Source: Pedobacter indicus (lineage in GTDB: Bacteria; Bacteroidota; Bacteroidia; Sphingobacteriales; Sphingobacteriaceae). From it: a DNA stretch of 64,000 nucleotides. Below are positions 1 to 64,000 of this stretch, in pieces. The stretch is taken from NCBI RefSeq assembly GCF_003449035.1, contig NZ_QRGB01000001.1, forward strand, positions 496,001 to 560,000. Direction: 5' to 3'. How positions within the stretch are numbered: the stretch's first letter is position 1; each line of letters begins with the position of its first letter. The position numbers and the translations under genes are program-made. The notes beneath the pieces were generated by a model. That model was given only the letters and a program-made list of their open reading frames with translations, was not told where the DNA came from and ran no database searches.

Positions 1-638
1 ATCAAACAACCGGTAAAATGGAAGATGCCCCCGATGAACTAAAGCCGATCCGGCGCACCTATACCCATCGTGGTATCGATCTAAAAGAAAACGAAATGTA
101 TATCGACTTTGTGGCTCACGGCGATAATGGCCCTGCATCTGCTTGGGCTATTCAAGCAAAGCCCGGAGATCAGCTGGGCGTCGCCATGAAAGACCACCCC
201 GCACCTCTCCACCCACAGGCACATTGGTACCTTTTGGCTTGTGACGCTACCGGCATACCGGTAATAGCGAGCATCTTGGAAGCTTTACCCGCAACAGCCC
301 AAGGCGAAGCTTATATTGAAGTTCTGGGTAAAGAAGAAGAAATACCTCTGAGTACCAAAGCGGATATACAGATCCACTGGATTCATAATCCACATCCGGG
401 ACAAGAACCTGTACTCGCCAAGACAGTTCGACAGGCGCAGCTACCAGATCACACTAAAACATCCGTCTTCGGCTACATAGCTGCTGAATTCTCCAGTGTT
501 AAAGACTTACGCATTTTTCTCCGCAAGGAAGTTGGCTGGCCGCAAGAATCACTTTACGCCTATTCGTACTGGAAATATGGAAAAAGTGAAGATGGCTCTG
601 TCGCCGAACGTCAGGAAGAAAAGAAATCTCTGTCATAG
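1..638 (+). CDS. siderophore-interacting protein (FAD-binding, ViuB-like), 3' part
   Basis: C-terminal part of a flavin-dependent ferric-siderophore reductase-like protein. The reading frame is open to the left edge (codons from base 3), so the ATG at 18 is probably internal. About 211 residues are visible, against roughly 240-280 for the family. The stretch RRTYTHRG, then IDFVAHG and GPASAWA, matches the FAD-binding beta-barrel signature. YLLACDATGIPVIASILEALP matches the start of the NAD(P)H-binding SIP domain, and the C-terminal YSYWKYGKSED matches the usual GYWRxG ending. Such proteins release iron from imported siderophores in the cytoplasm. The missing N-terminus lies outside the window, and no siderophore genes are visible beside it. 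Confidence 0.85.
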   Translation, partial: QTTGKMEDAPDELKPIRRTYTHRGIDLKENEMYIDFVAHGDNGPASAWAIQAKPGDQLGVAMKDHPAPLHPQAHWYLLACDATGIPVIASILEALPATAQGEAYIEVLGKEEEIPLSTKADIQIHWIHNPHPGQEPVLAKTVRQAQLPDHTKTSVFGYIAAEFSSVKDLRIFLRKEVGWPQESLYAYSYWKYGKSEDGSVAERQEEKKSLS

Positions 639-719
639 ACTTTATAGAATATCGAAGAAACCTGAGGAAAAATCAAAGGAACTTGAATAAAACTTGGTTA
701 GTATAATTAACGATTAATT

Positions 720-776
720 CCCTATTGACTCCCTATTGACCTCCTAATTTTTATCGAAAATAGGGATTCAGTAGGG
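720..776. repeat. 11-nt direct repeats arranged as a long imperfect inverted repeat
   Basis: Two near-identical 11-nt units (CCCTATTGACT at 720, CCCTATTGACC at 731) are followed by a 21-nt centre and an inverted copy at 759-776. The 18-nt arms 720-737 and 759-776 pair at 16 Watson-Crick positions plus one G-T, with one mismatch. The element sits between the convergent 3' ends of the siderophore-interacting gene and comF. No T-run follows the stem on either strand, so it is not a standard intrinsic terminator. It may still act as a transcript-end hairpin, or it may be a small dispersed repeat. Confidence 0.7.
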
Positions 777-827
777 GAAAAATCGGCAAACTATCCCCCG
801 TCATTCCGAACAAGTCTGTTCCAATAG

Positions 828-1526
828 TTACTTAGTAAAAGCAAGGGTCGCAATGCTCAGTTTGACATTGGGCACCTTTAGTAGAGCGACTCCACAAGCT
901 TCAAGCGTCGCACCAGTTGTCAGAACATCGTCAACTAACAAGACATGTTTGTTTTCAAACTCGGCAGGGTTACGAACAGAAAACATACCTTCCATGTTTT
1001 CAAAACGTTCATAGCGCCCTTTTGTCTTGGTTTGGCTCTTTTGGTGAACCAACCGTACTAAATTATTAATAATAACCTCAGCGCCCAACTCATCCGCCAT
1101 CCCTCGTGCGATATACTCACTCTGGTTATAACCGCGTTCGCGCAGCCTTTTCCTGTGCAGTGGAACAGGAACAATAAAGTCGAGATGCTGGAAATAGGGA
1201 GAGTTTTTCAGAATACCTCCATACTGTCGTCCGAGAAATTGAGCCAGAGCATAACCATTTTGGTATTTAATGCGGTGGATTATCCTCTGCACACGCGACC
1301 CACCTGTAAAATAAAGGTAAGAGCTCACCTTGTTGACTGGCATTCTGGCTTTTAGTCTTTTGTCAACAAGGCTATCCGCATCGAGATAATCGTTGGTAAT
1401 CGGCAAATCGTAGCTGCAGTTTAAACATAGGTATTTCTCCTGGTTGACTAAACTCGTATTACAGCCAACGCACAAATCAGGAAAAAGAAGCGCGAGCGAA
1501 TCTTTAACAAGATTGTAAAGGAGCAT
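828..1526 (-). CDS. comF: ComF family phosphoribosyltransferase-like protein
   Basis: A 232-residue ComF-family protein associated with DNA uptake and competence. A four-cysteine zinc site lies near the N-terminus (C19, C22, C34, C37). A phosphoribosyltransferase fold follows, with the PRPP-binding loop LLVDDVLTTGATLEA near residues 195-210 and the family motif VPLHRKRLRERGYNQSE. The start lies 2 nt after the rlmN stop, so the two genes are very likely cotranscribed from the rlmN promoter. No other competence gene is in the window. The family's biochemical role is poorly defined; the assignment to the family is secure. Confidence 0.93.
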   Translation of the reverse strand: MLLYNLVKDSLALLFPDLCVGCNTSLVNQEKYLCLNCSYDLPITNDYLDADSLVDKRLKARMPVNKVSSYLYFTGGSRVQRIIHRIKYQNGYALAQFLGRQYGGILKNSPYFQHLDFIVPVPLHRKRLRERGYNQSEYIARGMADELGAEVIINNLVRLVHQKSQTKTKGRYERFENMEGMFSVRNPAEFENKHVLLVDDVLTTGATLEACGVALLKVPNVKLSIATLAFTK

Positions 1527-1528
1527 GA

Positions 1529-2575
1529 TTATTTTTCTTTAACTGCCAACTGTCCGCATGCAGCGTCAATATCCTTACCACGGCTCCGCCGTATTCGTGT
1601 ATTAATACCTTTCTTTCGAAGAAATTCTGCAAAAAGTTCGATTTTATCGGCTTCCGCGTTTTCATAGTCTGCAAAAACAATGGGGTTATACTCAATAATA
1701 TTAACCTTGCACGGAACGTGCTTACAGAATTGAGCCAGTTCCGCGGCATCCGTCAACTCATCATTAAAATCATTAAAGACAATATATTCGTAGGTGACTG
1801 GATTTTTCGTCTTCGCATAGTAGTATTTCAATGCATCAGCCAGTGCTTCCAGCGAGTTTTGCTCATTGATAGGCATAATTTCGTTCCGCTTCTTGTCGTT
1901 CGCCGCATGAAGAGAAAGTGCTAAGTTAAACCGAACCTCGTCATCTCCAAGCTTTTTGATCATCTTGGCGATACCCGCTGTAGAGACAGTAATACGCTTT
2001 GGGGACATATTGAGTCCGTCAGGTGATGTAATGCGGTCGATGGACTTCAGTACGTTGGAGTAATTTAACAAAGGTTCACCCATTCCCATATAGACAATAT
2101 TGCTCAAAGGCTTCTGATAGTTTTCCTCCGCTTGGCGATTGATCAGAACAACCTGATCATAGATTTCATCGGCATGGACATTTCGCTTCCGATCCATGTA
2201 CCCGGTTGCACAGAATTTACATGATAAACTGCAACCCACTTGGGAGCTGACACAGGCCGTCATTCGATCAGGGGTAGGAATCAATACCCCTTCTATGATA
2301 TTCGAATCATGTAGTTTAAAGGCATTTTTAATTGTCTGATCTGTACTCAGCTGTGATTTTAGGATCGAAACAGGATTAATGACATAGTTGGTTTTCAACT
2401 TTTCGCGCAGTTCCTTGCTCAAGTTGCTCATCTGATCAAAATCGACACAAGACTTTTGCCAGAGCCATTCATAAATTTGTTTTGCCCGAAAAGCCTTCTC
2501 TCCTAAGCCGTCCAAATCCACCTTTAAATCACTAAGGCTCAATGTACGTATATCTTTCTTATTAGAAATTCCCAT
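1529..2575 (-). CDS. rlmN: dual-specificity 23S rRNA / tRNA adenine-C2 methyltransferase RlmN
   Basis: Radical-SAM enzyme that methylates C2 of A2503 in 23S rRNA and of A37 in some tRNAs. At 348 residues it has the normal length. The iron-sulfur motif CxxxCxxC is at C115, C119 and C122 (CSLSCKFC), followed by GYMDRKRN. GMGEPLLNY is the SAM-binding GGEP-like motif. Cys340 in the C-terminal DAACGQL is the expected methyl-carrying cysteine. First gene of an rlmN-comF pair. A promoter-like CAAAGTTA (minus-strand TAACTTTG) ends only 8 nt from the start codon, suggesting a very short leader. Confidence 0.97.
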   Translation of the reverse strand: MGISNKKDIRTLSLSDLKVDLDGLGEKAFRAKQIYEWLWQKSCVDFDQMSNLSKELREKLKTNYVINPVSILKSQLSTDQTIKNAFKLHDSNIIEGVLIPTPDRMTACVSSQVGCSLSCKFCATGYMDRKRNVHADEIYDQVVLINRQAEENYQKPLSNIVYMGMGEPLLNYSNVLKSIDRITSPDGLNMSPKRITVSTAGIAKMIKKLGDDEVRFNLALSLHAANDKKRNEIMPINEQNSLEALADALKYYYAKTKNPVTYEYIVFNDFNDELTDAAELAQFCKHVPCKVNIIEYNPIVFADYENAEADKIELFAEFLRKKGINTRIRRSRGKDIDAACGQLAVKEK

Positions 2576-2582
2576 GGTGGTG

Positions 2583-2590
2583 CAAAGTTA
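2583..2590 (-). promoter_or_regulatory. -7 element for rlmN-comF
   Basis: Minus-strand TAACTTTG matches the Bacteroidota -7 consensus TAnnTTTG. With the usual distance to the transcription start, the rlmN mRNA would begin only a few bases before its ATG (base 2575). The -33 element is not clear. Confidence 0.5.
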
Positions 2591-2693
2591 CGTGTTTTGA
2601 GACAGAAAACCCTTCTCGGTTTTTTTTCAACAGAAATAAAATAAAAAACGTTTCTGTCCGTTGCTTCATTTTTTTTCTATATTAGAAAAGTAT

Positions 2694-2701
2694 TACTTTT
2701 G
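2694..2701 (+). promoter_or_regulatory. -7 element upstream of the amidohydrolase gene
   Basis: TACTTTTG matches TAnnTTTG and lies about 40 nt before the ATG at 2740. The region upstream is T-rich, without an unambiguous TTTG at -33. Confidence 0.5.
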
Positions 2702-2739
2702 AGAGCATTATTAATGATCGTTTAAATCCCTTTTCAGAA

Positions 2740-3912
2740 ATGCGCAGATATGTTTCGGCCGATTATCTTTTCCCAATTAGCTCAGCTCCCATCCGGAACG
2801 GCGTTATTGTGCTGAATGAAAAAGGGGAAATCATCAAGTTAATGACGGATGATCAGGTGCCGGCCAACGTATCAGTCGAAGAGCATCATGGCATTATCGT
2901 ACCAGGCTTTGTGAACAGTCATTGCCACTTAGAGCTTTCTTATCTACACGGTAAGATTCCAGAAAAAACAGGTTTGATCGATTTTATTGGGGGTGTAACG
3001 CGTGACAGGTCTTTCGATCAACAAGTCATTGATACTGCTATCAAAGAAGCCGATGCAGCGATGCAGAAAGAGGGGATCGTCGCTGTGGGGGATATCGCCA
3101 ACACACTAAATAGCAGGCAAGTAAAACTGGACAGTCCGATTTATTATCATACGTTTGCGGAGGTATTCAATTTTAATCCCGATGAGGCGAAAGAAACTTT
3201 TAAAAAAGGCAATGATTTGTGTACCGGTTTCTCTCCGCTGCCTTCTTCAATAACCCCTCACGCTCCGTATTCTGTTACTAAAGAGCTTTTCCGTTATATC
3301 CGGACTTTCAGCGATGATAATAACAACCTTATCAGCATCCACAATCAGGAAACTGAAGAAGAAAACAAGCTATACCGCTATAAAACCTGTGCATTTATTC
3401 ATTTTTATGAGTCGCTCGGAAAAGATATCAGTTTTTTTAAAGCACAGGCCAGAAATTCTTTGCGGTCGATACTACCTTTGCTTCCGGAATCACAACGTAT
3501 TTTGCTGGTGCACAACACCTATACTTCCTTCAAAGACACTAATTTCGTGGATCGTTACAAACGCGATGTAACGTGGTGCTTATGCCCAAATGCCAATCTT
3601 TATATCGAGAACCGCTTACCTAACATTGACATGTTTATACGGTCAAGGCGCCCCGTGGTTTTAGGCACGGACAGCCTTGCGTCAAACAATAAACTGTCTA
3701 TTCTTGCTGAAATAAAAACTCTTTTGAGGCATTCGGCGCATCTGCCGCTTGAAACAGCCTTGAATTGGGCTACGTTGAACGGAGCCCGGTATTTTGGCAT
3801 TGACGATATCTACGGAAGCTTGGAATCAGGGAAGAAACCGGGAATCAACCTTCTTACAAACACCCGGGGTCCGAATATCACTGAAGCTACTGAAGTAATA
3901 AAATTAGCTTAG
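2740..3912 (+). CDS. amidohydrolase-superfamily deaminase (chlorohydrolase / aminodeoxyfutalosine deaminase-like)
   Basis: A 390-residue metal-dependent hydrolase of the cytosine-deaminase/chlorohydrolase branch. The metal ligands are visible in order: H61 and H63 in SHCHLELS, H201 in SIHNQE with E204, H258 in LVHNT, and D311 in GTDSLASN. TPHAPYS at 172-178 is a further family signature. A small composite beta-sandwich precedes and follows the barrel. The family includes aminodeoxyfutalosine deaminase of the futalosine menaquinone pathway, but no other menaquinone gene is nearby. The substrate is therefore inference only. Monocistronic in appearance, with its own -7 element. Confidence 0.85.
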   Translation: MRRYVSADYLFPISSAPIRNGVIVLNEKGEIIKLMTDDQVPANVSVEEHHGIIVPGFVNSHCHLELSYLHGKIPEKTGLIDFIGGVTRDRSFDQQVIDTAIKEADAAMQKEGIVAVGDIANTLNSRQVKLDSPIYYHTFAEVFNFNPDEAKETFKKGNDLCTGFSPLPSSITPHAPYSVTKELFRYIRTFSDDNNNLISIHNQETEEENKLYRYKTCAFIHFYESLGKDISFFKAQARNSLRSILPLLPESQRILLVHNTYTSFKDTNFVDRYKRDVTWCLCPNANLYIENRLPNIDMFIRSRRPVVLGTDSLASNNKLSILAEIKTLLRHSAHLPLETALNWATLNGARYFGIDDIYGSLESGKKPGINLLTNTRGPNITEATEVIKLA

Positions 3913-3932
3913 GTGAACCTCGAAAACAATTG

Positions 3933-3940
3933 TAACTTTG
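3933..3940 (+). promoter_or_regulatory. -7 element for the envelope gene cluster
   Basis: TAACTTTG matches TAnnTTTG and lies 37 nt before the proposed TTG start of the flippase gene. It probably drives flippase-dut-TPR-DUF4292. Confidence 0.5.
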
Positions 3941-3977
3941 CTTCATAAGAATCATCGTGTAAATCAAATTTTAGCGC

Positions 3978-5528
3978 TTGTCTACCTTAAAAAAATTTGC
4001 TGGACAGACAGTTATTTATGGGCTAACAGCTGTAATTTCAAAGCTACTAAGTTTTGTTCTTACCCCGGTCTACGTAAAAGCTTATCAGGTAAAAACTTAC
4101 GGCATATTTACCAGCCTCTATAGTGCGGCTGCCATTTTAAATGCTGTTCTCGCATTTGGGATGGAAACCACTTTCTTCCGATATCTACAAAAGCATGACA
4201 ACGACAAGAGGGCTGTGATGAACAATACCTTCTTTTTCATTATTCTAACTTCAGCAGTTTTTCTTTTAGGCACCCTCTTATTTGCTAATGACATCTCCAC
4301 TTTTCTATTCGATGATAAAGGTCCTGAACGTGTTTCATATATCTATTTCTTCGCGGTCATCTTAACAGCCGACGCACTGGCGGTAATACCCTTTGCGCTA
4401 ATTCGCGCCAATGAACAACCTCTACGCTATGGGTTGATTAAACTTGCCAACATCGCCGTGATGGTAACTTTTACTTTATTGTTCATTGTTGTTTTTCCTT
4501 ATGCCCTTAAAAACAATCTTATTGGTGCTGAATGGATTAGCACTTGGTTAAAATTTCAGGACGGCACTGCAAATAGCTCAAGCATTCCTTTCCCAGAAGT
4601 ATGGATTGGTTATGCCTTTCTGGCAAACCTGATTGCTAGCTTGGCCACTTTAGTCCTGTTAATCCCTGAATTTGCTCAATTACGAATACATCCGAATAGA
4701 AAAATGATGGAAAGTATGCTTTGGTATTCTATTCCCATCTTAATTGCCAATCTTTCTTTCATTATTAACGAACATTTGGATAAAGTATTTCTGATTAAGT
4801 TATTACCTGCTAGTATCGGCGAGCGTGATTTAGGAATCTATGGTGCTTCCGCTAAATTAGCGGTTTTTTTAAATATCTTTATTCAGGCATTCCGACTCGG
4901 TGCAGAGCCTTTTTTCTTTAGCCATGCGAAAAACCCAAATGCAAAAAGCACCTACGCCATCATTATGGATTACTTTATCATCCTTATGTGTATCGCCGTA
5001 GTAGCATTGCTTGCCAATATCGATATTATTAAATATTTCATAGAAGGTAAGGATGCTGAGGAGCAGGCTCTCTATTGGTCAGGCTTAAAAGTTGTTCCTG
5101 TGCTACTTATAGGTTACATTTTTCTAGGCATATACATGAATCTATCAATTTGGTATAAGCTGTCAGATCAAACCCGTTATGGTCTTTATATTTCTGGTTT
5201 CGGAGCACTTGTTACCATCGGGCTCAACTTGATATTTATCCCTAAATATAGCTACGTTGCATCGGCATGGATTACCTTATTAGCCTATTTTGTGATGACG
5301 GCACTATCGTATTTTCTGGGTCAAAAAAACTACCCTATTCCCTATCATATTAAAAAGAACATTTACTATATTGGTGCTGCCATGATGATGAGCTATCTCT
5401 GTTTTTATGTTTTCGATAGCGACTTGCTGATCGGCAATATGATATTGGTGGCGTTTATTGTAAGCACCATTTTTATAGAAAAGAAAAATTTTTTGAATCA
5501 AATCGTAAAAAAGGAAAATGATAGTTAA
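3978..5528 (+). CDS. polysaccharide biosynthesis flippase (MATE/Wzx-type, multi-TM)
   Basis: A 516-residue integral membrane protein with about 12-14 hydrophobic segments. It resembles the lipopolysaccharide/polysaccharide flippases of the MOP superfamily, which move lipid-linked sugars across the inner membrane. The N-terminus [12 protein letters not shown]...FVLTPVYVK is typical. The start is a TTG at 3978; the ATG at 3938 is in another frame and would not give this N-terminus. It overlaps dut by 11 nt, which suggests translational coupling. The cargo cannot be told from sequence, and no glycosyltransferase lies nearby. It heads a cluster of envelope genes. Confidence 0.88.
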
Positions 5529-5955
5529 AGTAATTAATAAGTCGGGAAACAAGTTGCCAAATTACCAAACAGCGGCTTCTGCCGGAATGGATTTAAGAGC
5601 TAATTTACCTGAAGGGAATCTGACATTAGGCACTTTGGAACGTGTTTTGGTTCCAACAGGGTTATTCATGGAGTTACCTTTGGGGTTTGAAGCCCAAATT
5701 AGACCGCGAAGTGGATTGGCTTATAAGAACGGGATCACGGTACTGAATTCACCTGGAACGATCGACGCCGATTACCGAGGTGAAATCAAAGTTCTATTGG
5801 TCAACCTGTCAAATGAACCCTTTGAGGTGGTTCATGGAGAGCGGATAGCCCAAATGATTATCGCTGAACATCAGCAGATTGACTGGGAAGAAGCGACCGA
5901 ATTGACCGATACTGTGCGTGGTGCGGGAGGGTATGGTCATACCGGAGTAGTTTAA
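5518..5955 (+). CDS. dut: dUTP diphosphatase
   Basis: Trimeric dUTPase hydrolysing dUTP to dUMP and pyrophosphate, limiting uracil in DNA and supplying dTMP synthesis. All five family motifs are present in 145 residues: [37 protein letters not shown] and the C-terminal [10 protein letters not shown] that closes over the active site. The ATG overlaps the end of the flippase gene by 11 nt, and the TPR gene begins 16 nt after the stop. The arrangement is operon-like even though the product is cytoplasmic. Confidence 0.97.
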
Positions 5956-5971
5956 CTTGAAAAAAAATTAA

Positions 5972-7687
5972 ATGAAATCAACCTTTTTTTTCGTTTTATT
6001 ACTGGCGTTTCAGCTGCCAACTATTGTATTTGCGCAAACAGATAAAAATGAAACCCGGACCGACAGTACTGCGGTACAATCGGCCTACGGGAACGCGATA
6101 AACAACTTAAAGGCCGGCGATTTTTATACGGCACAAAACCAACTTGAGCAAGTTTTATCCTTAGATAGTACCCATTTGGATGCGAATCTAAACTTGATGC
6201 GTATTTATTATGCACAAAAGAATTTCGAAGGGGCAAAGAGCATTGCACTAAGGTTAACTTCTATACATCCTGATCGACAAGAGCACTGGATTGCACTTGC
6301 CGACACCTATAAAGCTCTTGAAGACTTTACGGCATTAATCGATGTTTACGACAAATTAATAGAGTTAAACCCAGACGAAGCTTCCTACTATTATGACAAG
6401 GCTTTTACCTTATCATTAAATGGGCAAGCAAAAGAGGCGTTACAACTATATCAAAACATCGAAGACAAATTTGGTGCATCGGATCGGCTCTTTTTGGCAC
6501 GGAATGAATTATACAGACAGCAAAACGACCGGAAGAGCGCTCTTTCAGTAGCTGAGGCTTTTGTCAAAAGCAAGCCGGATGTAAGTCATTCTCATTTAAT
6601 GCTTGCGAACACCTATCTCGATTTCGAGAAGCCGAAAGACGCTTTGAAATCGTTGCAGGGTCTTGAAGATAAATTCCCTGAGGATCCGTATATACCGTTG
6701 ACGAAAGCGGATGCCTATCAAGCATTGAGAAACTATTCGAACGTATCCAAAGAATTGCAGAAAGCATTTGCAATGGATAGCCTTTCAATTAATAACAAAG
6801 TACGGACGGTGTATAATGTGCTGCAAGGTGACAACAGGAAGGAGTCATTAAAAATAGCATCCGAAATCACGAGCGTTTTGGTTGATCGGTACCCCCAAGA
6901 GGCTTTAGCTCAAGCTGTCTTTGGAGACGTCGCTCTACAACAAGGGAAAGAGGATGTCGCATACGATGCTTTTTTGAAAGCCGTTGATTTAAATAAAAAA
7001 CTATACATTGTTTGGGAACAACTGCTACAGTTAGAAGTTGCCAACAACAAAATAAAAGAAGCTCAAAACCATGGTTTAGAGGCTATAAATCAATTTCCAG
7101 ATAACTCTGTAATCTTACTTTTTACGGGTTATGCTTACCTACTTGACAAACAATATCAGGAAGCGCGTGCTTTCCTAGAGGAAGCTTTAAATAAAGCAGA
7201 CCAGGAAAACCAAGGCTTGATGATCCAAATTTACAGTGCCTTGGGGGATACGTACCATGCGGTTGATATGGGCGCCGCTTCAAACACAGCCTATAGTGAG
7301 GCATTACAAATCGACAGTAACAATACCTATGTACTTAATAATTTTGCGTACTATTTGGCGTTAAGAAAAGAAGAGCTAGATAAAGCTGCCAGCATGTCAA
7401 AGAAGTCTAACGATCTGGAGCCAAACAATGCCTCATATCAGGACACGTATGCATGGGTACTATTCCAACAAGGCAATTACGACGAGGCTTTATCATGGAT
7501 CGATAAAGCAGTTGAAAACTCGGCTGAGCCATCGGCAACGTTGGTTGAGCATAAAGGTGACATCTTATTTAAACTTGGCAAAAAAGATGAAGCAGTCCGG
7601 CTATGGGAACAGGCATTAAAGCTAACTGACGGCAATGACAATGACAAACTGAATAGTAAAGTGAAGAACAAAGAATATGTGGACTAA
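5972..7687 (+). CDS. secreted/periplasmic tetratricopeptide-repeat protein
   Basis: A 571-residue protein with a signal peptide (about residues 1-22, ending FAQ) followed by TPR-type helical repeats over nearly the whole length. Repeat hallmarks such as LNPDEASYYYDKA and YLLDKQYQEARAFLEEAL are visible. TPR arrays mediate protein-protein contacts, and no catalytic motif is seen. It overlaps the following lipoprotein gene by 11 nt. The company of a flippase, a DUF4292 lipoprotein and an EnvC-like protein suggests a scaffold role in envelope biogenesis, but that is inference. The last repeats are followed by a charged tail. Confidence 0.88.
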   Translation: MKSTFFFVLLLAFQLPTIVFAQTDKNETRTDSTAVQSAYGNAINNLKAGDFYTAQNQLEQVLSLDSTHLDANLNLMRIYYAQKNFEGAKSIALRLTSIHPDRQEHWIALADTYKALEDFTALIDVYDKLIELNPDEASYYYDKAFTLSLNGQAKEALQLYQNIEDKFGASDRLFLARNELYRQQNDRKSALSVAEAFVKSKPDVSHSHLMLANTYLDFEKPKDALKSLQGLEDKFPEDPYIPLTKADAYQALRNYSNVSKELQKAFAMDSLSINNKVRTVYNVLQGDNRKESLKIASEITSVLVDRYPQEALAQAVFGDVALQQGKEDVAYDAFLKAVDLNKKLYIVWEQLLQLEVANNKIKEAQNHGLEAINQFPDNSVILLFTGYAYLLDKQYQEARAFLEEALNKADQENQGLMIQIYSALGDTYHAVDMGAASNTAYSEALQIDSNNTYVLNNFAYYLALRKEELDKAASMSKKSNDLEPNNASYQDTYAWVLFQQGNYDEALSWIDKAVENSAEPSATLVEHKGDILFKLGKKDEAVRLWEQALKLTDGNDNDKLNSKVKNKEYVD

Positions 7688-8456
7688 TAGAAATATCCTA
7701 GCTAGCGCTGTTTTACTAATCTTCTTGGCAGCCTGCTCTACCACAAAAACCGTAAATACAGTGGGTGGCAGTGCAAAGGAACTATCGAAAAAAGAAAGGA
7801 AAATCCTGATCGACGCAATCTCAGAAAAGGAATTAAAATATGCGACTTTCAGCACGAAAGCTAAAACGAGACTTTCAGTTGATAACAAGTCATTTAATTC
7901 AACCCTGAATATTCGGATTAAAAACAATGAAACTATCTGGATATCAGCAACTGCCTTTTTGGGTATTGAAGCGGCCAGAATCAAGATTACACCGAATCGT
8001 ATCCAAATCCTTAATCGGCTACAAAGCACATATATTGATAAGCCATTTGAGTATATCTACAATTACACGACCAGGGAATTGACATTTAACGAGTTGGAAG
8101 ATCTTTTAGTTGGAAATGCCATGGGCTTCTATGATAACGACGTAAACCAAACGCTGATTCTTGATGATTCTTTCATGATCATAGGTCAACTAGAAAACCT
8201 TGATTTCGAAATGAAGTTAAAAGAAAATTATTCTCTGCAACAAACTAAACTTTCTGACGGTAATCGCAGTCAAACAGTACAAGTGGATTACAATAACTTT
8301 CAAGAGGTAGGATCTTCTTACGCTCCGGGTCAGGTGAAGATCAGATTAAACGCAGAAAAGGTCGACCTTAACGCAGAAATGGCATATGAGGAGTTGAATC
8401 TCGATCAAAACTTAGATTTCCCATTTTCTGTTCCCGAAAAATATAAAAAGCTCTAA
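7677..8456 (+). CDS. DUF4292 lipoprotein
   Basis: A 259-residue lipoprotein of unknown function. The N-terminal hydrophobic segment ends in the lipobox LAAC (Cys at about residue 21), indicating lipid anchoring. The rest is beta-rich with alternating polar and hydrophobic residues (for example TLNIRIKNNETIWISATAFLGIEAARIKITP), consistent with DUF4292, a family with a LolA/LolB-like look. Its ATG overlaps the end of the TPR gene by 11 nt. A role in lipoprotein or lipid handling at the outer membrane is plausible from fold and context, but not shown here. Confidence 0.85.
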   Translation: MWTNRNILASAVLLIFLAACSTTKTVNTVGGSAKELSKKERKILIDAISEKELKYATFSTKAKTRLSVDNKSFNSTLNIRIKNNETIWISATAFLGIEAARIKITPNRIQILNRLQSTYIDKPFEYIYNYTTRELTFNELEDLLVGNAMGFYDNDVNQTLILDDSFMIIGQLENLDFEMKLKENYSLQQTKLSDGNRSQTVQVDYNNFQEVGSSYAPGQVKIRLNAEKVDLNAEMAYEELNLDQNLDFPFSVPEKYKKL

Positions 8457-8552
8457 TCCTGTTTTAAAAAAAATGCAAAGGCAGTGGAAAATATTATGAT
8501 TAACTTCGTAGCTGAAAAATAAGAGGTCTATTTAAACATAGCATTGAGAAGA

Positions 8553-9857
8553 ATGAATTTGATAAGAAAGATACCCATTATTTTAATGTTGATGCTCTTT
8601 TCAGTAGCAAGTTTTGCACAATCAAGTGCTGAGCTAAAAAAACAGCGTGAGCGTTTGGATCGTGAAATTAGCCTTCTTAATGAAAGTTTAAAAAAGACAT
8701 CAAGCGACAAAGCACTGACGCTGAAGCAAGTGAACGCATTAAACACCCAAATCCAACTCCGCGAACGCAAGATCAGCACCATCAGCTCGGAAGTAAGATT
8801 AATAGAGCGGCAAATCCAAGATAATACACAAGAAATCAAGAAATTAGAGGAGCAGTTAGAAAAGCTAAAAAAAGATTATGCAAGCATGATTCGCTTTGCG
8901 TTCCGCAATAAGAATGGGTATAACAAGATGATGTTCATCTTTGCCTCTAGTGACTTCAATCAGGCTTTTAAACGAGTTAAATATCTTCAACAGTTTAGTG
9001 AATCGAGAAAAAACCAGGCAAAAGAGATTGAAGAGACACAAGCTACTATCAAACGGAAAATAGAAGAACTAGCAGCTGCCAAAAAGGAGCAGTCGGCACT
9101 CTTGGCGGTTCAGGAATCTGAGCGAAATACACTGAGTGATCAGAAGAGCGAGAAATCAAAAGTTGTCAGCACCTTTGCTGGTCAGGAAAAACAATACAAG
9201 CAAGAGATATCAAAAAAGCAACAAGAATCTCAACGATTGGCTCGTGCTATCCAGGCAGCGATCAGACGTGAAATTGAAGCTGAAAGAAAACGTGCCGAAG
9301 AGGCAGCCAGACTCGCTGCAGCGAAAGAGGCAGCCAGAGCGAAAGCTGCCGGCGAAGCACCAAAACCTGCAGAACCGGAGAAGCCAGCTGCAGCGCCAAA
9401 AACTGCCTCTGGGGTTCTGTCAGCCACACCGGAAGCCGCAAAGCTATCAAATGAATTCATGGGCAATCGAGGAAAGTTACCATGGCCGGTAGCACAAGGA
9501 ACGATTACTCAAGGCTTTGGTATGCATACCTATGGCAAGGGGGTGAAAATGGAGAATAATGGTGTTAATATCAGAACCAACAGCGGGGCTGCTGTCCGGG
9601 CTATTTTTGACGGAGAAGTAACTAGTGTTGTTCAAATGATGGGAGCTGGTTATGCCATAATAATTCGTCACGGTAAATATTTTTCAGTTTATTCTAATCT
9701 TCGCTCAGTCTCCGTATCACGGGGTACAAAAGTTACCGTGAAACAGGCAATCGGTACAGCTGCTACGGATCCTGACGAAGGTACGACAGAAGTGCACTTT
9801 GAACTTTGGGAAGGTTCTGCACCTATAAATCCAACTCCTTGGCTTGCACGTTTCTAA
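8553..9857 (+). CDS. EnvC-like murein hydrolase activator (coiled coil + degenerate LytM/M23 domain)
   Basis: A 434-residue secreted protein with a signal peptide ending near SFAQ. Long coiled coils span roughly residues 25-250, an Ala/Pro-rich linker runs to about 300, and a C-terminal LytM (peptidase M23) domain follows. Zinc ligands expected in active LytM enzymes are missing: the usual HxGxD segment reads NNGVNI, the YxHL segment reads YSNL, and the final HxHFE reads EVHFE. This matches EnvC, which activates cell-wall amidases rather than cutting peptidoglycan itself. I start at the ATG at 8553; a TTG at 8544 would add three residues. A possible -7 element (TAACTTCG, one mismatch) lies at 8501. 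Confidence 0.9.
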   Translation: MNLIRKIPIILMLMLFSVASFAQSSAELKKQRERLDREISLLNESLKKTSSDKALTLKQVNALNTQIQLRERKISTISSEVRLIERQIQDNTQEIKKLEEQLEKLKKDYASMIRFAFRNKNGYNKMMFIFASSDFNQAFKRVKYLQQFSESRKNQAKEIEETQATIKRKIEELAAAKKEQSALLAVQESERNTLSDQKSEKSKVVSTFAGQEKQYKQEISKKQQESQRLARAIQAAIRREIEAERKRAEEAARLAAAKEAARAKAAGEAPKPAEPEKPAAAPKTASGVLSATPEAAKLSNEFMGNRGKLPWPVAQGTITQGFGMHTYGKGVKMENNGVNIRTNSGAAVRAIFDGEVTSVVQMMGAGYAIIIRHGKYFSVYSNLRSVSVSRGTKVTVKQAIGTAATDPDEGTTEVHFELWEGSAPINPTPWLARF

Positions 9858-9867
9858 ATAATAGTCG

Positions 9868-9875
9868 TATATTTG
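9868..9875 (+). promoter_or_regulatory. -7 element for tatA
   Basis: TATATTTG is a full match to TAnnTTTG and lies about 70 nt before the tatA ATG. It is directly followed by a small hairpin (GTTTCC/GGAAAC, 9875-9890), which may be the end signal of the upstream gene or the start of the tatA leader. Confidence 0.5.
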
Positions 9876-9946
9876 TTTCCTGTCGGAAACATTTTACTTG
9901 TTAACGACTGTTGAGTTTATTATTATATACTATTAAAAGTACACAA

Positions 9947-10144
9947 ATGATTAGTACAACTTTAGGATTTTTGGGCGGGCAAGAGTTAATTGTTATTGCC
10001 TTAGCACTATTGCTGCTATTTGGGGGAAGAAAAATCCCTGAACTTATGCGCGGCTTGGGAAAGGGAATTCGTGAGTTTAAGGATGCCCAAAATGATGACG
10101 CTACTTCTACTCCCAACGAAAAGGTAAAAGAAGAGCAAAAATAG
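9947..10144 (+). CDS. tatA: Sec-independent protein translocase subunit TatA/TatE
   Basis: A 65-residue single-span membrane protein of the twin-arginine translocation system, which exports folded proteins. One transmembrane helix (about residues 11-25, IVIALALLLLFGG) is followed by the hinge and the amphipathic helix KIPELMRGLGKGIREFKDA, then a short acidic, disordered tail. I start at ATG 9947 because MISTTLGFLGGQELIVI is the typical N-terminus; an in-frame TTG at 9911 would add 12 residues lacking family similarity. No tatC is in the window, so the partner is encoded elsewhere. Confidence 0.93.
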   Translation: MISTTLGFLGGQELIVIALALLLLFGGRKIPELMRGLGKGIREFKDAQNDDATSTPNEKVKEEQK

Positions 10145-10183
10145 TATCCCCATTCTAGAAAAATACTGAATTTTAGCGTTCAA

Positions 10184-10219
10184 CGTTCCACTTTAACGGT
10201 GGTGTGGAATGCTTTTTTG
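10184..10219 (+). terminator. intrinsic terminator after tatA
   Basis: Stem CGTTCCAC (10184-10191) pairs with GTGGAATG (10204-10211), including one G-T pair, with a 12-nt loop, and is followed by a C and six T residues. It separates tatA from the lytic transglycosylase gene. Confidence 0.75.
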
Positions 10220-10276
10220 TATTTAGACAATAAAATAGATAAGGTGATCGTTTTTAAATAAAAACCGATAATCAAT

Positions 10277-11719
10277 ATGCTATTAAAGCGCACCTCATTA
10301 ATAGGACTAGCGTTACTAATTTTTTGTAATGGTATAGCCTATAGTGATTCGATTCGCAGAACGAATAAGACGAATAATATAGATTCAACTCGAGTAGCCT
10401 TTGCAGAGTCAAGCAAGGTAGCCCCCATCAAGACTACGAACATTCCTCAGTTGTCTCAAAACGAGAAACGACTGGCCTCTGAGCCCATCAATGATTTGTT
10501 AGAAATCCAGCATTCACCGTTTCGACAATTGATGGAAGCCAACCATAATGATTTTGTTGAATCTTACATCAACAAATATGCCAGCAGAAGTTATACTTCA
10601 CATTTATCAGAGATGAAGGGTCTAGCCTCCTACTATTTTCCTATTTTCGAAAAAATATTCCGTGAAGTTGGTATACCATCTGATATAAAATATTTATCAG
10701 TCATCGAATCGTCGCTAAACCCGCACGCCGTTTCCCGTGTAGGGGCGACTGGTCCGTGGCAATTCATGTACGCAACGGCCAAAGGTTACGGACTGCAAAT
10801 CAATTCTTATGTAGATGAGCGAAAAGACCCCATCGAAGCAACCTATGCCGCGGCCAACTATTTAAAAGAGGCATACGATATCTATGGAGACTGGTTTTTG
10901 GCTATCGCTTCTTATAACTGTGGAATGGGCAACGTCAATAGAGCAATACGTCGAAGTGGGAAATCATCACCTAGTTTTTGGGATATTAGACCCTATTTAC
11001 CGGGTGAAACCAAGAACTATATCCCTTCTTTCATTGCGATCAGCCACGTTTTGGGAAACCCGGATCGATATCCTGTAGAGCCATCATATGCCGACTTTCC
11101 TGAAGCGATCGATGTAATCATGGTCAGCCGTAACATTTCGTTAGCTTCGGTTGCTAAAACACTCGGACTTAGCACCGAATATTTATCTACGCTGAACCCG
11201 TCTTATAGGAAAAAGGTAATCAACGGTACTAAAATCAACCCAGGTCGTCTTGTTGTTCCAAAAGTCGCAAAGAACGATTACGCCAAATTATATAAATTCC
11301 TCGAAGGGCATATACAAGGGCAAAAAATGATGCTGGCGGCGAATGGCAACAGCGGCAATGTAAAAAGTACGCAATCTAAGTATCACCGGGTACGAAAAGG
11401 AGAGGATGTCAACGAAATAGCATTACATTATAATGTAAAAGCGCGAGATCTGCTCGCGTGGAATCATTTAAAAGAAGGTGCTAATATCGAAGGAAGAAAT
11501 CTGTTGGTTACAGCTCCAGTAACAGAGAAAAAAAGCACGCAAGAAATCAAAACAAATCGCAGTAATTACTATATAGCGTACAAAGTAAAAAACGGTGATA
11601 CGTTAGATACAATTGCCAAACAATTTAAAGGCTCGAGTGTGTCTTCTTTAAAAGCTATGAATGGTTTGACAAGTAATATAGTCGAACCGGGTATGACTTT
11701 AAAGATTATGCAGGACTAG
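10277..11719 (+). CDS. membrane-bound lytic murein transglycosylase D-like protein with two LysM domains
   Basis: A 480-residue exported peptidoglycan-cleaving enzyme. A signal peptide occupies about residues 1-24. The SLT (lysozyme-like) domain spans roughly 110-270 and contains the catalytic Glu in SVIESSLNPHA, the GATGPWQFM motif, and the AIASYNCGMGNV loop. Two LysM peptidoglycan-binding domains follow, near 365-410 (YHRVRKGEDVNEIALHYNV) and 430-478 (YKVKNGDTLDTIAKQF). The order resembles MltD. It forms 1,6-anhydro-muramyl ends during wall turnover. It sits just downstream of the EnvC-like gene and tatA, continuing the envelope theme. Confidence 0.93.
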   Translation: MLLKRTSLIGLALLIFCNGIAYSDSIRRTNKTNNIDSTRVAFAESSKVAPIKTTNIPQLSQNEKRLASEPINDLLEIQHSPFRQLMEANHNDFVESYINKYASRSYTSHLSEMKGLASYYFPIFEKIFREVGIPSDIKYLSVIESSLNPHAVSRVGATGPWQFMYATAKGYGLQINSYVDERKDPIEATYAAANYLKEAYDIYGDWFLAIASYNCGMGNVNRAIRRSGKSSPSFWDIRPYLPGETKNYIPSFIAISHVLGNPDRYPVEPSYADFPEAIDVIMVSRNISLASVAKTLGLSTEYLSTLNPSYRKKVINGTKINPGRLVVPKVAKNDYAKLYKFLEGHIQGQKMMLAANGNSGNVKSTQSKYHRVRKGEDVNEIALHYNVKARDLLAWNHLKEGANIEGRNLLVTAPVTEKKSTQEIKTNRSNYYIAYKVKNGDTLDTIAKQFKGSSVSSLKAMNGLTSNIVEPGMTLKIMQD

Positions 11720-11729
11720 CCCCTATCAG

Positions 11730-12236
11730 TTAGATCAGGTAGGCTCCTTCTTTCTTTTTATCATCAGAGAAAACAACTGATACATGCTCATTTAAAACAG
11801 TTGAGAGCTTCAGTCCGGCAAAATCACTTTCTATAGGGTAGCTATGATGGCTTCTGTCAACCATAACAGCTATTCGCATTTTTTTTAATGGTACATTCAA
11901 AAACACGCCTAATCCATATGCGAGTGTTCTCCCACTATTAAGAACATCATCAACAAGAATAACAACTTTATTTTTTGCCAGACCTACATCCTTATCTGTG
12001 TTTGCTTGTAATGATGTGCTGTCTTTATCTAAAGTGATTTTAATCAACTCGATTTTCTGCTTTGATATTTTGCTAAGCTCATCGATGATCTTAGACGCAA
12101 ATATATACCCTCTTTCGGCTATACCCGCGAAAACCAACTCCTTTTCATCCATCGAGTCTTCAAGGATTTGATAAGCAATACGAACAGTTCGCTGTGTCAT
12201 TTGCTGATAATCCAGTATCGTAATTTTCTTTGACAT
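11730..12236 (-). CDS. phosphoribosyltransferase family protein (PyrR-like)
   Basis: A 168-residue type I phosphoribosyltransferase. The PRPP loop VVILVDDVLNSGRTLAYGL is clear, and the N-terminal MSKKITILDYQQMTQRTVRIAYQILED resembles PyrR, the bifunctional uracil phosphoribosyltransferase/regulator. I start at the ATG at 12236. A longer frame from 12317 would run through the terminator of the upstream nlpC gene and adds an AT-rich hydrophobic stretch with no family match. No pyrimidine genes are adjacent, so substrate and any regulatory role are open. Confidence 0.87.
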   Translation of the reverse strand: MSKKITILDYQQMTQRTVRIAYQILEDSMDEKELVFAGIAERGYIFASKIIDELSKISKQKIELIKITLDKDSTSLQANTDKDVGLAKNKVVILVDDVLNSGRTLAYGLGVFLNVPLKKMRIAVMVDRSHHSYPIESDFAGLKLSTVLNEHVSVVFSDDKKKEGAYLI

Positions 12237-12287
12237 ATTAATCAGATTAAAAATAAAAGTAACTATTTTTCCAGTTATCAGGCAATC

Positions 12288-12323
12288 GAAAAAAACAAAA
12301 AACCGAATGGAAAACATTCGGTT
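12288..12323 (-). terminator. intrinsic terminator of the NlpC/P60 gene
   Basis: Perfect 9-bp stem AACCGAATG / CATTCGGTT (12301-12309 and 12315-12323) with a 5-nt loop. On the minus strand the stem is followed by a T-rich run. It ends the nlpC transcript before the phosphoribosyltransferase gene. Confidence 0.85.
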
Positions 12324-12352
12324 CGTTATTAGAATTTATATAGTTGATTAGG

Positions 12353-12919
12353 TTAGTCCAGTACACGCTCCTCCGCATCCATCGTCTCTGTAGCAGCGGT
12401 TAGCGCCCGACCGCCATTGAAATAGTAACGTTTCCAATAAGCATCGTCCAAGTCACTGATCATTACACCACGACTGGTAGAGGCATGTGCAAAACGATTA
12501 TCACCTATATACACGCCAACGTGAGTAATATTGCGACTACGGATTTTAAAAAAAACAAAGTCGCCCGGTTGTAGATTACTTTTACTTACCTTATCAACTT
12601 TAGAATAAATATTTCTAGAATTATAACCGATAGTCGTATTAAAAACTTGCTCATACAATTCAGCTGCAAACTTCGAGCAGTCAATTCCTTTCTTTGTCGT
12701 TCCGCCCAAGCGATAGGGTGTTCCAATCCACTCATAGATAAATTGATACATTTTTGTATTCGCTGTCGATGCGGCAGCTACCCCCATAATCTGGGAAAAA
12801 TATTCTTTAGCTAAATTGTCGGGATCGTTAGAGGGGTTTTGAGAGGAGGGTTGCTCTTGTGCATTAACGCCGGAAGCTATGCTCGCAAGGAGCAATACTG
12901 CACATACCGTTTTTTTCAT
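12353..12919 (-). CDS. NlpC/P60 family cell-wall endopeptidase
   Basis: A 188-residue exported cysteine peptidase that cuts peptide stems of peptidoglycan. A signal peptide spans residues 1-20 (ending VNAQ). The NlpC/P60 domain begins near residue 62 (YEWIGTPYRLGGTTKKGIDCSKF), with the catalytic Cys in GIDCSKF and the His in ITHVGVYIGDNRFAHAS. The polar third residue falls in the following strand (SDLD region). It has its own promoter (12986-13017) and terminator, so it is monocistronic. The length is typical for a single-domain Spr/MepS-like hydrolase. Confidence 0.93.
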   Translation of the reverse strand: MKKTVCAVLLLASIASGVNAQEQPSSQNPSNDPDNLAKEYFSQIMGVAAASTANTKMYQFIYEWIGTPYRLGGTTKKGIDCSKFAAELYEQVFNTTIGYNSRNIYSKVDKVSKSNLQPGDFVFFKIRSRNITHVGVYIGDNRFAHASTSRGVMISDLDDAYWKRYYFNGGRALTAATETMDAEERVLD

Positions 12920-12985
12920 ATCATCAAACTGAATAAAAATTTTAATAAACTAAATTTATTTTACTGTTTGTTTATAGATCTAAAG

Positions 12986-13017
12986 CAAATCTAAATTAAA
13001 ACCCTATTTACTCCAAG
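12986..13017 (-). promoter_or_regulatory. promoter of the NlpC/P60 gene
   Basis: On the minus strand, TAGATTTG (12986-12993) is a full -7 match. CTTG (13014-13017), one mismatch from TTTG, lies 20 nt upstream. The predicted leader is about 60 nt. Confidence 0.55.
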
Positions 13018-13106
13018 CTTTTTTAATTTTTTTTTCACTTTTCTATACATTATGTACCAAATACTATACACAACTTAAAATTAAGGTTGCATATTATCAT
13101 AATTCA

Positions 13107-13135
13107 AATCAATTGATTAGATTTGCGTACCGCAA
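13107..13135 (+). promoter_or_regulatory. pdhA promoter with two overlapping palindromes
   Basis: TAGATTTG (13118-13125) is a -7 element 35 nt before the pdhA ATG. A perfect 12-bp palindrome AATCAATTGATT (13107-13118) lies in the spacer. TTGCGTACCGCAA (13123-13135, 5-bp arms) covers the expected transcription start. Such placement is typical of operators, but no regulator is identified. The rest of the 240-nt gap 12920-13159 is AT-rich with no gene. Confidence 0.5.
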
Positions 13136-13159
13136 TTTATATACTATTAATACGTAAAA

Positions 13160-14155
13160 ATGAGTTCAATAGCGATTACAAAAGAAACCTATTTAGAGTG
13201 GTATAAATCTATGCTGCTCATGCGTAAGTTTGAAGAAAAGACTGGTCAGTTATATGGTCAGCAAAAAATAAGAGGCTTCTGCCATCTTAACATTGGACAA
13301 GAGGCTGTAGTTGCAGGAACCATGTCTGTAATCAAAGCAGAAGACTCGATGATTACTGCATACCGTGACCATGCACATGCGATAGCTAAAGGCATGAGCC
13401 CTAATGAAGCCATGGCTGAAATGTATGGGAAGATAACAGGTTGCTCAAAAGGTAAAGGTGGCTCCATGCACTTCTTTAGTAAGGAACATAAATTTATGGG
13501 GGGTCACGGGATCGTTGGGGGACAAATACCCCTAGGGGCAGGGATCGCTTTTGCAGAAAAGTTCAACGGAACAGATAATGTTTGTGTCTGTTATATGGGT
13601 GATGGTGCAGTTCGGCAAGGTGCATTTAACGAGACATTTAACATGGCAATGCTTTGGAAATTGCCTGTGGTTTTTGTTTGTGAGAACAACGGTTATGCCA
13701 TGGGAACTTCACTGAAAAGAACGACCAACCAAGTTGACATCTACAAGATGGGTTTTGCTTATGACATGCCAAGTGCACCTGTTGATGGTATGGATGTAGT
13801 AGCAGTCCACAATGCGATGGATGAAGCGGTAGCACGCGCAAGAAAAGGCGATGGACCGACATTCCTTGAGATCCGTACGTACCGCTACAAGGGTCACTCG
13901 ATGTCAGATCCAGCTAAGTATCGGACAAAAGAAGAACTAGAGTCTTACAAAGGAAAAGACCCTATTATTTCTGTAAAAAACACGATCACCAAGAAAAAAT
14001 ATGCTGATGATAAGTGGTTTGATGAAGTAGACGCCGAAGTGAAACAAATCGTAGCTGAAGCTGTTAAGTTTGCAGAAGATTCTCCATTTCCTGAAGTTGA
14101 TGAGTTATATAAAGACGTTTATGCTCAGGAGGATTATCCGTTCATACATAACTAA
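13160..14155 (+). CDS. pdhA: pyruvate dehydrogenase E1 component, alpha subunit
   Basis: A 331-residue thiamine-diphosphate-dependent E1-alpha subunit that decarboxylates pyruvate and passes the acetyl unit to E2. The ThDP/Mg-binding motif runs from GDG (147-149) to ENN (175-177). The phosphorylation-loop-like region YRYKGHSMSDPAKYR lies near residue 235. Length and sequence fit the alpha2beta2-type E1, which needs a separate beta subunit. The next gene is E2, 44 nt downstream, not E1-beta, so pdhB must be elsewhere in the genome. The promoter region carries two palindromes. Confidence 0.95.
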   Translation: MSSIAITKETYLEWYKSMLLMRKFEEKTGQLYGQQKIRGFCHLNIGQEAVVAGTMSVIKAEDSMITAYRDHAHAIAKGMSPNEAMAEMYGKITGCSKGKGGSMHFFSKEHKFMGGHGIVGGQIPLGAGIAFAEKFNGTDNVCVCYMGDGAVRQGAFNETFNMAMLWKLPVVFVCENNGYAMGTSLKRTTNQVDIYKMGFAYDMPSAPVDGMDVVAVHNAMDEAVARARKGDGPTFLEIRTYRYKGHSMSDPAKYRTKEELESYKGKDPIISVKNTITKKKYADDKWFDEVDAEVKQIVAEAVKFAEDSPFPEVDELYKDVYAQEDYPFIHN

Positions 14156-14199
14156 ACTAACATTTTAACAGATTTTTAACGAAACTCAAACAAATAAGA

Positions 14200-15918
14200 A
14201 TGGCTGAAGTAGTTCGAATGCCTAAAATGAGTGATACCATGGAGGAAGGGGTAATCGCTAAATGGCATAAAAAAGTTGGTGATAAAGTAAGCTCCGGAGA
14301 TGTAATAGCCGAAGTAGAAACCGACAAAGCAACGATGGATTTTGAATCTTACCAAGACGGCACCTTGTTGTACATTGGGCCGAAAGAAGGAGAGGCAGTT
14401 CCTATTAATGCGGTAATTGCTGTCTTAGGTGAAGAGGGAGAAGATTACAAAGCTCTTTTAGAAGAAGAAGGTGCTGACTCTGGAGAAAATAAATCTGAAA
14501 GCGATTCTAACTCAAAAGAGCAAGAAAGCAAAAAGGAGAAAAAAGAAGAGGGATCTGACGCAGGGTCTAGTGAAGAAAAAAAGGAATCCAGTGCTGAAGA
14601 CAGTAACGTTACAGCAGAAGATTTAGGTGTTACAGTCATCACGATGCCTTTATTAAGTGATACGATGACGGAAGGGGTTATCGCTGAGTGGAATTTCAAA
14701 GTTGGAGATGAAATCAAAAGCGACGATGCTATTGCTGATGTTGAAACCGATAAAGCGACAATGGAGGTAACCGCATATGCCGAAGGAACTTTGCTATACG
14801 TCGGACTTGAAAAAGGCGAAGCAGCCAAAGTAAATGATATTATAGCAATCGTAGGGCCGAAGGGAACGGATATTACACCTTTACTGAATCAACCAAAATC
14901 TACGGAGGGTACAGAGAAAAAAGCAGACAATAAGCAAACTTCTGACAATAAAGAAGACTCTAAGTCTGACTCGACAGCTAGTGCTGCCGCGCCTACAGAC
15001 GATACAGATTCTTCAGACGGACGCATTAAAGCGTCTCCTCTGGCAAGAAAAATGGCAAAAGAAAAAGGCATTGACCTTAAAGATGTCAAAGGATCGGCAG
15101 ATGGTGGGAGAATCGTCAAAAGAGATATCGAAGAGTTTGACCCCAAGGCAGCCAAAGCCTCATCGGCTCCTGCATCTGCCTCCAAAGAAGAAGCTGCAGG
15201 CGAAAAAACAATCAATATCCCTCAATATATAGGGGAAGAAAGTTATACAGAAAGACCGGTAACGCAAATGAGAAAAACTATTGCGAGACGTCTTTCTGAA
15301 AGTAAATTTAACGCTCCGCACTTCTATCTGACAATGAAGATTGACATGGATAGTGCAATGTCTGCAAGAGCTAAAATTAACGAAGTAGCTCCTGTAAAAG
15401 TTTCTTTTAATGACTTAGTCGTTAAAGCTGTAGCCGTGGCATTGAAGCAACATCCGGGTATAAACGCATCATGGCAAGGAGATAAAATCAGATATAGTGA
15501 GCATGTTAATATTGGTGTAGCAATCGCTGTGGATGAAGGCTTGTTAGTCCCAGTCGTTCGTTTCGCGGACGGAAAGTCACTTTCTCATATTTCAGCTGAA
15601 GTGAAAGACTTTGCACAGAAGGCAAAGGCGAAAAAGCTTCAACCGGCAGATTGGGAAGGCTCAACCTTCACCGTGTCTAATTTAGGCATGTTTGGAATCG
15701 ATGAATTTACGGCAATCATAAACTCACCGGATGCGTGTATTCTTGCGGTAGGCGGTATACAACAGGTTCCTGTAGTGAAAAATGGGTCTATTGTTCCAGG
15801 TAACATCATGAAGGTTACATTGAGTTGTGACCATCGTGTGGTTGACGGGGCGACTGGTGCTGCATTTTTACAAACACTGAAAAACTTACTGGAAGAACCC
15901 GTTCGTCTATTGGTTTAG
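14200..15918 (+). CDS. pdhC: pyruvate dehydrogenase E2 component (dihydrolipoamide acetyltransferase), two lipoyl domains
   Basis: A 572-residue core of the pyruvate dehydrogenase complex; transfers acetyl from lipoyl-lysine to CoA. Two lipoyl domains carry ETDKAT motifs with lipoyl lysines at K43 and K185. They are joined by long Ser/Glu/Lys-rich flexible linkers. A peripheral-subunit-binding domain (ASPLARKMAKEKGIDLKDV, about 275-310) and the catalytic CAT domain (about 345-572) follow, with the active site DHRVVDG (H545, D549). The start is the ATG 44 nt after pdhA. The E3 (lipoamide dehydrogenase) gene is not nearby. Confidence 0.96.
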   Translation: MAEVVRMPKMSDTMEEGVIAKWHKKVGDKVSSGDVIAEVETDKATMDFESYQDGTLLYIGPKEGEAVPINAVIAVLGEEGEDYKALLEEEGADSGENKSESDSNSKEQESKKEKKEEGSDAGSSEEKKESSAEDSNVTAEDLGVTVITMPLLSDTMTEGVIAEWNFKVGDEIKSDDAIADVETDKATMEVTAYAEGTLLYVGLEKGEAAKVNDIIAIVGPKGTDITPLLNQPKSTEGTEKKADNKQTSDNKEDSKSDSTASAAAPTDDTDSSDGRIKASPLARKMAKEKGIDLKDVKGSADGGRIVKRDIEEFDPKAAKASSAPASASKEEAAGEKTINIPQYIGEESYTERPVTQMRKTIARRLSESKFNAPHFYLTMKIDMDSAMSARAKINEVAPVKVSFNDLVVKAVAVALKQHPGINASWQGDKIRYSEHVNIGVAIAVDEGLLVPVVRFADGKSLSHISAEVKDFAQKAKAKKLQPADWEGSTFTVSNLGMFGIDEFTAIINSPDACILAVGGIQQVPVVKNGSIVPGNIMKVTLSCDHRVVDGATGAAFLQTLKNLLEEPVRLLV

Positions 15919-15942
15919 TAATTTTTTTCAATTCGGATATAG

Positions 15943-15977
15943 AAAAGGGATACTTGATAAGAAAAAGTATCCCTTTT
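15943..15977. terminator. bidirectional intrinsic terminator between pdhC and the LMW phosphatase gene
   Basis: Perfect 13-bp stem (15943-15955 with 15965-15977) with a 9-nt loop. An A-run before and a T-run after the stem let it act on both strands, between convergent genes. Confidence 0.9.
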
Positions 15978-15981
15978 TATA

Positions 15982-16455
15982 TTAATGCTTGTATTTTGCT
16001 TTTTTTGATCCAGATAGAACTCTGAGCCCCGTAATCAAATTCTGTGATTGATCATAAATTTGATTGAAAACTGATTCGAACAACGAATCATCCCAATAAG
16101 GATCTTGCACGCAGGCATCACCCCCCAGAAAAAGCCTCACTTTCGCTCGCTGTTCGTCATTTTCCGTTAATTTGAGCACATCTTCGTAGTTTTGACGATC
16201 CATTACTAAAATATGGTCAAAACGTTCAAAATCTTCTTTCTGAATTTGACGTGCTCTCTGATGAGATATGTCAATATTATTCTTCTTAGCTATTGCTATA
16301 GCTCTTTTATCCGGCATATTACCGATATGCCAGTTTCCCGTTCCTGCAGAATCTATTTCCCAATCCAAACCAGCCTCACCAACTAAATGTTCTAAACATC
16401 CGTGACCGAGCGGCGACCTACAAATATTCCCTAAACAAACCACTAAAATGCGCAT
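15982..16455 (-). CDS. low-molecular-weight protein tyrosine phosphatase
   Basis: A 157-residue cysteine phosphatase. The P-loop CLGNICRSP at the N-terminus holds the nucleophile C7, with C12 and R13. The general-acid loop QDPYWDD lies near residues 123-129. LMW-PTPs dephosphorylate tyrosine kinases of capsule export in many bacteria, and some family members act on arginine phosphate. No kinase is adjacent, so the substrate is unknown. A -7-like element (minus-strand TATATTTG, 16461-16468) precedes the start. It converges with pdhC at a shared terminator. Confidence 0.93.
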   Translation of the reverse strand: MRILVVCLGNICRSPLGHGCLEHLVGEAGLDWEIDSAGTGNWHIGNMPDKRAIAIAKKNNIDISHQRARQIQKEDFERFDHILVMDRQNYEDVLKLTENDEQRAKVRLFLGGDACVQDPYWDDSLFESVFNQIYDQSQNLITGLRVLSGSKKAKYKH

Positions 16456-16460
16456 AGGTT

Positions 16461-16468
16461 CAAATATA
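16461..16468 (-). promoter_or_regulatory. -7 element of the LMW phosphatase gene
   Basis: Minus-strand TATATTTG lies 6 nt before the start codon at 16455, implying an almost leaderless transcript. A -33 match is not obvious. Confidence 0.45.
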
Positions 16469-16526
16469 GAAAAGCTGACTTATTAAAAAAAATTACGATC
16501 TTGCTCTTGAAAACAAATACTATATC

Positions 16527-18674
16527 GTGAAAAAATCTCTAGCCATAGTATGCTTCTTATTCCTAACAGCTTGCTCTCAACAAACCATGACAAACAAAAG
16601 CTATCACTGGCCTAATGCTCAACCCCCTGTTGCTGAAATAAAACCTCATACTCGTGTTGTTCATCAGGATACTGTAGTCGATAACTACTTCTGGATGAAC
16701 GACTATTTTAAAAAAGGGTCTGACAGTACACAGGTAATAAAATACCTAGAAGCTGAAAATACATATCTGGATACCATGATGAAGGGAACGAAGAATTTGC
16801 AAACTGAACTCTTCGATGAGATGAAAGCACGTATCAAAACGGATGACGAATCTGCTCCTTACTATCAGAATGGATACTATTATTATACACGGACAGAGGA
16901 AGGCAACGAATACTTCAAGTTTTGCAGAAAGAAAGATAACCTTAATTCACCCGAAGAGGTTCTTCTGGATGTTGATAAGATGGCCGAGGGCTATGCTTAT
17001 TTCGCCGCTGTGGGATTCAATGTTAGTCCTGACAACAAGTTACTTGCTTATGGCATCGATACCGTTTCTCGGCGTCAGTACACGATCCATATTAAAAACT
17101 TAGAAACGGGAGAAGTCTTTCAAGATCGATTAAGTAACACAACGGGAGGTTCGGTTTGGGCCAACGATAATGAAACATTATTTTACACTGCGAAGAATGA
17201 GGTCACACTTTTGAGTGAGAAAATCAAGAAGCATAAAATAGGTACTGATATAGATACGGACAAAGTAGTTTATCAGGAGACTGACCCGTCAAATTATATC
17301 GCTGTTTCAAAAGCAAAATCCGGGCAATTTATCTACATCCACTCGCAAGCAACCACCAGCTCTGAAACTCGCTTTATTTCGGCAGATCGGCCAAATGACC
17401 CGTTTGTTGTCTTTCAACCCAGAATAAAAAATGTGCTTTATGACGTCATTTCATTAGACGATAAATTTTTAATCCTTACCAATTTAGACGCCCAGAATTT
17501 CAGACTGATGGAAACTAACTTTAGCGAAACAGGTGTAGACAATTGGAAGGAGATCATACCTCATCGACCAGATGTTTTGCTAGAAGATGTGGATGAGTTT
17601 AAGCATTACATCGTTGTTTCGGAACGTGAAGACGGCTTGACAAAATTAAATATTCGTAATTTGACGAACGGAAACAGCAGCTATCTCGACTTTGGAGAAC
17701 CGGCATATATGGCCTATACCAGTAATAATCGAGAATTTGACTTTGCTAAACTCCGATACAATTATTCGTCTCTAACAACCTCAAACTCTACCTTTGAATA
17801 CAACCTTGAGACAGGGGAAAAGGAGCTTCTAAAACAGCAAGAGGTATTGGGGGATTACTCATCTGACAATTATGTAGCTGAACGGACTTATGCTACGGCT
17901 CGCGATGGGCAACGAATCCCTATCTCATTAGTATACCGCAAAGACCTACAAAAGAGTGCTCAGACACCGCTGCTCCTCTATGCTTATGGCTCATATGGAA
18001 ATTCCATCGATGCATCATTTAGTTCAAATCGGCTAAGCCTCCTCAACCGTGGATTTATCTTTGCAATTGCTCATGTCCGTGGAGGTCAAGAAATGGGACG
18101 TCAATGGTACGAGGACGGAAAAATGATGAATAAAAAAAATACGTTTACCGATTTCATCGACTGTGCAGAGTATTTAATTGAAGAGCAGTATACATCTGCT
18201 GAGCATCTTTATGCACAAGGCGGAAGTGCGGGAGGCTTACTTATGGGAGCTGTGATCAATATGCGACCTAAGCTGTGGAATGGTGTCATCGCGCAAGTAC
18301 CTTTCGTAGATGTCGTCAACACCATGCTGGACGAAACCATTCCGCTAACAACAAACGAATTTGACGAGTGGGGAAACCCGAAAGAAAAGGGAGCCTACGA
18401 CTATATGAAAAGCTATTCTCCCTATGAAAATGTTGTAAAACAGGATTACCCTAACCTACTGGTCACAACCGGTTTACACGATAGTCAGGTTCAATATTTT
18501 GAACCCGCTAAATGGGTTGCGAAATTACGTGCAACAAAAACTGGTGATCAGGTTGTGTTATTACATACCAACATGGAATTCGGTCATGGTGGCGCATCGG
18601 GGCGCTTTGACTACCTGAAAGATATTGCGTTAAGCTATGCTTTCCTTTTCGCGTTGGAGGGAATTGAAGAATAA
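16527..18674 (+). CDS. S9A prolyl oligopeptidase family lipoprotein (oligopeptidase B-like)
   Basis: A 715-residue serine peptidase that hydrolyses short peptides. It starts at GTG (16527), giving a lipoprotein signal peptide with lipobox LTAC (Cys at about residue 15), so it is probably lipid-anchored. The N-terminal part is a seven-bladed propeller; the C-terminal alpha/beta-hydrolase carries the triad S567 (GGSAGG), D652 (GLHDSQV) and H687 (FGHGG). The layout resembles oligopeptidase B (PtrB), but with export. The 3' end lies 2 nt from that of the convergent asparaginase gene, leaving no room for a separate terminator. Confidence 0.93.
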   Translation: MKKSLAIVCFLFLTACSQQTMTNKSYHWPNAQPPVAEIKPHTRVVHQDTVVDNYFWMNDYFKKGSDSTQVIKYLEAENTYLDTMMKGTKNLQTELFDEMKARIKTDDESAPYYQNGYYYYTRTEEGNEYFKFCRKKDNLNSPEEVLLDVDKMAEGYAYFAAVGFNVSPDNKLLAYGIDTVSRRQYTIHIKNLETGEVFQDRLSNTTGGSVWANDNETLFYTAKNEVTLLSEKIKKHKIGTDIDTDKVVYQETDPSNYIAVSKAKSGQFIYIHSQATTSSETRFISADRPNDPFVVFQPRIKNVLYDVISLDDKFLILTNLDAQNFRLMETNFSETGVDNWKEIIPHRPDVLLEDVDEFKHYIVVSEREDGLTKLNIRNLTNGNSSYLDFGEPAYMAYTSNNREFDFAKLRYNYSSLTTSNSTFEYNLETGEKELLKQQEVLGDYSSDNYVAERTYATARDGQRIPISLVYRKDLQKSAQTPLLLYAYGSYGNSIDASFSSNRLSLLNRGFIFAIAHVRGGQEMGRQWYEDGKMMNKKNTFTDFIDCAEYLIEEQYTSAEHLYAQGGSAGGLLMGAVINMRPKLWNGVIAQVPFVDVVNTMLDETIPLTTNEFDEWGNPKEKGAYDYMKSYSPYENVVKQDYPNLLVTTGLHDSQVQYFEPAKWVAKLRATKTGDQVVLLHTNMEFGHGGASGRFDYLKDIALSYAFLFALEGIEE

Positions 18675-18676
18675 AT

Positions 18677-19702
18677 TCAATATTCAGTAGGAGTAAGCTC
18701 ACCACGAAGACTAACTTCAACCCAGTGGGCTACTTCTTTCTGGTCTTCAAACTCTCCTTGTAAATACATCAGTTTGGTAACAGCAGCCTCAAAAGTCATG
18801 TCGTAACCACTTAGAACGCCCATATCTTTCAACCATTTACTCGTCTCGTACCTGCCCAACTCCACAGAACCGACGCGACATTGAGAGATATTCAGGATAT
18901 TTTTCCCATTTCGGATAGCATCTCTCAGCAAATCAAGAAACCAAGTCTCTGTTGTTGTATTACCTGACCCAAAAGTCTCCATGATAACCGATCGTGCATC
19001 TGACTCAAGCACGCTCCGCACCACATTATCATTGATGCCGGGGTATAGTTTAAGAACTGAAATGGAGTTATCGAGTTTCGTATGAACGACAAATTCTTTG
19101 TCACTATTATCTTGCAAAGCTGCTTCATTGTATCGAAGATGAACACCAGCCTCTACTAATACAGGGTAATTAGGCGATCGAAAGGCTTCAAATTTTGCTG
19201 AATTATATTTAAACGCTCGATTTCCACGGTATAACTGCCCATCAAAATAAATCCCCACTTCGTGTACGAGCGAACGACTCCCTTTCTTGGCGGACGCAAT
19301 CTCAAGTGCAGTAATTAAGTTTTCTCTAGCATCTGTACGAATTTCTCCTATAGGCAGCTGCGACCCGGATATGATGACGGGTTTCTGGAGGCCTTCTAGC
19401 ATAAAGCTTAATGCAGACGCCGAAAAAGCCATTGTATCAGAACCATGCAATATCACAAACCCATCATACTCGTCATAATTTCGCTTAACCATTTCAGCCA
19501 TTTCCACCCAAATCTCCGGTGTCATATTTGACGAGTCAATAATGGGATCAAAGGAGTGGACGGTTAACTTATAGTTTAGCCGATTCAGTTCTGGAACATT
19601 TTTACTGATCAGATCGAAATCAAACGGCACAAACGAATCCGTTTGTTCGTCCATTACCATGCCGATGGTACCGCCGGTATATATGATGAGAATATGATTC
19701 AT
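18677..19702 (-). CDS. ansA: type I L-asparaginase
   Basis: A 341-residue enzyme hydrolysing asparagine to aspartate and ammonia. The N-terminal YTGGTIGM holds the first catalytic Thr, and HGSDTMAFSASALSFML holds the second Thr with the Asp of the TD pair. No signal peptide is present, consistent with the cytoplasmic type I enzyme. I start at the ATG at 19702 (MNHILIIYTGG); another ATG at 19720 adds six residues and overlaps a -7-like element at 19725-19732. It lies 40 nt downstream of tatD in the same direction, so it is probably cotranscribed. Confidence 0.94.
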   Translation of the reverse strand: MNHILIIYTGGTIGMVMDEQTDSFVPFDFDLISKNVPELNRLNYKLTVHSFDPIIDSSNMTPEIWVEMAEMVKRNYDEYDGFVILHGSDTMAFSASALSFMLEGLQKPVIISGSQLPIGEIRTDARENLITALEIASAKKGSRSLVHEVGIYFDGQLYRGNRAFKYNSAKFEAFRSPNYPVLVEAGVHLRYNEAALQDNSDKEFVVHTKLDNSISVLKLYPGINDNVVRSVLESDARSVIMETFGSGNTTTETWFLDLLRDAIRNGKNILNISQCRVGSVELGRYETSKWLKDMGVLSGYDMTFEAAVTKLMYLQGEFEDQKEVAHWVEVSLRGELTPTEY

Positions 19703-19742
19703 TCGGAATTTTCTAGGCAAGCATCGAAGTTAAGAAAGAAGA

Positions 19743-20510
19743 TTAAACTCCAAAAATATTTTTGGAGTTTTGAGTAGTTATTTCTGCGATCTCTTCGATC
19801 GACCTTTGATGCAAATCGGCTACCTTTTCTGCAATATGGTATAAATAACTGCTTTCGTTTTCCTTTCCTCTGAATGGCGCCGGCGCTAAATAGGGAGAAT
19901 CCGTTTCCAAAACAATATGATCTAAGCTAACCTCTTCTACGACTTTGTCGAGGCCAGCGTTTTTAAACGTGACGACGCCTCCAATTCCGAGATAAAAGCC
20001 ATATTCAATTGCCTCTTTGGCCTGCTCAAGCGTACCAGTGAAGCAGTGAAAAATCCCTCTCAATTTATCATCTCTCAAGTCCTTTAAAACAGTGAACAGC
20101 TCGTCAAATGCATCCCGGCAATGGATAACGATGGGGAGGTTTCTATCCTTCGCCCAGTCTACTTGAATTTTAAAGGCTTCGATTTGTTCTTTCAGTTTAG
20201 TCTTATCCCAATAGAGATCTAATCCTATTTCACCGATAGCGTAAACTTTATATTGGCTCAAAGCCTTTTCTATTGTCTCCAATTCCAAACGATAATCTTC
20301 TTTCACACTACAAGGATGCAACCCCAACATGGGGTAGCAATGATCGGGATAAGCTGACACCGTTTGCATGACTTTGTCGATCGAATTGGAATCAACATTC
20401 GGTAAAAACAACCGTCCAACCTGATTTTCAAAACAGCGATCCATTTGCTTTGCCAATTCAGGACCGCCAGCCTGATAATAAATATGAGTATGTGTATCGG
20501 TTAGTTGCAT
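19743..20510 (-). CDS. tatD: TatD family metal-dependent deoxyribonuclease/hydrolase
   Basis: A 255-residue TIM-barrel hydrolase of the TatD family, with 3'-5' exonuclease activity in characterised members. The metal ligands are seen in DTHTHIYY at the N-terminus, GEIGLDLYWDK near residue 95, VIHCRDAFDE, HCFTGT and ETDSPYLAPAPFRG. The upstream FKBP gene ends with its own terminator at 20530-20546. The asparaginase gene follows 40 nt downstream. The pairing tatD-ansA suggests cotranscription rather than shared function. Confidence 0.94.
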   Translation of the reverse strand: MQLTDTHTHIYYQAGGPELAKQMDRCFENQVGRLFLPNVDSNSIDKVMQTVSAYPDHCYPMLGLHPCSVKEDYRLELETIEKALSQYKVYAIGEIGLDLYWDKTKLKEQIEAFKIQVDWAKDRNLPIVIHCRDAFDELFTVLKDLRDDKLRGIFHCFTGTLEQAKEAIEYGFYLGIGGVVTFKNAGLDKVVEEVSLDHIVLETDSPYLAPAPFRGKENESSYLYHIAEKVADLHQRSIEEIAEITTQNSKNIFGV

Positions 20511-20522
20511 AAAAACATAAAT

Positions 20523-20550
20523 AAAAAAAAGCGCCTAATCGGCGCTCTTT
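20523..20550 (-). terminator. intrinsic terminator of the FKBP gene
   Basis: Stem AGCGCC / GGCGCT (20530-20535 and 20541-20546) with a 5-nt loop, followed on the minus strand by a run of T residues. It lies between the FKBP stop and the tatD start. Confidence 0.85.
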
Positions 20551-20558
20551 AATTTTAT

Positions 20559-21488
20559 TTACTCTTCTTTTTGTGGAGTAACTTTGACAATTTCAACTTC
20601 AAACTCTAAAGGAGTATACGGCGCGATTGCCCCCATGGCTCCTTGCTCCCCATATGCAAGTTTTGAAGGAACGATCAACCGAGCCTTCGATCCTTCAGGC
20701 AATAATTGCAGGCCTTCATCCCAACCTGGAATTACTGCACCCAATCCAACCGGAATCGAGATTGGTTCATATGGACGTTGTTCGTTATATACATTGCCAC
20801 CAGCTTCTTTGGCTACAGACTCAACGGAAGTATCAAATACTTTTCTCTCTCCCGTTAAGAAACGTCCTGTATAATTCACCGTTACTGTGTCGCCGATTTT
20901 TGCAACAGCGCCATTTCCCTCTTCCTCGATAACGTACTGAAGGCCAGAAGCTGTAGTCTGAGTTGTTAGATTCTCTTTCTTGATGAAATTTTCAATTATA
21001 CCAGCTTCAGCATTCTTAATTTTTTCTTGTTCCGCAGTAATATACTCTTCTACCTGCGCATGAAAAACACTGTCAGACAAATCCCCTTTTGGAATAACAT
21101 GATTCACCTTGAAAGTATAAACCAAATGAGAGCCTTCGATTCCTTCTGGTTTAGGAATACCCCTAGCTACCATGCTATCAATATTGAATTTGAAAACAGC
21201 ACTATCTCCACTTCCCAATTTAAAAAGGGCTGACATAATATCTCCTTCATACATCGGCTTCTGAGCAGCCATATAAGTCGGCTGACCCGTTTCATAGGTG
21301 CTCATCAATAATGAATCGCCTTCAGTTTTGATAATAGCTCCTACTGATATAAAGTCGCCTTCCTGAATTTTAGGCTCACCATTATCTTTAATAATTTTAT
21401 ATTGCATCCCGCCTTCTCCTTCTTGGAATTGTTGACATGCAGTTAGACCCAGCACAGCAAAGCCTAAGAGAACAATTGATTTTTTCAT
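20559..21488 (-). CDS. FKBP-type peptidyl-prolyl isomerase lipoprotein with a second, degenerate FKBP-like domain
   Basis: A 309-residue lipoprotein (lipobox LTAC, Cys about residue 18). The C-terminal half (about 180-305) is a canonical FKBP domain: GDTVTVNYTGRFLTG, FDTS, PISIPVG, VIPGWDEGLQLLPEGSKARLIVP, and LAYGEQG. The N-terminal half (about 25-135) has the same strand order in weakened form (GDFISVGAIIKTEGDSLLMSTYETG, then LFKLGSGDSAVFKF), suggesting a duplicated but degenerate FKBP domain. Likely a periplasm-facing foldase acting on envelope proteins. It lies 17 nt after nrnA in the same direction. Confidence 0.92.
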   Translation of the reverse strand: MKKSIVLLGFAVLGLTACQQFQEGEGGMQYKIIKDNGEPKIQEGDFISVGAIIKTEGDSLLMSTYETGQPTYMAAQKPMYEGDIMSALFKLGSGDSAVFKFNIDSMVARGIPKPEGIEGSHLVYTFKVNHVIPKGDLSDSVFHAQVEEYITAEQEKIKNAEAGIIENFIKKENLTTQTTASGLQYVIEEEGNGAVAKIGDTVTVNYTGRFLTGERKVFDTSVESVAKEAGGNVYNEQRPYEPISIPVGLGAVIPGWDEGLQLLPEGSKARLIVPSKLAYGEQGAMGAIAPYTPLEFEVEIVKVTPQKEE

Positions 21489-21505
21489 TTTTTGTGTTTC
21501 GATTT

Positions 21506-22513
21506 TTAAATTAAAAGATTTTTATACTTCGGTAAAATTGATTTAAAAGAGTCTACAACCTCAGCAATTGGTGCAGTAGATTGCCCTCCAGCCGCGTTCT
21601 TATGCCCTCCACCACCAAAATAAGTGGCGCATATTTCATTACAAGGTATCTCCCCAATAGATCGTAAAGAAAGTTTTACACGCTCTGTCCGATCGATAAT
21701 TAACGCAGCCAGACGGATACCGCTTACAGACAATGCATAATTGACTAAACCTTCTGTGTCTCCTGTTGTTACGTTAAATGTTTTTAAGTCCTCTGAACTA
21801 ACAGCAAAAAGTGCCGTATTATATTCAGGAATTACTTCCAGACGATTAAGCAAACAAAAGCCTAAAAACTTTAGACGGTTCTCAGTAGAACTATTGAATA
21901 TATGTTCATGGATTTTCCAGTTTTCAGCGCCCAGAGAAATAAGGTCAGCCACGATAAGATGAACCTCTGCCGTAGTCGACTGAAATCGAAAGGATCCGGT
22001 GTCAGTCATAATGCCGGTATATAATGACGTGGCGATTTCCGGCGTTACCTTCGCTCGGTCATCAAATTGATTCACGATAAAATCATACACCAACTGCGCT
22101 GTAGCTGCAGCGTGATTATCCCAATGCCTAAAATCATCGAACCCTTCCGGAGACAGGTGATGATCGATCATTACCTTAACGGCTTCCGCATTGCGTATTG
22201 CAGGCTCCATTTCATGTATCCGCGAAAGATTGTTGAAATCAAGACAAAATATAATATCAGCTCTTTCAATCAACTGATCTGCACGTTGTTTATCAGCCGG
22301 ATATACAATAACTTGATCTTGTCCGGGCATCCAGAATAAAAAAGAAGGATAATCAGATGGCACGATGATATCCACTTCGTGACCATTTCCCTTTAACCAG
22401 TGATACAAGCCCAAAGATGAACCCATAGCGTCGCCATCTGGTTTAAAGTGTGTTGTTATGACTATTCTCTGCCGTTCAGCTAATTTTTCTTTTAGATCAC
22501 TTAACAATAACAT
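21506..22513 (-). CDS. nrnA: DHH/DHHA1 phosphoesterase, NrnA-like nanoRNase / pAp phosphatase
   Basis: A 335-residue phosphoesterase that degrades very short RNAs and, in characterised homologues, 3'-phosphoadenosine 5'-phosphate or cyclic-dinucleotide products. The DHH domain ligands are H22, D26 and D28 (THFKPDGDAMG), D93 (CLDFNN) and the DHH triad D118-H119-H120. The DHHA1 domain ends with the GGGGHKNAAGG signature. CdaA, a c-di-AMP cyclase, is encoded about 4 kb away, and a DHH-DHHA1 protein could break down pApA, but no direct link is visible. First gene of the nrnA-FKBP pair. Confidence 0.93.
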   Translation of the reverse strand: MLLLSDLKEKLAERQRIVITTHFKPDGDAMGSSLGLYHWLKGNGHEVDIIVPSDYPSFLFWMPGQDQVIVYPADKQRADQLIERADIIFCLDFNNLSRIHEMEPAIRNAEAVKVMIDHHLSPEGFDDFRHWDNHAAATAQLVYDFIVNQFDDRAKVTPEIATSLYTGIMTDTGSFRFQSTTAEVHLIVADLISLGAENWKIHEHIFNSSTENRLKFLGFCLLNRLEVIPEYNTALFAVSSEDLKTFNVTTGDTEGLVNYALSVSGIRLAALIIDRTERVKLSLRSIGEIPCNEICATYFGGGGHKNAAGGQSTAPIAEVVDSFKSILPKYKNLLI

Positions 22514-22531
22514 GCGCCAGTTTCAAGAAAG

Positions 22532-22539
22532 CAAATCTA
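22532..22539 (-). promoter_or_regulatory. -7 element of nrnA-FKBP
   Basis: Minus-strand TAGATTTG fully matches TAnnTTTG and lies 18 nt before the nrnA start codon. Confidence 0.5.
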
Positions 22540-22647
22540 TAAAAATTTATCTATAAACCTATTTTCATTTTAAGTGTATTTATCTAGCTAATAAAGTGCT
22601 TCAAACTAAGAAATCACTACAGAATCGAACCTTTCCGAATAAAACTG

Positions 22648-22655
22648 TACTTTTG
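22648..22655 (+). promoter_or_regulatory. -7 element of ndk
   Basis: TACTTTTG fully matches TAnnTTTG and lies 16 nt before the ndk ATG. Confidence 0.5.
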
Positions 22656-22671
22656 CAAAAAAGAATTAAAA

Positions 22672-23091
22672 ATGGCAACAAACAGAACTTTTACAATGAT
22701 CAAGCCTGACGCTGTTAGCAACGGGCATATCGGAGCAATTTTAAATGACATTACAAATGCTGGATTTAAGATAATAGCATTGAAATACACTCAGTTAACT
22801 GAAGAAAATGCTGGTGCGTTCTACGCCATACACAAAGAGAGACCTTTTTATAAAGATCTGGTATCATTCATGAGTTCAGGTCCAATCATTGCGGCGATCT
22901 TAGAAAAAGAAAATGCTGTTGAAGACTTCAGAAAACTTATTGGGTCAACCAATCCACAAGAAGCGGCAGAAGGGACAATCCGTAGAAAATATGCTGATTC
23001 TATTGAAGCAAACGCAGTTCATGGGTCAGATTCAGATGAAAATGCTGATATAGAAGGAAATTTCTTCTTTTCACAGCTTGAAAGATTTTAA
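22672..23091 (+). CDS. ndk: nucleoside-diphosphate kinase
   Basis: A 139-residue kinase that transfers the gamma phosphate of ATP to other nucleoside diphosphates through a phosphohistidine. The active-site histidine is H117 in NAVHGSDS. The N-terminal [11 protein letters not shown] and the [11 protein letters not shown] segment are standard for the family. Flanked by its own -7 element and a strong intrinsic terminator, so it is monocistronic. It neighbours nrnA (divergent) and pdxJ (convergent). Confidence 0.97.
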
Positions 23092-23110
23092 AGCAATTGT
23101 TACAAAAAAC

Positions 23111-23142
23111 AAAAAAACCAGCTTCTCGGAGCTGGTTTTTTT
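23111..23142 (+). terminator. intrinsic terminator after ndk
   Basis: A 13-bp stem (23111-23123 with 23130-23142) whose core is CCAGCT / AGCTGG, with a 6-nt loop and A/T runs on both sides. It may also act on the minus strand for pdxJ. Confidence 0.88.
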
Positions 23143-23171
23143 GTTAAAATTTCTTAGTAACTTTAAATGTT

Positions 23172-23897
23172 CTATCTAAAAGTAAGTGCCTGACGATAGC
23201 GCCTGATTGTTTCTTCTAAGCCCAAATATAAAGCATCCGAAATAAGTGCATGACCAATACTAACTTCCAGTAGACCTGGAATATTTTCGGCAAAAAAAGA
23301 AAGGTTTTCCAAATCAAGATCATGACCCGCATTCAATTCTATTCCACACTCCTTTGCAACCAGGGCAGCTTCTAAATATGGGTGAAGCGCTTCTTGAGGC
23401 TGACCTTTTTTGTATTCGACTGCATAGCTTTCTGTATAAAGCTCAACCCTATCGGTACCGGTCTCTTTCGCCGCCTCCACCATTTTCGGATCTGGGTCTA
23501 CAAAAATAGAAACCCGTATCTCAGCCTCTTTAAATAAAGCCACCATCTCCTTCAAATAGCCCACATTTTTTATTGTATCCCAGCCGTGATTCGAAGTAAT
23601 TTGTCCCAAAGCATCAGGCACCAACGTCACTTGCGCTGGTTTATTAGCAAGAACAAGATCAATAAACTTCTTCTCCCGGCAATTACCTTCAATATTAAAC
23701 TCAGTACTTATATGTTCTTTTAATACATAAACATCGTTATAGGTAATATGTCTCTCATCGGGTCTTGGGTGTACCGTAATTCCTTGCGCACCAAACCTTT
23801 CACATGCCAATGCAGCCTTGAGAACATTCGGATTGTCCCCGCCACGTGAATTTCGTAAAGTGGCGATTTTATTGATGTTAACAGAGAGTTTTGTCAT
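23172..23897 (-). CDS. pdxJ: pyridoxine 5'-phosphate synthase
   Basis: A 241-residue TIM-barrel enzyme that condenses 1-deoxy-xylulose 5-phosphate with 3-amino-2-oxopropyl phosphate to form pyridoxine 5'-phosphate. The N-terminal [17 protein letters not shown], the [13 protein letters not shown] segment and the C-terminal [12 protein letters not shown] and [12 protein letters not shown] are characteristic. The start lies 4 nt after the ahcY stop, so ahcY and pdxJ form an operon. Other genes of the DXP-dependent B6 pathway are outside the window. Confidence 0.96.
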
Positions 23898-23901
23898 TTT
23901 T

Positions 23902-25215
23902 TTAATACCGGTAATGATCGGATTTAAATGGACCTTCTACCGTAACCCCTATGTATTCTGCCTGTTCTGGCGTGAGTACATCGAGCTCGACTCCAATTTT
24001 TGCCAAATGCAATTCTGCAACTTTCTCGTCGAGATGTTTGGGTAGCGTATATACTTGGTTTTCATATTGGTTTGTATTTCGCCACAACTCAATCTGCGCC
24101 AGCGTCTGGTTTGTAAACGAATTACTCATTACAAACGATGGATGCCCGGTTGCACATCCCAGATTAACCAAGCGACCTTCCGCTAACAAGATAATGTCCT
24201 TACCATCGATCGTATATTTGTCTACCTGTGGTTTAATCTCAACTTTTGAATCGCCATGATTCTGATTCAGCCAAGCAACGTCAATTTCGTTATCAAAGTG
24301 ACCAATATTACATACCACGGTTTTATCTTTCATGCTAAGAAAGTGCTCTGCTCGTACAATATCTTTATTGCCCGTGCATGTTACAACGATATCAGCTTCT
24401 TTTACTGCGTTGCTGAACTTCTTTACTTCAAAGCCCTCCATAGCAGCTTGTAACGCACAAATCGGATCAATCTCTGATACGATTACTCGCACTCCAGCGC
24501 TCCGTAACGACTCTGCTGACCCCTTACCAACATCTCCATACCCAGCCACTGCAGCTACTTTTCCGGCTAACATCAAATCTGTTGCTCGTCGAATTGCATC
24601 GACTAAGGATTCACGACATCCATATTTGTTATCGAACTTCGATTTCGTAACCGAATCGTTCACATTAATTGCAGGGATAGGCAATGTGCCGTTTTTCATT
24701 CTTTCATATAAACGGTGCACACCCGTTGTTGTTTCTTCTGAAAGCCCTTTGATCCCTTCTACCAACTCAGGATATTGATCAAGAACCATGTTCGTCAAAT
24801 CGCCACCGTCATCCAAAATCATATTCAAAGGCTGACGATCTTCACCGAAAAACAAGGTCTGCTCAATACACCAATCAAACTCTTCAGCACTCATGCCTTT
24901 CCACGCATAAACCGATACACCCGTAGCGGCTATCGCTGCAGCAGCATGATCTTGCGTCGAAAAAATATTACAGGAAGACCAGGTTACTTCCGCCCCTAAG
25001 GCTGTCAACGTTTCAATTAAAACCGCAGTTTGTATTGTCATATGCAAACAACCTGCTATCCGCGCCCCTTTCAAAGGCTTAGCTTGCCCATATTCCTCCC
25101 TAAGAGCCATAAGGCCAGGCATCTCGGCTTCGGCTAACTCGATCTCTTTTCTTCCCCAATCTGCGAGTGATAAATCTTTGACTTTAAATGGGATATATTC
25201 AGTTTTTACAGACAT
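23902..25215 (-). CDS. ahcY: adenosylhomocysteinase (S-adenosyl-L-homocysteine hydrolase)
   Basis: A 437-residue NAD-dependent enzyme that splits S-adenosylhomocysteine into adenosine and homocysteine, relieving inhibition of methyltransferases. The NAD-binding loop [17 protein letters not shown] (about 220-236) and the C-terminal KSDHYRY are diagnostic. [16 protein letters not shown] near residue 55 is the substrate-binding region. First gene of ahcY-pdxJ. The promoter is a perfect match to the Bacteroidota consensus, with a short leader, so there is no room for an S-adenosylhomocysteine riboswitch. Confidence 0.97.
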
Positions 25216-25240
25216 ATTTCTTAATTTAATTTATTCCAAA

Positions 25241-25271
25241 CAAAAGTACTGAATTCGCCCTGATTATCAAA
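25241..25271 (-). promoter_or_regulatory. promoter of ahcY-pdxJ
   Basis: On the minus strand, TTTG (25268-25271), a 19-nt spacer, then TACTTTTG (25241-25248): both elements match the consensus exactly. The leader is about 20 nt. Confidence 0.75.
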
Positions 25272-25317
25272 CTCTTTACTAAAAAGCACAATTATTACAT
25301 TCATCTGAAAGAAGCAT

Positions 25318-25348
25318 TTTGGAGCGCAATTGCGTTCATGTATATTTG
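25318..25348 (+). promoter_or_regulatory. promoter of the bacilliredoxin gene
   Basis: TTTG (25318-25321), a 19-nt spacer, then TATATTTG (25341-25348): both elements match the consensus exactly. The ATG at 25338 lies inside this promoter, which supports the later start at 25380. Confidence 0.75.
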
Positions 25349-25379
25349 TAAAAAGTTAAACACAGAAAGGACACGTAAT

Positions 25380-25790
25380 ATGTACCCAGATTATTTGGTA
25401 GCGCCAATGCGCCAAGAACTGACTGATGTCGGTTTTGAAGATTTAAGAACTCCCGAAGAGGTTGATACTGCAATTAACCAAGACGGAACAGTATTCGTTG
25501 TTGTAAATTCAGTATGTGGTTGTGCGGCGGCAAATGCACGACCAGCGGCTAAAGCGGCGATACAAAACGACAAAAAACCTTCGAAAATTGTTACAGTTTT
25601 CGCTGGTGTTGAAAAAGATGCGGTAGATAAAGCCCGATCATATATGGCTCCTTACCCTCCGTCATCGCCCTCTATGGCGTTGTTCAAGGATGGAAAATTA
25701 GTGCACATGATTGAAAGACATCATATCGAAGGGAGACCAGCACAGATGATTGCCGACAATCTTGTTGCCGCATTTGACGAATATTGCTAA
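25380..25790 (+). CDS. bacilliredoxin (BrxA/BrxB family)
   Basis: A 136-residue thioredoxin-like protein that removes bacillithiol from S-bacillithiolated proteins in characterised homologues. The CGC redox motif is at C46-G47-C48 (VVNSVCGCAAANARPA). The cis-Pro segment YPPSSPSMALFKDG and FIERHHIEGRP-like C-terminal region fit the family. I start at ATG 25380 (MYPDYLVAPMRQEL), the typical N-terminus. Its presence suggests the organism uses bacillithiol or a related thiol (inference). It is divergent from ahcY, both with strong promoters, and followed by a hairpin. Confidence 0.93.
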   Translation: MYPDYLVAPMRQELTDVGFEDLRTPEEVDTAINQDGTVFVVVNSVCGCAAANARPAAKAAIQNDKKPSKIVTVFAGVEKDAVDKARSYMAPYPPSSPSMALFKDGKLVHMIERHHIEGRPAQMIADNLVAAFDEYC

Positions 25791-25819
25791 CGTTCGTTAT
25801 TTATTAAGTTAATACAAGT

Positions 25820-25863
25820 GGGTTTATTAGTTCGTGAATCTTGAGCTAATAAATCCATTTTTT
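25820..25863. terminator. bidirectional terminator between the bacilliredoxin gene and cdaA
   Basis: An 11-bp stem with one mismatch (25820-25830 with 25846-25856) followed by a T-rich run, between convergent genes. Confidence 0.7.
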
Positions 25864-26653
25864 AAAGATCCTCGTTAAGGAGCCTCTCAAGGTCTTCATG
25901 GCCAATGTTCATATTAACGTTTCCTTGCTTCGCGTAAGAGATTTCTCCGGTTTCTTCACTCACGACAACAGCGACGGCATCACTTAACTCCGTAACACCG
26001 ATTGCAGCACGATGCCGCAACCCAAACTGTAATGGAAGGTCCTCGCTATCCGAAAGAGGCAAAATACAGCTTGCTGTTTTTATCTTAAAATCGACAATGA
26101 CAACCGCGCCATCATGTAAAGGACTGTGCTTTTGAAAGATACTTTCTAACAAACGCTTCGACACTTGGGCATCAATGTATTCACCACTATTCTGATAATA
26201 TTCTTCGTCAAAATATTTTGAGAAAACAAGCAACGCACCGGTTCGTGATTTTTGCATACTTCTGCAAGCATCTACTATTGGTTTTAAACGTGCCGTGTTA
26301 TCTTTTTCTACGTCTTTCTTATTCAAAAAGAGCGACATAAAAAAACGATTTCTGCGCAGAGAGATGTTTTTTCCAATGTGGAGTAAAAAGCGCCGGATCT
26401 CCTGTTGGAAGACGACAATTAACGCAATCGACCCTACACTTATAAAACCCCCGAAAATTTCCGTTAACAATCTCATATGAGATTGTTGAACGATAATAAA
26501 AACCAGGTAGATAATTACTAAACCAACTAAGATATTAACAGCAATTGTACCGCGGATCAGGTTATATATATAATAGATAATAATGGCGACTAACAGCACG
26601 TCAATGATATCCAAAAAGCGGATACTGAGAAAGCTCAAATCAAAATTATCCAT
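25862..26653 (-). CDS. cdaA: diadenylate cyclase, CdaA type
   Basis: A 263-residue membrane-bound enzyme making cyclic di-AMP from two ATP. Three hydrophobic helices lie in the first 90 residues (about 15-32, 38-56, 68-83). The DAC domain (about 125-245) carries the catalytic motifs DGA (181-183, LHDGAVVI) and RHR (213-215, GLRHRAAIG). c-di-AMP controls potassium and osmotic balance and wall homeostasis in bacteria that have it. No CdaR-like regulator or GlmM gene is adjacent. It is divergent from rsgA. Confidence 0.95.
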   Translation of the reverse strand: MDNFDLSFLSIRFLDIIDVLLVAIIIYYIYNLIRGTIAVNILVGLVIIYLVFIIVQQSHMRLLTEIFGGFISVGSIALIVVFQQEIRRFLLHIGKNISLRRNRFFMSLFLNKKDVEKDNTARLKPIVDACRSMQKSRTGALLVFSKYFDEEYYQNSGEYIDAQVSKRLLESIFQKHSPLHDGAVVIVDFKIKTASCILPLSDSEDLPLQFGLRHRAAIGVTELSDAVAVVVSEETGEISYAKQGNVNMNIGHEDLERLLNEDL

Positions 26654-26695
26654 GGTGCAAGTTAAAAAAACTTTCTAAAACATTCACTTTATGCT

Positions 26696-26703
26696 TAGAT
26701 TTG
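26696..26703 (+). promoter_or_regulatory. -7 element of rsgA-dtd-mazG
   Basis: TAGATTTG fully matches TAnnTTTG and lies 40 nt before the rsgA ATG. Confidence 0.5.
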
Positions 26704-26743
26704 AATAGTTCACAAAATGACGCCTAATGAAGAGGATATTTAG

Positions 26744-27664
26744 ATGAAGGGACTCGTGATCAAATCCACAGGAAGTTGGTATCAAGTATTGGTTCCCAAT
26801 GGCGATATCTATTCCTGTCGCATCAAAGGAAAATTTCGGATTAAAGGGATCGTATCAACGAACCCAATCGCGGTAGGCGACCAAGTAGATATTTCGTTGG
26901 AAGAAGATCAAGAAACTGGCATCATCACCGGTTTACATCCCAGACGGAATTATATTATCCGTAAATCAATTAATCTTTCGAAATCGGTTCAAATCATAGC
27001 ATCTAATTTAGATAAAGCTCTGCTCGTTGTAACTTTAGCAAGTCCGATGACCTCCTTAGGATTCATTGATCGCTTTTTGGTAACCGCCGAGGCCTATGAT
27101 ATTCCAGCTGCAATTGTTTTCAATAAACTAGATCTTTTCAGTGACGAAGGGCTCGAAGTATTAAAACAGTTCGAAGATATTTATAAAGAAATTGGATATG
27201 AATGCTTTCGTATTTCAGCATTAGAAGGATTAAATATCGATAAGCTCCGCGCCGAACTTCATGACAAGACTACCCTCATTGCAGGCCATTCCGGCGTTGG
27301 TAAATCAACACTCATCAACCAATTGATACCATCGGCAGACTTAAGAACCGGCGATATTTCATCATGGTCTGAGAAAGGAAAACATACGACGACGTTTGCT
27401 GAAATGCTCGCATTGCCAGATGGTGGTTTTATAATCGACACCCCGGGAATACAAGAATTTGGTATCGTTGATATTGAGCCTCACGAATTGGGACACTTTT
27501 TCCCAGAATTCCGTGCACTCTTAAATCAATGTAAATATCATAATTGTAAGCATATTAACGAACCGGGTTGCGCAGTACTTAGGGCAGTTGAGAGCGAAGA
27601 AATTGCACCATCGCGCTATCAAAGCTACCTGAGCATTTATCACGGGAACGAAACACGTAATTAA
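26744..27664 (+). CDS. rsgA: ribosome small-subunit-dependent GTPase A
   Basis: A 306-residue circularly permuted GTPase that helps mature the 30S subunit. An OB-fold covers about residues 1-70. The GTPase motifs appear in permuted order: NKLD (127-130), then the P-loop GHSGVGKST (181-189), then DTPG (232-235). The C-terminal zinc site uses C263, C268, H270 and C276. The length is normal. The following gene dtd starts 15 nt after the stop, and mazG overlaps dtd, so the three form an operon. Confidence 0.97.
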   Translation: MKGLVIKSTGSWYQVLVPNGDIYSCRIKGKFRIKGIVSTNPIAVGDQVDISLEEDQETGIITGLHPRRNYIIRKSINLSKSVQIIASNLDKALLVVTLASPMTSLGFIDRFLVTAEAYDIPAAIVFNKLDLFSDEGLEVLKQFEDIYKEIGYECFRISALEGLNIDKLRAELHDKTTLIAGHSGVGKSTLINQLIPSADLRTGDISSWSEKGKHTTTFAEMLALPDGGFIIDTPGIQEFGIVDIEPHELGHFFPEFRALLNQCKYHNCKHINEPGCAVLRAVESEEIAPSRYQSYLSIYHGNETRN

Positions 27665-27679
27665 ATTAAGTGAATATAT

Positions 27680-28138
27680 ATGAGAGCAGTGATTCAGCGT
27701 GTATCCAAAGCAAGCTGTACAGTAGACGGCAAAATTACCGGTAAGATCGAGCAAGGGCTCCTCGTGCTATTGGGGATCGAGAACGAAGACAGCTTGGCTG
27801 ATATTCAATGGTTAGCAAAAAAAATAATCAATCTGCGAATATTTAATGATGAGCAAGGGTTAATGAATCGATCATTATTAGATATCGATGGGAACATTCT
27901 CCTTATATCACAGTTTACCTTACTGGCTGCAACCAAAAAGGGGAATAGACCATCTTTTATCCGCGCAGCAAAGCCCGATATTGCTATTCCATTATACGAA
28001 AAGATGCTTATTGAGATAGAAACAAACTTAGGGAAAAAGGTAGCTACAGGTATCTTTGGTGCTGATATGAAAATAGATCTACTCAACGACGGACCGGTCA
28101 CAATAGTAATGGACACAAACAATAAAGATAACTATTAA
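27680..28138 (+). CDS. dtd: D-aminoacyl-tRNA deacylase
   Basis: A 152-residue enzyme that hydrolyses D-amino acids (and glycine from mischarged tRNA-Ala) from tRNA, protecting translation. The N-terminal MRAVIQRVSKASCTVDG, the SQFTLLA motif and the C-terminal GPVTIVMDT, which form the chiral proofreading site, are all present. Its stop TAA shares a base with the ATG of the next gene (TAATG), which implies translational coupling. It is the middle gene of rsgA-dtd-mazG. Confidence 0.97.
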   Translation: MRAVIQRVSKASCTVDGKITGKIEQGLLVLLGIENEDSLADIQWLAKKIINLRIFNDEQGLMNRSLLDIDGNILLISQFTLLAATKKGNRPSFIRAAKPDIAIPLYEKMLIEIETNLGKKVATGIFGADMKIDLLNDGPVTIVMDTNNKDNY

Positions 28139-28467
28139 TGAAACTAGAAGAAGCACAAGAGATTGTAGATCAGTGGATCAAAACCACTGGGGTCCGATAT
28201 TTCAGTGAACTTACCAACACAGCCATTCTGATGGAAGAAGTGGGGGAAATAGCTCGCATTATGGCTAGACGCTATGGCGATCAGTCGTTCAAAAAATCAG
28301 AAGAAGAAATTGACTTGGCAGATGAGCTTGCCGACGCACTATTTGTTCTGATATGCTTGGCAAACCAAACGAACGTTGACCTCACTCAGGCATTCGCTAA
28401 AAACATAAAGAAAAAAACCAAACGCGACAAGGAACGCCACAAGGGTAACAAGAAGCTTAAAAAATAA
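28138..28467 (+). CDS. MazG-like nucleotide pyrophosphohydrolase
   Basis: A 109-residue all-alpha NTP pyrophosphohydrolase of the MazG superfamily, which removes pyrophosphate from (d)NTPs, often aberrant ones. The metal-binding helices show EEVGEIARIMARRYG and later EIDLADELADALFVLICLANQ, the ExxE...ExxD pattern. A strongly basic tail ends the protein (KKKTKRDKERHKGNKKLKK). The start overlaps the dtd stop by one base. Substrate preference cannot be read from the sequence. It ends 6 nt from the convergent comB gene. Confidence 0.9.
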   Translation: MKLEEAQEIVDQWIKTTGVRYFSELTNTAILMEEVGEIARIMARRYGDQSFKKSEEEIDLADELADALFVLICLANQTNVDLTQAFAKNIKKKTKRDKERHKGNKKLKK

Positions 28468-28473
28468 ATCCTG

Positions 28474-29202
28474 TTATCCTAACTTGACCAGCCTGTCATT
28501 TTCTAACACTGGTATCGAATCCACCACATCTAATTGCAAACAGAATTCAATATCAGCTTCAATATTCAATTTCTCTAAACGTTCGCTGTGAGACGACTTT
28601 TTTAAATACTCTGCAATATCCCCTTTTGCTAAGGTATACAAGTCATAAGCCGCATGGGCTGCATCATCATTCACGATAAAACTTTCTTTTAGTTTTTCTA
28701 CAACAGCGCCTGCAAAGAGCGTATCCTCCAATGAAAAGTTCTCTTTCCATCCCGCACATAAAAGTACCACTGAATGCTGCTGATCCATCAACCAATGGCT
28801 TAGAGCACTGATGTTTAAAAAAGAGCCTATCAACACTTTTTTAGCTTGTTTCGTTTTCGAAAGCTGGATGGATCTCGTACCGTTGGTCGTAGTCAGAACA
28901 ATTGTTCTACCCCGAACCTTTTCTTCAGTATAAGAGAATGGTGAATTGCCGAAAGCGAAACCCTCAACAATAGCTCCGTTACGTTCGGCTGCAAGTAAAA
29001 AATCGCTCGAGCTATATTTTTTACAATCGTCTACAGTTAACACGGGTATAATAGCATCCGCACCATTATGTATCCCATAACAAATAGAAGAAGATGCACG
29101 AAAAATATCGATGACTACCACAATGCTTTCCTCAAGATTATAGGACGGTAGCAAGGCTGGCGACAAGCAAACGCTTACAGTTCTTGTCTGAATCTTATTC
29201 AA
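28474..29202 (-). CDS. 2-phosphosulfolactate phosphatase family protein (ComB-like)
   Basis: A 242-residue ComB-fold phosphatase. Family marks include VVVIDIFRASSSICYGIHNGADAIIPV, the AAERNGAIVEGFAFGNSPF segment and RTIVLTTTNGTRSI, then VLLCAGWKENFSLEDTLFAGAVVE. In archaea, ComB dephosphorylates 2-phosphosulfolactate on the way to coenzyme M. No other coenzyme M gene is here and this is a bacterium, so the substrate may instead be related to sulfolactate or sulfonate metabolism. It starts 16 nt after gcvT in the same direction. Confidence 0.88.
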   Translation of the reverse strand: MNKIQTRTVSVCLSPALLPSYNLEESIVVVIDIFRASSSICYGIHNGADAIIPVLTVDDCKKYSSSDFLLAAERNGAIVEGFAFGNSPFSYTEEKVRGRTIVLTTTNGTRSIQLSKTKQAKKVLIGSFLNISALSHWLMDQQHSVVLLCAGWKENFSLEDTLFAGAVVEKLKESFIVNDDAAHAAYDLYTLAKGDIAEYLKKSSHSERLEKLNIEADIEFCLQLDVVDSIPVLENDRLVKLG

Positions 29203-29218
29203 TATGCGATGATTAAGG

Positions 29219-30298
29219 TTATTTAATAAAAGGTGGCTTCACCGTTACGGCCTTGAGCGCTTTGTTGCGGACACTGATAAAAATATTCGTACCCTCCTTA
29301 GAAAACTCTTTCTTTACATACCCTAATCCGATCGATTTATTTAGTGAGGGAGACTGAGTTCCGGAAGTGACTCTGCCAATCAGGTTTCCTTGTTCATCGT
29401 GTATTTCGTAACCGCGTCTTGCAATACCCCGATCAAGCACCTCGAAACCAACCAGTTTATTATCAACGCCTTGTTCCTTCTCTTTTTTGAGGTTTTCAGC
29501 ATTGATGAAATCTTTGGTGAATTTAGTAACCCATCCCAACCCAGCCTCTAGCGGAGAGGTTGAATCGTCTATGTCATTACCGTATAGACAAAAGCCCATC
29601 TCTAAACGCAGGGTATCCCGTGCGCCTAAACCAGCCGGCTTAATATCGAACTCTTTGCCGGCTTCAAAAATGGCATTCCAAATATCTTCGGCATACGAGT
29701 TTTCAAAATAGATTTCAAATCCGCCCGCACCCGTATAACCTGTACATGAAATCAGCACATTATCCTTACCCGCAAATACCCCTTTTTCAAACGTGTAATA
29801 GTCCATTGATGACAAATCGATATCAGTAAGTTTTTGTAAAACACGAACTGCTTTTGGCCCCTGTACCGCTAAGAGTGATGTTTTGTCAGAGATGTTGATG
29901 ATCTCCACGTCTTGCGTATTGTATTTATTAATCCACTCCCAATCCTTTTCGATATTCGATGCATTAACAACAAGCATATAGGTTTTGGCGTCGATCCGAT
30001 ACACCAGCAGATCATCCACGATACCCCCCTGTTCGTTGGGAAAATAGGTGTACTGTATCTTCCCGTCATATAGCTTTGATGCATCGTTCGAAGTTACTTT
30101 TTGAATCAGGTCAAGGGCACCATCCCCCTTCAAGATAAACTCACCCATATGGCTTACGTCAAACACACCGACCGATTTACGAACGGCTTCATGTTCGGCG
30201 TTAATCCCTGTGTATTGAACGGGCATGTTATAACCAGCAAAAGGCACCATTTTAGCACCGAGCGAAATGTGAACATCAGTTAATGCGGTATTCTTCAT
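29219..30298 (-). CDS. gcvT: glycine cleavage system T protein (aminomethyltransferase)
   Basis: A 359-residue tetrahydrofolate-dependent component of the glycine cleavage system. It takes the aminomethyl group from the lipoyl H protein, releasing ammonia and methylene-THF. [32 protein letters not shown] at the N-terminus and [17 protein letters not shown] in the middle are the folate-binding family signatures. gcvH and gcvP are not adjacent. It has its own -7 element; the 44-nt gap upstream is far too short for a glycine riboswitch. Confidence 0.96.
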
Positions 30299-30320
30299 AT
30301 TTCAATGTGACTATATTCAG

Positions 30321-30328
30321 CAAAAGTA
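30321..30328 (-). promoter_or_regulatory. -7 element of gcvT-comB
   Basis: Minus-strand TACTTTTG fully matches TAnnTTTG and lies 22 nt before the gcvT start, within the short gap after rnhB. Confidence 0.5.
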
Positions 30329-30342
30329 ATCAAAATTTTGTT

Positions 30343-30942
30343 CTAGTCGAACATTTCCAGCTGCACTCTGTTTGTTCGAAAACTTCGCCGATGATAGGGG
30401 CTAAGACCATGTTCGGAAACCGCTTTCCGATGAGCGAGTGTCGCATAACCTTTATTTCTCTCCCAACCATATTGAGGGTATTGAATTGCAAGTTCAGCCA
30501 TATAATCATCGCGATACGTTTTTGCTAAAACAGAGGCCGCCGCGATTGATAGGTATTTACCATCTCCTTGTACAATACACTCGTATGGAACAGATTTATA
30601 AGGTCTAAACCGGTTTCCATCGATGATCAAGAATTCTGCAGAAACTTTAAGTAAATCTAAGGCCTTATGCATCGCCAGAAAAGACGCATTAAGGATGTTG
30701 ATTTGATCAATCTCTTCTGGCTCGACACAAGCCACCGCATAAGAAATTGCCTCGCGCTGAATTACTTCGCGAAAAGCATAGCGTTGTATTTTCGTCAACT
30801 TTTTGGAGTCGTTCAACCCGATGTGTTTGAAGTCGGGTGGGAAAACGACAGCGGCTGCAAATACAGGCCCTGCCAAACATCCTCGCCCTGCTTCATCACA
30901 GCCCGCTTCAATATATCTATTTTGGAAAGCTGAAAGTAACAT
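30343..30942 (-). CDS. rnhB: ribonuclease HII
   Basis: A 199-residue endonuclease that cuts the RNA strand of RNA/DNA hybrids and starts removal of misincorporated ribonucleotides. The active site begins with D16 and E17 in GCDEAGRGCLAGPV; the further acidic residue lies in FLIIDGNRF and the last near KTYRDDYM. Length is typical for bacterial RNase HII. It begins 8 nt after the polA stop, so polA and rnhB, both used in ribonucleotide and Okazaki-primer removal, are cotranscribed. Confidence 0.96.
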   Translation of the reverse strand: MLLSAFQNRYIEAGCDEAGRGCLAGPVFAAAVVFPPDFKHIGLNDSKKLTKIQRYAFREVIQREAISYAVACVEPEEIDQINILNASFLAMHKALDLLKVSAEFLIIDGNRFRPYKSVPYECIVQGDGKYLSIAAASVLAKTYRDDYMAELAIQYPQYGWERNKGYATLAHRKAVSEHGLSPYHRRSFRTNRVQLEMFD

Positions 30943-30950
30943 ATGATTAT

Positions 30951-33743
30951 TTAATGAGCCTCTAACCAGTTTGTCCCTATACCAACCTCAACAACAATCG
31001 GCACTTCTGTCTTGATAGCATTCTTCATCCGGTCTTCAACGAGCTCCTTAAAGATATCAACCTCTTCCTTGGGAACATCAAAAACCAATTCGTCATGAAC
31101 CTGCATTGTCATTCGTCCTCTTAACTGCTTTTCTTCAATATCACGATAAATCTGAATCATCGCTATCTTTATCATATCCGCAGCAGAGCCCTGAATCGGT
31201 GCATTAATCCCATTTCGCTCTGCAAAACCACGTACCGTAGCATTTTGAGAATTGATGTCACGCAAATATCTGCGTCTTTTTAATAAAGTCTCCACATAAC
31301 CATTCTCTTTAGCAAAAGCTATCGTTTCATTCATGTAGTTTTTAATCCCCGGATATTGTATAAAATATTGCTCGATAATATCCGCTGCTTCCCGACGTGG
31401 GATTCCTAAGTTTTGAGAAAGACCGAAAGCCGACTGTCCGTAGATAATACCAAAGTTGACCGCTTTAGCATTTCTTCGCATATCCGAAGTAACCGCATCA
31501 AGGTCTACTCCATAGACCTTGGCAGCAGTTGCTGTATGGATATCCAGTCCCTTAATAAATGCGTCCTTCATGTTTTCGTCGCCGCTAATCTCAGCCACCA
31601 AGCGTAATTCAATTTGAGAATAGTCTGCTGCTAAAATAACATGATTTTCATACCTCGGAACAAATGCGCGACGAACCTCTCTTCCTCTTTCTGTTTTAAC
31701 TGGAATATTCTGCAGGTTCGGATTGGTTGAACTAAGCCTTCCTGTCGCAGCAACCGCTTGGTTGAATGATGTATGCACCCTGCCAGACCGCGTATTGATA
31801 AGTTGAGGGAGGGCATCGACATAAGTCGATTTCAGCTTTTGCAACTGCCTGAAATTCAAAATATCCTGCACGATGTCGCTTTTAGATGCTAAACGCATAA
31901 GCACATCCTCATTTGTCTGATATTGACCCGTCTTCGTTTTTTTTGCTTTCGGATCTAATGCCAGCTTAACAAACAACACCTCTCCGAGCTGCTTAGGCGA
32001 TGCGATATTAAATTCTACACCTGCCTTGGAATATATTTTTTGTTCCAGTTCCAGTATCTCCTCTGTAATAGCTTTGGAAATCTCAGCAAGTACCTCAACA
32101 TCTAGTTGCACCCCTTCTTTTTCCATTCCAGCCAGTACATATACTAAAGGAAATTCGACGTCTTTTGCCAAAGCTAGTGTATGCGAATCCAATAAAGGCT
32201 CCAGAGCCTCTTTCAATTGTAAGGTGATATCAGCATCTTCACAAGCATATTCACCGACAACATCCACCGCTACATCCTTCATATTACCTTGCTTTTTCCC
32301 TTTCGGGCCTATGAGGTTCGTAATAGGTATTGTCGAATAGCCTAAATAGTTTTCCGCTAAAATATCCATGTTATGCCTTGAGTCAGCGTCAATCAGATAA
32401 TGCGCTAGCATCGTGTCAAATAATGGACCACGCACGTGAATACCATACCAAGATAAAACGAGTACATCATATTTTATATTCTGCCCAATCTTAGTAATCC
32501 TTGCATTTTCCAGAACCTCTTTAAATTTGTTTAATACAGGCATGCATTCGTCGCGTTCTATCGAAAGAGGAATATACCAAGCTTTTCCAGGTGCAATTGA
32601 GAATGAAAGTCCAATAATGTCACAGCAATTCGCATCGATCCCCGTTGTTTCCGTATCAAAGCAAATTGCATCTTCATTATTTAGCAAAAGAATGAGATCA
32701 TCAATCTCCGCCGGATTGGTGAGCACCCGATAATCATGTTCTGTATTCGATATATTTTTGCCCGAAGCTACAACCAACGTATGACTGTTGATGTCTTCGG
32801 GTATATCTCCAGGTTGATTAAACATATCAAATTGCTGCCCTTGAACTGGTTTCGAATCGTTAACATTGAAATCTTCTCCGAAAACCCGTTTTCCCAATGT
32901 TCGGAACTCAAGTTCAGCGAACAGTGGTTCTAAGATTTCCGGATCAGGATCCTCCAGTTCCAACTTGCAATCATCCAAATCAACAGGCACATCCAGGAGT
33001 ATAGTAGCTAATTTTTTAGAAAGCAATCCTTGTTCAGCAAAATTCTCAACATTTTCGCGTTGCTTACCCTTTAATTGATGACTATTAGCAATAATATTTT
33101 CAATACTGCCGTACTCTTTAATCAGCTTTTTTGCCGTCTTCTCACCAATTCCCGGAATTCCGGGAATATTGTCGACAGCATCTCCCCATAACCCTAAAAT
33201 ATCAATCACTTGGTCGACCCGTTCAATTTCCCATTTATCCAGTACCTCCGGGACACCATGAACCTCAGCACCATTACCCATTCGCGCTGGTTTGTATAAA
33301 AAGATATTCTCGGAAACCAGCTGAGCAAAATCTTTATCGGGCGTCATACAATATGTTGTAAACCCCTTACTTTCAGCTTTTTTAGCCAACGTGCCTATAA
33401 TATCATCAGCTTCATAACCATCTAAGGTGATAACAGGGATATTAAAGCCGTCAAGTAATCGATGGATATAAGGAATTGCTGCAGATAAATCTTCCGGCAT
33501 CGCCTCACGTTGCGCCTTATAATTTTCAAACTCTAAATGACGTAACGTAGGTGCCGCGGTATCAAACACCGCAGCAATATGAGTAGGCCGCTCTTTTTTC
33601 AGTACCTCTAACAAAGTGTTGGCAAAGCCCATGATCGCTGAAGTATTAAGGCCAGTAGCGGTAAATCGTGGATTTTTACTTAACGCAAAATGAGCGCGGT
33701 AAATCAGCGCCATCCCATCTAACAAAAAAAGCTTTTTAGACAT
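30951..33743 (-). CDS. polA: DNA polymerase I
   Basis: A 930-residue three-domain polymerase for gap filling and primer removal. The 5'-nuclease domain is N-terminal (about 1-290, MSKKLFLLDGMALIYRAHFAL; GWEADD-type motif DGYEADDIIG). The 3'-5' exonuclease domain (about 345-515) keeps its acidic residues (CFDTETTGID, then IGQNIKYD and DADSRHN), so proofreading is probably active. The polymerase domain (about 520-930) has motif A DYSQIELR, motif B RRNAKAVNFGIIYG and motif C VHDEL near residue 882. It follows purD by 14 nt and precedes rnhB by 8 nt. Confidence 0.97.
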   Translation of the reverse strand: MSKKLFLLDGMALIYRAHFALSKNPRFTATGLNTSAIMGFANTLLEVLKKERPTHIAAVFDTAAPTLRHLEFENYKAQREAMPEDLSAAIPYIHRLLDGFNIPVITLDGYEADDIIGTLAKKAESKGFTTYCMTPDKDFAQLVSENIFLYKPARMGNGAEVHGVPEVLDKWEIERVDQVIDILGLWGDAVDNIPGIPGIGEKTAKKLIKEYGSIENIIANSHQLKGKQRENVENFAEQGLLSKKLATILLDVPVDLDDCKLELEDPDPEILEPLFAELEFRTLGKRVFGEDFNVNDSKPVQGQQFDMFNQPGDIPEDINSHTLVVASGKNISNTEHDYRVLTNPAEIDDLILLLNNEDAICFDTETTGIDANCCDIIGLSFSIAPGKAWYIPLSIERDECMPVLNKFKEVLENARITKIGQNIKYDVLVLSWYGIHVRGPLFDTMLAHYLIDADSRHNMDILAENYLGYSTIPITNLIGPKGKKQGNMKDVAVDVVGEYACEDADITLQLKEALEPLLDSHTLALAKDVEFPLVYVLAGMEKEGVQLDVEVLAEISKAITEEILELEQKIYSKAGVEFNIASPKQLGEVLFVKLALDPKAKKTKTGQYQTNEDVLMRLASKSDIVQDILNFRQLQKLKSTYVDALPQLINTRSGRVHTSFNQAVAATGRLSSTNPNLQNIPVKTERGREVRRAFVPRYENHVILAADYSQIELRLVAEISGDENMKDAFIKGLDIHTATAAKVYGVDLDAVTSDMRRNAKAVNFGIIYGQSAFGLSQNLGIPRREAADIIEQYFIQYPGIKNYMNETIAFAKENGYVETLLKRRRYLRDINSQNATVRGFAERNGINAPIQGSAADMIKIAMIQIYRDIEEKQLRGRMTMQVHDELVFDVPKEEVDIFKELVEDRMKNAIKTEVPIVVEVGIGTNWLEAH

Positions 33744-33757
33744 TACGGATATTCATT

Positions 33758-35041
33758 TTAGATATATTTCGTCAAATCGAAACCTATATCAGTCCTAAAA
33801 TAACGACCATTGAAAAAGATACGACCCGAATCTGCGGTTGCCTGTTGAAGTGCGTCAAAAAGCGTATCTTTCAACGCTGTAACTGCGATCACACGTCCAC
33901 CGGCAGTCACGACTTCACTCCCTTTTGCAGCAGTACCAGCATGAAATAAAATTGATTCTTTAATATTTTCAAGTCCGCTTATAACCTTTCCTTTCTCATA
34001 CTTACCCGGATAGCCTCCAGACACCAGCATCACAGTTGCGGCGGTTTTAGGCGACAAGACTAGCTCTTTATCACCAAGGTTTTGCTCTGCTACCCCAACC
34101 AACAAATCTACCAGATCACTTTCAATACGCGGAAATACACTTTCCGTCTCTGGGTCGCCCATTCTCACATTATATTCTATCAAATAGGGATTATCTTCCA
34201 CATTCATTAAGCCTAGAAATATAAACCCTTTATAGGGAATTCCTTCATTTTTTAACCCTTCAATAGTAGGAATAATGATTCGCTCTTCAACTTTTTTTAA
34301 GAATTCATTACTGGCGAATGGAACCGGTGAAACAGACCCCATACCACCTGTATTCAAACCTTCGTCATTTTCCCCAATCCTCTTATAATCTTTTGCACTT
34401 GGTAAAATCTTATATGATATGCCATCGGTCAGAACAAAAACTGAAAGCTCAATACCCTCCAGAAACTGCTCTACCACAACCATACTGCTCGCCTTTCCGA
34501 ATTTAGAATCCAATAGCATGGACTTTAGTTCGGCCTTGGCCTCTTCGTGACTTTGACAAATCAATACGCCTTTACCTGCTGCTAGGCCATCTGCTTTCAG
34601 GACAATAGGCAGGCTATGTCCTTCAAGATAGGACAATCCTTCATTAATAGAATCAGCCGTAAAAGTCTGTGACGAAGCAGTCGGGATGTTGTATTTATTC
34701 ATGAATTTTTTCGAGAAATCCTTGCTGCCTTCCAACAGAGCACCCTCTTTTTGTGGGCCAATGATCGCAACCCCACTCAAATCACTTCTTTCCAGAAAAT
34801 AATCGTGAATACCATTTACCAAAGGCTCCTCTGGGCCAACAACAATGATATCAATAGCGTTTGCTAATGCAAAATCCGCAATACCCTTAAAGTCATTAAC
34901 TTCCAAGTCAATATTTGTCCCATATTTATCGGTACCGCCATTACCGGGCGCTATATACAATTGTTCTATCTGATTGCTTTGTGCTATTTTCCAAGCAAAA
35001 GCAGATTCCCTACCTCCGGAACCAAGGATCAAAATATTCAT
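33758..35041 (-). CDS. purD: phosphoribosylamine-glycine ligase
   Basis: A 427-residue ATP-grasp enzyme for the second step of purine synthesis, joining phosphoribosylamine and glycine to give GAR. The N-terminal MNILILGSGGRESAFAWKI and the ATP-grasp segments KADGLAAGKGVLICQ and GFIFLGLMNVEDNPYLIEYNVRMGDPETE are diagnostic. It heads the minus-strand series purD-polA-rnhB. A -7 element (minus-strand TATCTTTG) lies at 35085-35092. No other purine gene is in the window. Confidence 0.97.
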   Translation of the reverse strand: MNILILGSGGRESAFAWKIAQSNQIEQLYIAPGNGGTDKYGTNIDLEVNDFKGIADFALANAIDIIVVGPEEPLVNGIHDYFLERSDLSGVAIIGPQKEGALLEGSKDFSKKFMNKYNIPTASSQTFTADSINEGLSYLEGHSLPIVLKADGLAAGKGVLICQSHEEAKAELKSMLLDSKFGKASSMVVVEQFLEGIELSVFVLTDGISYKILPSAKDYKRIGENDEGLNTGGMGSVSPVPFASNEFLKKVEERIIIPTIEGLKNEGIPYKGFIFLGLMNVEDNPYLIEYNVRMGDPETESVFPRIESDLVDLLVGVAEQNLGDKELVLSPKTAATVMLVSGGYPGKYEKGKVISGLENIKESILFHAGTAAKGSEVVTAGGRVIAVTALKDTLFDALQQATADSGRIFFNGRYFRTDIGFDLTKYI

Positions 35042-35084
35042 TTTTCTCTGTGTTGACTTTTAATATAATTCTTTCAGTTATCTA

Positions 35085-35092
35085 CAAAGATA
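35085..35092 (-). promoter_or_regulatory. -7 element of purD-polA-rnhB
   Basis: Minus-strand TATCTTTG fully matches TAnnTTTG and lies 43 nt before the purD start codon. Confidence 0.45.
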
Positions 35093-35210
35093 TTTTTTTC
35101 TAAACAATAACTCCGACTAGATCATATTTTATTCATATCGGCAAGCAAAAGATCTTGAGCACATCTGCTATAAATCTGTATCTTTATACCAAGCCAATAA
35201 AAAAAACCTC

Positions 35211-37649
35211 ATGAAAAATATCTATCTCCTATTTTTCTTCTTAGCCTTAGCCATCACTACCCAAGCTCAACAAAGCCAAACCTTGGAAAGCAGCTTAAAT
35301 CGTCTGGCTGATTATCATGCTCAATTTCCGCGTGAAAAAGTATACTTACATATCGACAAACCCTATTACAGTATAGGGGATCAGATTTGGTTCAAAGCCT
35401 ATGTTACCGTGGGTGCCTATAACTATCTGTCTTCCTTAAGTAAAATATTGTACGTTGAATTGATAAACGATGAGGACGATATTGTATTATCTCGTAGGTT
35501 ACCCGTCGTAGCAGGTATCACATTTGGTGATTTTCTGCTGACTGATACAGTAGCTACCGGTAATTACCGCATCCGCGCCTATACCAATTGGATGAGAAAT
35601 TTTAATGATCGTTATTTTTTTGACCGAGATATTAAAATAGGCAACGCACTCAACAACTCTCCGGAGGCTGAACAAGCCTCCTTTAGACAAAAGAAAACAC
35701 GAAATAAACGAAGGCCAAATCAAGCCGATTCGCAAAATGAAATTCTGATATTTTCTGATACACATAACTTAATTGCGGGAACCTTAAACAAGCTCGTGTA
35801 CCAAATTAAGGATACAAGTCATGCCTTACCAATTAAAGGTTCTCTCATCGACAGTGAGGCCAAAGTGGTTTTAACATTTGAACCTCCATCCAACGCCATC
35901 GGGAATTTCTCGTTTTTCCCGGAATCCGGACGATCATATAGGTTGCTAATCGAATTTAATGACGGCACTTCAAAAGAAACGGTATTGCCAGAAGTAAACT
36001 CACAAGGATATACACTTGAAACAAATGCTTGGGGACCGCGGCAACTATTTGTTCGGATATCTCAGTCCGATAGCACGAAAACTGATCCACTGATCCTGGT
36101 AGTTCAGAAAGAAGGCAAAGTTTTCTATGCAGTTAAGATTAAACCCGCTGGAGCCCAGACAAGCTTATCGATTCCGAAAAAAGACCTGCCAATGGGGCCG
36201 ATAGAGCTGAGTCTTTTCACAGAGTCCATGGAGAGTATCGCTAGGAAGAATGTTTTTGTTCACAATAATACAAGGGAGCTACCACTCAGCATCACCTCTA
36301 ACAAAGAGTCCTATGGAACTAGAGAGCGTGTGCATGTAAACCTAAAAAGTAACGTCAATGACTCCATAAGGGTTGGAAGTTTTTCTGTTTCTGTAATCGA
36401 TGTCGATCAAATTCCACGTGATTCGAGTAACTTAAGTTCAATCGTCTCGTATCTTACACTTAATTCTGAAGCTTCCTCTTCAGTCCAATCGCCGGTTCAT
36501 TACTTTTCTGGTGAAGATATTAAGAAGAAAGCAGAACTAGATGATCTTGTTCAAACTTTCGAAATGGAGAACATTTGGGAGATGCTTGATCAACAAGTCA
36601 GATTCAAACCCGAACAAGACCTTCATATTTCTGGTCAGGTCACCAAACGGAATGGACAACCCGTACCACGTGCACACGTAATGGTGATGTCACCAGGCAC
36701 CCTCTTGGTTGACACCATAGCGGACGACAACGGACGGTTCAATTTCGATCAACTGCTTTTCTATGACAATACCAGCTTTGTTGTGCAGGCTAGAGATGAG
36801 AAAGGAAAAAGAAATGTCGAAATCCTCTTGGATGAAGTTCCGAGACAATCGGTCTCTTCTCGTAAAGACGCATCATCGGTTGATCTTCGTGTGGATACCT
36901 CGCTTAATCATTATATCGAAAATAGTAAAGAACGCTTCGATAACTTGTTGAAAAATGGCAAAATGGCAAATGGCATCCTACTTGAAGATGTAAATATCGA
37001 AGTAGAGAAAAAGAATCCGGCAGAAAACTCGAGTAACTTAAACGGTCCCGGCAATGCAGATCAGGTGCTCAGTGAAGAAGACCTTTCCACTTGTTCAAGT
37101 TTAATGGTATGCTTACAAGGGCGACTTACGGGTGTTATTTTTAAACAGGGAATTCCGTATTCAACTCGTTCCCCTAACCAGCCTATGCAAGTTATCTTAG
37201 ACGGAATGTATATGGAGGGTGACATACTCTCGACAATTCCTCCAATGGATGTGGCCGCCATCGAAGTTTTACGAACCCCCGGAAATCTCGGGATCTATGG
37301 GTCAATGGGAGGCGGCGGAATTATTATCGTAACAACCAAAATTGGAGGCGGCAACTATTCGTCTAACTTATACACACCGGGAATAGTTACCTTTAGTCCG
37401 CAAGGTTTTTACGAAATTAGCGAATTCGCATCACCAGACTATAGCAAGGTAGAAGAAAACACAAACGAGCCAGATTTACGTTCTACTATTTATTGGAACC
37501 CTAACATCACAACTGATGAAAATGGAGAAGCTAGTTTTGGCTTTTATACGGCCGATCGAAAAGGAAGATACCTGATTATTGTTGAAGGAGTCGATCTTAA
37601 CGGAAGGCTTGGACATGCAGAAGCTTCTATTGAGGTAACGGAAAATTAA
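35211..37649 (+). CDS. secreted MG2-macroglobulin / TonB-plug domain protein
   Basis: An 812-residue exported protein of a type common in Bacteroidota and without settled function. A signal peptide covers about residues 1-19. An MG2-like domain begins with REKVYLHIDKPYYSIGDQIW near residue 37. A carboxypeptidase-regulatory-like beta-sandwich follows near 475-545 (ISGQVTKRNGQPVPRAHV), then a TonB-receptor plug-like domain near 620-720 (VILDGMYMEG, AIEVLRTPGNLGIYGSMGGGGIIIVTT). A macroglobulin-like C-terminus follows (NITTDENGEASFGFYTADRKGRYLI). There is no beta-barrel, so it is not itself a TonB-dependent transporter. The enoyl-CoA isomerase gene begins 11 nt downstream. Confidence 0.85.
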   Translation: MKNIYLLFFFLALAITTQAQQSQTLESSLNRLADYHAQFPREKVYLHIDKPYYSIGDQIWFKAYVTVGAYNYLSSLSKILYVELINDEDDIVLSRRLPVVAGITFGDFLLTDTVATGNYRIRAYTNWMRNFNDRYFFDRDIKIGNALNNSPEAEQASFRQKKTRNKRRPNQADSQNEILIFSDTHNLIAGTLNKLVYQIKDTSHALPIKGSLIDSEAKVVLTFEPPSNAIGNFSFFPESGRSYRLLIEFNDGTSKETVLPEVNSQGYTLETNAWGPRQLFVRISQSDSTKTDPLILVVQKEGKVFYAVKIKPAGAQTSLSIPKKDLPMGPIELSLFTESMESIARKNVFVHNNTRELPLSITSNKESYGTRERVHVNLKSNVNDSIRVGSFSVSVIDVDQIPRDSSNLSSIVSYLTLNSEASSSVQSPVHYFSGEDIKKKAELDDLVQTFEMENIWEMLDQQVRFKPEQDLHISGQVTKRNGQPVPRAHVMVMSPGTLLVDTIADDNGRFNFDQLLFYDNTSFVVQARDEKGKRNVEILLDEVPRQSVSSRKDASSVDLRVDTSLNHYIENSKERFDNLLKNGKMANGILLEDVNIEVEKKNPAENSSNLNGPGNADQVLSEEDLSTCSSLMVCLQGRLTGVIFKQGIPYSTRSPNQPMQVILDGMYMEGDILSTIPPMDVAAIEVLRTPGNLGIYGSMGGGGIIIVTTKIGGGNYSSNLYTPGIVTFSPQGFYEISEFASPDYSKVEENTNEPDLRSTIYWNPNITTDENGEASFGFYTADRKGRYLIIVEGVDLNGRLGHAEASIEVTEN

Positions 37650-37660
37650 TTTTTTTAAAG

Positions 37661-38425
37661 ATGAAAACGATACAACTTGCGGTTAATGAGCGGATGGCAC
37701 TCATCGGACTTGACAGAGGAAGGTCCAATGCCATTAACTTTGAAATGCTCCAGGAGCTCAAATCCCTTCTGGAGAATATTGAACAGGACGACACAATCAC
37801 TGGTATTATCATCCACGGAAAGGAGCGCTTTTTTAGCTCGGGTCTCGACCTGATTGAATTATATGATTATGATGAAAAGCAAATCCGAGAATTTTGGAAT
37901 TTATTCCTTCAGGTCGCTGCGACCCTCGTTTCTTTTAAAAAACCGAGTGTTGCTGCCATCAGTGGCCACAGTCCGGCTGGCGGATGTGTCATTGCTCTAT
38001 GCTGTGACTATCGAATAATGAATGAAGGCGATTTTATTATCGGTTTAAATGAGGTACCTGTAGGACTGATTGTCCCGACGAGTATCTTTTCCTTATATAA
38101 ATTTTGGCTGGGTGAAAGGAAGGCATACCAATATCTTATGGAGGGTAAACTTCTCAATCCAGAAGAAGCCTTGCAACAAGGTCTGGTCGACCAGGTTGTT
38201 AAACCAGAAAAACTACGTTCAGAAGCGGAGAAGAGGCTGTTAACCTATATTCAATTCGATGCCAATGCATGGCAACAAACCAAGTTAAATATTCGCAGGC
38301 AACTGATAGCAGAATTCAATCAAGTCGACAACGCAATGCTAGACGGTTTAGTAAAGCAATGGTGGGACCCGTCGACACGGTCAATTTTAAAAACAATCAT
38401 TACGAACCTAACAAACAAGAAATAA
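37661..38425 (+). CDS. crotonase-family delta3,delta2-enoyl-CoA isomerase-like protein
   Basis: A 254-residue crotonase-fold enzyme. The oxyanion-hole segments are FFSSGLDLIEL (57-67) and GHSPAGGCVIALCCDYRIM (102-120). The following IGLNEVPVG places a Glu at 131 where mitochondrial delta3,delta2-enoyl-CoA isomerase (ECI1) has its catalytic base, and the PAGGC...CDYRIM...GLNE pattern is characteristic of that enzyme. It would shift double bonds for beta-oxidation of unsaturated fatty acids. The next gene, coupled by a TAATG overlap, is 2,4-dienoyl-CoA reductase-like, which supports this role. Confidence 0.82.
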   Translation: MKTIQLAVNERMALIGLDRGRSNAINFEMLQELKSLLENIEQDDTITGIIIHGKERFFSSGLDLIELYDYDEKQIREFWNLFLQVAATLVSFKKPSVAAISGHSPAGGCVIALCCDYRIMNEGDFIIGLNEVPVGLIVPTSIFSLYKFWLGERKAYQYLMEGKLLNPEEALQQGLVDQVVKPEKLRSEAEKRLLTYIQFDANAWQQTKLNIRRQLIAEFNQVDNAMLDGLVKQWWDPSTRSILKTIITNLTNKK

Positions 38426-39312
38426 TGGCAGATCAAAAGGCTATTTCGGGAGCACTGAAAGAAAATAGCATGAAAGGTAAAACCTTTCTTATCACAGGCG
38501 GCGGAACGGGTTTAGGACGTTCTATGGGGACATATTTTTTAGAATTGGGCGCCAATTTGATAATCACCAGCCGTAAAATTGACGTGCTAACGCGTACGGC
38601 TAATGAAATGCAGGATAAAACAGGCGGCAAGGTCTTGCCCGTTGCTTGCGATGTTCGTGATTACGACCAGGTCGAAAATCTGTTGAAAAGAAGTATTGAA
38701 GAGTTTGGAAAAGTAGATGGCCTAATCAATAATGCAGCGGGTAATTTTATTTCCCCAACGGAACGACTTTCTGCAAACGCTTTTTCTACCATTATTGATA
38801 TCGTCTTGAAAGGAACCATCAATTGCACCCTGGCTTTTGGAAAACACTGGATCGCTAACAAACAAAAAGCTACTGTCTTAAATATTGTCACGACTTACGC
38901 TTCTACGGGTTCTGCATATGTCGTTCCCTCCGCGGCAGCCAAAGGTGGAGTTCTTTCACTTACCAAATCACTCGCAGCAGAATGGGGAAAATACGGCATA
39001 CGACACAACGCAATCGCGCCTGGACTATTCCCGACAAAAGGTGCTTGGGATAGATTACTGCCTGGAAACTTGGCTGAAAAGTTCGAACCACAGAACAGGG
39101 TGCCGCTGAAAAGAACGGGCGACCATCAGGAGCTTGCGAACGTAGCCGCTTTCTTAATGTCAGACTATGCGGAATTCATCAACGGCGAAACGATTACTAT
39201 TGACGGTGGAGAGTGGATACAGGGAGCAGGGCAATTTAATGATTTCCGACATATTCCAACAGAAATGTGGGATTCTCTGGAAGCAATGATTCGAAAAACA
39301 AAAGCCGATTGA
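38425..39312 (+). CDS. SDR oxidoreductase, 2,4-dienoyl-CoA reductase (DECR) type
   Basis: A 295-residue NADP-dependent short-chain dehydrogenase resembling the eukaryotic DECR1 enzyme. The cofactor motif is GGGTGLG (25-31). NNAAGNF (102-108) with the following ISPTERLS is typical of DECR. The usual YxxxK is instead SxxxK (S169-K173), with a Tyr at 158 in TTYASTGS, as in DECR enzymes whose catalytic Tyr lies in that segment. It reduces 2,4-dienoyl-CoA in unsaturated fatty acid breakdown. The start is the ATG at 38425, sharing a base with the isomerase stop; an upstream in-frame ATG at 38269 lies inside the isomerase gene. Confidence 0.85.
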   Translation: MADQKAISGALKENSMKGKTFLITGGGTGLGRSMGTYFLELGANLIITSRKIDVLTRTANEMQDKTGGKVLPVACDVRDYDQVENLLKRSIEEFGKVDGLINNAAGNFISPTERLSANAFSTIIDIVLKGTINCTLAFGKHWIANKQKATVLNIVTTYASTGSAYVVPSAAAKGGVLSLTKSLAAEWGKYGIRHNAIAPGLFPTKGAWDRLLPGNLAEKFEPQNRVPLKRTGDHQELANVAAFLMSDYAEFINGETITIDGGEWIQGAGQFNDFRHIPTEMWDSLEAMIRKTKAD

Positions 39313-39331
39313 AATTGCCTATTAAATTTTC

Positions 39332-39339
39332 TAATTTTG
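39332..39339 (+). promoter_or_regulatory. -7 element of clpS
   Basis: TAATTTTG fully matches TAnnTTTG and lies 17 nt before the clpS ATG at 39357. Confidence 0.5.
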
Positions 39340-39356
39340 CAGAAACGCATTTTACC

Positions 39357-39641
39357 ATGTCGGAAACCCAGGTTCAGGAAGAAACTTTTACATTAGACGA
39401 GATATTATCATCCATAAAAAGAAACCATCGCCTAATTCTATGGAATGATGACACCAATACCTTTGACCACGTCATCAATTGCCTTGTAAAATACCTGGAC
39501 TACACCGAATCACAGGCAGAAAAAATCGCATGGACGGTACACACCAAGGGGAAATGTGCCGTTTTGGAAGGATCATGGACAGAGGTAGAGGTATATCGAA
39601 AAATCCTTAAACAAGAAGGCTTGACTGTCACAATCGAATAA
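39357..39641 (+). CDS. clpS: ATP-dependent Clp protease adaptor ClpS
   Basis: A 94-residue adaptor that binds N-end-rule substrates and delivers them to the ClpA/ClpC unfoldase. The ClpS core starts at HRLILWNDDTNTFDHVINCLVKYL, with the substrate-binding ND motif. The C-terminal part (SQAEKIAWTVHTKGKCAVLEGSW) matches the family, with the conserved HTKGKAV-like element. I start at ATG 39357, after its -7 element. A longer reading from 39267 overlaps the SDR gene and the promoter. Confidence 0.93.
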   Translation: MSETQVQEETFTLDEILSSIKRNHRLILWNDDTNTFDHVINCLVKYLDYTESQAEKIAWTVHTKGKCAVLEGSWTEVEVYRKILKQEGLTVTIE

Positions 39642-39709
39642 TTAAATACGCCTCTCCCTTTAAACACGTAATAATACAGTTACCAGTAACTCAGGCATAT
39701 CTTTTGGGT

Positions 39710-39717
39710 TATATTTG
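39710..39717 (+). promoter_or_regulatory. -7 element of the beta-barrel receptor gene
   Basis: TATATTTG fully matches TAnnTTTG and lies 52 nt before the ATG at 39770. Confidence 0.5.
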
Positions 39718-39769
39718 CCTTCGCAAACAACTAACTTAAATAATTTTCATTTTATCATTTAAACTCTAG

Positions 39770-42232
39770 ATGAAGCGCCCAGCCTTATTACTTCTATTCT
39801 TTTCCCTTGTCTCCATTTTTACTCTCCAACCAATATACGCACAAAAAAAATCGACTATTCAAGGTAAACTGATTGACCAATCAACTGAATTAGCCGTTGA
39901 TTTTGCCAGTGTTGCAATCTTTAATGAAGCAAATACGCAGGTAGCAGGTATGCTTTCCAATGAAAATGGTGGATTTTCTTTCGACGGACTAGCCGGAGGA
40001 GAATATATTATTAGAATTTCCTTTGTAGGATACGAAAAATATGAAGCACCGGTTTCCCTAAACGCCAGCGAAAACAAAAACCTGGGAACCATTTTACTTA
40101 AGCCCGCTTCAGCTGAAGAACTGGATGAAGTGGTCATTGAAGCAGAGCTCCCTGATATGCGCCTGGGTATCGATCGGAAAGTTTTTAACGTTTCACAGAG
40201 TCTTGTTAGTGAAGGAGGCTCTGCAACAGATCTACTAGCTAATGTTCCGTCATTGTCCGTCGACATGGATGGAGCCGTAAGTCTACGAGGGTCAAACAAT
40301 GTCCGCATTCTAATAGACGGAAAACCATCAGCCATGGCGGGAAGTGATATCACTCAGACCCTGCAATCGCTACCAGCAAACTCTATTCAAACAATCGAGG
40401 TAATCACAAACCCTTCCTCTAAATATGACGCAGAAGGCCAGTCAGGCATCATCAACATCGTTTTGAAAAAGAATGTACGTCAAGGACTTAATGGTATTAT
40501 TACCGCGTCCGGCGGATCGTATGACAATTATGATGGAGGTATAAGCTTAAACTATCGTGATGAAAGGTTCAATTATTACGGAAACTACAATTTTCGTAAA
40601 TCAAACCGCGTTGGCGATGGCTTCAACAAGAATACTAATTTACTGAACAATGGGATCACTGAAAATTCCAGTGAAAATTCCCGAAAAGGCAATGGTCACT
40701 CGGGAAAAATTGGAGTCGACTATAATATCAGTGAAAGAACTACAGTCGGTTTGTCAAGTAATTTTAGCATTCGTGACAACAATCGATCTGAGTACTTATT
40801 TTATCAATACTTCAATCAGCCGGACCTAACAGGTACCAGTGATAGGACAACAGAACAAAATGAAGATGACTTAGGCTATGATGTCAACTTAGATCTCAGA
40901 CATGACTTTAACCGACCTGGTGAGAACCTGATGGTCAATCTCTCTTATGGAAAAAGCACTGAAGATGGTATACAACATTTCAATCAAGTCTTTTCAGAAT
41001 CTAACCAACCCGATGATCAGCGCATTAACAACACATCTGAAGTAGGTATAAATACCAACATACAAATCGACTATGTTTTGCCCTTCGATGAAGAACATCG
41101 CTTGGAAGCAGGCTTCCGAACATCCATACGCAATGATGATGAAGAGCAGATTTCAGACAGATTCGATCTAGCTACTAACTCGTTTGTGCGTGATTACGAT
41201 CTGACAAACCGTTTTGATCTAGAGGATATTGTTCACTCAATCTACAGTAATTACCAAAACAAAATAACAGACAAACTCGGATTTCAAGTAGGCCTCCGTC
41301 TGGAACAGGCTTACCTGAATACAGTTTATGAGTCGCTTGATCCCTCTACACCTGAAGATGAACGGGAAACAGAAGGTAAGCTTGATTACTTAAGATTGTA
41401 CCCAAGTCTGTTTCTTACGCAAGAATTAAGTGAAGGGGAACAATTACAGGCAAGTTATACCCGGCGAGTACGTCGACCTCGCGGATGGCAGGTGAATCCA
41501 TTTATTAATATTTCTGATCCGATGAATATACGAATGGGTAATCCCAATCTTTTGCCGGAAGACATTCATTCATTCGAGTTAAGCTATGCAAAGTTCTGGC
41601 CCAGCATAACGTTTACTTCTTCAGTTTATCATCGCCGTGTCAATGACGGTGTAGAAAGTATCCGGGCCAGCGTAAACGAGGAAACCTCTGCTACCGTATC
41701 GCAATGGTACAACATCAGTCGAAATGATGCAACCGGTTTCGAGTTAATCTCAAAGATTACATTTAGTCCAAAAATCGATGCAACTGCTAACTTCAATGCC
41801 TTCTATAACAAATATTTTGGCAGCGAAGAGCATAATCTGGAACCAACTGACGGATTTAATTGGGATGCAAACATCAGCAGCAATGTCAAAATTACAAATG
41901 ACCTTACCGCACAAGTCCGGGCGCAATATAATGCTCCTAAAACAATGGCGCAAGGGACATCCATCGCTTCCTTCGTTATGGACGCCGGAGCCAAAATGGA
42001 TATATTAAACAAGCGAGGCAGCATCATGCTCAATGTGCGGGATCTTTTCAACCAACGACGCTGGGGCGGCACAACGTCTACCGCACAATTTTCACAGGAA
42101 TTTGAAAGGCGCTGGATGCGAAGAATGGTTACGCTGTCGCTAAGTTATCGTTTCGGAAGAAGTGATTTTAACACAAAACAACGCGATCGCAATCAAGAAG
42201 AAAGTTTTGGAAATGACGAGCCTCAGTTCTAA
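39770..42232 (+). CDS. TonB-dependent-receptor-like outer membrane beta-barrel protein
   Basis: An 820-residue outer membrane protein. After a signal peptide (about 1-24, ending YAQ) comes a carboxypeptidase-regulatory-like domain (IQGKLIDQSTELAVDFASV). A plug domain follows (about 130-230: LLANVPSLSVDMDGAVSLRG, VRILIDGKPSAMAG, NSIQTIEVITNPSSKYDAEGQSGIINIVLKK). A large 22-strand-type barrel takes up the rest, ending with a near-C-terminal SLSYRFG segment. It is of the outer-membrane-beta-barrel family rather than SusC, and no susD follows. The cargo is unknown. It appears monocistronic. Confidence 0.9.
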   Translation: MKRPALLLLFFSLVSIFTLQPIYAQKKSTIQGKLIDQSTELAVDFASVAIFNEANTQVAGMLSNENGGFSFDGLAGGEYIIRISFVGYEKYEAPVSLNASENKNLGTILLKPASAEELDEVVIEAELPDMRLGIDRKVFNVSQSLVSEGGSATDLLANVPSLSVDMDGAVSLRGSNNVRILIDGKPSAMAGSDITQTLQSLPANSIQTIEVITNPSSKYDAEGQSGIINIVLKKNVRQGLNGIITASGGSYDNYDGGISLNYRDERFNYYGNYNFRKSNRVGDGFNKNTNLLNNGITENSSENSRKGNGHSGKIGVDYNISERTTVGLSSNFSIRDNNRSEYLFYQYFNQPDLTGTSDRTTEQNEDDLGYDVNLDLRHDFNRPGENLMVNLSYGKSTEDGIQHFNQVFSESNQPDDQRINNTSEVGINTNIQIDYVLPFDEEHRLEAGFRTSIRNDDEEQISDRFDLATNSFVRDYDLTNRFDLEDIVHSIYSNYQNKITDKLGFQVGLRLEQAYLNTVYESLDPSTPEDERETEGKLDYLRLYPSLFLTQELSEGEQLQASYTRRVRRPRGWQVNPFINISDPMNIRMGNPNLLPEDIHSFELSYAKFWPSITFTSSVYHRRVNDGVESIRASVNEETSATVSQWYNISRNDATGFELISKITFSPKIDATANFNAFYNKYFGSEEHNLEPTDGFNWDANISSNVKITNDLTAQVRAQYNAPKTMAQGTSIASFVMDAGAKMDILNKRGSIMLNVRDLFNQRRWGGTTSTAQFSQEFERRWMRRMVTLSLSYRFGRSDFNTKQRDRNQEESFGNDEPQF

Positions 42233-42265
42233 AATTTCTTTTCTACGACTTTGGGTAAAAAAATG

Positions 42266-42273
42266 TAGCTTTG
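42266..42273 (+). promoter_or_regulatory. -7 element of the small four-helix membrane protein gene
   Basis: TAGCTTTG fully matches TAnnTTTG and lies 23 nt before the ATG at 42297. Confidence 0.45.
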
Positions 42274-42296
42274 GGGAAACAAGAAATTAAAACATC

Positions 42297-42746
42297 ATGA
42301 ACTTACATTTGGCATTAAAACATCTGCACTCAGGATGGCGTTATGTTGCTTTGTTATTAATTATACTCGCAATTATTAGTGCATTCTCTGGTTGGTTTGG
42401 AAAAAACAACTATACTGAAGGCAACCGAAAACTTAACCTGTTTACGTTAATAGCTTTCCATTTACAAGCATTAATTGGCATCATTCTCTATTTTGTAAGT
42501 CCAAAAGTCAGATTGGACGATATGGCCATGGCGATGAAAGACAGTATTAGCAGATATTGGACCGTCGAGCACCTGTTTATGATGCTTATTGCCGTTATAC
42601 TCATTACCATTGGACACTCCAAATCGAAAAAGATTGCTGCTTCATTTCAAAAGCATAAAACCATTGCGATCTTCTATACACTCGCACTAATCATTGTAAT
42701 TGTTGGGGTTAGTATGAGCGGAATACCAATATGGGCAATGTCTTAG
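42297..42746 (+). CDS. four-helix integral membrane protein, cytochrome b-like
   Basis: A 149-residue protein with four predicted membrane helices (about 17-35, 48-68, 90-108, 121-143). Histidines sit at membrane edges: H7 and H11 in LALKHLHSGW, H55 in LIAFHLQALIG, H92 in VEHLFMM and H106 in TIGHSKSK. Proteins of this type are often labelled cytochrome b or copper-resistance-like, because the histidines could hold haem or metal, but no experimentally defined function is visible here. It stands between the receptor gene and the trp leader. Confidence 0.75.
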   Translation: MNLHLALKHLHSGWRYVALLLIILAIISAFSGWFGKNNYTEGNRKLNLFTLIAFHLQALIGIILYFVSPKVRLDDMAMAMKDSISRYWTVEHLFMMLIAVILITIGHSKSKKIAASFQKHKTIAIFYTLALIIVIVGVSMSGIPIWAMS

Positions 42747-42784
42747 AAAAATAATAAGAAATTAGGTTTTGTAATAAATCTTCT

Positions 42785-42792
42785 TAAATTTG
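42785..42792 (+). promoter_or_regulatory. -7 element of the trp leader and trpEGC
   Basis: TAAATTTG fully matches TAnnTTTG; TTAG (42762-42765), one mismatch from TTTG, lies 19 nt upstream. Transcription would start close to 42796-42800, at or just before the leader ATG, so the leader peptide mRNA may be nearly leaderless. Confidence 0.5.
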
Positions 42793-42798
42793 TCATCG

Positions 42799-42846
42799 AT
42801 GATGAACAATACATATACAACTAGCTGGTGGTGGTGCAATAAATAA
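42799..42846 (+). CDS. trpL: trp operon leader peptide with three consecutive Trp codons
   Basis: A 15-codon open frame reading MMNNTYTTSWWWCNK then TAA. The three adjacent TGG codons at 42826-42834 are far above chance in so short a frame, and the ORF sits just before trpE with a terminator between. This is the classic layout of a ribosome-mediated attenuator: scarcity of charged tRNA-Trp stalls the ribosome on the TGG run. There are two tandem ATG codons (42799 and 42802) and either may start. No purine-rich ribosome-binding site is visible. Confidence 0.85.
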   Translation: MMNNTYTTSWWWCNK

Positions 42847-42848
42847 GC

Positions 42849-42921
42849 ACGCCGGGCTACACGTATATTAAAAATATTAAACCTTATTTAAGACCCGACG
42901 TATAAAATGTCGGGTTTTTTT
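42849..42921 (+). terminator. trp attenuator: antiterminator strand and intrinsic terminator
   Basis: Terminator stem ACCCGACG / TGTCGGGT (42893-42900 and 42908-42915, one G-T pair) with a 7-nt loop, continuing into a run of seven T (42915-42921). Its 5' arm can pair instead with ACGCCGGG at 42849-42856 (seven Watson-Crick pairs, one mismatch), three bases after the leader stop. A ribosome stalled on the Trp codons would leave that strand free, while one at the stop codon would cover it. TAGC at 42822-42825 can pair with GCTA at 42856-42859 as a protecting stem (weaker). Confidence 0.82.
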
Positions 42922-42941
42922 ATGCTTCAAAACACAGGAAA

Positions 42942-44357
42942 ATGAAGAAATTAAACATTTCAACAACTTTCAGAAAAATGCTCGCTGATACCACAACACC
43001 AGTAAGTATTTATCTACGTTTAAGAGATATCTTTCCCAATAGTCTTCTGCTGGAAAGCTCTGACTATCACAGCAGAGAGAACAACATGAGCTATGTCTGT
43101 TGTGTGCCGATTGCCGGAATAACGCTTAACCGTAACCAACTGGAAATAAACTATCCAGATGGAGAAAAAGTAACCAAACCCTCTGACACAGTCGATATCC
43201 GGAAGGAAATTTCTGCGTTTTGTAGCTCAATTAAAGCCGACAAAGCAGATGTAAAGTTCATCTCAAACGGCCTGTTTGGTTATTTCACTTTTGATGCCGT
43301 CCAACATTTTGAAGACATCAAACTCACAACAGAACCAACAAAGGAGAAAGACATTCCGTTTATGCAATATCATATCTATCAATATGTTATAGCAATTGAC
43401 CATTTTAAAAATGAACTTTATATCTTCGAGCATACAACAGGCGACAAAGAACCCTACGGCTTAGATCAAATAGAATACTTAATCCAGAATAAAGATTTCC
43501 CGGATTACCAATTTTCGTTAAACGGATCGGAAAACTCAAACTTCAGCGATACAGAATTTAAAGACCTTGTCGAGACCATGCGTAAACATATTTACCGCGG
43601 CGACGTGTTTCAAATTGTCCCCTCAAGAGCTTTTTCACGAGCCTTTTTAGGAGATGAGTTCAATGTATACCGGGCACTCCGATCAATTAACCCGTCGCCG
43701 TATCTTTTTTATTTTGACTACGGAAACTTTAAACTATTCGGTTCATCACCTGAATCACAGCTTACAATTAAAAATGGAGAAGCAGCTATCTATCCAATTG
43801 CCGGAACATTTAAGCGAAGCGGCAATGACAAGGAAGATAGTGCGATAGCCGATGCGTTAAAAAATGACCCAAAAGAGAGCGCAGAACACGTGATGCTAGT
43901 CGACTTAGCCAGGAATGATCTCAGCAAACATTGCGAAGAGGTCCATGTTCAATCCTTCAAAGAATCACAATTCTACTCCCATGTTATACACCTTGTATCG
44001 AAAGTGACCGGACAACTGCGCGACGGAGTTAACCCCTTTGACATTGTTGCTGACACTTTTCCCGCAGGCACCTTAAGCGGATCTCCCAAATACATGGCCC
44101 TCACTTTAATAGACCGCTACGAAACCATTCAACGGAGCTTCTACAGCGGGGCAATCGGCTTTATGGGATTCAATGGCGATTTCAATCATGCTATCATGAT
44201 CCGTTCATTTTTAAGTAAACAAAACACACTGCACTATCAGGCTGGTGCAGGAATCGTCGCAGATTCCAACGCAGAAAGCGAGCTAAAAGAAGTTGACAAT
44301 AAAATTGCAGCACTAAGAAAAGCACTGGAATTCGCTGAAACCATTAATAAGAATTAG
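42942..44357 (+). CDS. trpE: anthranilate synthase component I
   Basis: A 471-residue chorismate-using enzyme making anthranilate with ammonia from TrpG. Conserved catalytic-domain elements are YPIAGTFKRSG, MLVDLARNDLSKHCEEV, and FPAGTLSGSPKYMALTLID. The N-terminal LLESSDYHSRENNMSYVCC region corresponds to the tryptophan feedback site (LLES motif). The start is the ATG about 20 nt after the attenuator T-run. First structural gene of trpE-trpG-trpC; trpG begins 9 nt after its stop. Confidence 0.96.
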   Translation: MKKLNISTTFRKMLADTTTPVSIYLRLRDIFPNSLLLESSDYHSRENNMSYVCCVPIAGITLNRNQLEINYPDGEKVTKPSDTVDIRKEISAFCSSIKADKADVKFISNGLFGYFTFDAVQHFEDIKLTTEPTKEKDIPFMQYHIYQYVIAIDHFKNELYIFEHTTGDKEPYGLDQIEYLIQNKDFPDYQFSLNGSENSNFSDTEFKDLVETMRKHIYRGDVFQIVPSRAFSRAFLGDEFNVYRALRSINPSPYLFYFDYGNFKLFGSSPESQLTIKNGEAAIYPIAGTFKRSGNDKEDSAIADALKNDPKESAEHVMLVDLARNDLSKHCEEVHVQSFKESQFYSHVIHLVSKVTGQLRDGVNPFDIVADTFPAGTLSGSPKYMALTLIDRYETIQRSFYSGAIGFMGFNGDFNHAIMIRSFLSKQNTLHYQAGAGIVADSNAESELKEVDNKIAALRKALEFAETINKN

Positions 44358-44366
44358 AACAGGTAT

Positions 44367-44951
44367 ATGAACACAACAGTTAAAAAAGAAGTTGTTATTA
44401 TCGACAACTATGATTCTTTCACTTTTAACTTGGTACACTTATTAAATGAGTGTGGATACGAAGCAACGGTATGGAGAAATGATAAATTTGCCTTAGAGGA
44501 TTTAGAAGGCTTCGATAAGATCATGCTTTCTCCCGGTCCGGGGATTCCCTCAGAATCAGGATTACTATTGGATGTTATCAAAGAGTATGGTGATAGAAAA
44601 AGTATTTTAGGTGTTTGCCTCGGATTGCAAGCTATTGCTGAAGTATACGGAGGAAAACTCTATAACCTATCGAAGCCTGTGCACGGCACAGCTACGCCCA
44701 TTAAGATCTTAAAAGCCGACGATGTACTATTCCAGGACCTCCCTCATTCATTTAAAGTAGGTCGCTATCACTCATGGGCGGTGGAAAAAGAAAACCTACC
44801 GCCCGAGTTAGAGATAACAGCCGTCGACGAAGAAGGCGTAATCATGGCAGCAAGCCATAGAACATTAGACGTTAGGGGCGTGCAATTTCACCCTGAATCG
44901 ATTCTCAGTGAACACGGTGTCAAACTCATCAGCAATTGGCTTACGCATTAA
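44367..44951 (+). CDS. trpG: anthranilate synthase component II (glutamine amidotransferase)
   Basis: A 194-residue class I glutamine amidotransferase supplying ammonia to TrpE. The nucleophile is C84 in GVCLGLQAIAEVYGG, with H175 and E177 in QFHPESILSEHG. The N-terminal IDNYDSFTFNLVHLL is typical of TrpG/PabA. It may also serve p-aminobenzoate synthesis, as in other bacteria with a single copy, but that cannot be seen here. The next gene is trpC, 10 nt on; a trpD gene, often found at this place, is absent. Confidence 0.95.
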   Translation: MNTTVKKEVVIIDNYDSFTFNLVHLLNECGYEATVWRNDKFALEDLEGFDKIMLSPGPGIPSESGLLLDVIKEYGDRKSILGVCLGLQAIAEVYGGKLYNLSKPVHGTATPIKILKADDVLFQDLPHSFKVGRYHSWAVEKENLPPELEITAVDEEGVIMAASHRTLDVRGVQFHPESILSEHGVKLISNWLTH

Positions 44952-44961
44952 TAAAAACATT

Positions 44962-45750
44962 ATGAACATATTAGAAAAAATTATTCAGCATAAACGAAAG
45001 GAAGTGAGCGACGCCAAAGCACGTACTACGGTTCGCGACTTAGAGTCGATGCCCCTGTTTTCCAGAGACCCTTATCGTCTGAAAGATTTCGTTTTCGATC
45101 CGGCAAGAAACGGGATTATCTCTGAGTTTAAAAGAGCGTCCCCTTCTAAGGGTATGATTAACAAGCACTCAAAAGTTGAAGAGATTGTCACAGCCTATGC
45201 TAACAATAAAGTCTCCGCTATTTCAGTCCTAACTGATTCTGATTTTTTTGGCGGAAGTCTTGACGATCTATTAGCCGCCAGAAAACAAGTTAACGTTCCG
45301 CTATTACGTAAAGAGTTTATTATTGATGAGTTTCAAATTATCGAAGCGAAAGCTTACGGTTCAGATATCATCTTGCTTATTGCATCTTGCTTAACACCTG
45401 CCGAGATCATCCAATTATCTTCATCGGCAAAGAACTTAGGTTTAAACGTACTGTTGGAAGTCCACAATGAAAAAGAATTAGCCGATAACCTGATTATGAC
45501 GGTTGACGCGATCGGTGTAAACAACCGCAATTTAAATGACTTCAGTGTTTCCCTTGATCACTCACTTAATTTGATTAGTCAGATACCAGACCAGTATATT
45601 AAAGTGTCGGAAAGTGGAATCAGCGAAGTCGATACGATCAAAAAGCTTAAAACAGCTGGTTTTAACGCATTTCTGATTGGAGAAAACTTTATGAAACAAG
45701 AAAGTCCGCAACAGGCCATTGCCAACTTTGTGAGCGAATTAGCTGAATAG
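44962..45750 (+). CDS. trpC: indole-3-glycerol-phosphate synthase
   Basis: A 262-residue TIM-barrel enzyme forming indole-3-glycerol phosphate. Signatures are ILEKIIQHKRKEV at the N-terminus, the catalytic segment IISEFKRASPSKGMI, PLLRKEFIIDEFQI, VNNRNLNDF and VSESGISEVDTI. I start at ATG 44962, 10 nt after trpG; an in-frame ATG at 44908 lies inside trpG and adds residues outside the family. It is the last trp gene here and is a stand-alone TrpC, not fused to TrpF. It converges with anmK (15-nt gap). Confidence 0.96.
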   Translation: MNILEKIIQHKRKEVSDAKARTTVRDLESMPLFSRDPYRLKDFVFDPARNGIISEFKRASPSKGMINKHSKVEEIVTAYANNKVSAISVLTDSDFFGGSLDDLLAARKQVNVPLLRKEFIIDEFQIIEAKAYGSDIILLIASCLTPAEIIQLSSSAKNLGLNVLLEVHNEKELADNLIMTVDAIGVNNRNLNDFSVSLDHSLNLISQIPDQYIKVSESGISEVDTIKKLKTAGFNAFLIGENFMKQESPQQAIANFVSELAE

Positions 45751-45765
45751 CTTGACAACGATCTT

Positions 45766-46962
45766 TTAATCTGGAAAGCTAACCTTTCCAAAACAAACTG
45801 CGGGTGCACCTGATGTCTCTGGGAACTCAATCGGTGAACCCGCTACCGTTTCATTAGCCAGCAGCGCAAATAGCACAGCCTCTTTCGCTTCTGGGTTCAT
45901 TCCTAAAACGGAGGTATTATCGATAGCGACCCCAGGCAAAAGTGTTTTAAGGTTATTCATAAGTGTTTTATTCAGATAACCGCCACCGCTAACGTATAGT
46001 GAAAGCTCACCGTAATTCTCACTCAATTGCAAAATAGTGTCTGCAATACATCTAGCTGTAAACATCGACAGTGTCGCCATAACATCCGCATTTCCGAGAT
46101 CCGTCGTTCCACTTTGCAACTGTGCCCCTTCCAGATAGGAAAGGTTAAATAACTCAGGCCCTGTTGTCTTTGGGGACACTTTTTCGAAAAATGGGTGCTT
46201 AAACAAAGCTGCAAGCAATGCAACATTTACTTCGCCATCTGCAGCAAGTTCACCGTCTTTATCGAAAGGTTTCGACAATGCCGCTTGCATATATTGATTC
46301 ATCAGCGTATTTCCAGATCCCACATCCGTTGCAAACACTCCTGCAACCTGTCGCCCTGCGGGCAGAAAGGTCAAATTGGAAATTCCACCGATATTCAAAA
46401 GAACGCGATTCTCTGTGCTGTGACCGAAAAGAAGATAGTCCCCATAAATTACCAGAGGGGCACCTTCTCCGCCTGCCGCCACATGCTTCTGTCTAAAATC
46501 CGAAATCGTAATAATCCTTGTATTCATAGCGATATGGTCGCCATCACCGATTTGCAGCGTGCTATTTGTAAAACCCTCCGGAGGCGGCGAACCTAAAGGA
46601 GCGTGAAAAACCGTTTGTCCATGACTAGCAATTAAATTGATCTGCTCGGGTTTCAATTTCCATTTTTTTAACGTCTTATTCACCAACTCAGCATGTGCAA
46701 TACCAATTTTAGCATTCATAGCGCAAAGCATCTCTGTATAAACGGTTTCTTTGGAAAATACGGATCTGATTTCATCACGGAAAGCGCTGGAATATTCGAG
46801 CGATTCAAAAGCCAGCAATTCCAACCGCGTATTGGAGCCGCTACCTTGAATTTTGGTCAGTGCGATATCTAAACCATCTAATGAAGTTCCAGACATAAGA
46901 CCGATAATAACGCGAGTGTCTTGCTCTGCGATATGATATAAAGTTGCTAAGTTTTTATTCAT
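45766..46962 (-). CDS. anmK: anhydro-N-acetylmuramic acid kinase
   Basis: A 398-residue sugar kinase recycling 1,6-anhydro-MurNAc, released by lytic transglycosylases, to MurNAc 6-phosphate. The phosphate-binding motif GLMSGTSLDGLDIAL is near residue 20. DFRQKHVAAGGEGAPLV and TDVGSGNTLMNQYM are family marks, and the ATP-site segment LYVSGGGYLNKTL follows. I start at ATG 46962 (MNKNLATLYHIAEQ); 46989 would add nine residues. It is divergent from the NagB/PIG-L gene, which could act on the same amino-sugar pool. Confidence 0.95.
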   Translation of the reverse strand: MNKNLATLYHIAEQDTRVIIGLMSGTSLDGLDIALTKIQGSGSNTRLELLAFESLEYSSAFRDEIRSVFSKETVYTEMLCAMNAKIGIAHAELVNKTLKKWKLKPEQINLIASHGQTVFHAPLGSPPPEGFTNSTLQIGDGDHIAMNTRIITISDFRQKHVAAGGEGAPLVIYGDYLLFGHSTENRVLLNIGGISNLTFLPAGRQVAGVFATDVGSGNTLMNQYMQAALSKPFDKDGELAADGEVNVALLAALFKHPFFEKVSPKTTGPELFNLSYLEGAQLQSGTTDLGNADVMATLSMFTARCIADTILQLSENYGELSLYVSGGGYLNKTLMNNLKTLLPGVAIDNTSVLGMNPEAKEAVLFALLANETVAGSPIEFPETSGAPAVCFGKVSFPD

Positions 46963-47085
46963 TTCAGATCTTTTTGTAATTGAGCGCAATCGTGTGCGTT
47001 CCTCTGCTACGAAGAATTGCCTCGATATTTGACCAATATTACTATAAATACGTCAAAAACGAGACATTTTATAGAATAGATTTGT

Positions 47086-47093
47086 TAGATTTG
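47086..47093 (+). promoter_or_regulatory. -7 element of the NagB/PIG-L gene
   Basis: TAGATTTG fully matches TAnnTTTG and lies 27 nt before the ATG at 47121. Confidence 0.5.
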
Positions 47094-47120
47094 CTTTCAC
47101 CTTAAACGTATTAACCCAAA

Positions 47121-49052
47121 ATGGCAAGATTAAATTTACTGGAAGAAACGCGTTTTGAAAAATTACCAGTTACTGTATACCCTAACCAGGAGGAAGCATC
47201 AATTGCTGTTGCAAATCGAATAGCAGCACTAATCAGAGACAAACAAGAAAAAGGTGAGTCAGCCATATTAGGCTTGGCAACTGGAGCTACCCCGGTTAAG
47301 GTTTATGATGAGCTCATTCGTCTTCATAAAGAAGAAGGCTTGAGTTTTGAAAATGTGATAACCTTCAATTTGGATGAGTATTATCCGATGCAACCCGATG
47401 CAGAACAGAGCTACGTTTATTTTATGAATAAGGTTCTGTTTAATCACGTAGACATCGATAGAAATAATATTTATATTCCAGACGGGACGTTACCTGAAGA
47501 TCAAATTCATGATTACTGCTTACAGTACGAGAAAAAAATATCTGAACTGGGCGGTCTCGATCTCCAAATCCTGGGTATCGGTCGTACCGGCCATATCGGA
47601 TTCAATGAGCCCGGTTCTGCGCCTAATTCAGGCACACGCCTCGTTACGCTTGATGACCTGACTCGCCGGGATGCATCTAGAAATTTTGGTGGAAAAGAAA
47701 ACGTACCAACAAAGGCGATAACCATGGGTGTAGGTACGATCTTCAAAGCTCGAGAAATCATCTTAATGGCTTGGAACGGCACGAAAGCTCAGATTGTAAA
47801 GAAAGCTGTGGAAGGTGCAATCAGTTCCGAAGTACCTGCAACTTATCTACAACTATCTGACAATGTCGAATTTATCTTAGATAAAGAAGCTGCTTCAGGC
47901 CTCACACGCTTCGATACACCTTGGCTGGCGAAAGATTGTGTATGGGATGAAGACACCATTAAAAAAGCGGTTATTTGGTTGGCAAAAACACTAAAGAAAC
48001 CGATACTTAAACTTACGGAAGAAGATTACAATAACAACGGCATGGCTCAGCTTGCCACAGAGAAAGGCCCTGTTTACAATATCAATATTCAGATCTTTAA
48101 CCTAATCCAACATACCATTACAGGTTGGCCAGGAGGCAAACCAGATGCGGATGACAGTCAACGTCCGGAACGGGCATTACCCAAAAAGAAACGCAGCATC
48201 ATTTTTTCACCTCACCCAGATGATGATGTTATATCAATGGGTGGTACTTTTATTAGATTAGCAGATCAAGGCCATGATGTACACGTTGCCTACCAGACAT
48301 CTGGCAATACTGCGGTATGGAGCGATGATACACTTCGCTTTATTGAATTTGCACGGGATTTTTCAAAATCAATGAATCTAGACACGCAAGTGCTGGATAA
48401 GGTTTATTCTGATACAAGGGAGTTTTTGAGCAAAAAGAAACCTAATCAAGCTGATATTGATGAAATCTTGACCGTAAACGCACTAATCAGAAAGGGGGAA
48501 GCAATTGCTGGAGCACGCTTTGCCGGACTCCCTGACGAGAACATCCATTTTCAGAACCTTCCTTTCTACGATCGTGCGAAGTACTCGAAGAATGTATCAA
48601 CAGAAGACGACATCGTCCAGACAATGGAGCTTCTTCAGGAAATCAAACCCCATCAGATTTTTGCTGCAGGGGATTTTGCTGACCCTCACGGCACGCATAA
48701 AGTTTGTTTTGACATTTTAAGAGAGGCGATAACCCGATTACGGAAAACCGAAGAATGGACAAAAGATTGCTGGCTATGGCTTTATCGCGGAGCTTGGCAT
48801 GAGTTCGAAATCCATGAAATCGAAATGGCTGTGCCTTTATCCCCTGCTGAGGTAATCCGCAAACGCCACGCAATCTTCAAGCACCAGTCTCAAAAGGACA
48901 CTCCTGTTTTCCCAGGTGATGATGCTCGGGAATTCTGGGTACGCGCAGAAGAACGCACAGCAGAAACAGCAAAAATATATGACGATCTGGGACTTGCAGA
49001 ATACGAGTCGATCGAAGCATTCGTGAGATGGAAATTTGAAGACGAAGTCTAA
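47121..49052 (+). CDS. nagB: glucosamine-6-phosphate deaminase fused to a PIG-L-type deacetylase domain
   Basis: A 643-residue two-domain protein. Residues about 1-275 are NagB-like, converting glucosamine 6-phosphate to fructose 6-phosphate and ammonia: NLDEYYP (83-89, with D85) and GIGRTGHIGFNEPGS (152-166). In the latter, the position that is Asp (E. coli D141) or Asn in other NagB proteins is Thr156, while His158 and Glu163 are kept. Residues about 355-600 form a PIG-L/LmbE domain with the zinc motif HPDDDV (365-370) and DPHGTHK further on. Such a pair could deacetylate and deaminate N-acetylglucosamine derivatives (inference). It ends with an intrinsic terminator. Confidence 0.93.
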   Translation: MARLNLLEETRFEKLPVTVYPNQEEASIAVANRIAALIRDKQEKGESAILGLATGATPVKVYDELIRLHKEEGLSFENVITFNLDEYYPMQPDAEQSYVYFMNKVLFNHVDIDRNNIYIPDGTLPEDQIHDYCLQYEKKISELGGLDLQILGIGRTGHIGFNEPGSAPNSGTRLVTLDDLTRRDASRNFGGKENVPTKAITMGVGTIFKAREIILMAWNGTKAQIVKKAVEGAISSEVPATYLQLSDNVEFILDKEAASGLTRFDTPWLAKDCVWDEDTIKKAVIWLAKTLKKPILKLTEEDYNNNGMAQLATEKGPVYNINIQIFNLIQHTITGWPGGKPDADDSQRPERALPKKKRSIIFSPHPDDDVISMGGTFIRLADQGHDVHVAYQTSGNTAVWSDDTLRFIEFARDFSKSMNLDTQVLDKVYSDTREFLSKKKPNQADIDEILTVNALIRKGEAIAGARFAGLPDENIHFQNLPFYDRAKYSKNVSTEDDIVQTMELLQEIKPHQIFAAGDFADPHGTHKVCFDILREAITRLRKTEEWTKDCWLWLYRGAWHEFEIHEIEMAVPLSPAEVIRKRHAIFKHQSQKDTPVFPGDDAREFWVRAEERTAETAKIYDDLGLAEYESIEAFVRWKFEDEV

Positions 49053-49069
49053 TCTTCCCCAAAAAAAAC

Positions 49070-49109
49070 AAAAAAAGCCACTATCGTTTTATCAATAGCG
49101 GCTTTTTTT
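49070..49109 (+). terminator. intrinsic terminator after the NagB/PIG-L gene
   Basis: Stem AGCCACTAT / ATAGCGGCT (49076-49084 and 49095-49103), with one A-C mismatch, preceded by an A-run and followed by seven T residues. Confidence 0.82.
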
Positions 49110-49264
49110 GTTTCAGTATATTTCCTTACAGTTAAACAATCCCCATCTAGCTGACCAAAATCAACCTGAATACTAAGAAATTAAACACTCACACTTCCAA
49201 TTAAAATCGACGGATATGGTGCTATTTTCTATAATATTTGGTCTTAAAAAGTACAACTCTTTAA

Positions 49265-49312
49265 CGGACTTCAGTCGGACATTCTTCGGACATTAGTCGG
49301 ACTTTCTTCGGA
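49265..49312. repeat. five CGGA units with exact 11-nt spacing
   Basis: CGGA occurs at 49265, 49276, 49287, 49298 and 49309, an exact 11-nt period. The intervening heptamers are CTTCAGT, CATTCTT, CATTAGT and CTTTCTT, so units alternate between an AGT and a CTT ending. Consensus unit CGGACwTyhkT. The period is close to one turn of B-DNA, which would place the CGGA cores on one face. Function unknown. Confidence 0.8.
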
Positions 49313-49322
49313 TGCACACGTA

Positions 49323-49366
49323 TAACCTCCGAGGAACATACGATTAAGATACATCTAACCTCCGTC
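49323..49366. repeat. second 11-nt periodic block with inverted TCCG cores
   Basis: TAACCTCCG occurs at 49323 and again at 49356, 33 nt (three periods) apart. The two units between, GAACATACGAT and TAAGATACATC, share several positions with it. The TCCG core is the reverse complement of CGGA in the preceding block, giving a direct-then-inverted arrangement like that at 720-776. Confidence 0.6.
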
Positions 49367-49454
49367 TTAATATAAAACCTGAGAGTAAAAAGCGTGCACG
49401 AGCATTTAACCTAAAGGAAAATCGCTTCGCTTTTAAGAGCAAAAAATCGTTGAG

Positions 49455-49481
49455 AAACTACTCAGTGAAGTAGCTTTTTTT
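49455..49481. terminator. small hairpin downstream of the FAD-type gene
   Basis: Stem CTACT / AGTAG (49458-49462 and 49469-49473) with a 6-nt loop, followed on the plus strand by C and seven T residues. It lies between the repeat block and the 3' end of the minus-strand gene. The short stem makes it a weak terminator candidate. Confidence 0.4.
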
Positions 49482-49507
49482 AAAAAATTCAATGAGTTTT
49501 TTAGGTT

Positions 49508-50815
49508 TTAATAAACAAATTTCCCTTCCTTATTTACCTTCACGGTAAACGGTTGGAGGTAGGTATCTACCAATACGGCAAATTGCCGTCTGTTAATGGG
49601 TGTTTCTGAGTCAAAAGATCCACTAAATTTAAATCGGGTATTCCATCCATTTTCGATCGCACGGTCAATTTCATCACCCTTTAAGGCTATAAACTTGATA
49701 AGATCGATAACCTCTTTTACCTTCAGCTGGTCGCTGGAGTGTTGATTAAACCAGATTTGGCTCCTTGTATAGATGCTCCGCATGACTGCTTCAATCTCCT
49801 TTGTTGATACAAAACCCTCTGCGTTAAAGATAAATTTTCCTTCCGCATTCGCCACACCCTCAAGTATTCCAGAGAGTCCGATATGTTGGATATGCGTATT
49901 ATGAACATCCTCAAAAGCGATATCATGGAATGGTATCAGCTGCGCCTTGAATGCCAGCAGCTCTCCCTGGAGTGTGCGGATATTAATCTTATCATAGTCT
50001 GTTTCAAAAAAAGCACAGTATCCGGCTGCAGCGCCCATGGCTTGTCCAAACAACAGGAAACGGGGAACATCCTCAATTGACGAACCTAAAGAGGGTGCAG
50101 ACCGATCGGGATCGAATACAATAAATAAATTTTTAGCATAGGGCGTGATGATTATCGATGAGGGGATTAGGGATTCATTTTCTCCCCGATCGTCAATCAT
50201 CAAACTGGTTTTGTAAGCGGTTGACTCATAAATATCATCCGTTCCGATCAATGACGAATGAAGAGCTCTGTCTTTTATTTTTTCCTCCAATTCAATTAAA
50301 GGAATAAGTTCTGCATCCTTACTTGCATCCACAACAGCAAACACTTTATAGCTACTGCCATTGCTGAGATCGATTGTCCAATTTTTTCGGGAGCGTTTAA
50401 CCTCTTCAATAGACGAATTGTACAAAATGGTCAGGTTTTGTGTTGAATCGATAATTTTTTCAAAGGCATTCATTGATACACGTGGATTTAGGTGCCTTTT
50501 AGCACGGTTGAAAACCGAATCTGTGTAATGTGATGCATTAATAGTTGCCTTAAGAAATTCTCCCCACAGCCCCCCATCAAGGCTTTGATATGAGGTAACT
50601 TTTTTGATGTCAGCTCCTTGTGTCAATTCACTTTCAAAAGACCCTTGCGGATTAACCCAGAGAGTCTGAACTCCCGACTTAGCCGACTGCACAGCTGCTC
50701 CGAATGCTACCTCACCCTGCCCATATACAACAAGTTGTGGTTTATCTTTCCGTTGTGCATACAGTACTGTATTTAACCATAAGAAGCTGAAGAGAATGAT
50801 GTATTTAGTATTCAT
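49508..50815 (-). CDS. exported FAD-dependent oxidoreductase-like protein
   Basis: A 435-residue protein with a signal peptide (about 1-20, ending LYAQ). The Rossmann start VVYGQGEVAFGAAVQSAKSG resembles the FAD-dependent oxidoreductase family often found in Bacteroidota secreted proteins, although the dinucleotide motif is GxGxxA rather than GxGxxG. A second FAD-type element appears as AVVDASKDAELIPL, compared with the usual DATGD. The C-terminal region NRRQFAVLVDTYLQPF is typical of these secreted forms. The substrate is unknown and binding of FAD is uncertain. Monocistronic. Confidence 0.75.
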   Translation of the reverse strand: MNTKYIILFSFLWLNTVLYAQRKDKPQLVVYGQGEVAFGAAVQSAKSGVQTLWVNPQGSFESELTQGADIKKVTSYQSLDGGLWGEFLKATINASHYTDSVFNRAKRHLNPRVSMNAFEKIIDSTQNLTILYNSSIEEVKRSRKNWTIDLSNGSSYKVFAVVDASKDAELIPLIELEEKIKDRALHSSLIGTDDIYESTAYKTSLMIDDRGENESLIPSSIIITPYAKNLFIVFDPDRSAPSLGSSIEDVPRFLLFGQAMGAAAGYCAFFETDYDKINIRTLQGELLAFKAQLIPFHDIAFEDVHNTHIQHIGLSGILEGVANAEGKFIFNAEGFVSTKEIEAVMRSIYTRSQIWFNQHSSDQLKVKEVIDLIKFIALKGDEIDRAIENGWNTRFKFSGSFDSETPINRRQFAVLVDTYLQPFTVKVNKEGKFVY

Positions 50816-50873
50816 AATTAGTTTGAGCCGGGTAAAATGTTACATCCTATCGATTAACTTAACCGTAAAAATA

Positions 50874-50910
50874 GAAAAATGCCATGAATATTCTATCCAT
50901 GGCATTTTTC
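50874..50910. terminator. intrinsic terminator downstream of the OmpA lipoprotein gene
   Basis: Perfect 13-bp stem (50874-50886 with 50898-50910), core GCCATG / CATGGC, with an 11-nt loop and T-rich flank on the minus strand. It lies between the OmpA gene stop and the FAD-type gene start. Confidence 0.85.
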
Positions 50911-50968
50911 TATTTTATTAGAGTTTTGTTAGCTCAATAACTTACAAGTTACTGTTCTCATCAGCTTT

Positions 50969-51649
50969 TTACTGTGCTGCTTCAGCTTTCGCCTCGGCTT
51001 TCATCTGATCGTTTGCTACAATCACGATTTCCACTCTTCTATTTTCTGCTCTACCTGCATCAGTTTCATTGCTGGCTATTGGCTCCGTTGCCCCCATACC
51101 TTTGGTCTTAATTCTTGAGCCGCTCAACCCTTGAGCAACGGCATAATTTTCTACTGATGCTGCGCGACGTTCTGACAAACCTTGATTATAAGAAGCTTTC
51201 CCAACATTATCTGTGTGGCCAATCACTAAAATATCCGTATCAGGATTATCGTTCAATGATTGCACAAGCTTTTGAATATTCTCTTTAGCTACGGGTTTCA
51301 AATCGGTTTTATCAAAATCGAAAAGTATTCCAGAGTCAAATTTTACGATAATTCCCTCGCCAGCCTTGATAACCTCAGCGCCATCAACTGTATTTTCAAT
51401 CTCTGCAGCCTGCTTATCCATTTTTTTACCTATCAATCCACCAGCAACACCACCGATCGCGCCACCGATAACAGCACCTGCAGCTGTATTACCTGCTTTG
51501 TTACCAATAATAGCACCAATCCCGGCGCCTGCTCCAGCTCCGATCCCTACGCCCTTTTGCGTGTTAGTCATAGAACTACATGCCGAAAATACCATCGCGA
51601 CTGTAGCCATTGCGATTCCTAATACTGATATCTTTTTTGAAATATTCAT
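50969..51649 (-). CDS. OmpA-family lipoprotein with glycine-zipper segment
   Basis: A 226-residue outer-membrane lipoprotein that anchors the envelope to peptidoglycan. The lipobox is FSAC (Cys about residue 24). A glycine-zipper region follows (about 35-75: GVGIGAGAGAGIGAIIG and AAGAVIGGAIGG). The C-terminal OmpA domain (about 100-215) has LFDFDKTDLKP and the peptidoglycan-binding HTDNVGKASYNQGLSERRA with its Asp and Arg. The tail is Ala/Lys/Glu-rich. It resembles YiaD/Pal-like proteins. The upstream gap is shared with the divergent pgi gene. Confidence 0.92.
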   Translation of the reverse strand: MNISKKISVLGIAMATVAMVFSACSSMTNTQKGVGIGAGAGAGIGAIIGNKAGNTAAGAVIGGAIGGVAGGLIGKKMDKQAAEIENTVDGAEVIKAGEGIIVKFDSGILFDFDKTDLKPVAKENIQKLVQSLNDNPDTDILVIGHTDNVGKASYNQGLSERRAASVENYAVAQGLSGSRIKTKGMGATEPIASNETDAGRAENRRVEIVIVANDQMKAEAKAEAAQ

Positions 51650-51743
51650 AACGTTTGTTTTTATTTTTCTTTTCTAGTTGCGAATCTTGCAAACACAATG
51701 CCAAAATGGTAATTTCGTACCTCATTCAAAAGCATATTGATCC

Positions 51744-53390
51744 ATGTTATCAAAAGTAAAATTCAACGAAACCCCTGCTTACAAGTATCTTACAAATCAT
51801 TATATTGAAATCGCCCCGAGACATTTGAAGGATCTGTTTTCAGGCGACCCCGACCGATTTCAGAACTTCTCAATCAAATTTAACGACATTCTTTTCGATT
51901 ATTCAAAAAATAGGATTGACGACGAAACCATGGCGCTACTTATTCAACTGGCTAGAGAATGTCAAGTAGAAGATGCTATAAAATCCATGTTTCAGGGGGA
52001 GTTAATCAATGAAACTGAGAATCGCGCGGTTCTCCACACCGCACTCCGCAGTCAGGACAGCAATCCTGTTTATGTCAATGATCAGGACATCAAACCAGAA
52101 ATACGTGCTGTTCTCGATCAAATGAGAAGCTTTTGCGAGCAGGTTATTTCGGGCGAGTGGAAGGGTTACCAAGGAGAAGAGATTACCGATGTCGTAAATA
52201 TCGGCATTGGAGGATCTGATTTAGGTCCGGTGATGGTGACTGAAGCATTGAAAGCATATAAAACCAGGCTTAATGTGCACTTCGTTTCAAATGTTGATGG
52301 TACGCATATCACCGAGACACTTCGGAATTTGGATCCCAAAACGACCTTATTCCTGGTTGCTTCGAAAACCTTTACTACGCAGGAAACCATGGCAAACGCG
52401 TTCTCCGCACGAAAATGGCTATTGGATGATGGAGCAAGTGAGGCGGATATCAGCAAACATTTTGTTGCATTATCAACCAATGAAAAAGCTGTGCAGTCCT
52501 TTGGAATTAACCCTGAAAACATGTTTGTTTTTTGGGACTGGGTCGGTGGTCGCTATTCTCTTTGGAGCGCTATCGGTCTGTCCATTGCACTAAGCATCGG
52601 CTTTGATAATTTCAAAGAACTACTTGAAGGTGCCTATGAGGCAGATATGCATTTCCAAAATACGGCATTAGAAGATAATATACCCGTAATTATGGCTATG
52701 CTTGGAATCTGGTACAACAATTTCTTTGATGCGGAAAGCCAGGCAATTCTGCCCTACGATCAGTATATGCACCGTTTTGCAGCCTATTTTCAGCAAGGGG
52801 ATATGGAAAGCAATGGAAAAAACGTTGATAGAAATGGGGATCCCATCGCTTACCAGACTGGTCCAATTATTTGGGGAGAACCCGGGACAAACGGACAACA
52901 TGCTTTTTATCAGTTGATTCATCAGGGAACAAAACTGATCCCTTGTGATTTTATTGCCCCCGCTCAAAGCCATAATCCATTAGGAAATCATCATACCTTA
53001 TTGCTTTCAAATTATTTTGCCCAAACCGAGGCATTAATGAATGGGAAAACTGAGGAAGAAGCGATCGCCGAACTTAAAAAAGCCGGGAAAAGTGATATCG
53101 AGATTAAGAAGCTCAGCCCATATAAAGTATTTGATGGTAATAGACCAAGCAACTCCTTCCTCATTAAAAAAATCACGCCGAGAACACTTGGAACCTTGAT
53201 CGCCTTTTACGAACATAAAATTTTCGTCCAGGGTATTGTATGGAATATCTTTAGTTTCGATCAATGGGGCGTTGAATTAGGGAAGCAGCTTGCTGGAAAA
53301 ATTCTCCCTGAGCTGGAAAATGATTTAGCCGTTGGATCCCACGACTCATCAACCAATGGTCTTATCAATCAGTTTAAAGCGTGGCGCTAA
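51744..53390 (+). CDS. pgi: glucose-6-phosphate isomerase
   Basis: A 548-residue enzyme interconverting glucose 6-phosphate and fructose 6-phosphate. The signatures are [19 protein letters not shown], the [13 protein letters not shown] phosphate-binding loop, [23 protein letters not shown], and the C-terminal [21 protein letters not shown]. Length fits the long bacterial/eukaryotic type. A one-mismatch -7 element (TAATTTCG) lies at 51710-51717. It connects glycolysis with the fructose 6-phosphate made by the NagB/PIG-L protein encoded nearby. Confidence 0.97.
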
Positions 53391-53405
53391 ATAGTCTATT
53401 ATTAT

Positions 53406-53413
53406 TAACTTTG
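53406..53413 (+). promoter_or_regulatory. -7 element of secA
   Basis: TAACTTTG fully matches TAnnTTTG and lies 83 nt before the secA ATG. Confidence 0.45.
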
Positions 53414-53496
53414 CAGAATCATCTCTGTCAATTTGGCGGAAGAAGGATTTTGGATTATTTATTGTCAAATTACAAGAAGATAAAAAAACAAGATAG

Positions 53497-56400
53497 ATGT
53501 TAGGATTTCTAAGCAAAGTTTTCGGCAGCAAATCAGCACGAGACATAAAACATGTTCAGCCTTTAGTAGATAAAATTAAAGCTGAATTCAGTAAATTGGA
53601 GTCAATTTCAAATGATGAGCTGCGTCAGAAAACATTCTCCTTTAAAGAAAGGATAGCAGAACACTTAAAAGATACAGACGCTCGTATTAATGAATTGAAG
53701 ACAGAGGCTGAGCTGCCAACCACCGATATGTCTACCAAAACCTCGCTCTATGAGGAGGTTGATAAGCTGGAAAAAAATCGTGATAAGGAACTAGAAGATG
53801 TTTTAATGCAGATTCTACCGGAGGCCTTTGCGGTTGTTAAAGAAACGGCAAGGCGCTTTACGGAAAATTCAAGTTTAGAGGTTACTGCACTAGACTATGA
53901 TAAAGATTTAGCGGCGATTCACCCCCATATTGAAATCCAGGGAGATAAAGCTGTATGGCAAAATACCTGGACCGCTGCGGGCTCTGAAGTTACCTGGAAC
54001 ATGATCCATTACGATGTTCAGCTTATTGGTGGTATCGTTTTGCATGAGGGTAAAATTGCCGAAATGGCGACAGGTGAAGGTAAAACATTGGTTGGAACGC
54101 TTCCAGCTTACCTTAACGCTCTTTCAGGACAAGGGGTGCATATTGTAACTGTTAACGACTACCTTGCTCGTCGTGATGCTGAGTGGAACGGACCTATCTT
54201 TGAGTTCCATGGGCTTAAAGTTGACTGCATCGACAAGCATCAACCCAACTCTGCGGCTCGCAAAAAAGCCTACGCAGCTGATATTATCTTTGGTACAAAC
54301 AATGAATTTGGATTCGATTATCTAAGAGATAATATGACGCAGAACCCCGATGGGATGGTTCAGCGGAAACTGCATTTTGCGATGGTCGATGAAGTAGACT
54401 CCGTGCTGATTGACGACGCCAGAACGCCGTTGATTATTTCCGGACCGGTTCCTCGCGGCGACGAACATGAGTTTTATGAACTGAAGCCGAGGATTGAACG
54501 TTTGGTGAATGCGCAAAAGTCATTTGTCAATACCGTACTAAACGAAGCTAAAAAAGCAATTAAGGCAGGTGATACGGACACGGAAGGCGGGGGCTTAGCC
54601 CTTTTACGGGCACATAGGGGTTTGCCAAAAAACAAAGCATTGATTAAGTTTCTGAGCGAAGGTAATAACAAACAGGTACTTACCAAGGCTGAAAACTTCT
54701 ATATGCAAGAGCAGAGCAAAAACATGCCGAAGGTAGATGCGGAGCTCTTCTTTGTAATCAATGAAAAGCATAATCAGGTTGAGCTTACCGAGAAAGGGAT
54801 CGAACTGATAACCGCTTCGGGAGAAGACGCAAACTTCTTTATTATGCCGGATGTAGGATCGGAAATTGCGGAGCTTGAAAAATCTGATTTAAGCGCAGAA
54901 GAAAAGGCAGCAAGAAAAGATGAAATCATGCGTGACTTTTCAGTTAAATCAGAACGCATACATTCTGTAAATCAACTCTTAAAAGCCTATACTCTTTTTG
55001 AAAATGATGTCGAATACATCATTGACGGAGGTAAAGTTAAGATTGTTGATGAGCAAACGGGTCGCGTTATGGAGGGGCGCCGGTATTCTGATGGGCTTCA
55101 CCAGGCGATCGAAGCAAAGGAAAATGTGAAGGTAGAGGACGCGACACAAACTTACGCCACCATTACCTTGCAGAACTATTTCAGAATGTACCACAAGTTG
55201 GCGGGTATGACCGGAACGGCGACAACTGAAGCGGGTGAGTTATGGCAAATCTACAAACTCGACGTAGTAGAGATACCTACCAACCTTCCAATTCAGCGTG
55301 ACGATAGGCAAGACGCTGTTTACCGGACAGCGCGTGAGAAATACAATGCTGTTGCTGAAGAGATTCAACGCTTAACTGAAGCGAAACGACCTGTTCTTGT
55401 CGGTACAACTTCGGTAGAAATTTCAGAACTATTAAGCAGGATGTTGAAGCTCCGCGGTATAAAACATAATGTTCTGAACGCAAAACTGCATCAACGGGAA
55501 GCTGATATTGTAGCGGAAGCTGGGCAGCCGGGAACTGTTACGATCGCTACGAATATGGCGGGACGGGGTACGGATATCAAACTAGGTGAAGGCGTAAAAG
55601 CTGCGGGTGGTTTAGCCATTATCGGTACTGAACGCCACGAATCCAGACGTGTTGACCGTCAGCTAAGAGGTCGGTCTGGTCGTCAAGGAGACCCCGGTTC
55701 ATCTCAGTTCTTTGTATCCTTAGAAGATAACCTGATGCGCTTATTTGGTTCTGAAAGAATCTCCAACATCATGTTGAAGATGGGAATTGAGGAAGGCGAG
55801 GTTATTCAACATTCGATGATTACGAAATCGATCGAACGGGCGCAGAAAAAAGTTGAAGAGAACAACTTTGGAATACGTAAACGCCTGTTGGAATACGATG
55901 ACGTAATGAATTCGCAGCGTACGGTAATCTATTCAAAAAGAAAAAATGCGTTGTTTGGTGAGCGTTTAGACGTTGATCTTAATAATCTTATTTTCGATAC
56001 CGTTGAAGAGATTGTAAGCGACTGCAAAGAAGGTGGGACATATGAAGATTTGCAGTTGGAATTTATCCGCATATTTTCAGTCGATCCAGAGTTAGATGAA
56101 AATACGTTTAATGGTTCAGGTATTGCATCGCTAACGGATCAACTTTTTGAAAAGGTTAACGAATATTACCACAGAAAGGCAGAAAACATCGCTAAGCAGA
56201 CCTTACCAGTTCTAAAGGATGTATTTGAAACCCGCGGAGAACAGATCGAAAATATTGTTGTTCCATTCACTGATGGTACGCGTGGAATTCAAGTTACTGC
56301 TAACTTAAAGAAGGCAGTTGAATCTGAAGGCTTAGAGGTTTTTAAGGCTTTTGAAAAGGGCATTGTTCTTGCTTTGATTGATGAGTCTTGGAAAGAACAT

Positions 56401-56805
56401 CTCAGAGAAATGGACGACTTGAAACAGTCCGTTCAAAATGCGGTATATGAACAAAAAGATCCGATTATTATTTACAAAATGGAGGCCTTTAACCTGTTTA
56501 AACAGATGTTGGTCAACATGAATAAAGAAATAGTCAGCTTCCTGTTTAAAGGAGGGATCCCTACACAAAACCCACAGGACGTTCGGGAAGCAAGACCGGC
56601 ACCCGCGCAGAATAAACAGATCAAAGTGTCAAAGCCTGAACTCGCTACAGCTAGCTCAGGGGCAGCACAAGCGATGAACGAAGATACGAGAGAGGTGCAA
56701 AAAACACAGCCGATCAGAAATGAAAATAAAGTCGGCAGAAACGAACCTTGTCCATGCGGAAGTGGTAAAAAATATAAAAACTGTCATGGGATAGGGCAGG
56801 CATAA
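53497..56805 (+). CDS. secA: preprotein translocase ATPase SecA
   Basis: A 1102-residue motor driving protein export through SecYEG. The Walker A motif is GEGKT (193-197) in [12 protein letters not shown]; the DEAD-like [18 protein letters not shown] follows. The helicase motif [15 protein letters not shown] and [23 protein letters not shown] are conserved. The C-terminus has the zinc-binding SEC-C motif [14 protein letters not shown] for SecB or ribosome contact. It is about 200 residues longer than E. coli SecA, with extra segments near residues 60-165 and 330-400, as usual in Bacteroidota. The SPOR gene starts 17 nt later. Confidence 0.98.
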
Positions 56806-56822
56806 CAGAAATTTATACGGCG

Positions 56823-57260
56823 ATGAACTACAAATCAATTATTCTCGGTCTAAGTGTTGTATTTTTCTCCACCTGTGCTTTAGCGCAAACAACACAAGGC
56901 AACTTAGAAATTATCAAAGATCCGAGGATTGACTTGCTTCAGAAAAGTCGTGTTTATTTCGAAAATAACCCTGTAGAGGAAACTCCAGTGACCAAGGAAA
57001 ACGGTACAAGAGGTACGGTACTTGGCTTCCGTGTTCAAATATATTCTGGGGCAAGCAGAAACGAGGCTTATGCTATTCAGGCACGGTTTCAGAAGCAATA
57101 CGAAGATATTGCTACATATATAAGCTATACGCAACCAAACTACCGTGTTAAAGTTGGAGACTTCAGAAGTCGAAGTGAGGCGCAGGCTTTTATGCGGGAA
57201 GTAAAGAAAAACTATCCAATGGTATTCTTATTCACTGAACAGGTTTACGTATATTACTAA
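56823..57260 (+). CDS. exported SPOR domain protein
   Basis: A 145-residue protein with a signal peptide (about 1-21, ending LAQ) and a C-terminal SPOR fold (about 65-145: GFRVQIYSGASRNEAYAIQARFQKQY, then YRVKVGDFRSRSEAQAFMREVKKNYP). SPOR domains bind denuded glycan strands at division sites, so a role in cell-wall or division processes is likely. No other domain is present. Short spacing to secA upstream (17 nt) and the M20 gene downstream (8 nt) suggests cotranscription. Confidence 0.88.
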   Translation: MNYKSIILGLSVVFFSTCALAQTTQGNLEIIKDPRIDLLQKSRVYFENNPVEETPVTKENGTRGTVLGFRVQIYSGASRNEAYAIQARFQKQYEDIATYISYTQPNYRVKVGDFRSRSEAQAFMREVKKNYPMVFLFTEQVYVYY

Positions 57261-57268
57261 AACAAATT

Positions 57269-58453
57269 ATGCTGCAAGAAGAGATAAAAGAACTAGCGAA
57301 ACAAATTCATTCGGAAACGGTACAAAACAGAAGACATTTGCATGCGAATCCTGAGTTGTCATTCAAAGAGTTCAATACCTCCTCTTTTATAAAAGAAAAA
57401 CTCGATGAGCTTGGTATTCCTTGGGAAAGCATGGCTAATACGGGCGTAATTGGATTGATTAAGGGCGATCTGCCTTCGGACAGAGTCGTCGCATTACGTG
57501 CGGATATGGATGCTCTACCGATACAGGAAGTCGATGGAAGAAGTTATGGCTCTACCAAGCCCGGTGTCATGCATGCCTGCGGACACGACGTTCATACCTC
57601 ATCTTTACTTGGTACTGCTAAAATCTTGACGCGTTTAAAAGATAAATTCGGCGGTACTATTAAGCTGATATTCCAGCCTGGTGAAGAAAAATTACCGGGA
57701 GGGGCTAGCCTGCTTATTAAAGAAGGCGTTCTCGAAAAACCTGTTCCTGAAGCTGTGGTCGGTCAACACGTCATGCCTCTTATCGAGAAAGGTAAGGTAG
57801 GCTTCCGGTCTGGAAAGTACATGGCATCGTCAGATGAGCTTTATGTACGCGTTATCGGAAAAGGTGGGCACGGTGCACAGCCACAGGAGAACGTCGATCC
57901 GATAGTTATCACCGCACACATTATAACCGCTCTTCAGCAAATTGTTAGTCGAATCGGTGACCCCAAAATACCTTCCGTACTATCTTTTGGAAAAATTATA
58001 GCGGAAGGTGCGACCAATGTAATCCCCAATGAAGTGTATCTGGAGGGAACTTTCAGAACGTTTGACGAAAAGTGGCGAAAAGAAGCACACCAACATATGA
58101 AGAAAATGGCAGAGGGGATGGCGGAGAGCATGGGCGCACGTTGTGAATTTGAAATCAGAAATGGCTATCCGTTTTTAGTGAACGAGCCGAAATTAACAGC
58201 TTCTGTACGTTCTTTTGCCGAAGATTTTCTCGGTAAGGAGAATGTAGTCGACCTTGATCTTTGGCTTGCTGCTGAGGATTTTGCATACTATTCACAACAG
58301 GCGGATGCTTGCTTCTATCGCTTGGGAACACGAAACGAAGAAAGAGATATAACTTCGGCTGTTCACACACCAACCTTCGATATCGACGAAGAAGCACTCC
58401 AGTTAAGTACTGGTTTAATGGCCTATATTGGCGTTAAGCAACTAGGCAATTAA
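57269..58453 (+). CDS. M20 family amidohydrolase / metallopeptidase
   Basis: A 394-residue M20D-type di-metal hydrolase, a family that includes N-acyl amino acid and hippurate hydrolases. The metal site includes HACGHDVH near residues 98-105, the catalytic Glu pair in FQPGEEKLPGG, HVMPL near 166, and the C-terminal HTPTFDIDEEAL. A dimerisation (lid) domain occupies the middle (about 180-295: VIGKGGHGAQPQENVDP). No signal peptide, so it is cytoplasmic. The substrate is not apparent from sequence or context. Confidence 0.92.
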   Translation: MLQEEIKELAKQIHSETVQNRRHLHANPELSFKEFNTSSFIKEKLDELGIPWESMANTGVIGLIKGDLPSDRVVALRADMDALPIQEVDGRSYGSTKPGVMHACGHDVHTSSLLGTAKILTRLKDKFGGTIKLIFQPGEEKLPGGASLLIKEGVLEKPVPEAVVGQHVMPLIEKGKVGFRSGKYMASSDELYVRVIGKGGHGAQPQENVDPIVITAHIITALQQIVSRIGDPKIPSVLSFGKIIAEGATNVIPNEVYLEGTFRTFDEKWRKEAHQHMKKMAEGMAESMGARCEFEIRNGYPFLVNEPKLTASVRSFAEDFLGKENVVDLDLWLAAEDFAYYSQQADACFYRLGTRNEERDITSAVHTPTFDIDEEALQLSTGLMAYIGVKQLGN

Positions 58454-58500
58454 TAGATCTTATTCTTTTTATTTTTTAATCCGCACAAACTTTTTTTAGT

Positions 58501-59883
58501 ATGGACGTATTATCCGACGATCTAGGTAATAACCTGGAAAAATCATCTAATTTTATAAGCAGATACTCCTATGACATGCTCGTCAAATGGGGCGTTTCAC
58601 AGGATTGGGCAGCTCTGGTTAACTGCCTCGTTTTGCTGACTATTTTATTAATACTTGTCTTTGTCGTACATAGTATTGTTAGAAGTATATTCCGTGTAGT
58701 TCTTGACCGAGTATCCAGTAAAAATAAAACCTCTTTCCTAAACTATTTGCGTGCGCACCGCTTCGCTCATTATTTGGCGCTTATTGCACCCGTTAGCTTA
58801 GTCCACGCCAGTTTACCCATTGTTTTTGAGAGTTACCCGGTTTGGATACGCCCGTTGTCCTTGTTAACCGACCTATATTCCGTTTTCATGACCGTATCCA
58901 TCGTGACCTCCATAGCAAGAGCTCTTATCGATGTGCTCAAAGAGAAAAATGAAGTGTTTAGATTCCGACCGATGGAGAGTTTTTTACAAATTCTAACCTT
59001 TGTATTATTTTTCTTTGGTGCAATTTTCATGTACGTACGGATCACGCAAAATTCACCGCTAGAATTCTTTGCCATCCTGGGTGCTACATCAGCCGTATTA
59101 TTATTGATTTTCCAAGATACTATTAAAGGGTTCGCTGCCAGTATACAAGTTACAACGAATGATATGGTACGCATTGGCGATTGGATTGCCATGCCGAAAT
59201 ACGGAACGGATGGCGATGTATTGGAAATCAATCTCACCACCGTAAAGATTCAGAACTGGGACAAAACGATTACGACGGTTCCAACCTATGCGCTGATATC
59301 CGATGCCTTTCATAATTATCGCGGAATGCAAATGACTGGCGGTCGGCGAATTAAAAGGTCGGTCACAGTCAAACAATCATCGATACGCTTTCTGGAAGAG
59401 GACGAGCTTGATCATTTTAAAAAAATACATGGTATCGCAGATTATATAGACGAGCGTCAGGAGGAAATCAGAAAACATAATGAAAAACTAGGTCTGGATA
59501 GAACCCTGCGTGTTAACGGAAGAAACCTGACAAACGCAGGCCTCTTTAGAAAATATATAGAATGGTATCTGCATACGCATCCGGATGTTAATAAAAGGAT
59601 GACGATTATGGTAAGACAGTTGGACCCGACCCATAAAGGCTTGCCATTTGAGGTCTATACGTTTACAGATACGGTCAAATGGGCCGAATATGAGCGCATT
59701 CTTTCAGACATATTTGACCACTTACTTGCTTCCGTCGAATATTTCGATTTAACCATATTTGAGGATGTTGCGGGTAGTGACGCGTTGGCCTTAAAGCCGA
59801 TGAATACCGAGCAGAAACCTAACGCCGAAGCTGCTTCCGAAACGTTGCCTGAGACAAAAGACACACCCAATAAAGAAAATTAA
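58501..59883 (+). CDS. MscS-family mechanosensitive channel (YbdG/MscM-like)
   Basis: A 460-residue inner-membrane channel protecting against osmotic downshock. Five or so membrane helices lie within residues 40-210. The pore helix and beta domain follow (FFAILGATSAVLLLIFQDTIKGFAASIQVTTNDMVRIGDWI). The C-terminal part, including MVRQLDPTHKGLPFEVYTFTDTVKWAEYERILSDIFDHLLA, resembles E. coli YbdG, the miniconductance channel, rather than MscS. An acidic, Pro-rich tail ends the protein. With cdaA in the same window, c-di-AMP-linked osmotic control is conceivable, but it is not shown. Confidence 0.9.
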   Translation: MDVLSDDLGNNLEKSSNFISRYSYDMLVKWGVSQDWAALVNCLVLLTILLILVFVVHSIVRSIFRVVLDRVSSKNKTSFLNYLRAHRFAHYLALIAPVSLVHASLPIVFESYPVWIRPLSLLTDLYSVFMTVSIVTSIARALIDVLKEKNEVFRFRPMESFLQILTFVLFFFGAIFMYVRITQNSPLEFFAILGATSAVLLLIFQDTIKGFAASIQVTTNDMVRIGDWIAMPKYGTDGDVLEINLTTVKIQNWDKTITTVPTYALISDAFHNYRGMQMTGGRRIKRSVTVKQSSIRFLEEDELDHFKKIHGIADYIDERQEEIRKHNEKLGLDRTLRVNGRNLTNAGLFRKYIEWYLHTHPDVNKRMTIMVRQLDPTHKGLPFEVYTFTDTVKWAEYERILSDIFDHLLASVEYFDLTIFEDVAGSDALALKPMNTEQKPNAEAASETLPETKDTPNKEN

Positions 59884-59911
59884 CTAACTTTACGTTGGAG
59901 GACTTTTTTGA

Positions 59912-61855
59912 GTGATAAAGCAACGTACCATCGATAAAGTATTTGATACCATCCGTATAGAAGAGGTAGTCGGTGACTTTGTGGACTTAAAAAAGCGAGG
60001 AACGAGCCTGATCGGTTTATGCCCTTTCCATAACGAAAAAACCCCCTCTTTCAATGTTTCCATAGGCAAGGGTATTTATAAGTGTTTCGGTTGCGGCGAA
60101 GGTGGCCACGCGGTCGACTTTGTGATGAAACATGAAAAGTATTCCTATCCGGAGGCTATCCGCTATCTGGCAAAAAAATATAATATTGAGGTAGAGGAAG
60201 AAGAGCAAAGTGAAGAACAACAGTTGGTGCATGACCGACGGGAAAGCCTTTATATTGTAACCAATTGGGCAGCAGAACTTTTTCAGAAAACATTATGGGA
60301 TACGGATGAGGGAAAAGCGATCGGGCTAAGCTATTTTCGGGAACGCGGCTACCGGGATGATATTATTAAGAAATTTGAATTAGGATATTCTCCGGAAAGT
60401 TGGGATTACCTGTACCAACATGCGAAAGCAGAGGGCTTCGATGATGAGTATCTGTCGAACACTGGACTGATTATCCAGAAAGAAGGTGGCAAAACTTACG
60501 ATCGCTTTCGTGGCAGAGTCATGTTCCCAATTCATAACATGACCGGAAGAACCTTGGGCTTTGGTGGAAGAACACTGAAAACCGACAAGAAAGTTCCGAA
60601 ATATGTCAACTCTCCCGAAAGCGACATTTACCATAAGTCAGCTGTCCTATATGGTTTATACTTTGCTAAAAAAGCGATAAGCACGGCGGACACATGCTAT
60701 TTAGTAGAAGGGTACGCGGATGTCCTATCGATGCATCAGGCGGGAATAGAGAATGTGGTTGCCTCTTCCGGAACCTCGCTTACAACGGAACAGATCAAAT
60801 TAATTGGGAGATTTACGAGCAACGTCACCATGCTCTATGATGGTGATGCAGCCGGCATAAAAGCATCGCTGCGAGGAACGGACATGTTGCTAAAGGAAGG
60901 CCTGAATGTTAAGATCCTTCTTTTTCCTGAAGGGAATGACCCTGACTCATATATACAAAAGCACGGACCTAAAAGCTTTGAAGAATATGTCAGTCAAAAT
61001 CAACACGACTTTATTTCCTTTAAGACCCAGGTTTTATTGGATGAAGCGGGAGATGACCCGATTAAGCGCGCCGGCGTTATCCGAGAGATCGTCGAGAGTA
61101 TCGCACTTATTCCAGATCCAATAAAAGCTTCTTTATTCATCCGTAATTGCAGCGTTAAACTGGATATCGAAGAGCGTATTCTCATTACGGAGTTAAACAA
61201 AATAAAACTGCAACAGTCTAGGAAGCGGCCGTCTACCAAGTCAGAAATACCCGAAGAGCCGACTGAGTCACAGTCCGCTTTAATCAATGGAGAAGCGACG
61301 CCTGATTCACCTCCCTCAATAAATGCGAACGATCTGCAAGAAAAAGAGATTATACGGCTCCTTTTGCAATATGGAGAACAGCCAGCAACCTGGTTAGAAA
61401 ATGACAATTATCCCATTGCTGTATTAATTCTTTCATCTCTGCAAGACATCGAGTTTAGCCACCCTGAATCAAAAAAAATTTTAGACATCTATATTGATTT
61501 CGTTAATAAACAAGATCTACCAGAAAATCGGTACTTTATAACCCATCCGGATAAAAAAATATCGAGCCTTGCAGTTTCTTTATTGTCGACCCCTTATACA
61601 TTAAGCCCTAATTGGAATGATGATAAACGACAGATTTATGTAAAGCAAGAAACCGATAACCTGAAAGATGCCGTGGTGAGAGCGATCTTTAGGATGAAGA
61701 GGCGAAAGATCGATGAACGGATACAGCAGGTGCGTGAGGAGATGAAACAAGAATCCGACCCAGATAACATGTCAATATTACTGCATAAGTATCAGAAACT
61801 TAAAGAGGTAGAAAAAGAAACACTTGATTTTTTAGGAACGGTTATTAGTAGGTAA
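59912..61855 (+). CDS. dnaG: DNA primase
   Basis: A 647-residue primase making RNA primers for replication. It begins at GTG 59912 with MIKQRTIDKVFDTIRIEEVVGDF. The zinc-binding domain has CPFHNEKTPSF and CFGCGEGG. The catalytic core includes RFRGRVMFPI and GFGGRTL, followed by the TOPRIM motif VEGYADVLSMHQAG and the metal-binding MLYDGDAAGIKAS. The C-terminal helicase-binding region is long and charged. It begins 28 nt after the MscS-like gene. yraN begins 2 nt after its stop. Confidence 0.97.
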   Translation: MIKQRTIDKVFDTIRIEEVVGDFVDLKKRGTSLIGLCPFHNEKTPSFNVSIGKGIYKCFGCGEGGHAVDFVMKHEKYSYPEAIRYLAKKYNIEVEEEEQSEEQQLVHDRRESLYIVTNWAAELFQKTLWDTDEGKAIGLSYFRERGYRDDIIKKFELGYSPESWDYLYQHAKAEGFDDEYLSNTGLIIQKEGGKTYDRFRGRVMFPIHNMTGRTLGFGGRTLKTDKKVPKYVNSPESDIYHKSAVLYGLYFAKKAISTADTCYLVEGYADVLSMHQAGIENVVASSGTSLTTEQIKLIGRFTSNVTMLYDGDAAGIKASLRGTDMLLKEGLNVKILLFPEGNDPDSYIQKHGPKSFEEYVSQNQHDFISFKTQVLLDEAGDDPIKRAGVIREIVESIALIPDPIKASLFIRNCSVKLDIEERILITELNKIKLQQSRKRPSTKSEIPEEPTESQSALINGEATPDSPPSINANDLQEKEIIRLLLQYGEQPATWLENDNYPIAVLILSSLQDIEFSHPESKKILDIYIDFVNKQDLPENRYFITHPDKKISSLAVSLLSTPYTLSPNWNDDKRQIYVKQETDNLKDAVVRAIFRMKRRKIDERIQQVREEMKQESDPDNMSILLHKYQKLKEVEKETLDFLGTVISR

Positions 61856-61857
61856 AC

Positions 61858-62220
61858 ATGTCGACACATTTAGAAACAGGCCGAATTGGAGAAGCCGAAG
61901 CATGCCGATTTGTAAAGGAAATTGGCTACAAAATTTTGGAGGTTAACTGGCGGTATAAGCATCTTGAAGTCGACATCATCGCCATGGACAACGACATATT
62001 GGTGTTTATGGAAGTAAAAACGAGGAAAAGTACCCGATACGGACTACCTTTCGAAGCTGTAAATTACCACAAACAACAAAAGCTTAACCGTGCAGCTAAT
62101 CTATATATTTCCTATAAAAAGCATCAGGGAGATATACGTTTTGATATTATTTCTATTATCTCAGATCAAAAAAACGGATTGACAGTAGAGCATATTCGTG
62201 ATGCTTTTTGGCCGGAGTAA
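61858..62220 (+). CDS. yraN: YraN family protein (UPF0102)
   Basis: A 120-residue protein with the Holliday-junction-resolvase-like endonuclease fold. The conserved N-terminal THLETGRIGEAEACRFV and the catalytic-type LEVDIIAMDNDILVFMEVKTRKSTRYG (Asp, then ExK) match the family. The molecular function is not established, though a nuclease role is inferred from the fold. It begins 2 nt after dnaG, so cotranscription with primase is likely. Confidence 0.92.
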   Translation: MSTHLETGRIGEAEACRFVKEIGYKILEVNWRYKHLEVDIIAMDNDILVFMEVKTRKSTRYGLPFEAVNYHKQQKLNRAANLYISYKKHQGDIRFDIISIISDQKNGLTVEHIRDAFWPE

Positions 62221-62265
62221 GTAATTTAATCATAAATCATTATTTTAGCGATATATTGAATTCTC

Positions 62266-63315
62266 ATGAGAAATCTATTCCTTTTTATATTTTTTCTATC
62301 CTTTGTGATCTCTACAGGCTGCAATAGCCAGAAGAAAACATCTGGAATCACATTTATCAGTCCTGAACCGGGTAATATCTATTTGGGTGATACGATCAAA
62401 CTCCAGCTGAATGTTCCCGAATCAGAACAAACGGATTCGATTGTCTATTATGTGAATGACAGTGTAATCGAAAAAAGTAACGGTAATGACCCAATCTATT
62501 TTGATAGTAGTAAACTACGCTACGGCTCACAACAACTGATCGCTAAACATTATCAAAATGGGGAACTTACGGAACGAAAAGTTTCGGTAACCGTACTACC
62601 ACAACAAGCTCCGGAGCAATTCAGCTTTTCAGTGGTTAATAGTTTCCCGCACGATAATGGAGCATACACACAAGGTTTAGAATATAAGGACGGTTTTCTT
62701 TATGAAAGTACCGGCGAGTATGGACATTCAAGCCTCCGTAAAGTAAATCTCAAAACAGGAGAAGTCGTTCAGAAAGTAGACCTCCCACAGTCACAATTCG
62801 GGGAAGGGTTGACCATCGTCGACAATAAAATCCTACAGCTCACTTGGCGAGAAGGCATTGGTTTGGTATATGACTTGACTTCTTTTGAAAAATTAAAAGA
62901 GTTTAACTATCAGGCGAGCCGAGAAGGCTGGGGTATATGTTATGATGGAGAGAAACTTATCAAATCTGACGGATCTAATCGACTTTACTTTTTAGATAAG
63001 GATAGCTATGCTGAAACAGGTGAATATATTGATGTGTACAACCAAAGCGGTGCGGTCGATAATCTCAATGAGCTGGAGTTCATTAACGGAAAAATTTACG
63101 CTAATATTTATCTAACTGACAAAATCGCCATTATCGACCCGGCTACCGGAGTCGTTGAAGGTGAACTCAATTTGATAGGTCTGCTACCGCAGAAAGACCA
63201 TAAGCCAGATACCGATGTTCTAAATGGCATTGCTTATGACAAAAATCAAGACCGGATATTCGTTACGGGTAAGAAATGGAATACGCTATTTGAAATCAAA
63301 TTATTGCCGCATTAG
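62266..63315 (+). CDS. glutamine cyclotransferase (glutaminyl-peptide cyclotransferase) family lipoprotein
   Basis: A 349-residue lipoprotein (lipobox STGC, Cys about residue 19). After an Ig-like N-terminal part (about 30-110) comes a five-bladed beta-propeller of the plant-type glutamine cyclotransferase family: FPHDNGAYTQGLEYKDGFLYESTGEYGHSSLRKV, then NKILQLTWREGIGLVYD and LNELEFINGKIYANIYLTDKIAIIDP, and LNGIAYDKNQDRIFVTGKKWNTLFEI. The enzyme converts N-terminal Gln to pyroglutamate, here on exported proteins. It ends 3 nt from a convergent gene. Confidence 0.92.
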   Translation: MRNLFLFIFFLSFVISTGCNSQKKTSGITFISPEPGNIYLGDTIKLQLNVPESEQTDSIVYYVNDSVIEKSNGNDPIYFDSSKLRYGSQQLIAKHYQNGELTERKVSVTVLPQQAPEQFSFSVVNSFPHDNGAYTQGLEYKDGFLYESTGEYGHSSLRKVNLKTGEVVQKVDLPQSQFGEGLTIVDNKILQLTWREGIGLVYDLTSFEKLKEFNYQASREGWGICYDGEKLIKSDGSNRLYFLDKDSYAETGEYIDVYNQSGAVDNLNELEFINGKIYANIYLTDKIAIIDPATGVVEGELNLIGLLPQKDHKPDTDVLNGIAYDKNQDRIFVTGKKWNTLFEIKLLPH

Positions 63316-63318
63316 TCA

Positions 63319-64000
63319 TTATTCACTTAAGTCAGGTGCTTTAAAATCCGGCAACTTAGGCGCAGCAGGGCGTCCATTTTTTTCGAATTGTTCAAAAGCT
63401 TTCATTACATAGTTTGTGACGTCATATTCGCTCCAATTTCGCGCCCGCTCGTAAGAAGGACGATAAATGATCACGAAATTATCTAGGTCTTCACCGTCCA
63501 AATTCGTTAACGAAGCTATCAGCGAACGGTTGAACTTTCGATCGACAACCAACTGATCCTGTTCATAGCTCATGTAATCTTGAAATCTACGCGATCTCCT
63601 TCCTGCCTTACCGAATCTCTCGCTCAAAGCAGAGATGGGGTTGAATATATACGCTAGCGTCGGAGGCTTTCCGTCATAATAACTACCCTGCTTTCGATAT
63701 TGTTCCAGCACATCTTCCATTCGCTGTTCCTTAGTTTCCCCGAAAACATTGACGGTTTTCAACTGCGTTGATATAGGCCGAAGTCGTACAATAAGATCTT
63801 CTTCAGAGGAAAGTATGGCATTCTGCTCGTTATAACCCTCTTTGAATATCCGCAATGTATCACCCAGTTCACCTACAATATTAAACAGACCGAGTGAATT
63901 CGTCATAAAGCGATCATGTGTTCTTATGTTCCTGATCTCGACATCGCCTATCCGAGTATCGTTCGAGGCATTAAGAACAACACCTCGAACCGTCTGTTGG
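63319..64000 (-). CDS. carboxypeptidase-regulatory-like domain protein, 3' part
   Basis: C-terminal portion of a gene running off the right edge. The frame stays open from 63906 to 64000, reading VRGVVLNASNDTRIGDVEI and so on, so the ATG at 63906 is internal. The N-terminal visible part is a CarboxypepD_reg-like beta-sandwich (VRGVV, then NSLGLFNIVGELGDTLRIFKEGY). The rest is helical, charged and without a recognised catalytic motif (DGKPPTLAYIFNPISALSERFGK). Proteins of this kind are usually exported in Bacteroidota; function is unknown. It converges with the glutamine cyclotransferase gene with a 3-nt gap. Confidence 0.8.
   Translation of the reverse strand, partial: QQTVRGVVLNASNDTRIGDVEIRNIRTHDRFMTNSLGLFNIVGELGDTLRIFKEGYNEQNAILSSEEDLIVRLRPISTQLKTVNVFGETKEQRMEDVLEQYRKQGSYYDGKPPTLAYIFNPISALSERFGKAGRRSRRFQDYMSYEQDQLVVDRKFNRSLIASLTNLDGEDLDNFVIIYRPSYERARNWSEYDVTNYVMKAFEQFEKNGRPAAPKLPDFKAPDLSE

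Follow-up and report, generated by a model that had tools for sequence, protein, structure and literature searches.

The window, i.e. the whole stretch of 64,000 nucleotides of Pedobacter indicus DNA that was analysed, carries a trpE-trpG-trpC unit behind a short leader that combines a promoter box, a tryptophan-rich open reading frame and a terminator hairpin (Table 1). Among the named matches listed, the closest TrpE outside the Pedobacter indicus genome is that of Albibacterium bauzanense with 83% identity. Most other named matches belong to genera that we assign to the Sphingobacteriaceae, and the family used for comparison (f1) is taken to be this family. Directly 5' of the leader lies a gene (42297-42746) for a hydrophobic protein of 149 amino acids without a match in Pfam or NCBIfam, which ends 52 nt before the leader ATG; a similar-looking gene end is visible by eye 5' of the leader in some relatives, such as L020 and L028.

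Table 1. Elements of the trp leader and its genes, in window numbering, and the second Trp leader on G000:C1
Feature	Position	Strand	Remarks
Promoter box TAAATTTG, Bacteroidota -7 type (TAnnTTTG)	42785..42792	+	ends 6 nt 5' of the first leader ATG
Leader peptide ORF MMNNTYTTSWWWCNK with stop	42799..42846	+	15 codons; stop 42844-42846
Three adjacent TGG (Trp) codons	42826..42834	+	predicted stall site; part of strand 1
Strand 2, antiterminator strand ACGCCGGG	42849..42856	+	pairs with 42894-42901 (7/8)
Strand 3, terminator 5' arm	42890..42901	+	
Strand 4, terminator 3' arm	42907..42918	+	T-run 42915-42921
trpE, anthranilate synthase component I	42942..44357	+	
trpG, glutamine amidotransferase of anthranilate synthase	44367..44951	+	
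trpC, indole-3-glycerol phosphate synthase	44965..45750	+	last gene of the trpE-trpG-trpC unit
Second Trp leader	2603355-2603478 (G000:C1; L212, L214)	minus	RF01692 match, 47.9 bits

An earlier note on this DNA had described a 15-codon reading frame with three adjacent TGG codons, a strand just after its stop that can pair with the 5' arm of a terminator, and an 8-bp terminator stem with a T-run before trpE. The reading frame and its Trp codons were confirmed, a second in-frame ATG at 42802 giving alternatively 14 codons, and so was the strand, whose duplex with strand 3 contains a single C/A mismatch among 8 positions. The terminator and its T-run stood as well, and only the length of the stem had to be corrected, as the hairpin of 42890-42918 has 12 pairs (G-T included) and a loop of 5. 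The leader RNA folds with -33.7 kcal/mol (z -3.65), and 198 of 200 shuffles fold less well; the terminator scan taken alone is unremarkable, with 2 terminators found against 1.8 expected.

This arrangement is conserved. A search for TrpE gave matches at 135 places, in 134 of 151 family genomes, and the upstream region was read for 90 of these places, namely the 30 best and 60 picked to cover the genera. A short ORF with WW or WxW followed by a terminator precedes trpE at 85 of the 90 loci, in 19 of the 21 genera read. For the class, 63 of 198 genomes have a TrpE at E<=1e-80; outside the family this gives 58 places in 57 genomes; 40 of these places, from 23 families, were read, and a Trp-rich leader with terminator was found at 32 of these loci (20 families). 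With 135 class genomes giving no TrpE match at E<=1e-80, the count for the class is limited to TrpE of this kind. Irrespective of the terminator, a WW or WxW leader is present at 86 of the 90 family loci and 33 of the 40 others, and a terminator follows 85 of the 86 and 32 of the 33, a single leader in each group being without a detected one. Under a strict first rule (WW, terminator loop <=9) the leaders numbered 76 of 90 and 29 of 40, with a terminator behind 62 and 24 of them; WxW leaders and longer loops turned up among the misses, and the finder was therefore relaxed to accept WW or WxW and loops of up to 14. This widening was made after seeing the data, and the controls use the widened rule: the finder accepted 1 of 650 mono-shuffled upstream regions and none of 130 reverse complements. 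In a set of 80 named genomes, which overlaps the first set and was not added to the counts, the strict WW rule found 58, and the 22 that it missed include 21 named Pedobacter.

Eleven loci have no WW or WxW leader, four in the family (three of genus g3, one of g9) and seven outside it, one of which (L104) offers only 194 bases to read. By eye, the three g3 loci (L034, L035, L036) have a single Trp at the usual place and the g9 locus (L046, genome G008) has CWC followed by a lone W, with a terminator-like hairpin still behind in each case; these leaders are possibly weakened sensors. In genus g14 (L059-L065) and family f12 (L110-L112), WxW in the forms WLW, WQW and WRW replaces WWW. Many family leaders also share a block (ATCAAcC-AAaCCTTA) between strand 2 and the terminator, of which positions 42877-42886 of the window (TTAAACCTTA) are part. 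Its motif AAACC[TA] occurs in 37 of 85 family leaders (3.4 expected from shuffles) and 3 of 32 other loci, and ATCAA.C in 35 of 85 (1.9 expected) and 1 of 32. Pairing of this block with the Trp-codon strand was considered and rejected, since it reaches p<=0.05 in 3 of 85 loci, the chance level.

Both alternative stems covary. The energy of the duplex between strand 2 and strand 3 beats that of shuffles of the spacer at p<=0.05 in 71 of 85 family loci and 14 of 32 others, and when partners were swapped, with one locus per genus in the family and one per family outside it, the own partners scored higher than the swapped ones in all 5000 permutations, be it for the family (19 loci), outside it (20) or for both together (39). 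In a covariation alignment (A1) of 27 leaders from 19 genera, each of at most 130 nt, the terminator is 99.6% paired over the 27 rows and both sides have changed in 5 of its 9 pairs; the antiterminator is 82.5% paired, with 15 doubly changed cells. None of 500 shuffles, which do not keep relatedness, reaches these percentages or cell counts; the antiterminator has 3 doubly changed pairs, a number that 150 of the 500 shuffles equal. Shifting the partner by 1-3 columns lowers the pairing to at most 50.0% for the terminator and 41.7% for the antiterminator. For the duplex of strands 1 and 2, p<=0.05 was reached in 49 of 85 family loci. In 77 of the 85, the leader ORF already contains the start of strand 2; in the other 8, the window among them, strand 2 begins behind the first base of the stop codon, and in E. 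coli it likewise lies just after the leader stop. The earlier note had carried over the logic of ribosome-mediated attenuation to this locus and had proposed a comparison with relatives as its test; that comparison was run, and the conservation of the Trp codons and of both stems, together with their covariation, supports the reading rather than refuting it.

The position of the promoter is likewise shared. At 66 of 85 family loci and in 48 of 3400 shuffles, the end of the TAnnTTTG box lies 4-10 nt 5' of an in-frame leader start; any in-frame start was allowed for the loci but a single one for the shuffles, and with both held to a single start per locus the numbers are 58 of 85 and 42 of 3400. 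Outside the family, the same box at the same distance was found at 14 of 30 loci (9 of 1200 shuffles), and again at 14 of 30 with one start per locus (7 of 1200). The exact box at this distance is absent from all 15 loci of genera g5, g7, g8 and g20, most of which have near variants of the box in a similar place by eye. Of the 66 family loci, 56 have a TTG 17-20 nt 5' of the box, most often at 18 nt (44 loci), and by eye none is seen at this spacing 5' of the box in the window. A transcriptome study places TAnnTTTG at -12 to -5 (PMC9723704, accessible text), which with the gap of 6 nt in the window predicts a 5' UTR of about 2 nt, in line with the earlier note, where the peptide ATG was expected to have at most a very short 5' UTR ahead of it. 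For the family, the box position thus predicts a nearly leaderless leader. In Bacteroidota, leaderless or very short 5' UTRs are rare according to the accessible text of two studies, with about 3.7% of 5' UTRs under 10 nt in B. thetaiotaomicron (PMC7366714) and 5.5% leaderless in F. psychrophilum (PMC9723704). At the trpD loci described below, the box precedes an in-frame start in only 3 of 29 readable cases, at 17, 25 and 41 nt. Bacteroidota initiate translation without Shine-Dalgarno pairing. Tentatively, and with slightly more doubt than belief, we propose that the Sphingobacteriaceae trpE leader might be carried on a leaderless RNA, with the promoter fixing where that RNA begins, that the first ribosome might bind the emerging 5' AUG, and that this immediate loading, not a ribosome-binding site, might couple ribosome and polymerase; as the trpD-F-B-A leader lacks that spacing, a leaderless and a leadered version of the switch would then exist in one cell.

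How the position of the ribosome may affect the choice between the stems was calculated for the nascent RNA, scoring the pairing of strand 3 with upstream RNA for a ribosome that is stalled, at the stop codon, or absent (free). For a ribosome of finite footprint, the values are 0.78 stalled, 0.40 at the stop and 0.11 free in the window, 0.62, 0.04 and 0.30 in the E. coli trp leader, which served as control in the same calculation, and 0.82, 0.48 and 0.51 in the trpD leader of the Pedobacter indicus genome. The calculated switch resembles that of E. coli, with a weaker contrast at the stop codon. In a blocking model, where the RNA begins at the first Trp codon, stops just short of the 3' arm and is kept wholly unpaired up to the front edge of the ribosome, the family medians are 0.77 stalled, 0.07 at the stop and 0.40 with shuffled spacers; the contrast between stalled and stopped exceeds 0.3 in 83 of 85 loci, and 48 of 85 do better than the shuffles (p<=0.05). 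Outside the family, the same model gives 0.67, 0.19 and 0.52, with a contrast above 0.3 in 25 of 32 loci and only 5 of 32 beating the shuffles at p<=0.05. When the whole leader and a finite footprint are used, the family medians become 0.58 free, 0.77 stalled and 0.48 at the stop, those outside the family 0.37, 0.67 and 0.52, and the contrast exceeds 0.3 in 42 of 85 and 13 of 32 loci, respectively. The contrast between the stalled and the stopped ribosome therefore depends on the footprint assumed. A likely reason why it shrinks is the location of strand 2 inside the ORF in 77 of the 85 family loci, where a ribosome at the stop codon no longer covers it. The stalled value exceeds the free one by 0.2 in 38 of 85 family loci, so that protection without a ribosome appears uneven. 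In the complete RNA at equilibrium, the terminator prevails whichever ribosome state is assumed (0.99 for the window, 0.83-0.86 for E. coli, with the same outcome for the trpD leader), from which we infer that the switch must be kinetic, i.e. co-transcriptional. The attenuation switch of the E. coli trp operon is established as kinetic.

Sequence and comparison establish the parts, their conservation, the covarying pairings and the promoter position, and a ribosome-mediated transcription attenuator very probably controls trpEGC, where we infer the start site, translation, stalling, termination and the response to tryptophan. Transcription would start about 2 nt before the leader ATG, and a ribosome would load near the 5' end and translate MMNNTYTTSWWWCNK. 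With ample charged tRNA-Trp it would reach the stop codon at 42844 and cover strand 2 (42849-42856), so that strand 3 would fold with strand 4 and transcription would end at the T-run. If tRNA-Trp is uncharged, the ribosome would stall on the UGG codons, covering strand 1 and freeing strand 2, which could then pair with strand 3 before strand 4 is made, so that no terminator would form and trpE would be transcribed. In the absence of a ribosome, strand 1 would hold strand 2 and the terminator would form.

The remaining trp genes lie about 2.06 Mb further along the same contig as trpEGC, behind a leader of their own that encodes MNNNNVNINWWWHKG with WWW and ends in a terminator. The genes behind it match trpD, trpF (phosphoribosylanthranilate isomerase), trpB and trpA, with the trpF assignment resting on models that score below their cut-offs. 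The genome has 43 TGGTGGTGG sites, and only 2 of them belong to a short ORF that has a start codon and is followed by a terminator no more than 220 nt away; one of these units stands before trpEGC, the other before trpD-F-B-A. A search for a His leader by the same logic gave 18 CAYCAYCAYCAY sites in the genome, none of them in a short ORF followed by a terminator. For trpD in 61 family genomes there were 49 matches, 30 of which were read; one (L223) is cut by a contig end and unreadable, and 28 of the 29 readable ones have a W leader and a terminator, the other (L224) having a leader with the terminator undetected. Shuffles of the 29 readable upstream regions gave a leader with terminator in 0 of 580 cases. 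If the second leader acts alike on trpD-F-B-A, both halves of the pathway would read the charging of tRNA-Trp.

The presence of this second leader in cis bears on whether the leader of trpE might act mainly in trans, its terminated RNA or its peptide regulating other genes as rnTrpL and peTrpL do in Sinorhizobium meliloti, where, according to the accessible text of PMC7298713, rnTrpL acts in trans to make trpDC mRNA less stable. Termination is predicted to yield a leader RNA of about 120 nt here as well, but trpD-F-B-A has its own cis leader and terminator, and we consider a main role in trans improbable. In the attenuator reading, the charging of tRNA-Trp is the signal, and other candidates for tryptophan sensing were looked for: no Trp repressor scores over the cut-off in the 61 family genomes, with one genome having a match below it, and the Pedobacter indicus genome has no match at E<=0.1 to TRAP (TrpBP protein, PF02081) or to the T-box RNA (RF00230), which agrees with attenuation as the earlier note had read it. 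In TnaC, free tryptophan is sensed via arrest of the nascent peptide. Free tryptophan rather than tRNA-Trp charging could be sensed in this way here, since the TnaC and trp leaders both use a Trp-containing peptide; yet the peptides of different genera share little besides the Trp run, biosynthetic genes should switch on at low tryptophan, and the calculated release of strand 2 at the Trp codons fits stalling there, so that we regard such an arrest as very improbable, even more so than action in trans. That the hairpin does no more than terminate the upstream gene, with the WWW ORF a product of chance, might be suggested by the 52-nt distance and by a scan of 41500-44000 that found no other terminator on the + strand, but it is refuted by the recurrence of leader and terminator in the family and in other families, with a promoter box moreover lying between that gene and the leader, and has practically no chance of being correct.

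Ribosome-mediated attenuation of this kind is already known, also from Bacteroidota. The Rfam family RF01692 (Bacteroid-trp) dates from 2010, when it was placed among the likely cis-regulators of Bacteroidetes (Weinberg et al. 2010, PMC2864571, accessible text). Like the element of the window, it is a Trp peptide leader of Bacteroidetes, and the trpE leader L106 of another family (f54) matches it with 62.4 bits. The window scores 31.2 bits against RF01692, below the curated cut-off of 49, and 23.3 bits against RF00513 (Trp_leader), below its cut-off of 41, and Rfam at gathering score finds nothing in the window; sub-threshold matches to STnc240 and L20_leader seem to rest on the terminator and were discarded. 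The element of the window very probably works like a trp attenuator but is not a curated RF01692 member, and it probably shares descent with the Bacteroid-trp leaders. In the 61 family genomes (50 with TrpE), a search with stricter filters that lose weak matches gave 11 RF01692 sites at E<=0.01, of which a single one exceeds the cut-off; trpD follows directly behind 10 of them, the remaining one (G015) is at a contig end with no gene seen behind, and none is a trpE leader. At gathering score, RF01692 matched none of 13 trpE loci from the family and 1 of 7 from outside it.

Compared with E. coli trpL, the window has the same adjacent Trp codons, strands 1 to 4 and terminator before trpE, the same location of strand 2 just after the leader stop, and a similar calculated behaviour. 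It differs in having three Trp codons instead of two and a Bacteroidota-type promoter that almost touches the ATG, in the split of the pathway over two units with one leader each, and in the Trp repressor, for which E. coli has a match and the 61 family genomes have none over the cut-off. Its predicted nearly leaderless start is comparable to that of trpL/rnTrpL of S. meliloti, a leaderless leader before trpE whose transcript starts with the trpL ATG; S. meliloti is an alphaproteobacterium in which one of three trp operons is attenuated, whereas both units have a leader here (PMC7298713, accessible text). For Flavobacterium psychrophilum, a different species of a different family, the accessible text of PMC9723704 and PMC6414381 gives strong clues for leader peptide attenuation before amino-acid operons and a Bacteroid-trp element before the trp operon, and does not describe these leaders as leaderless. 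The earlier note had called attenuators less familiar in this phylum; trp leaders of this kind are on record there in RF01692 and these two papers. Our literature search found no report of a trp-operon attenuator for Sphingobacteriaceae, earlier mention in subscription papers being possible, and none that joins Bacteroidetes, tryptophan, transcription attenuation and leader peptide, where earlier mention is likewise possible; it also found none on leaderless transcription starts in Sphingobacteriaceae, and PMC2965389 contains no word beginning with Bacteroid.

What is new here is the spacing of promoter and leader with the nearly leaderless start it predicts, the second WWW leader with its terminator before trpD-F-B-A, and the lack of a Trp repressor over the cut-off in 61 family genomes. 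Judging from the comparison, trpE usually stands behind a trp attenuator in Sphingobacteriaceae, for which no Trp repressor is detectable, and commonly does so in the other families of the class; where tested, most of these leaders do not reach the current Rfam cut-off. With its two units, each behind its own leader, the split pathway is a natural two-copy system for studying control by tRNA charging, and the nearly leaderless start would allow tests of leaderless coupling of translation and transcription without Shine-Dalgarno pairing.
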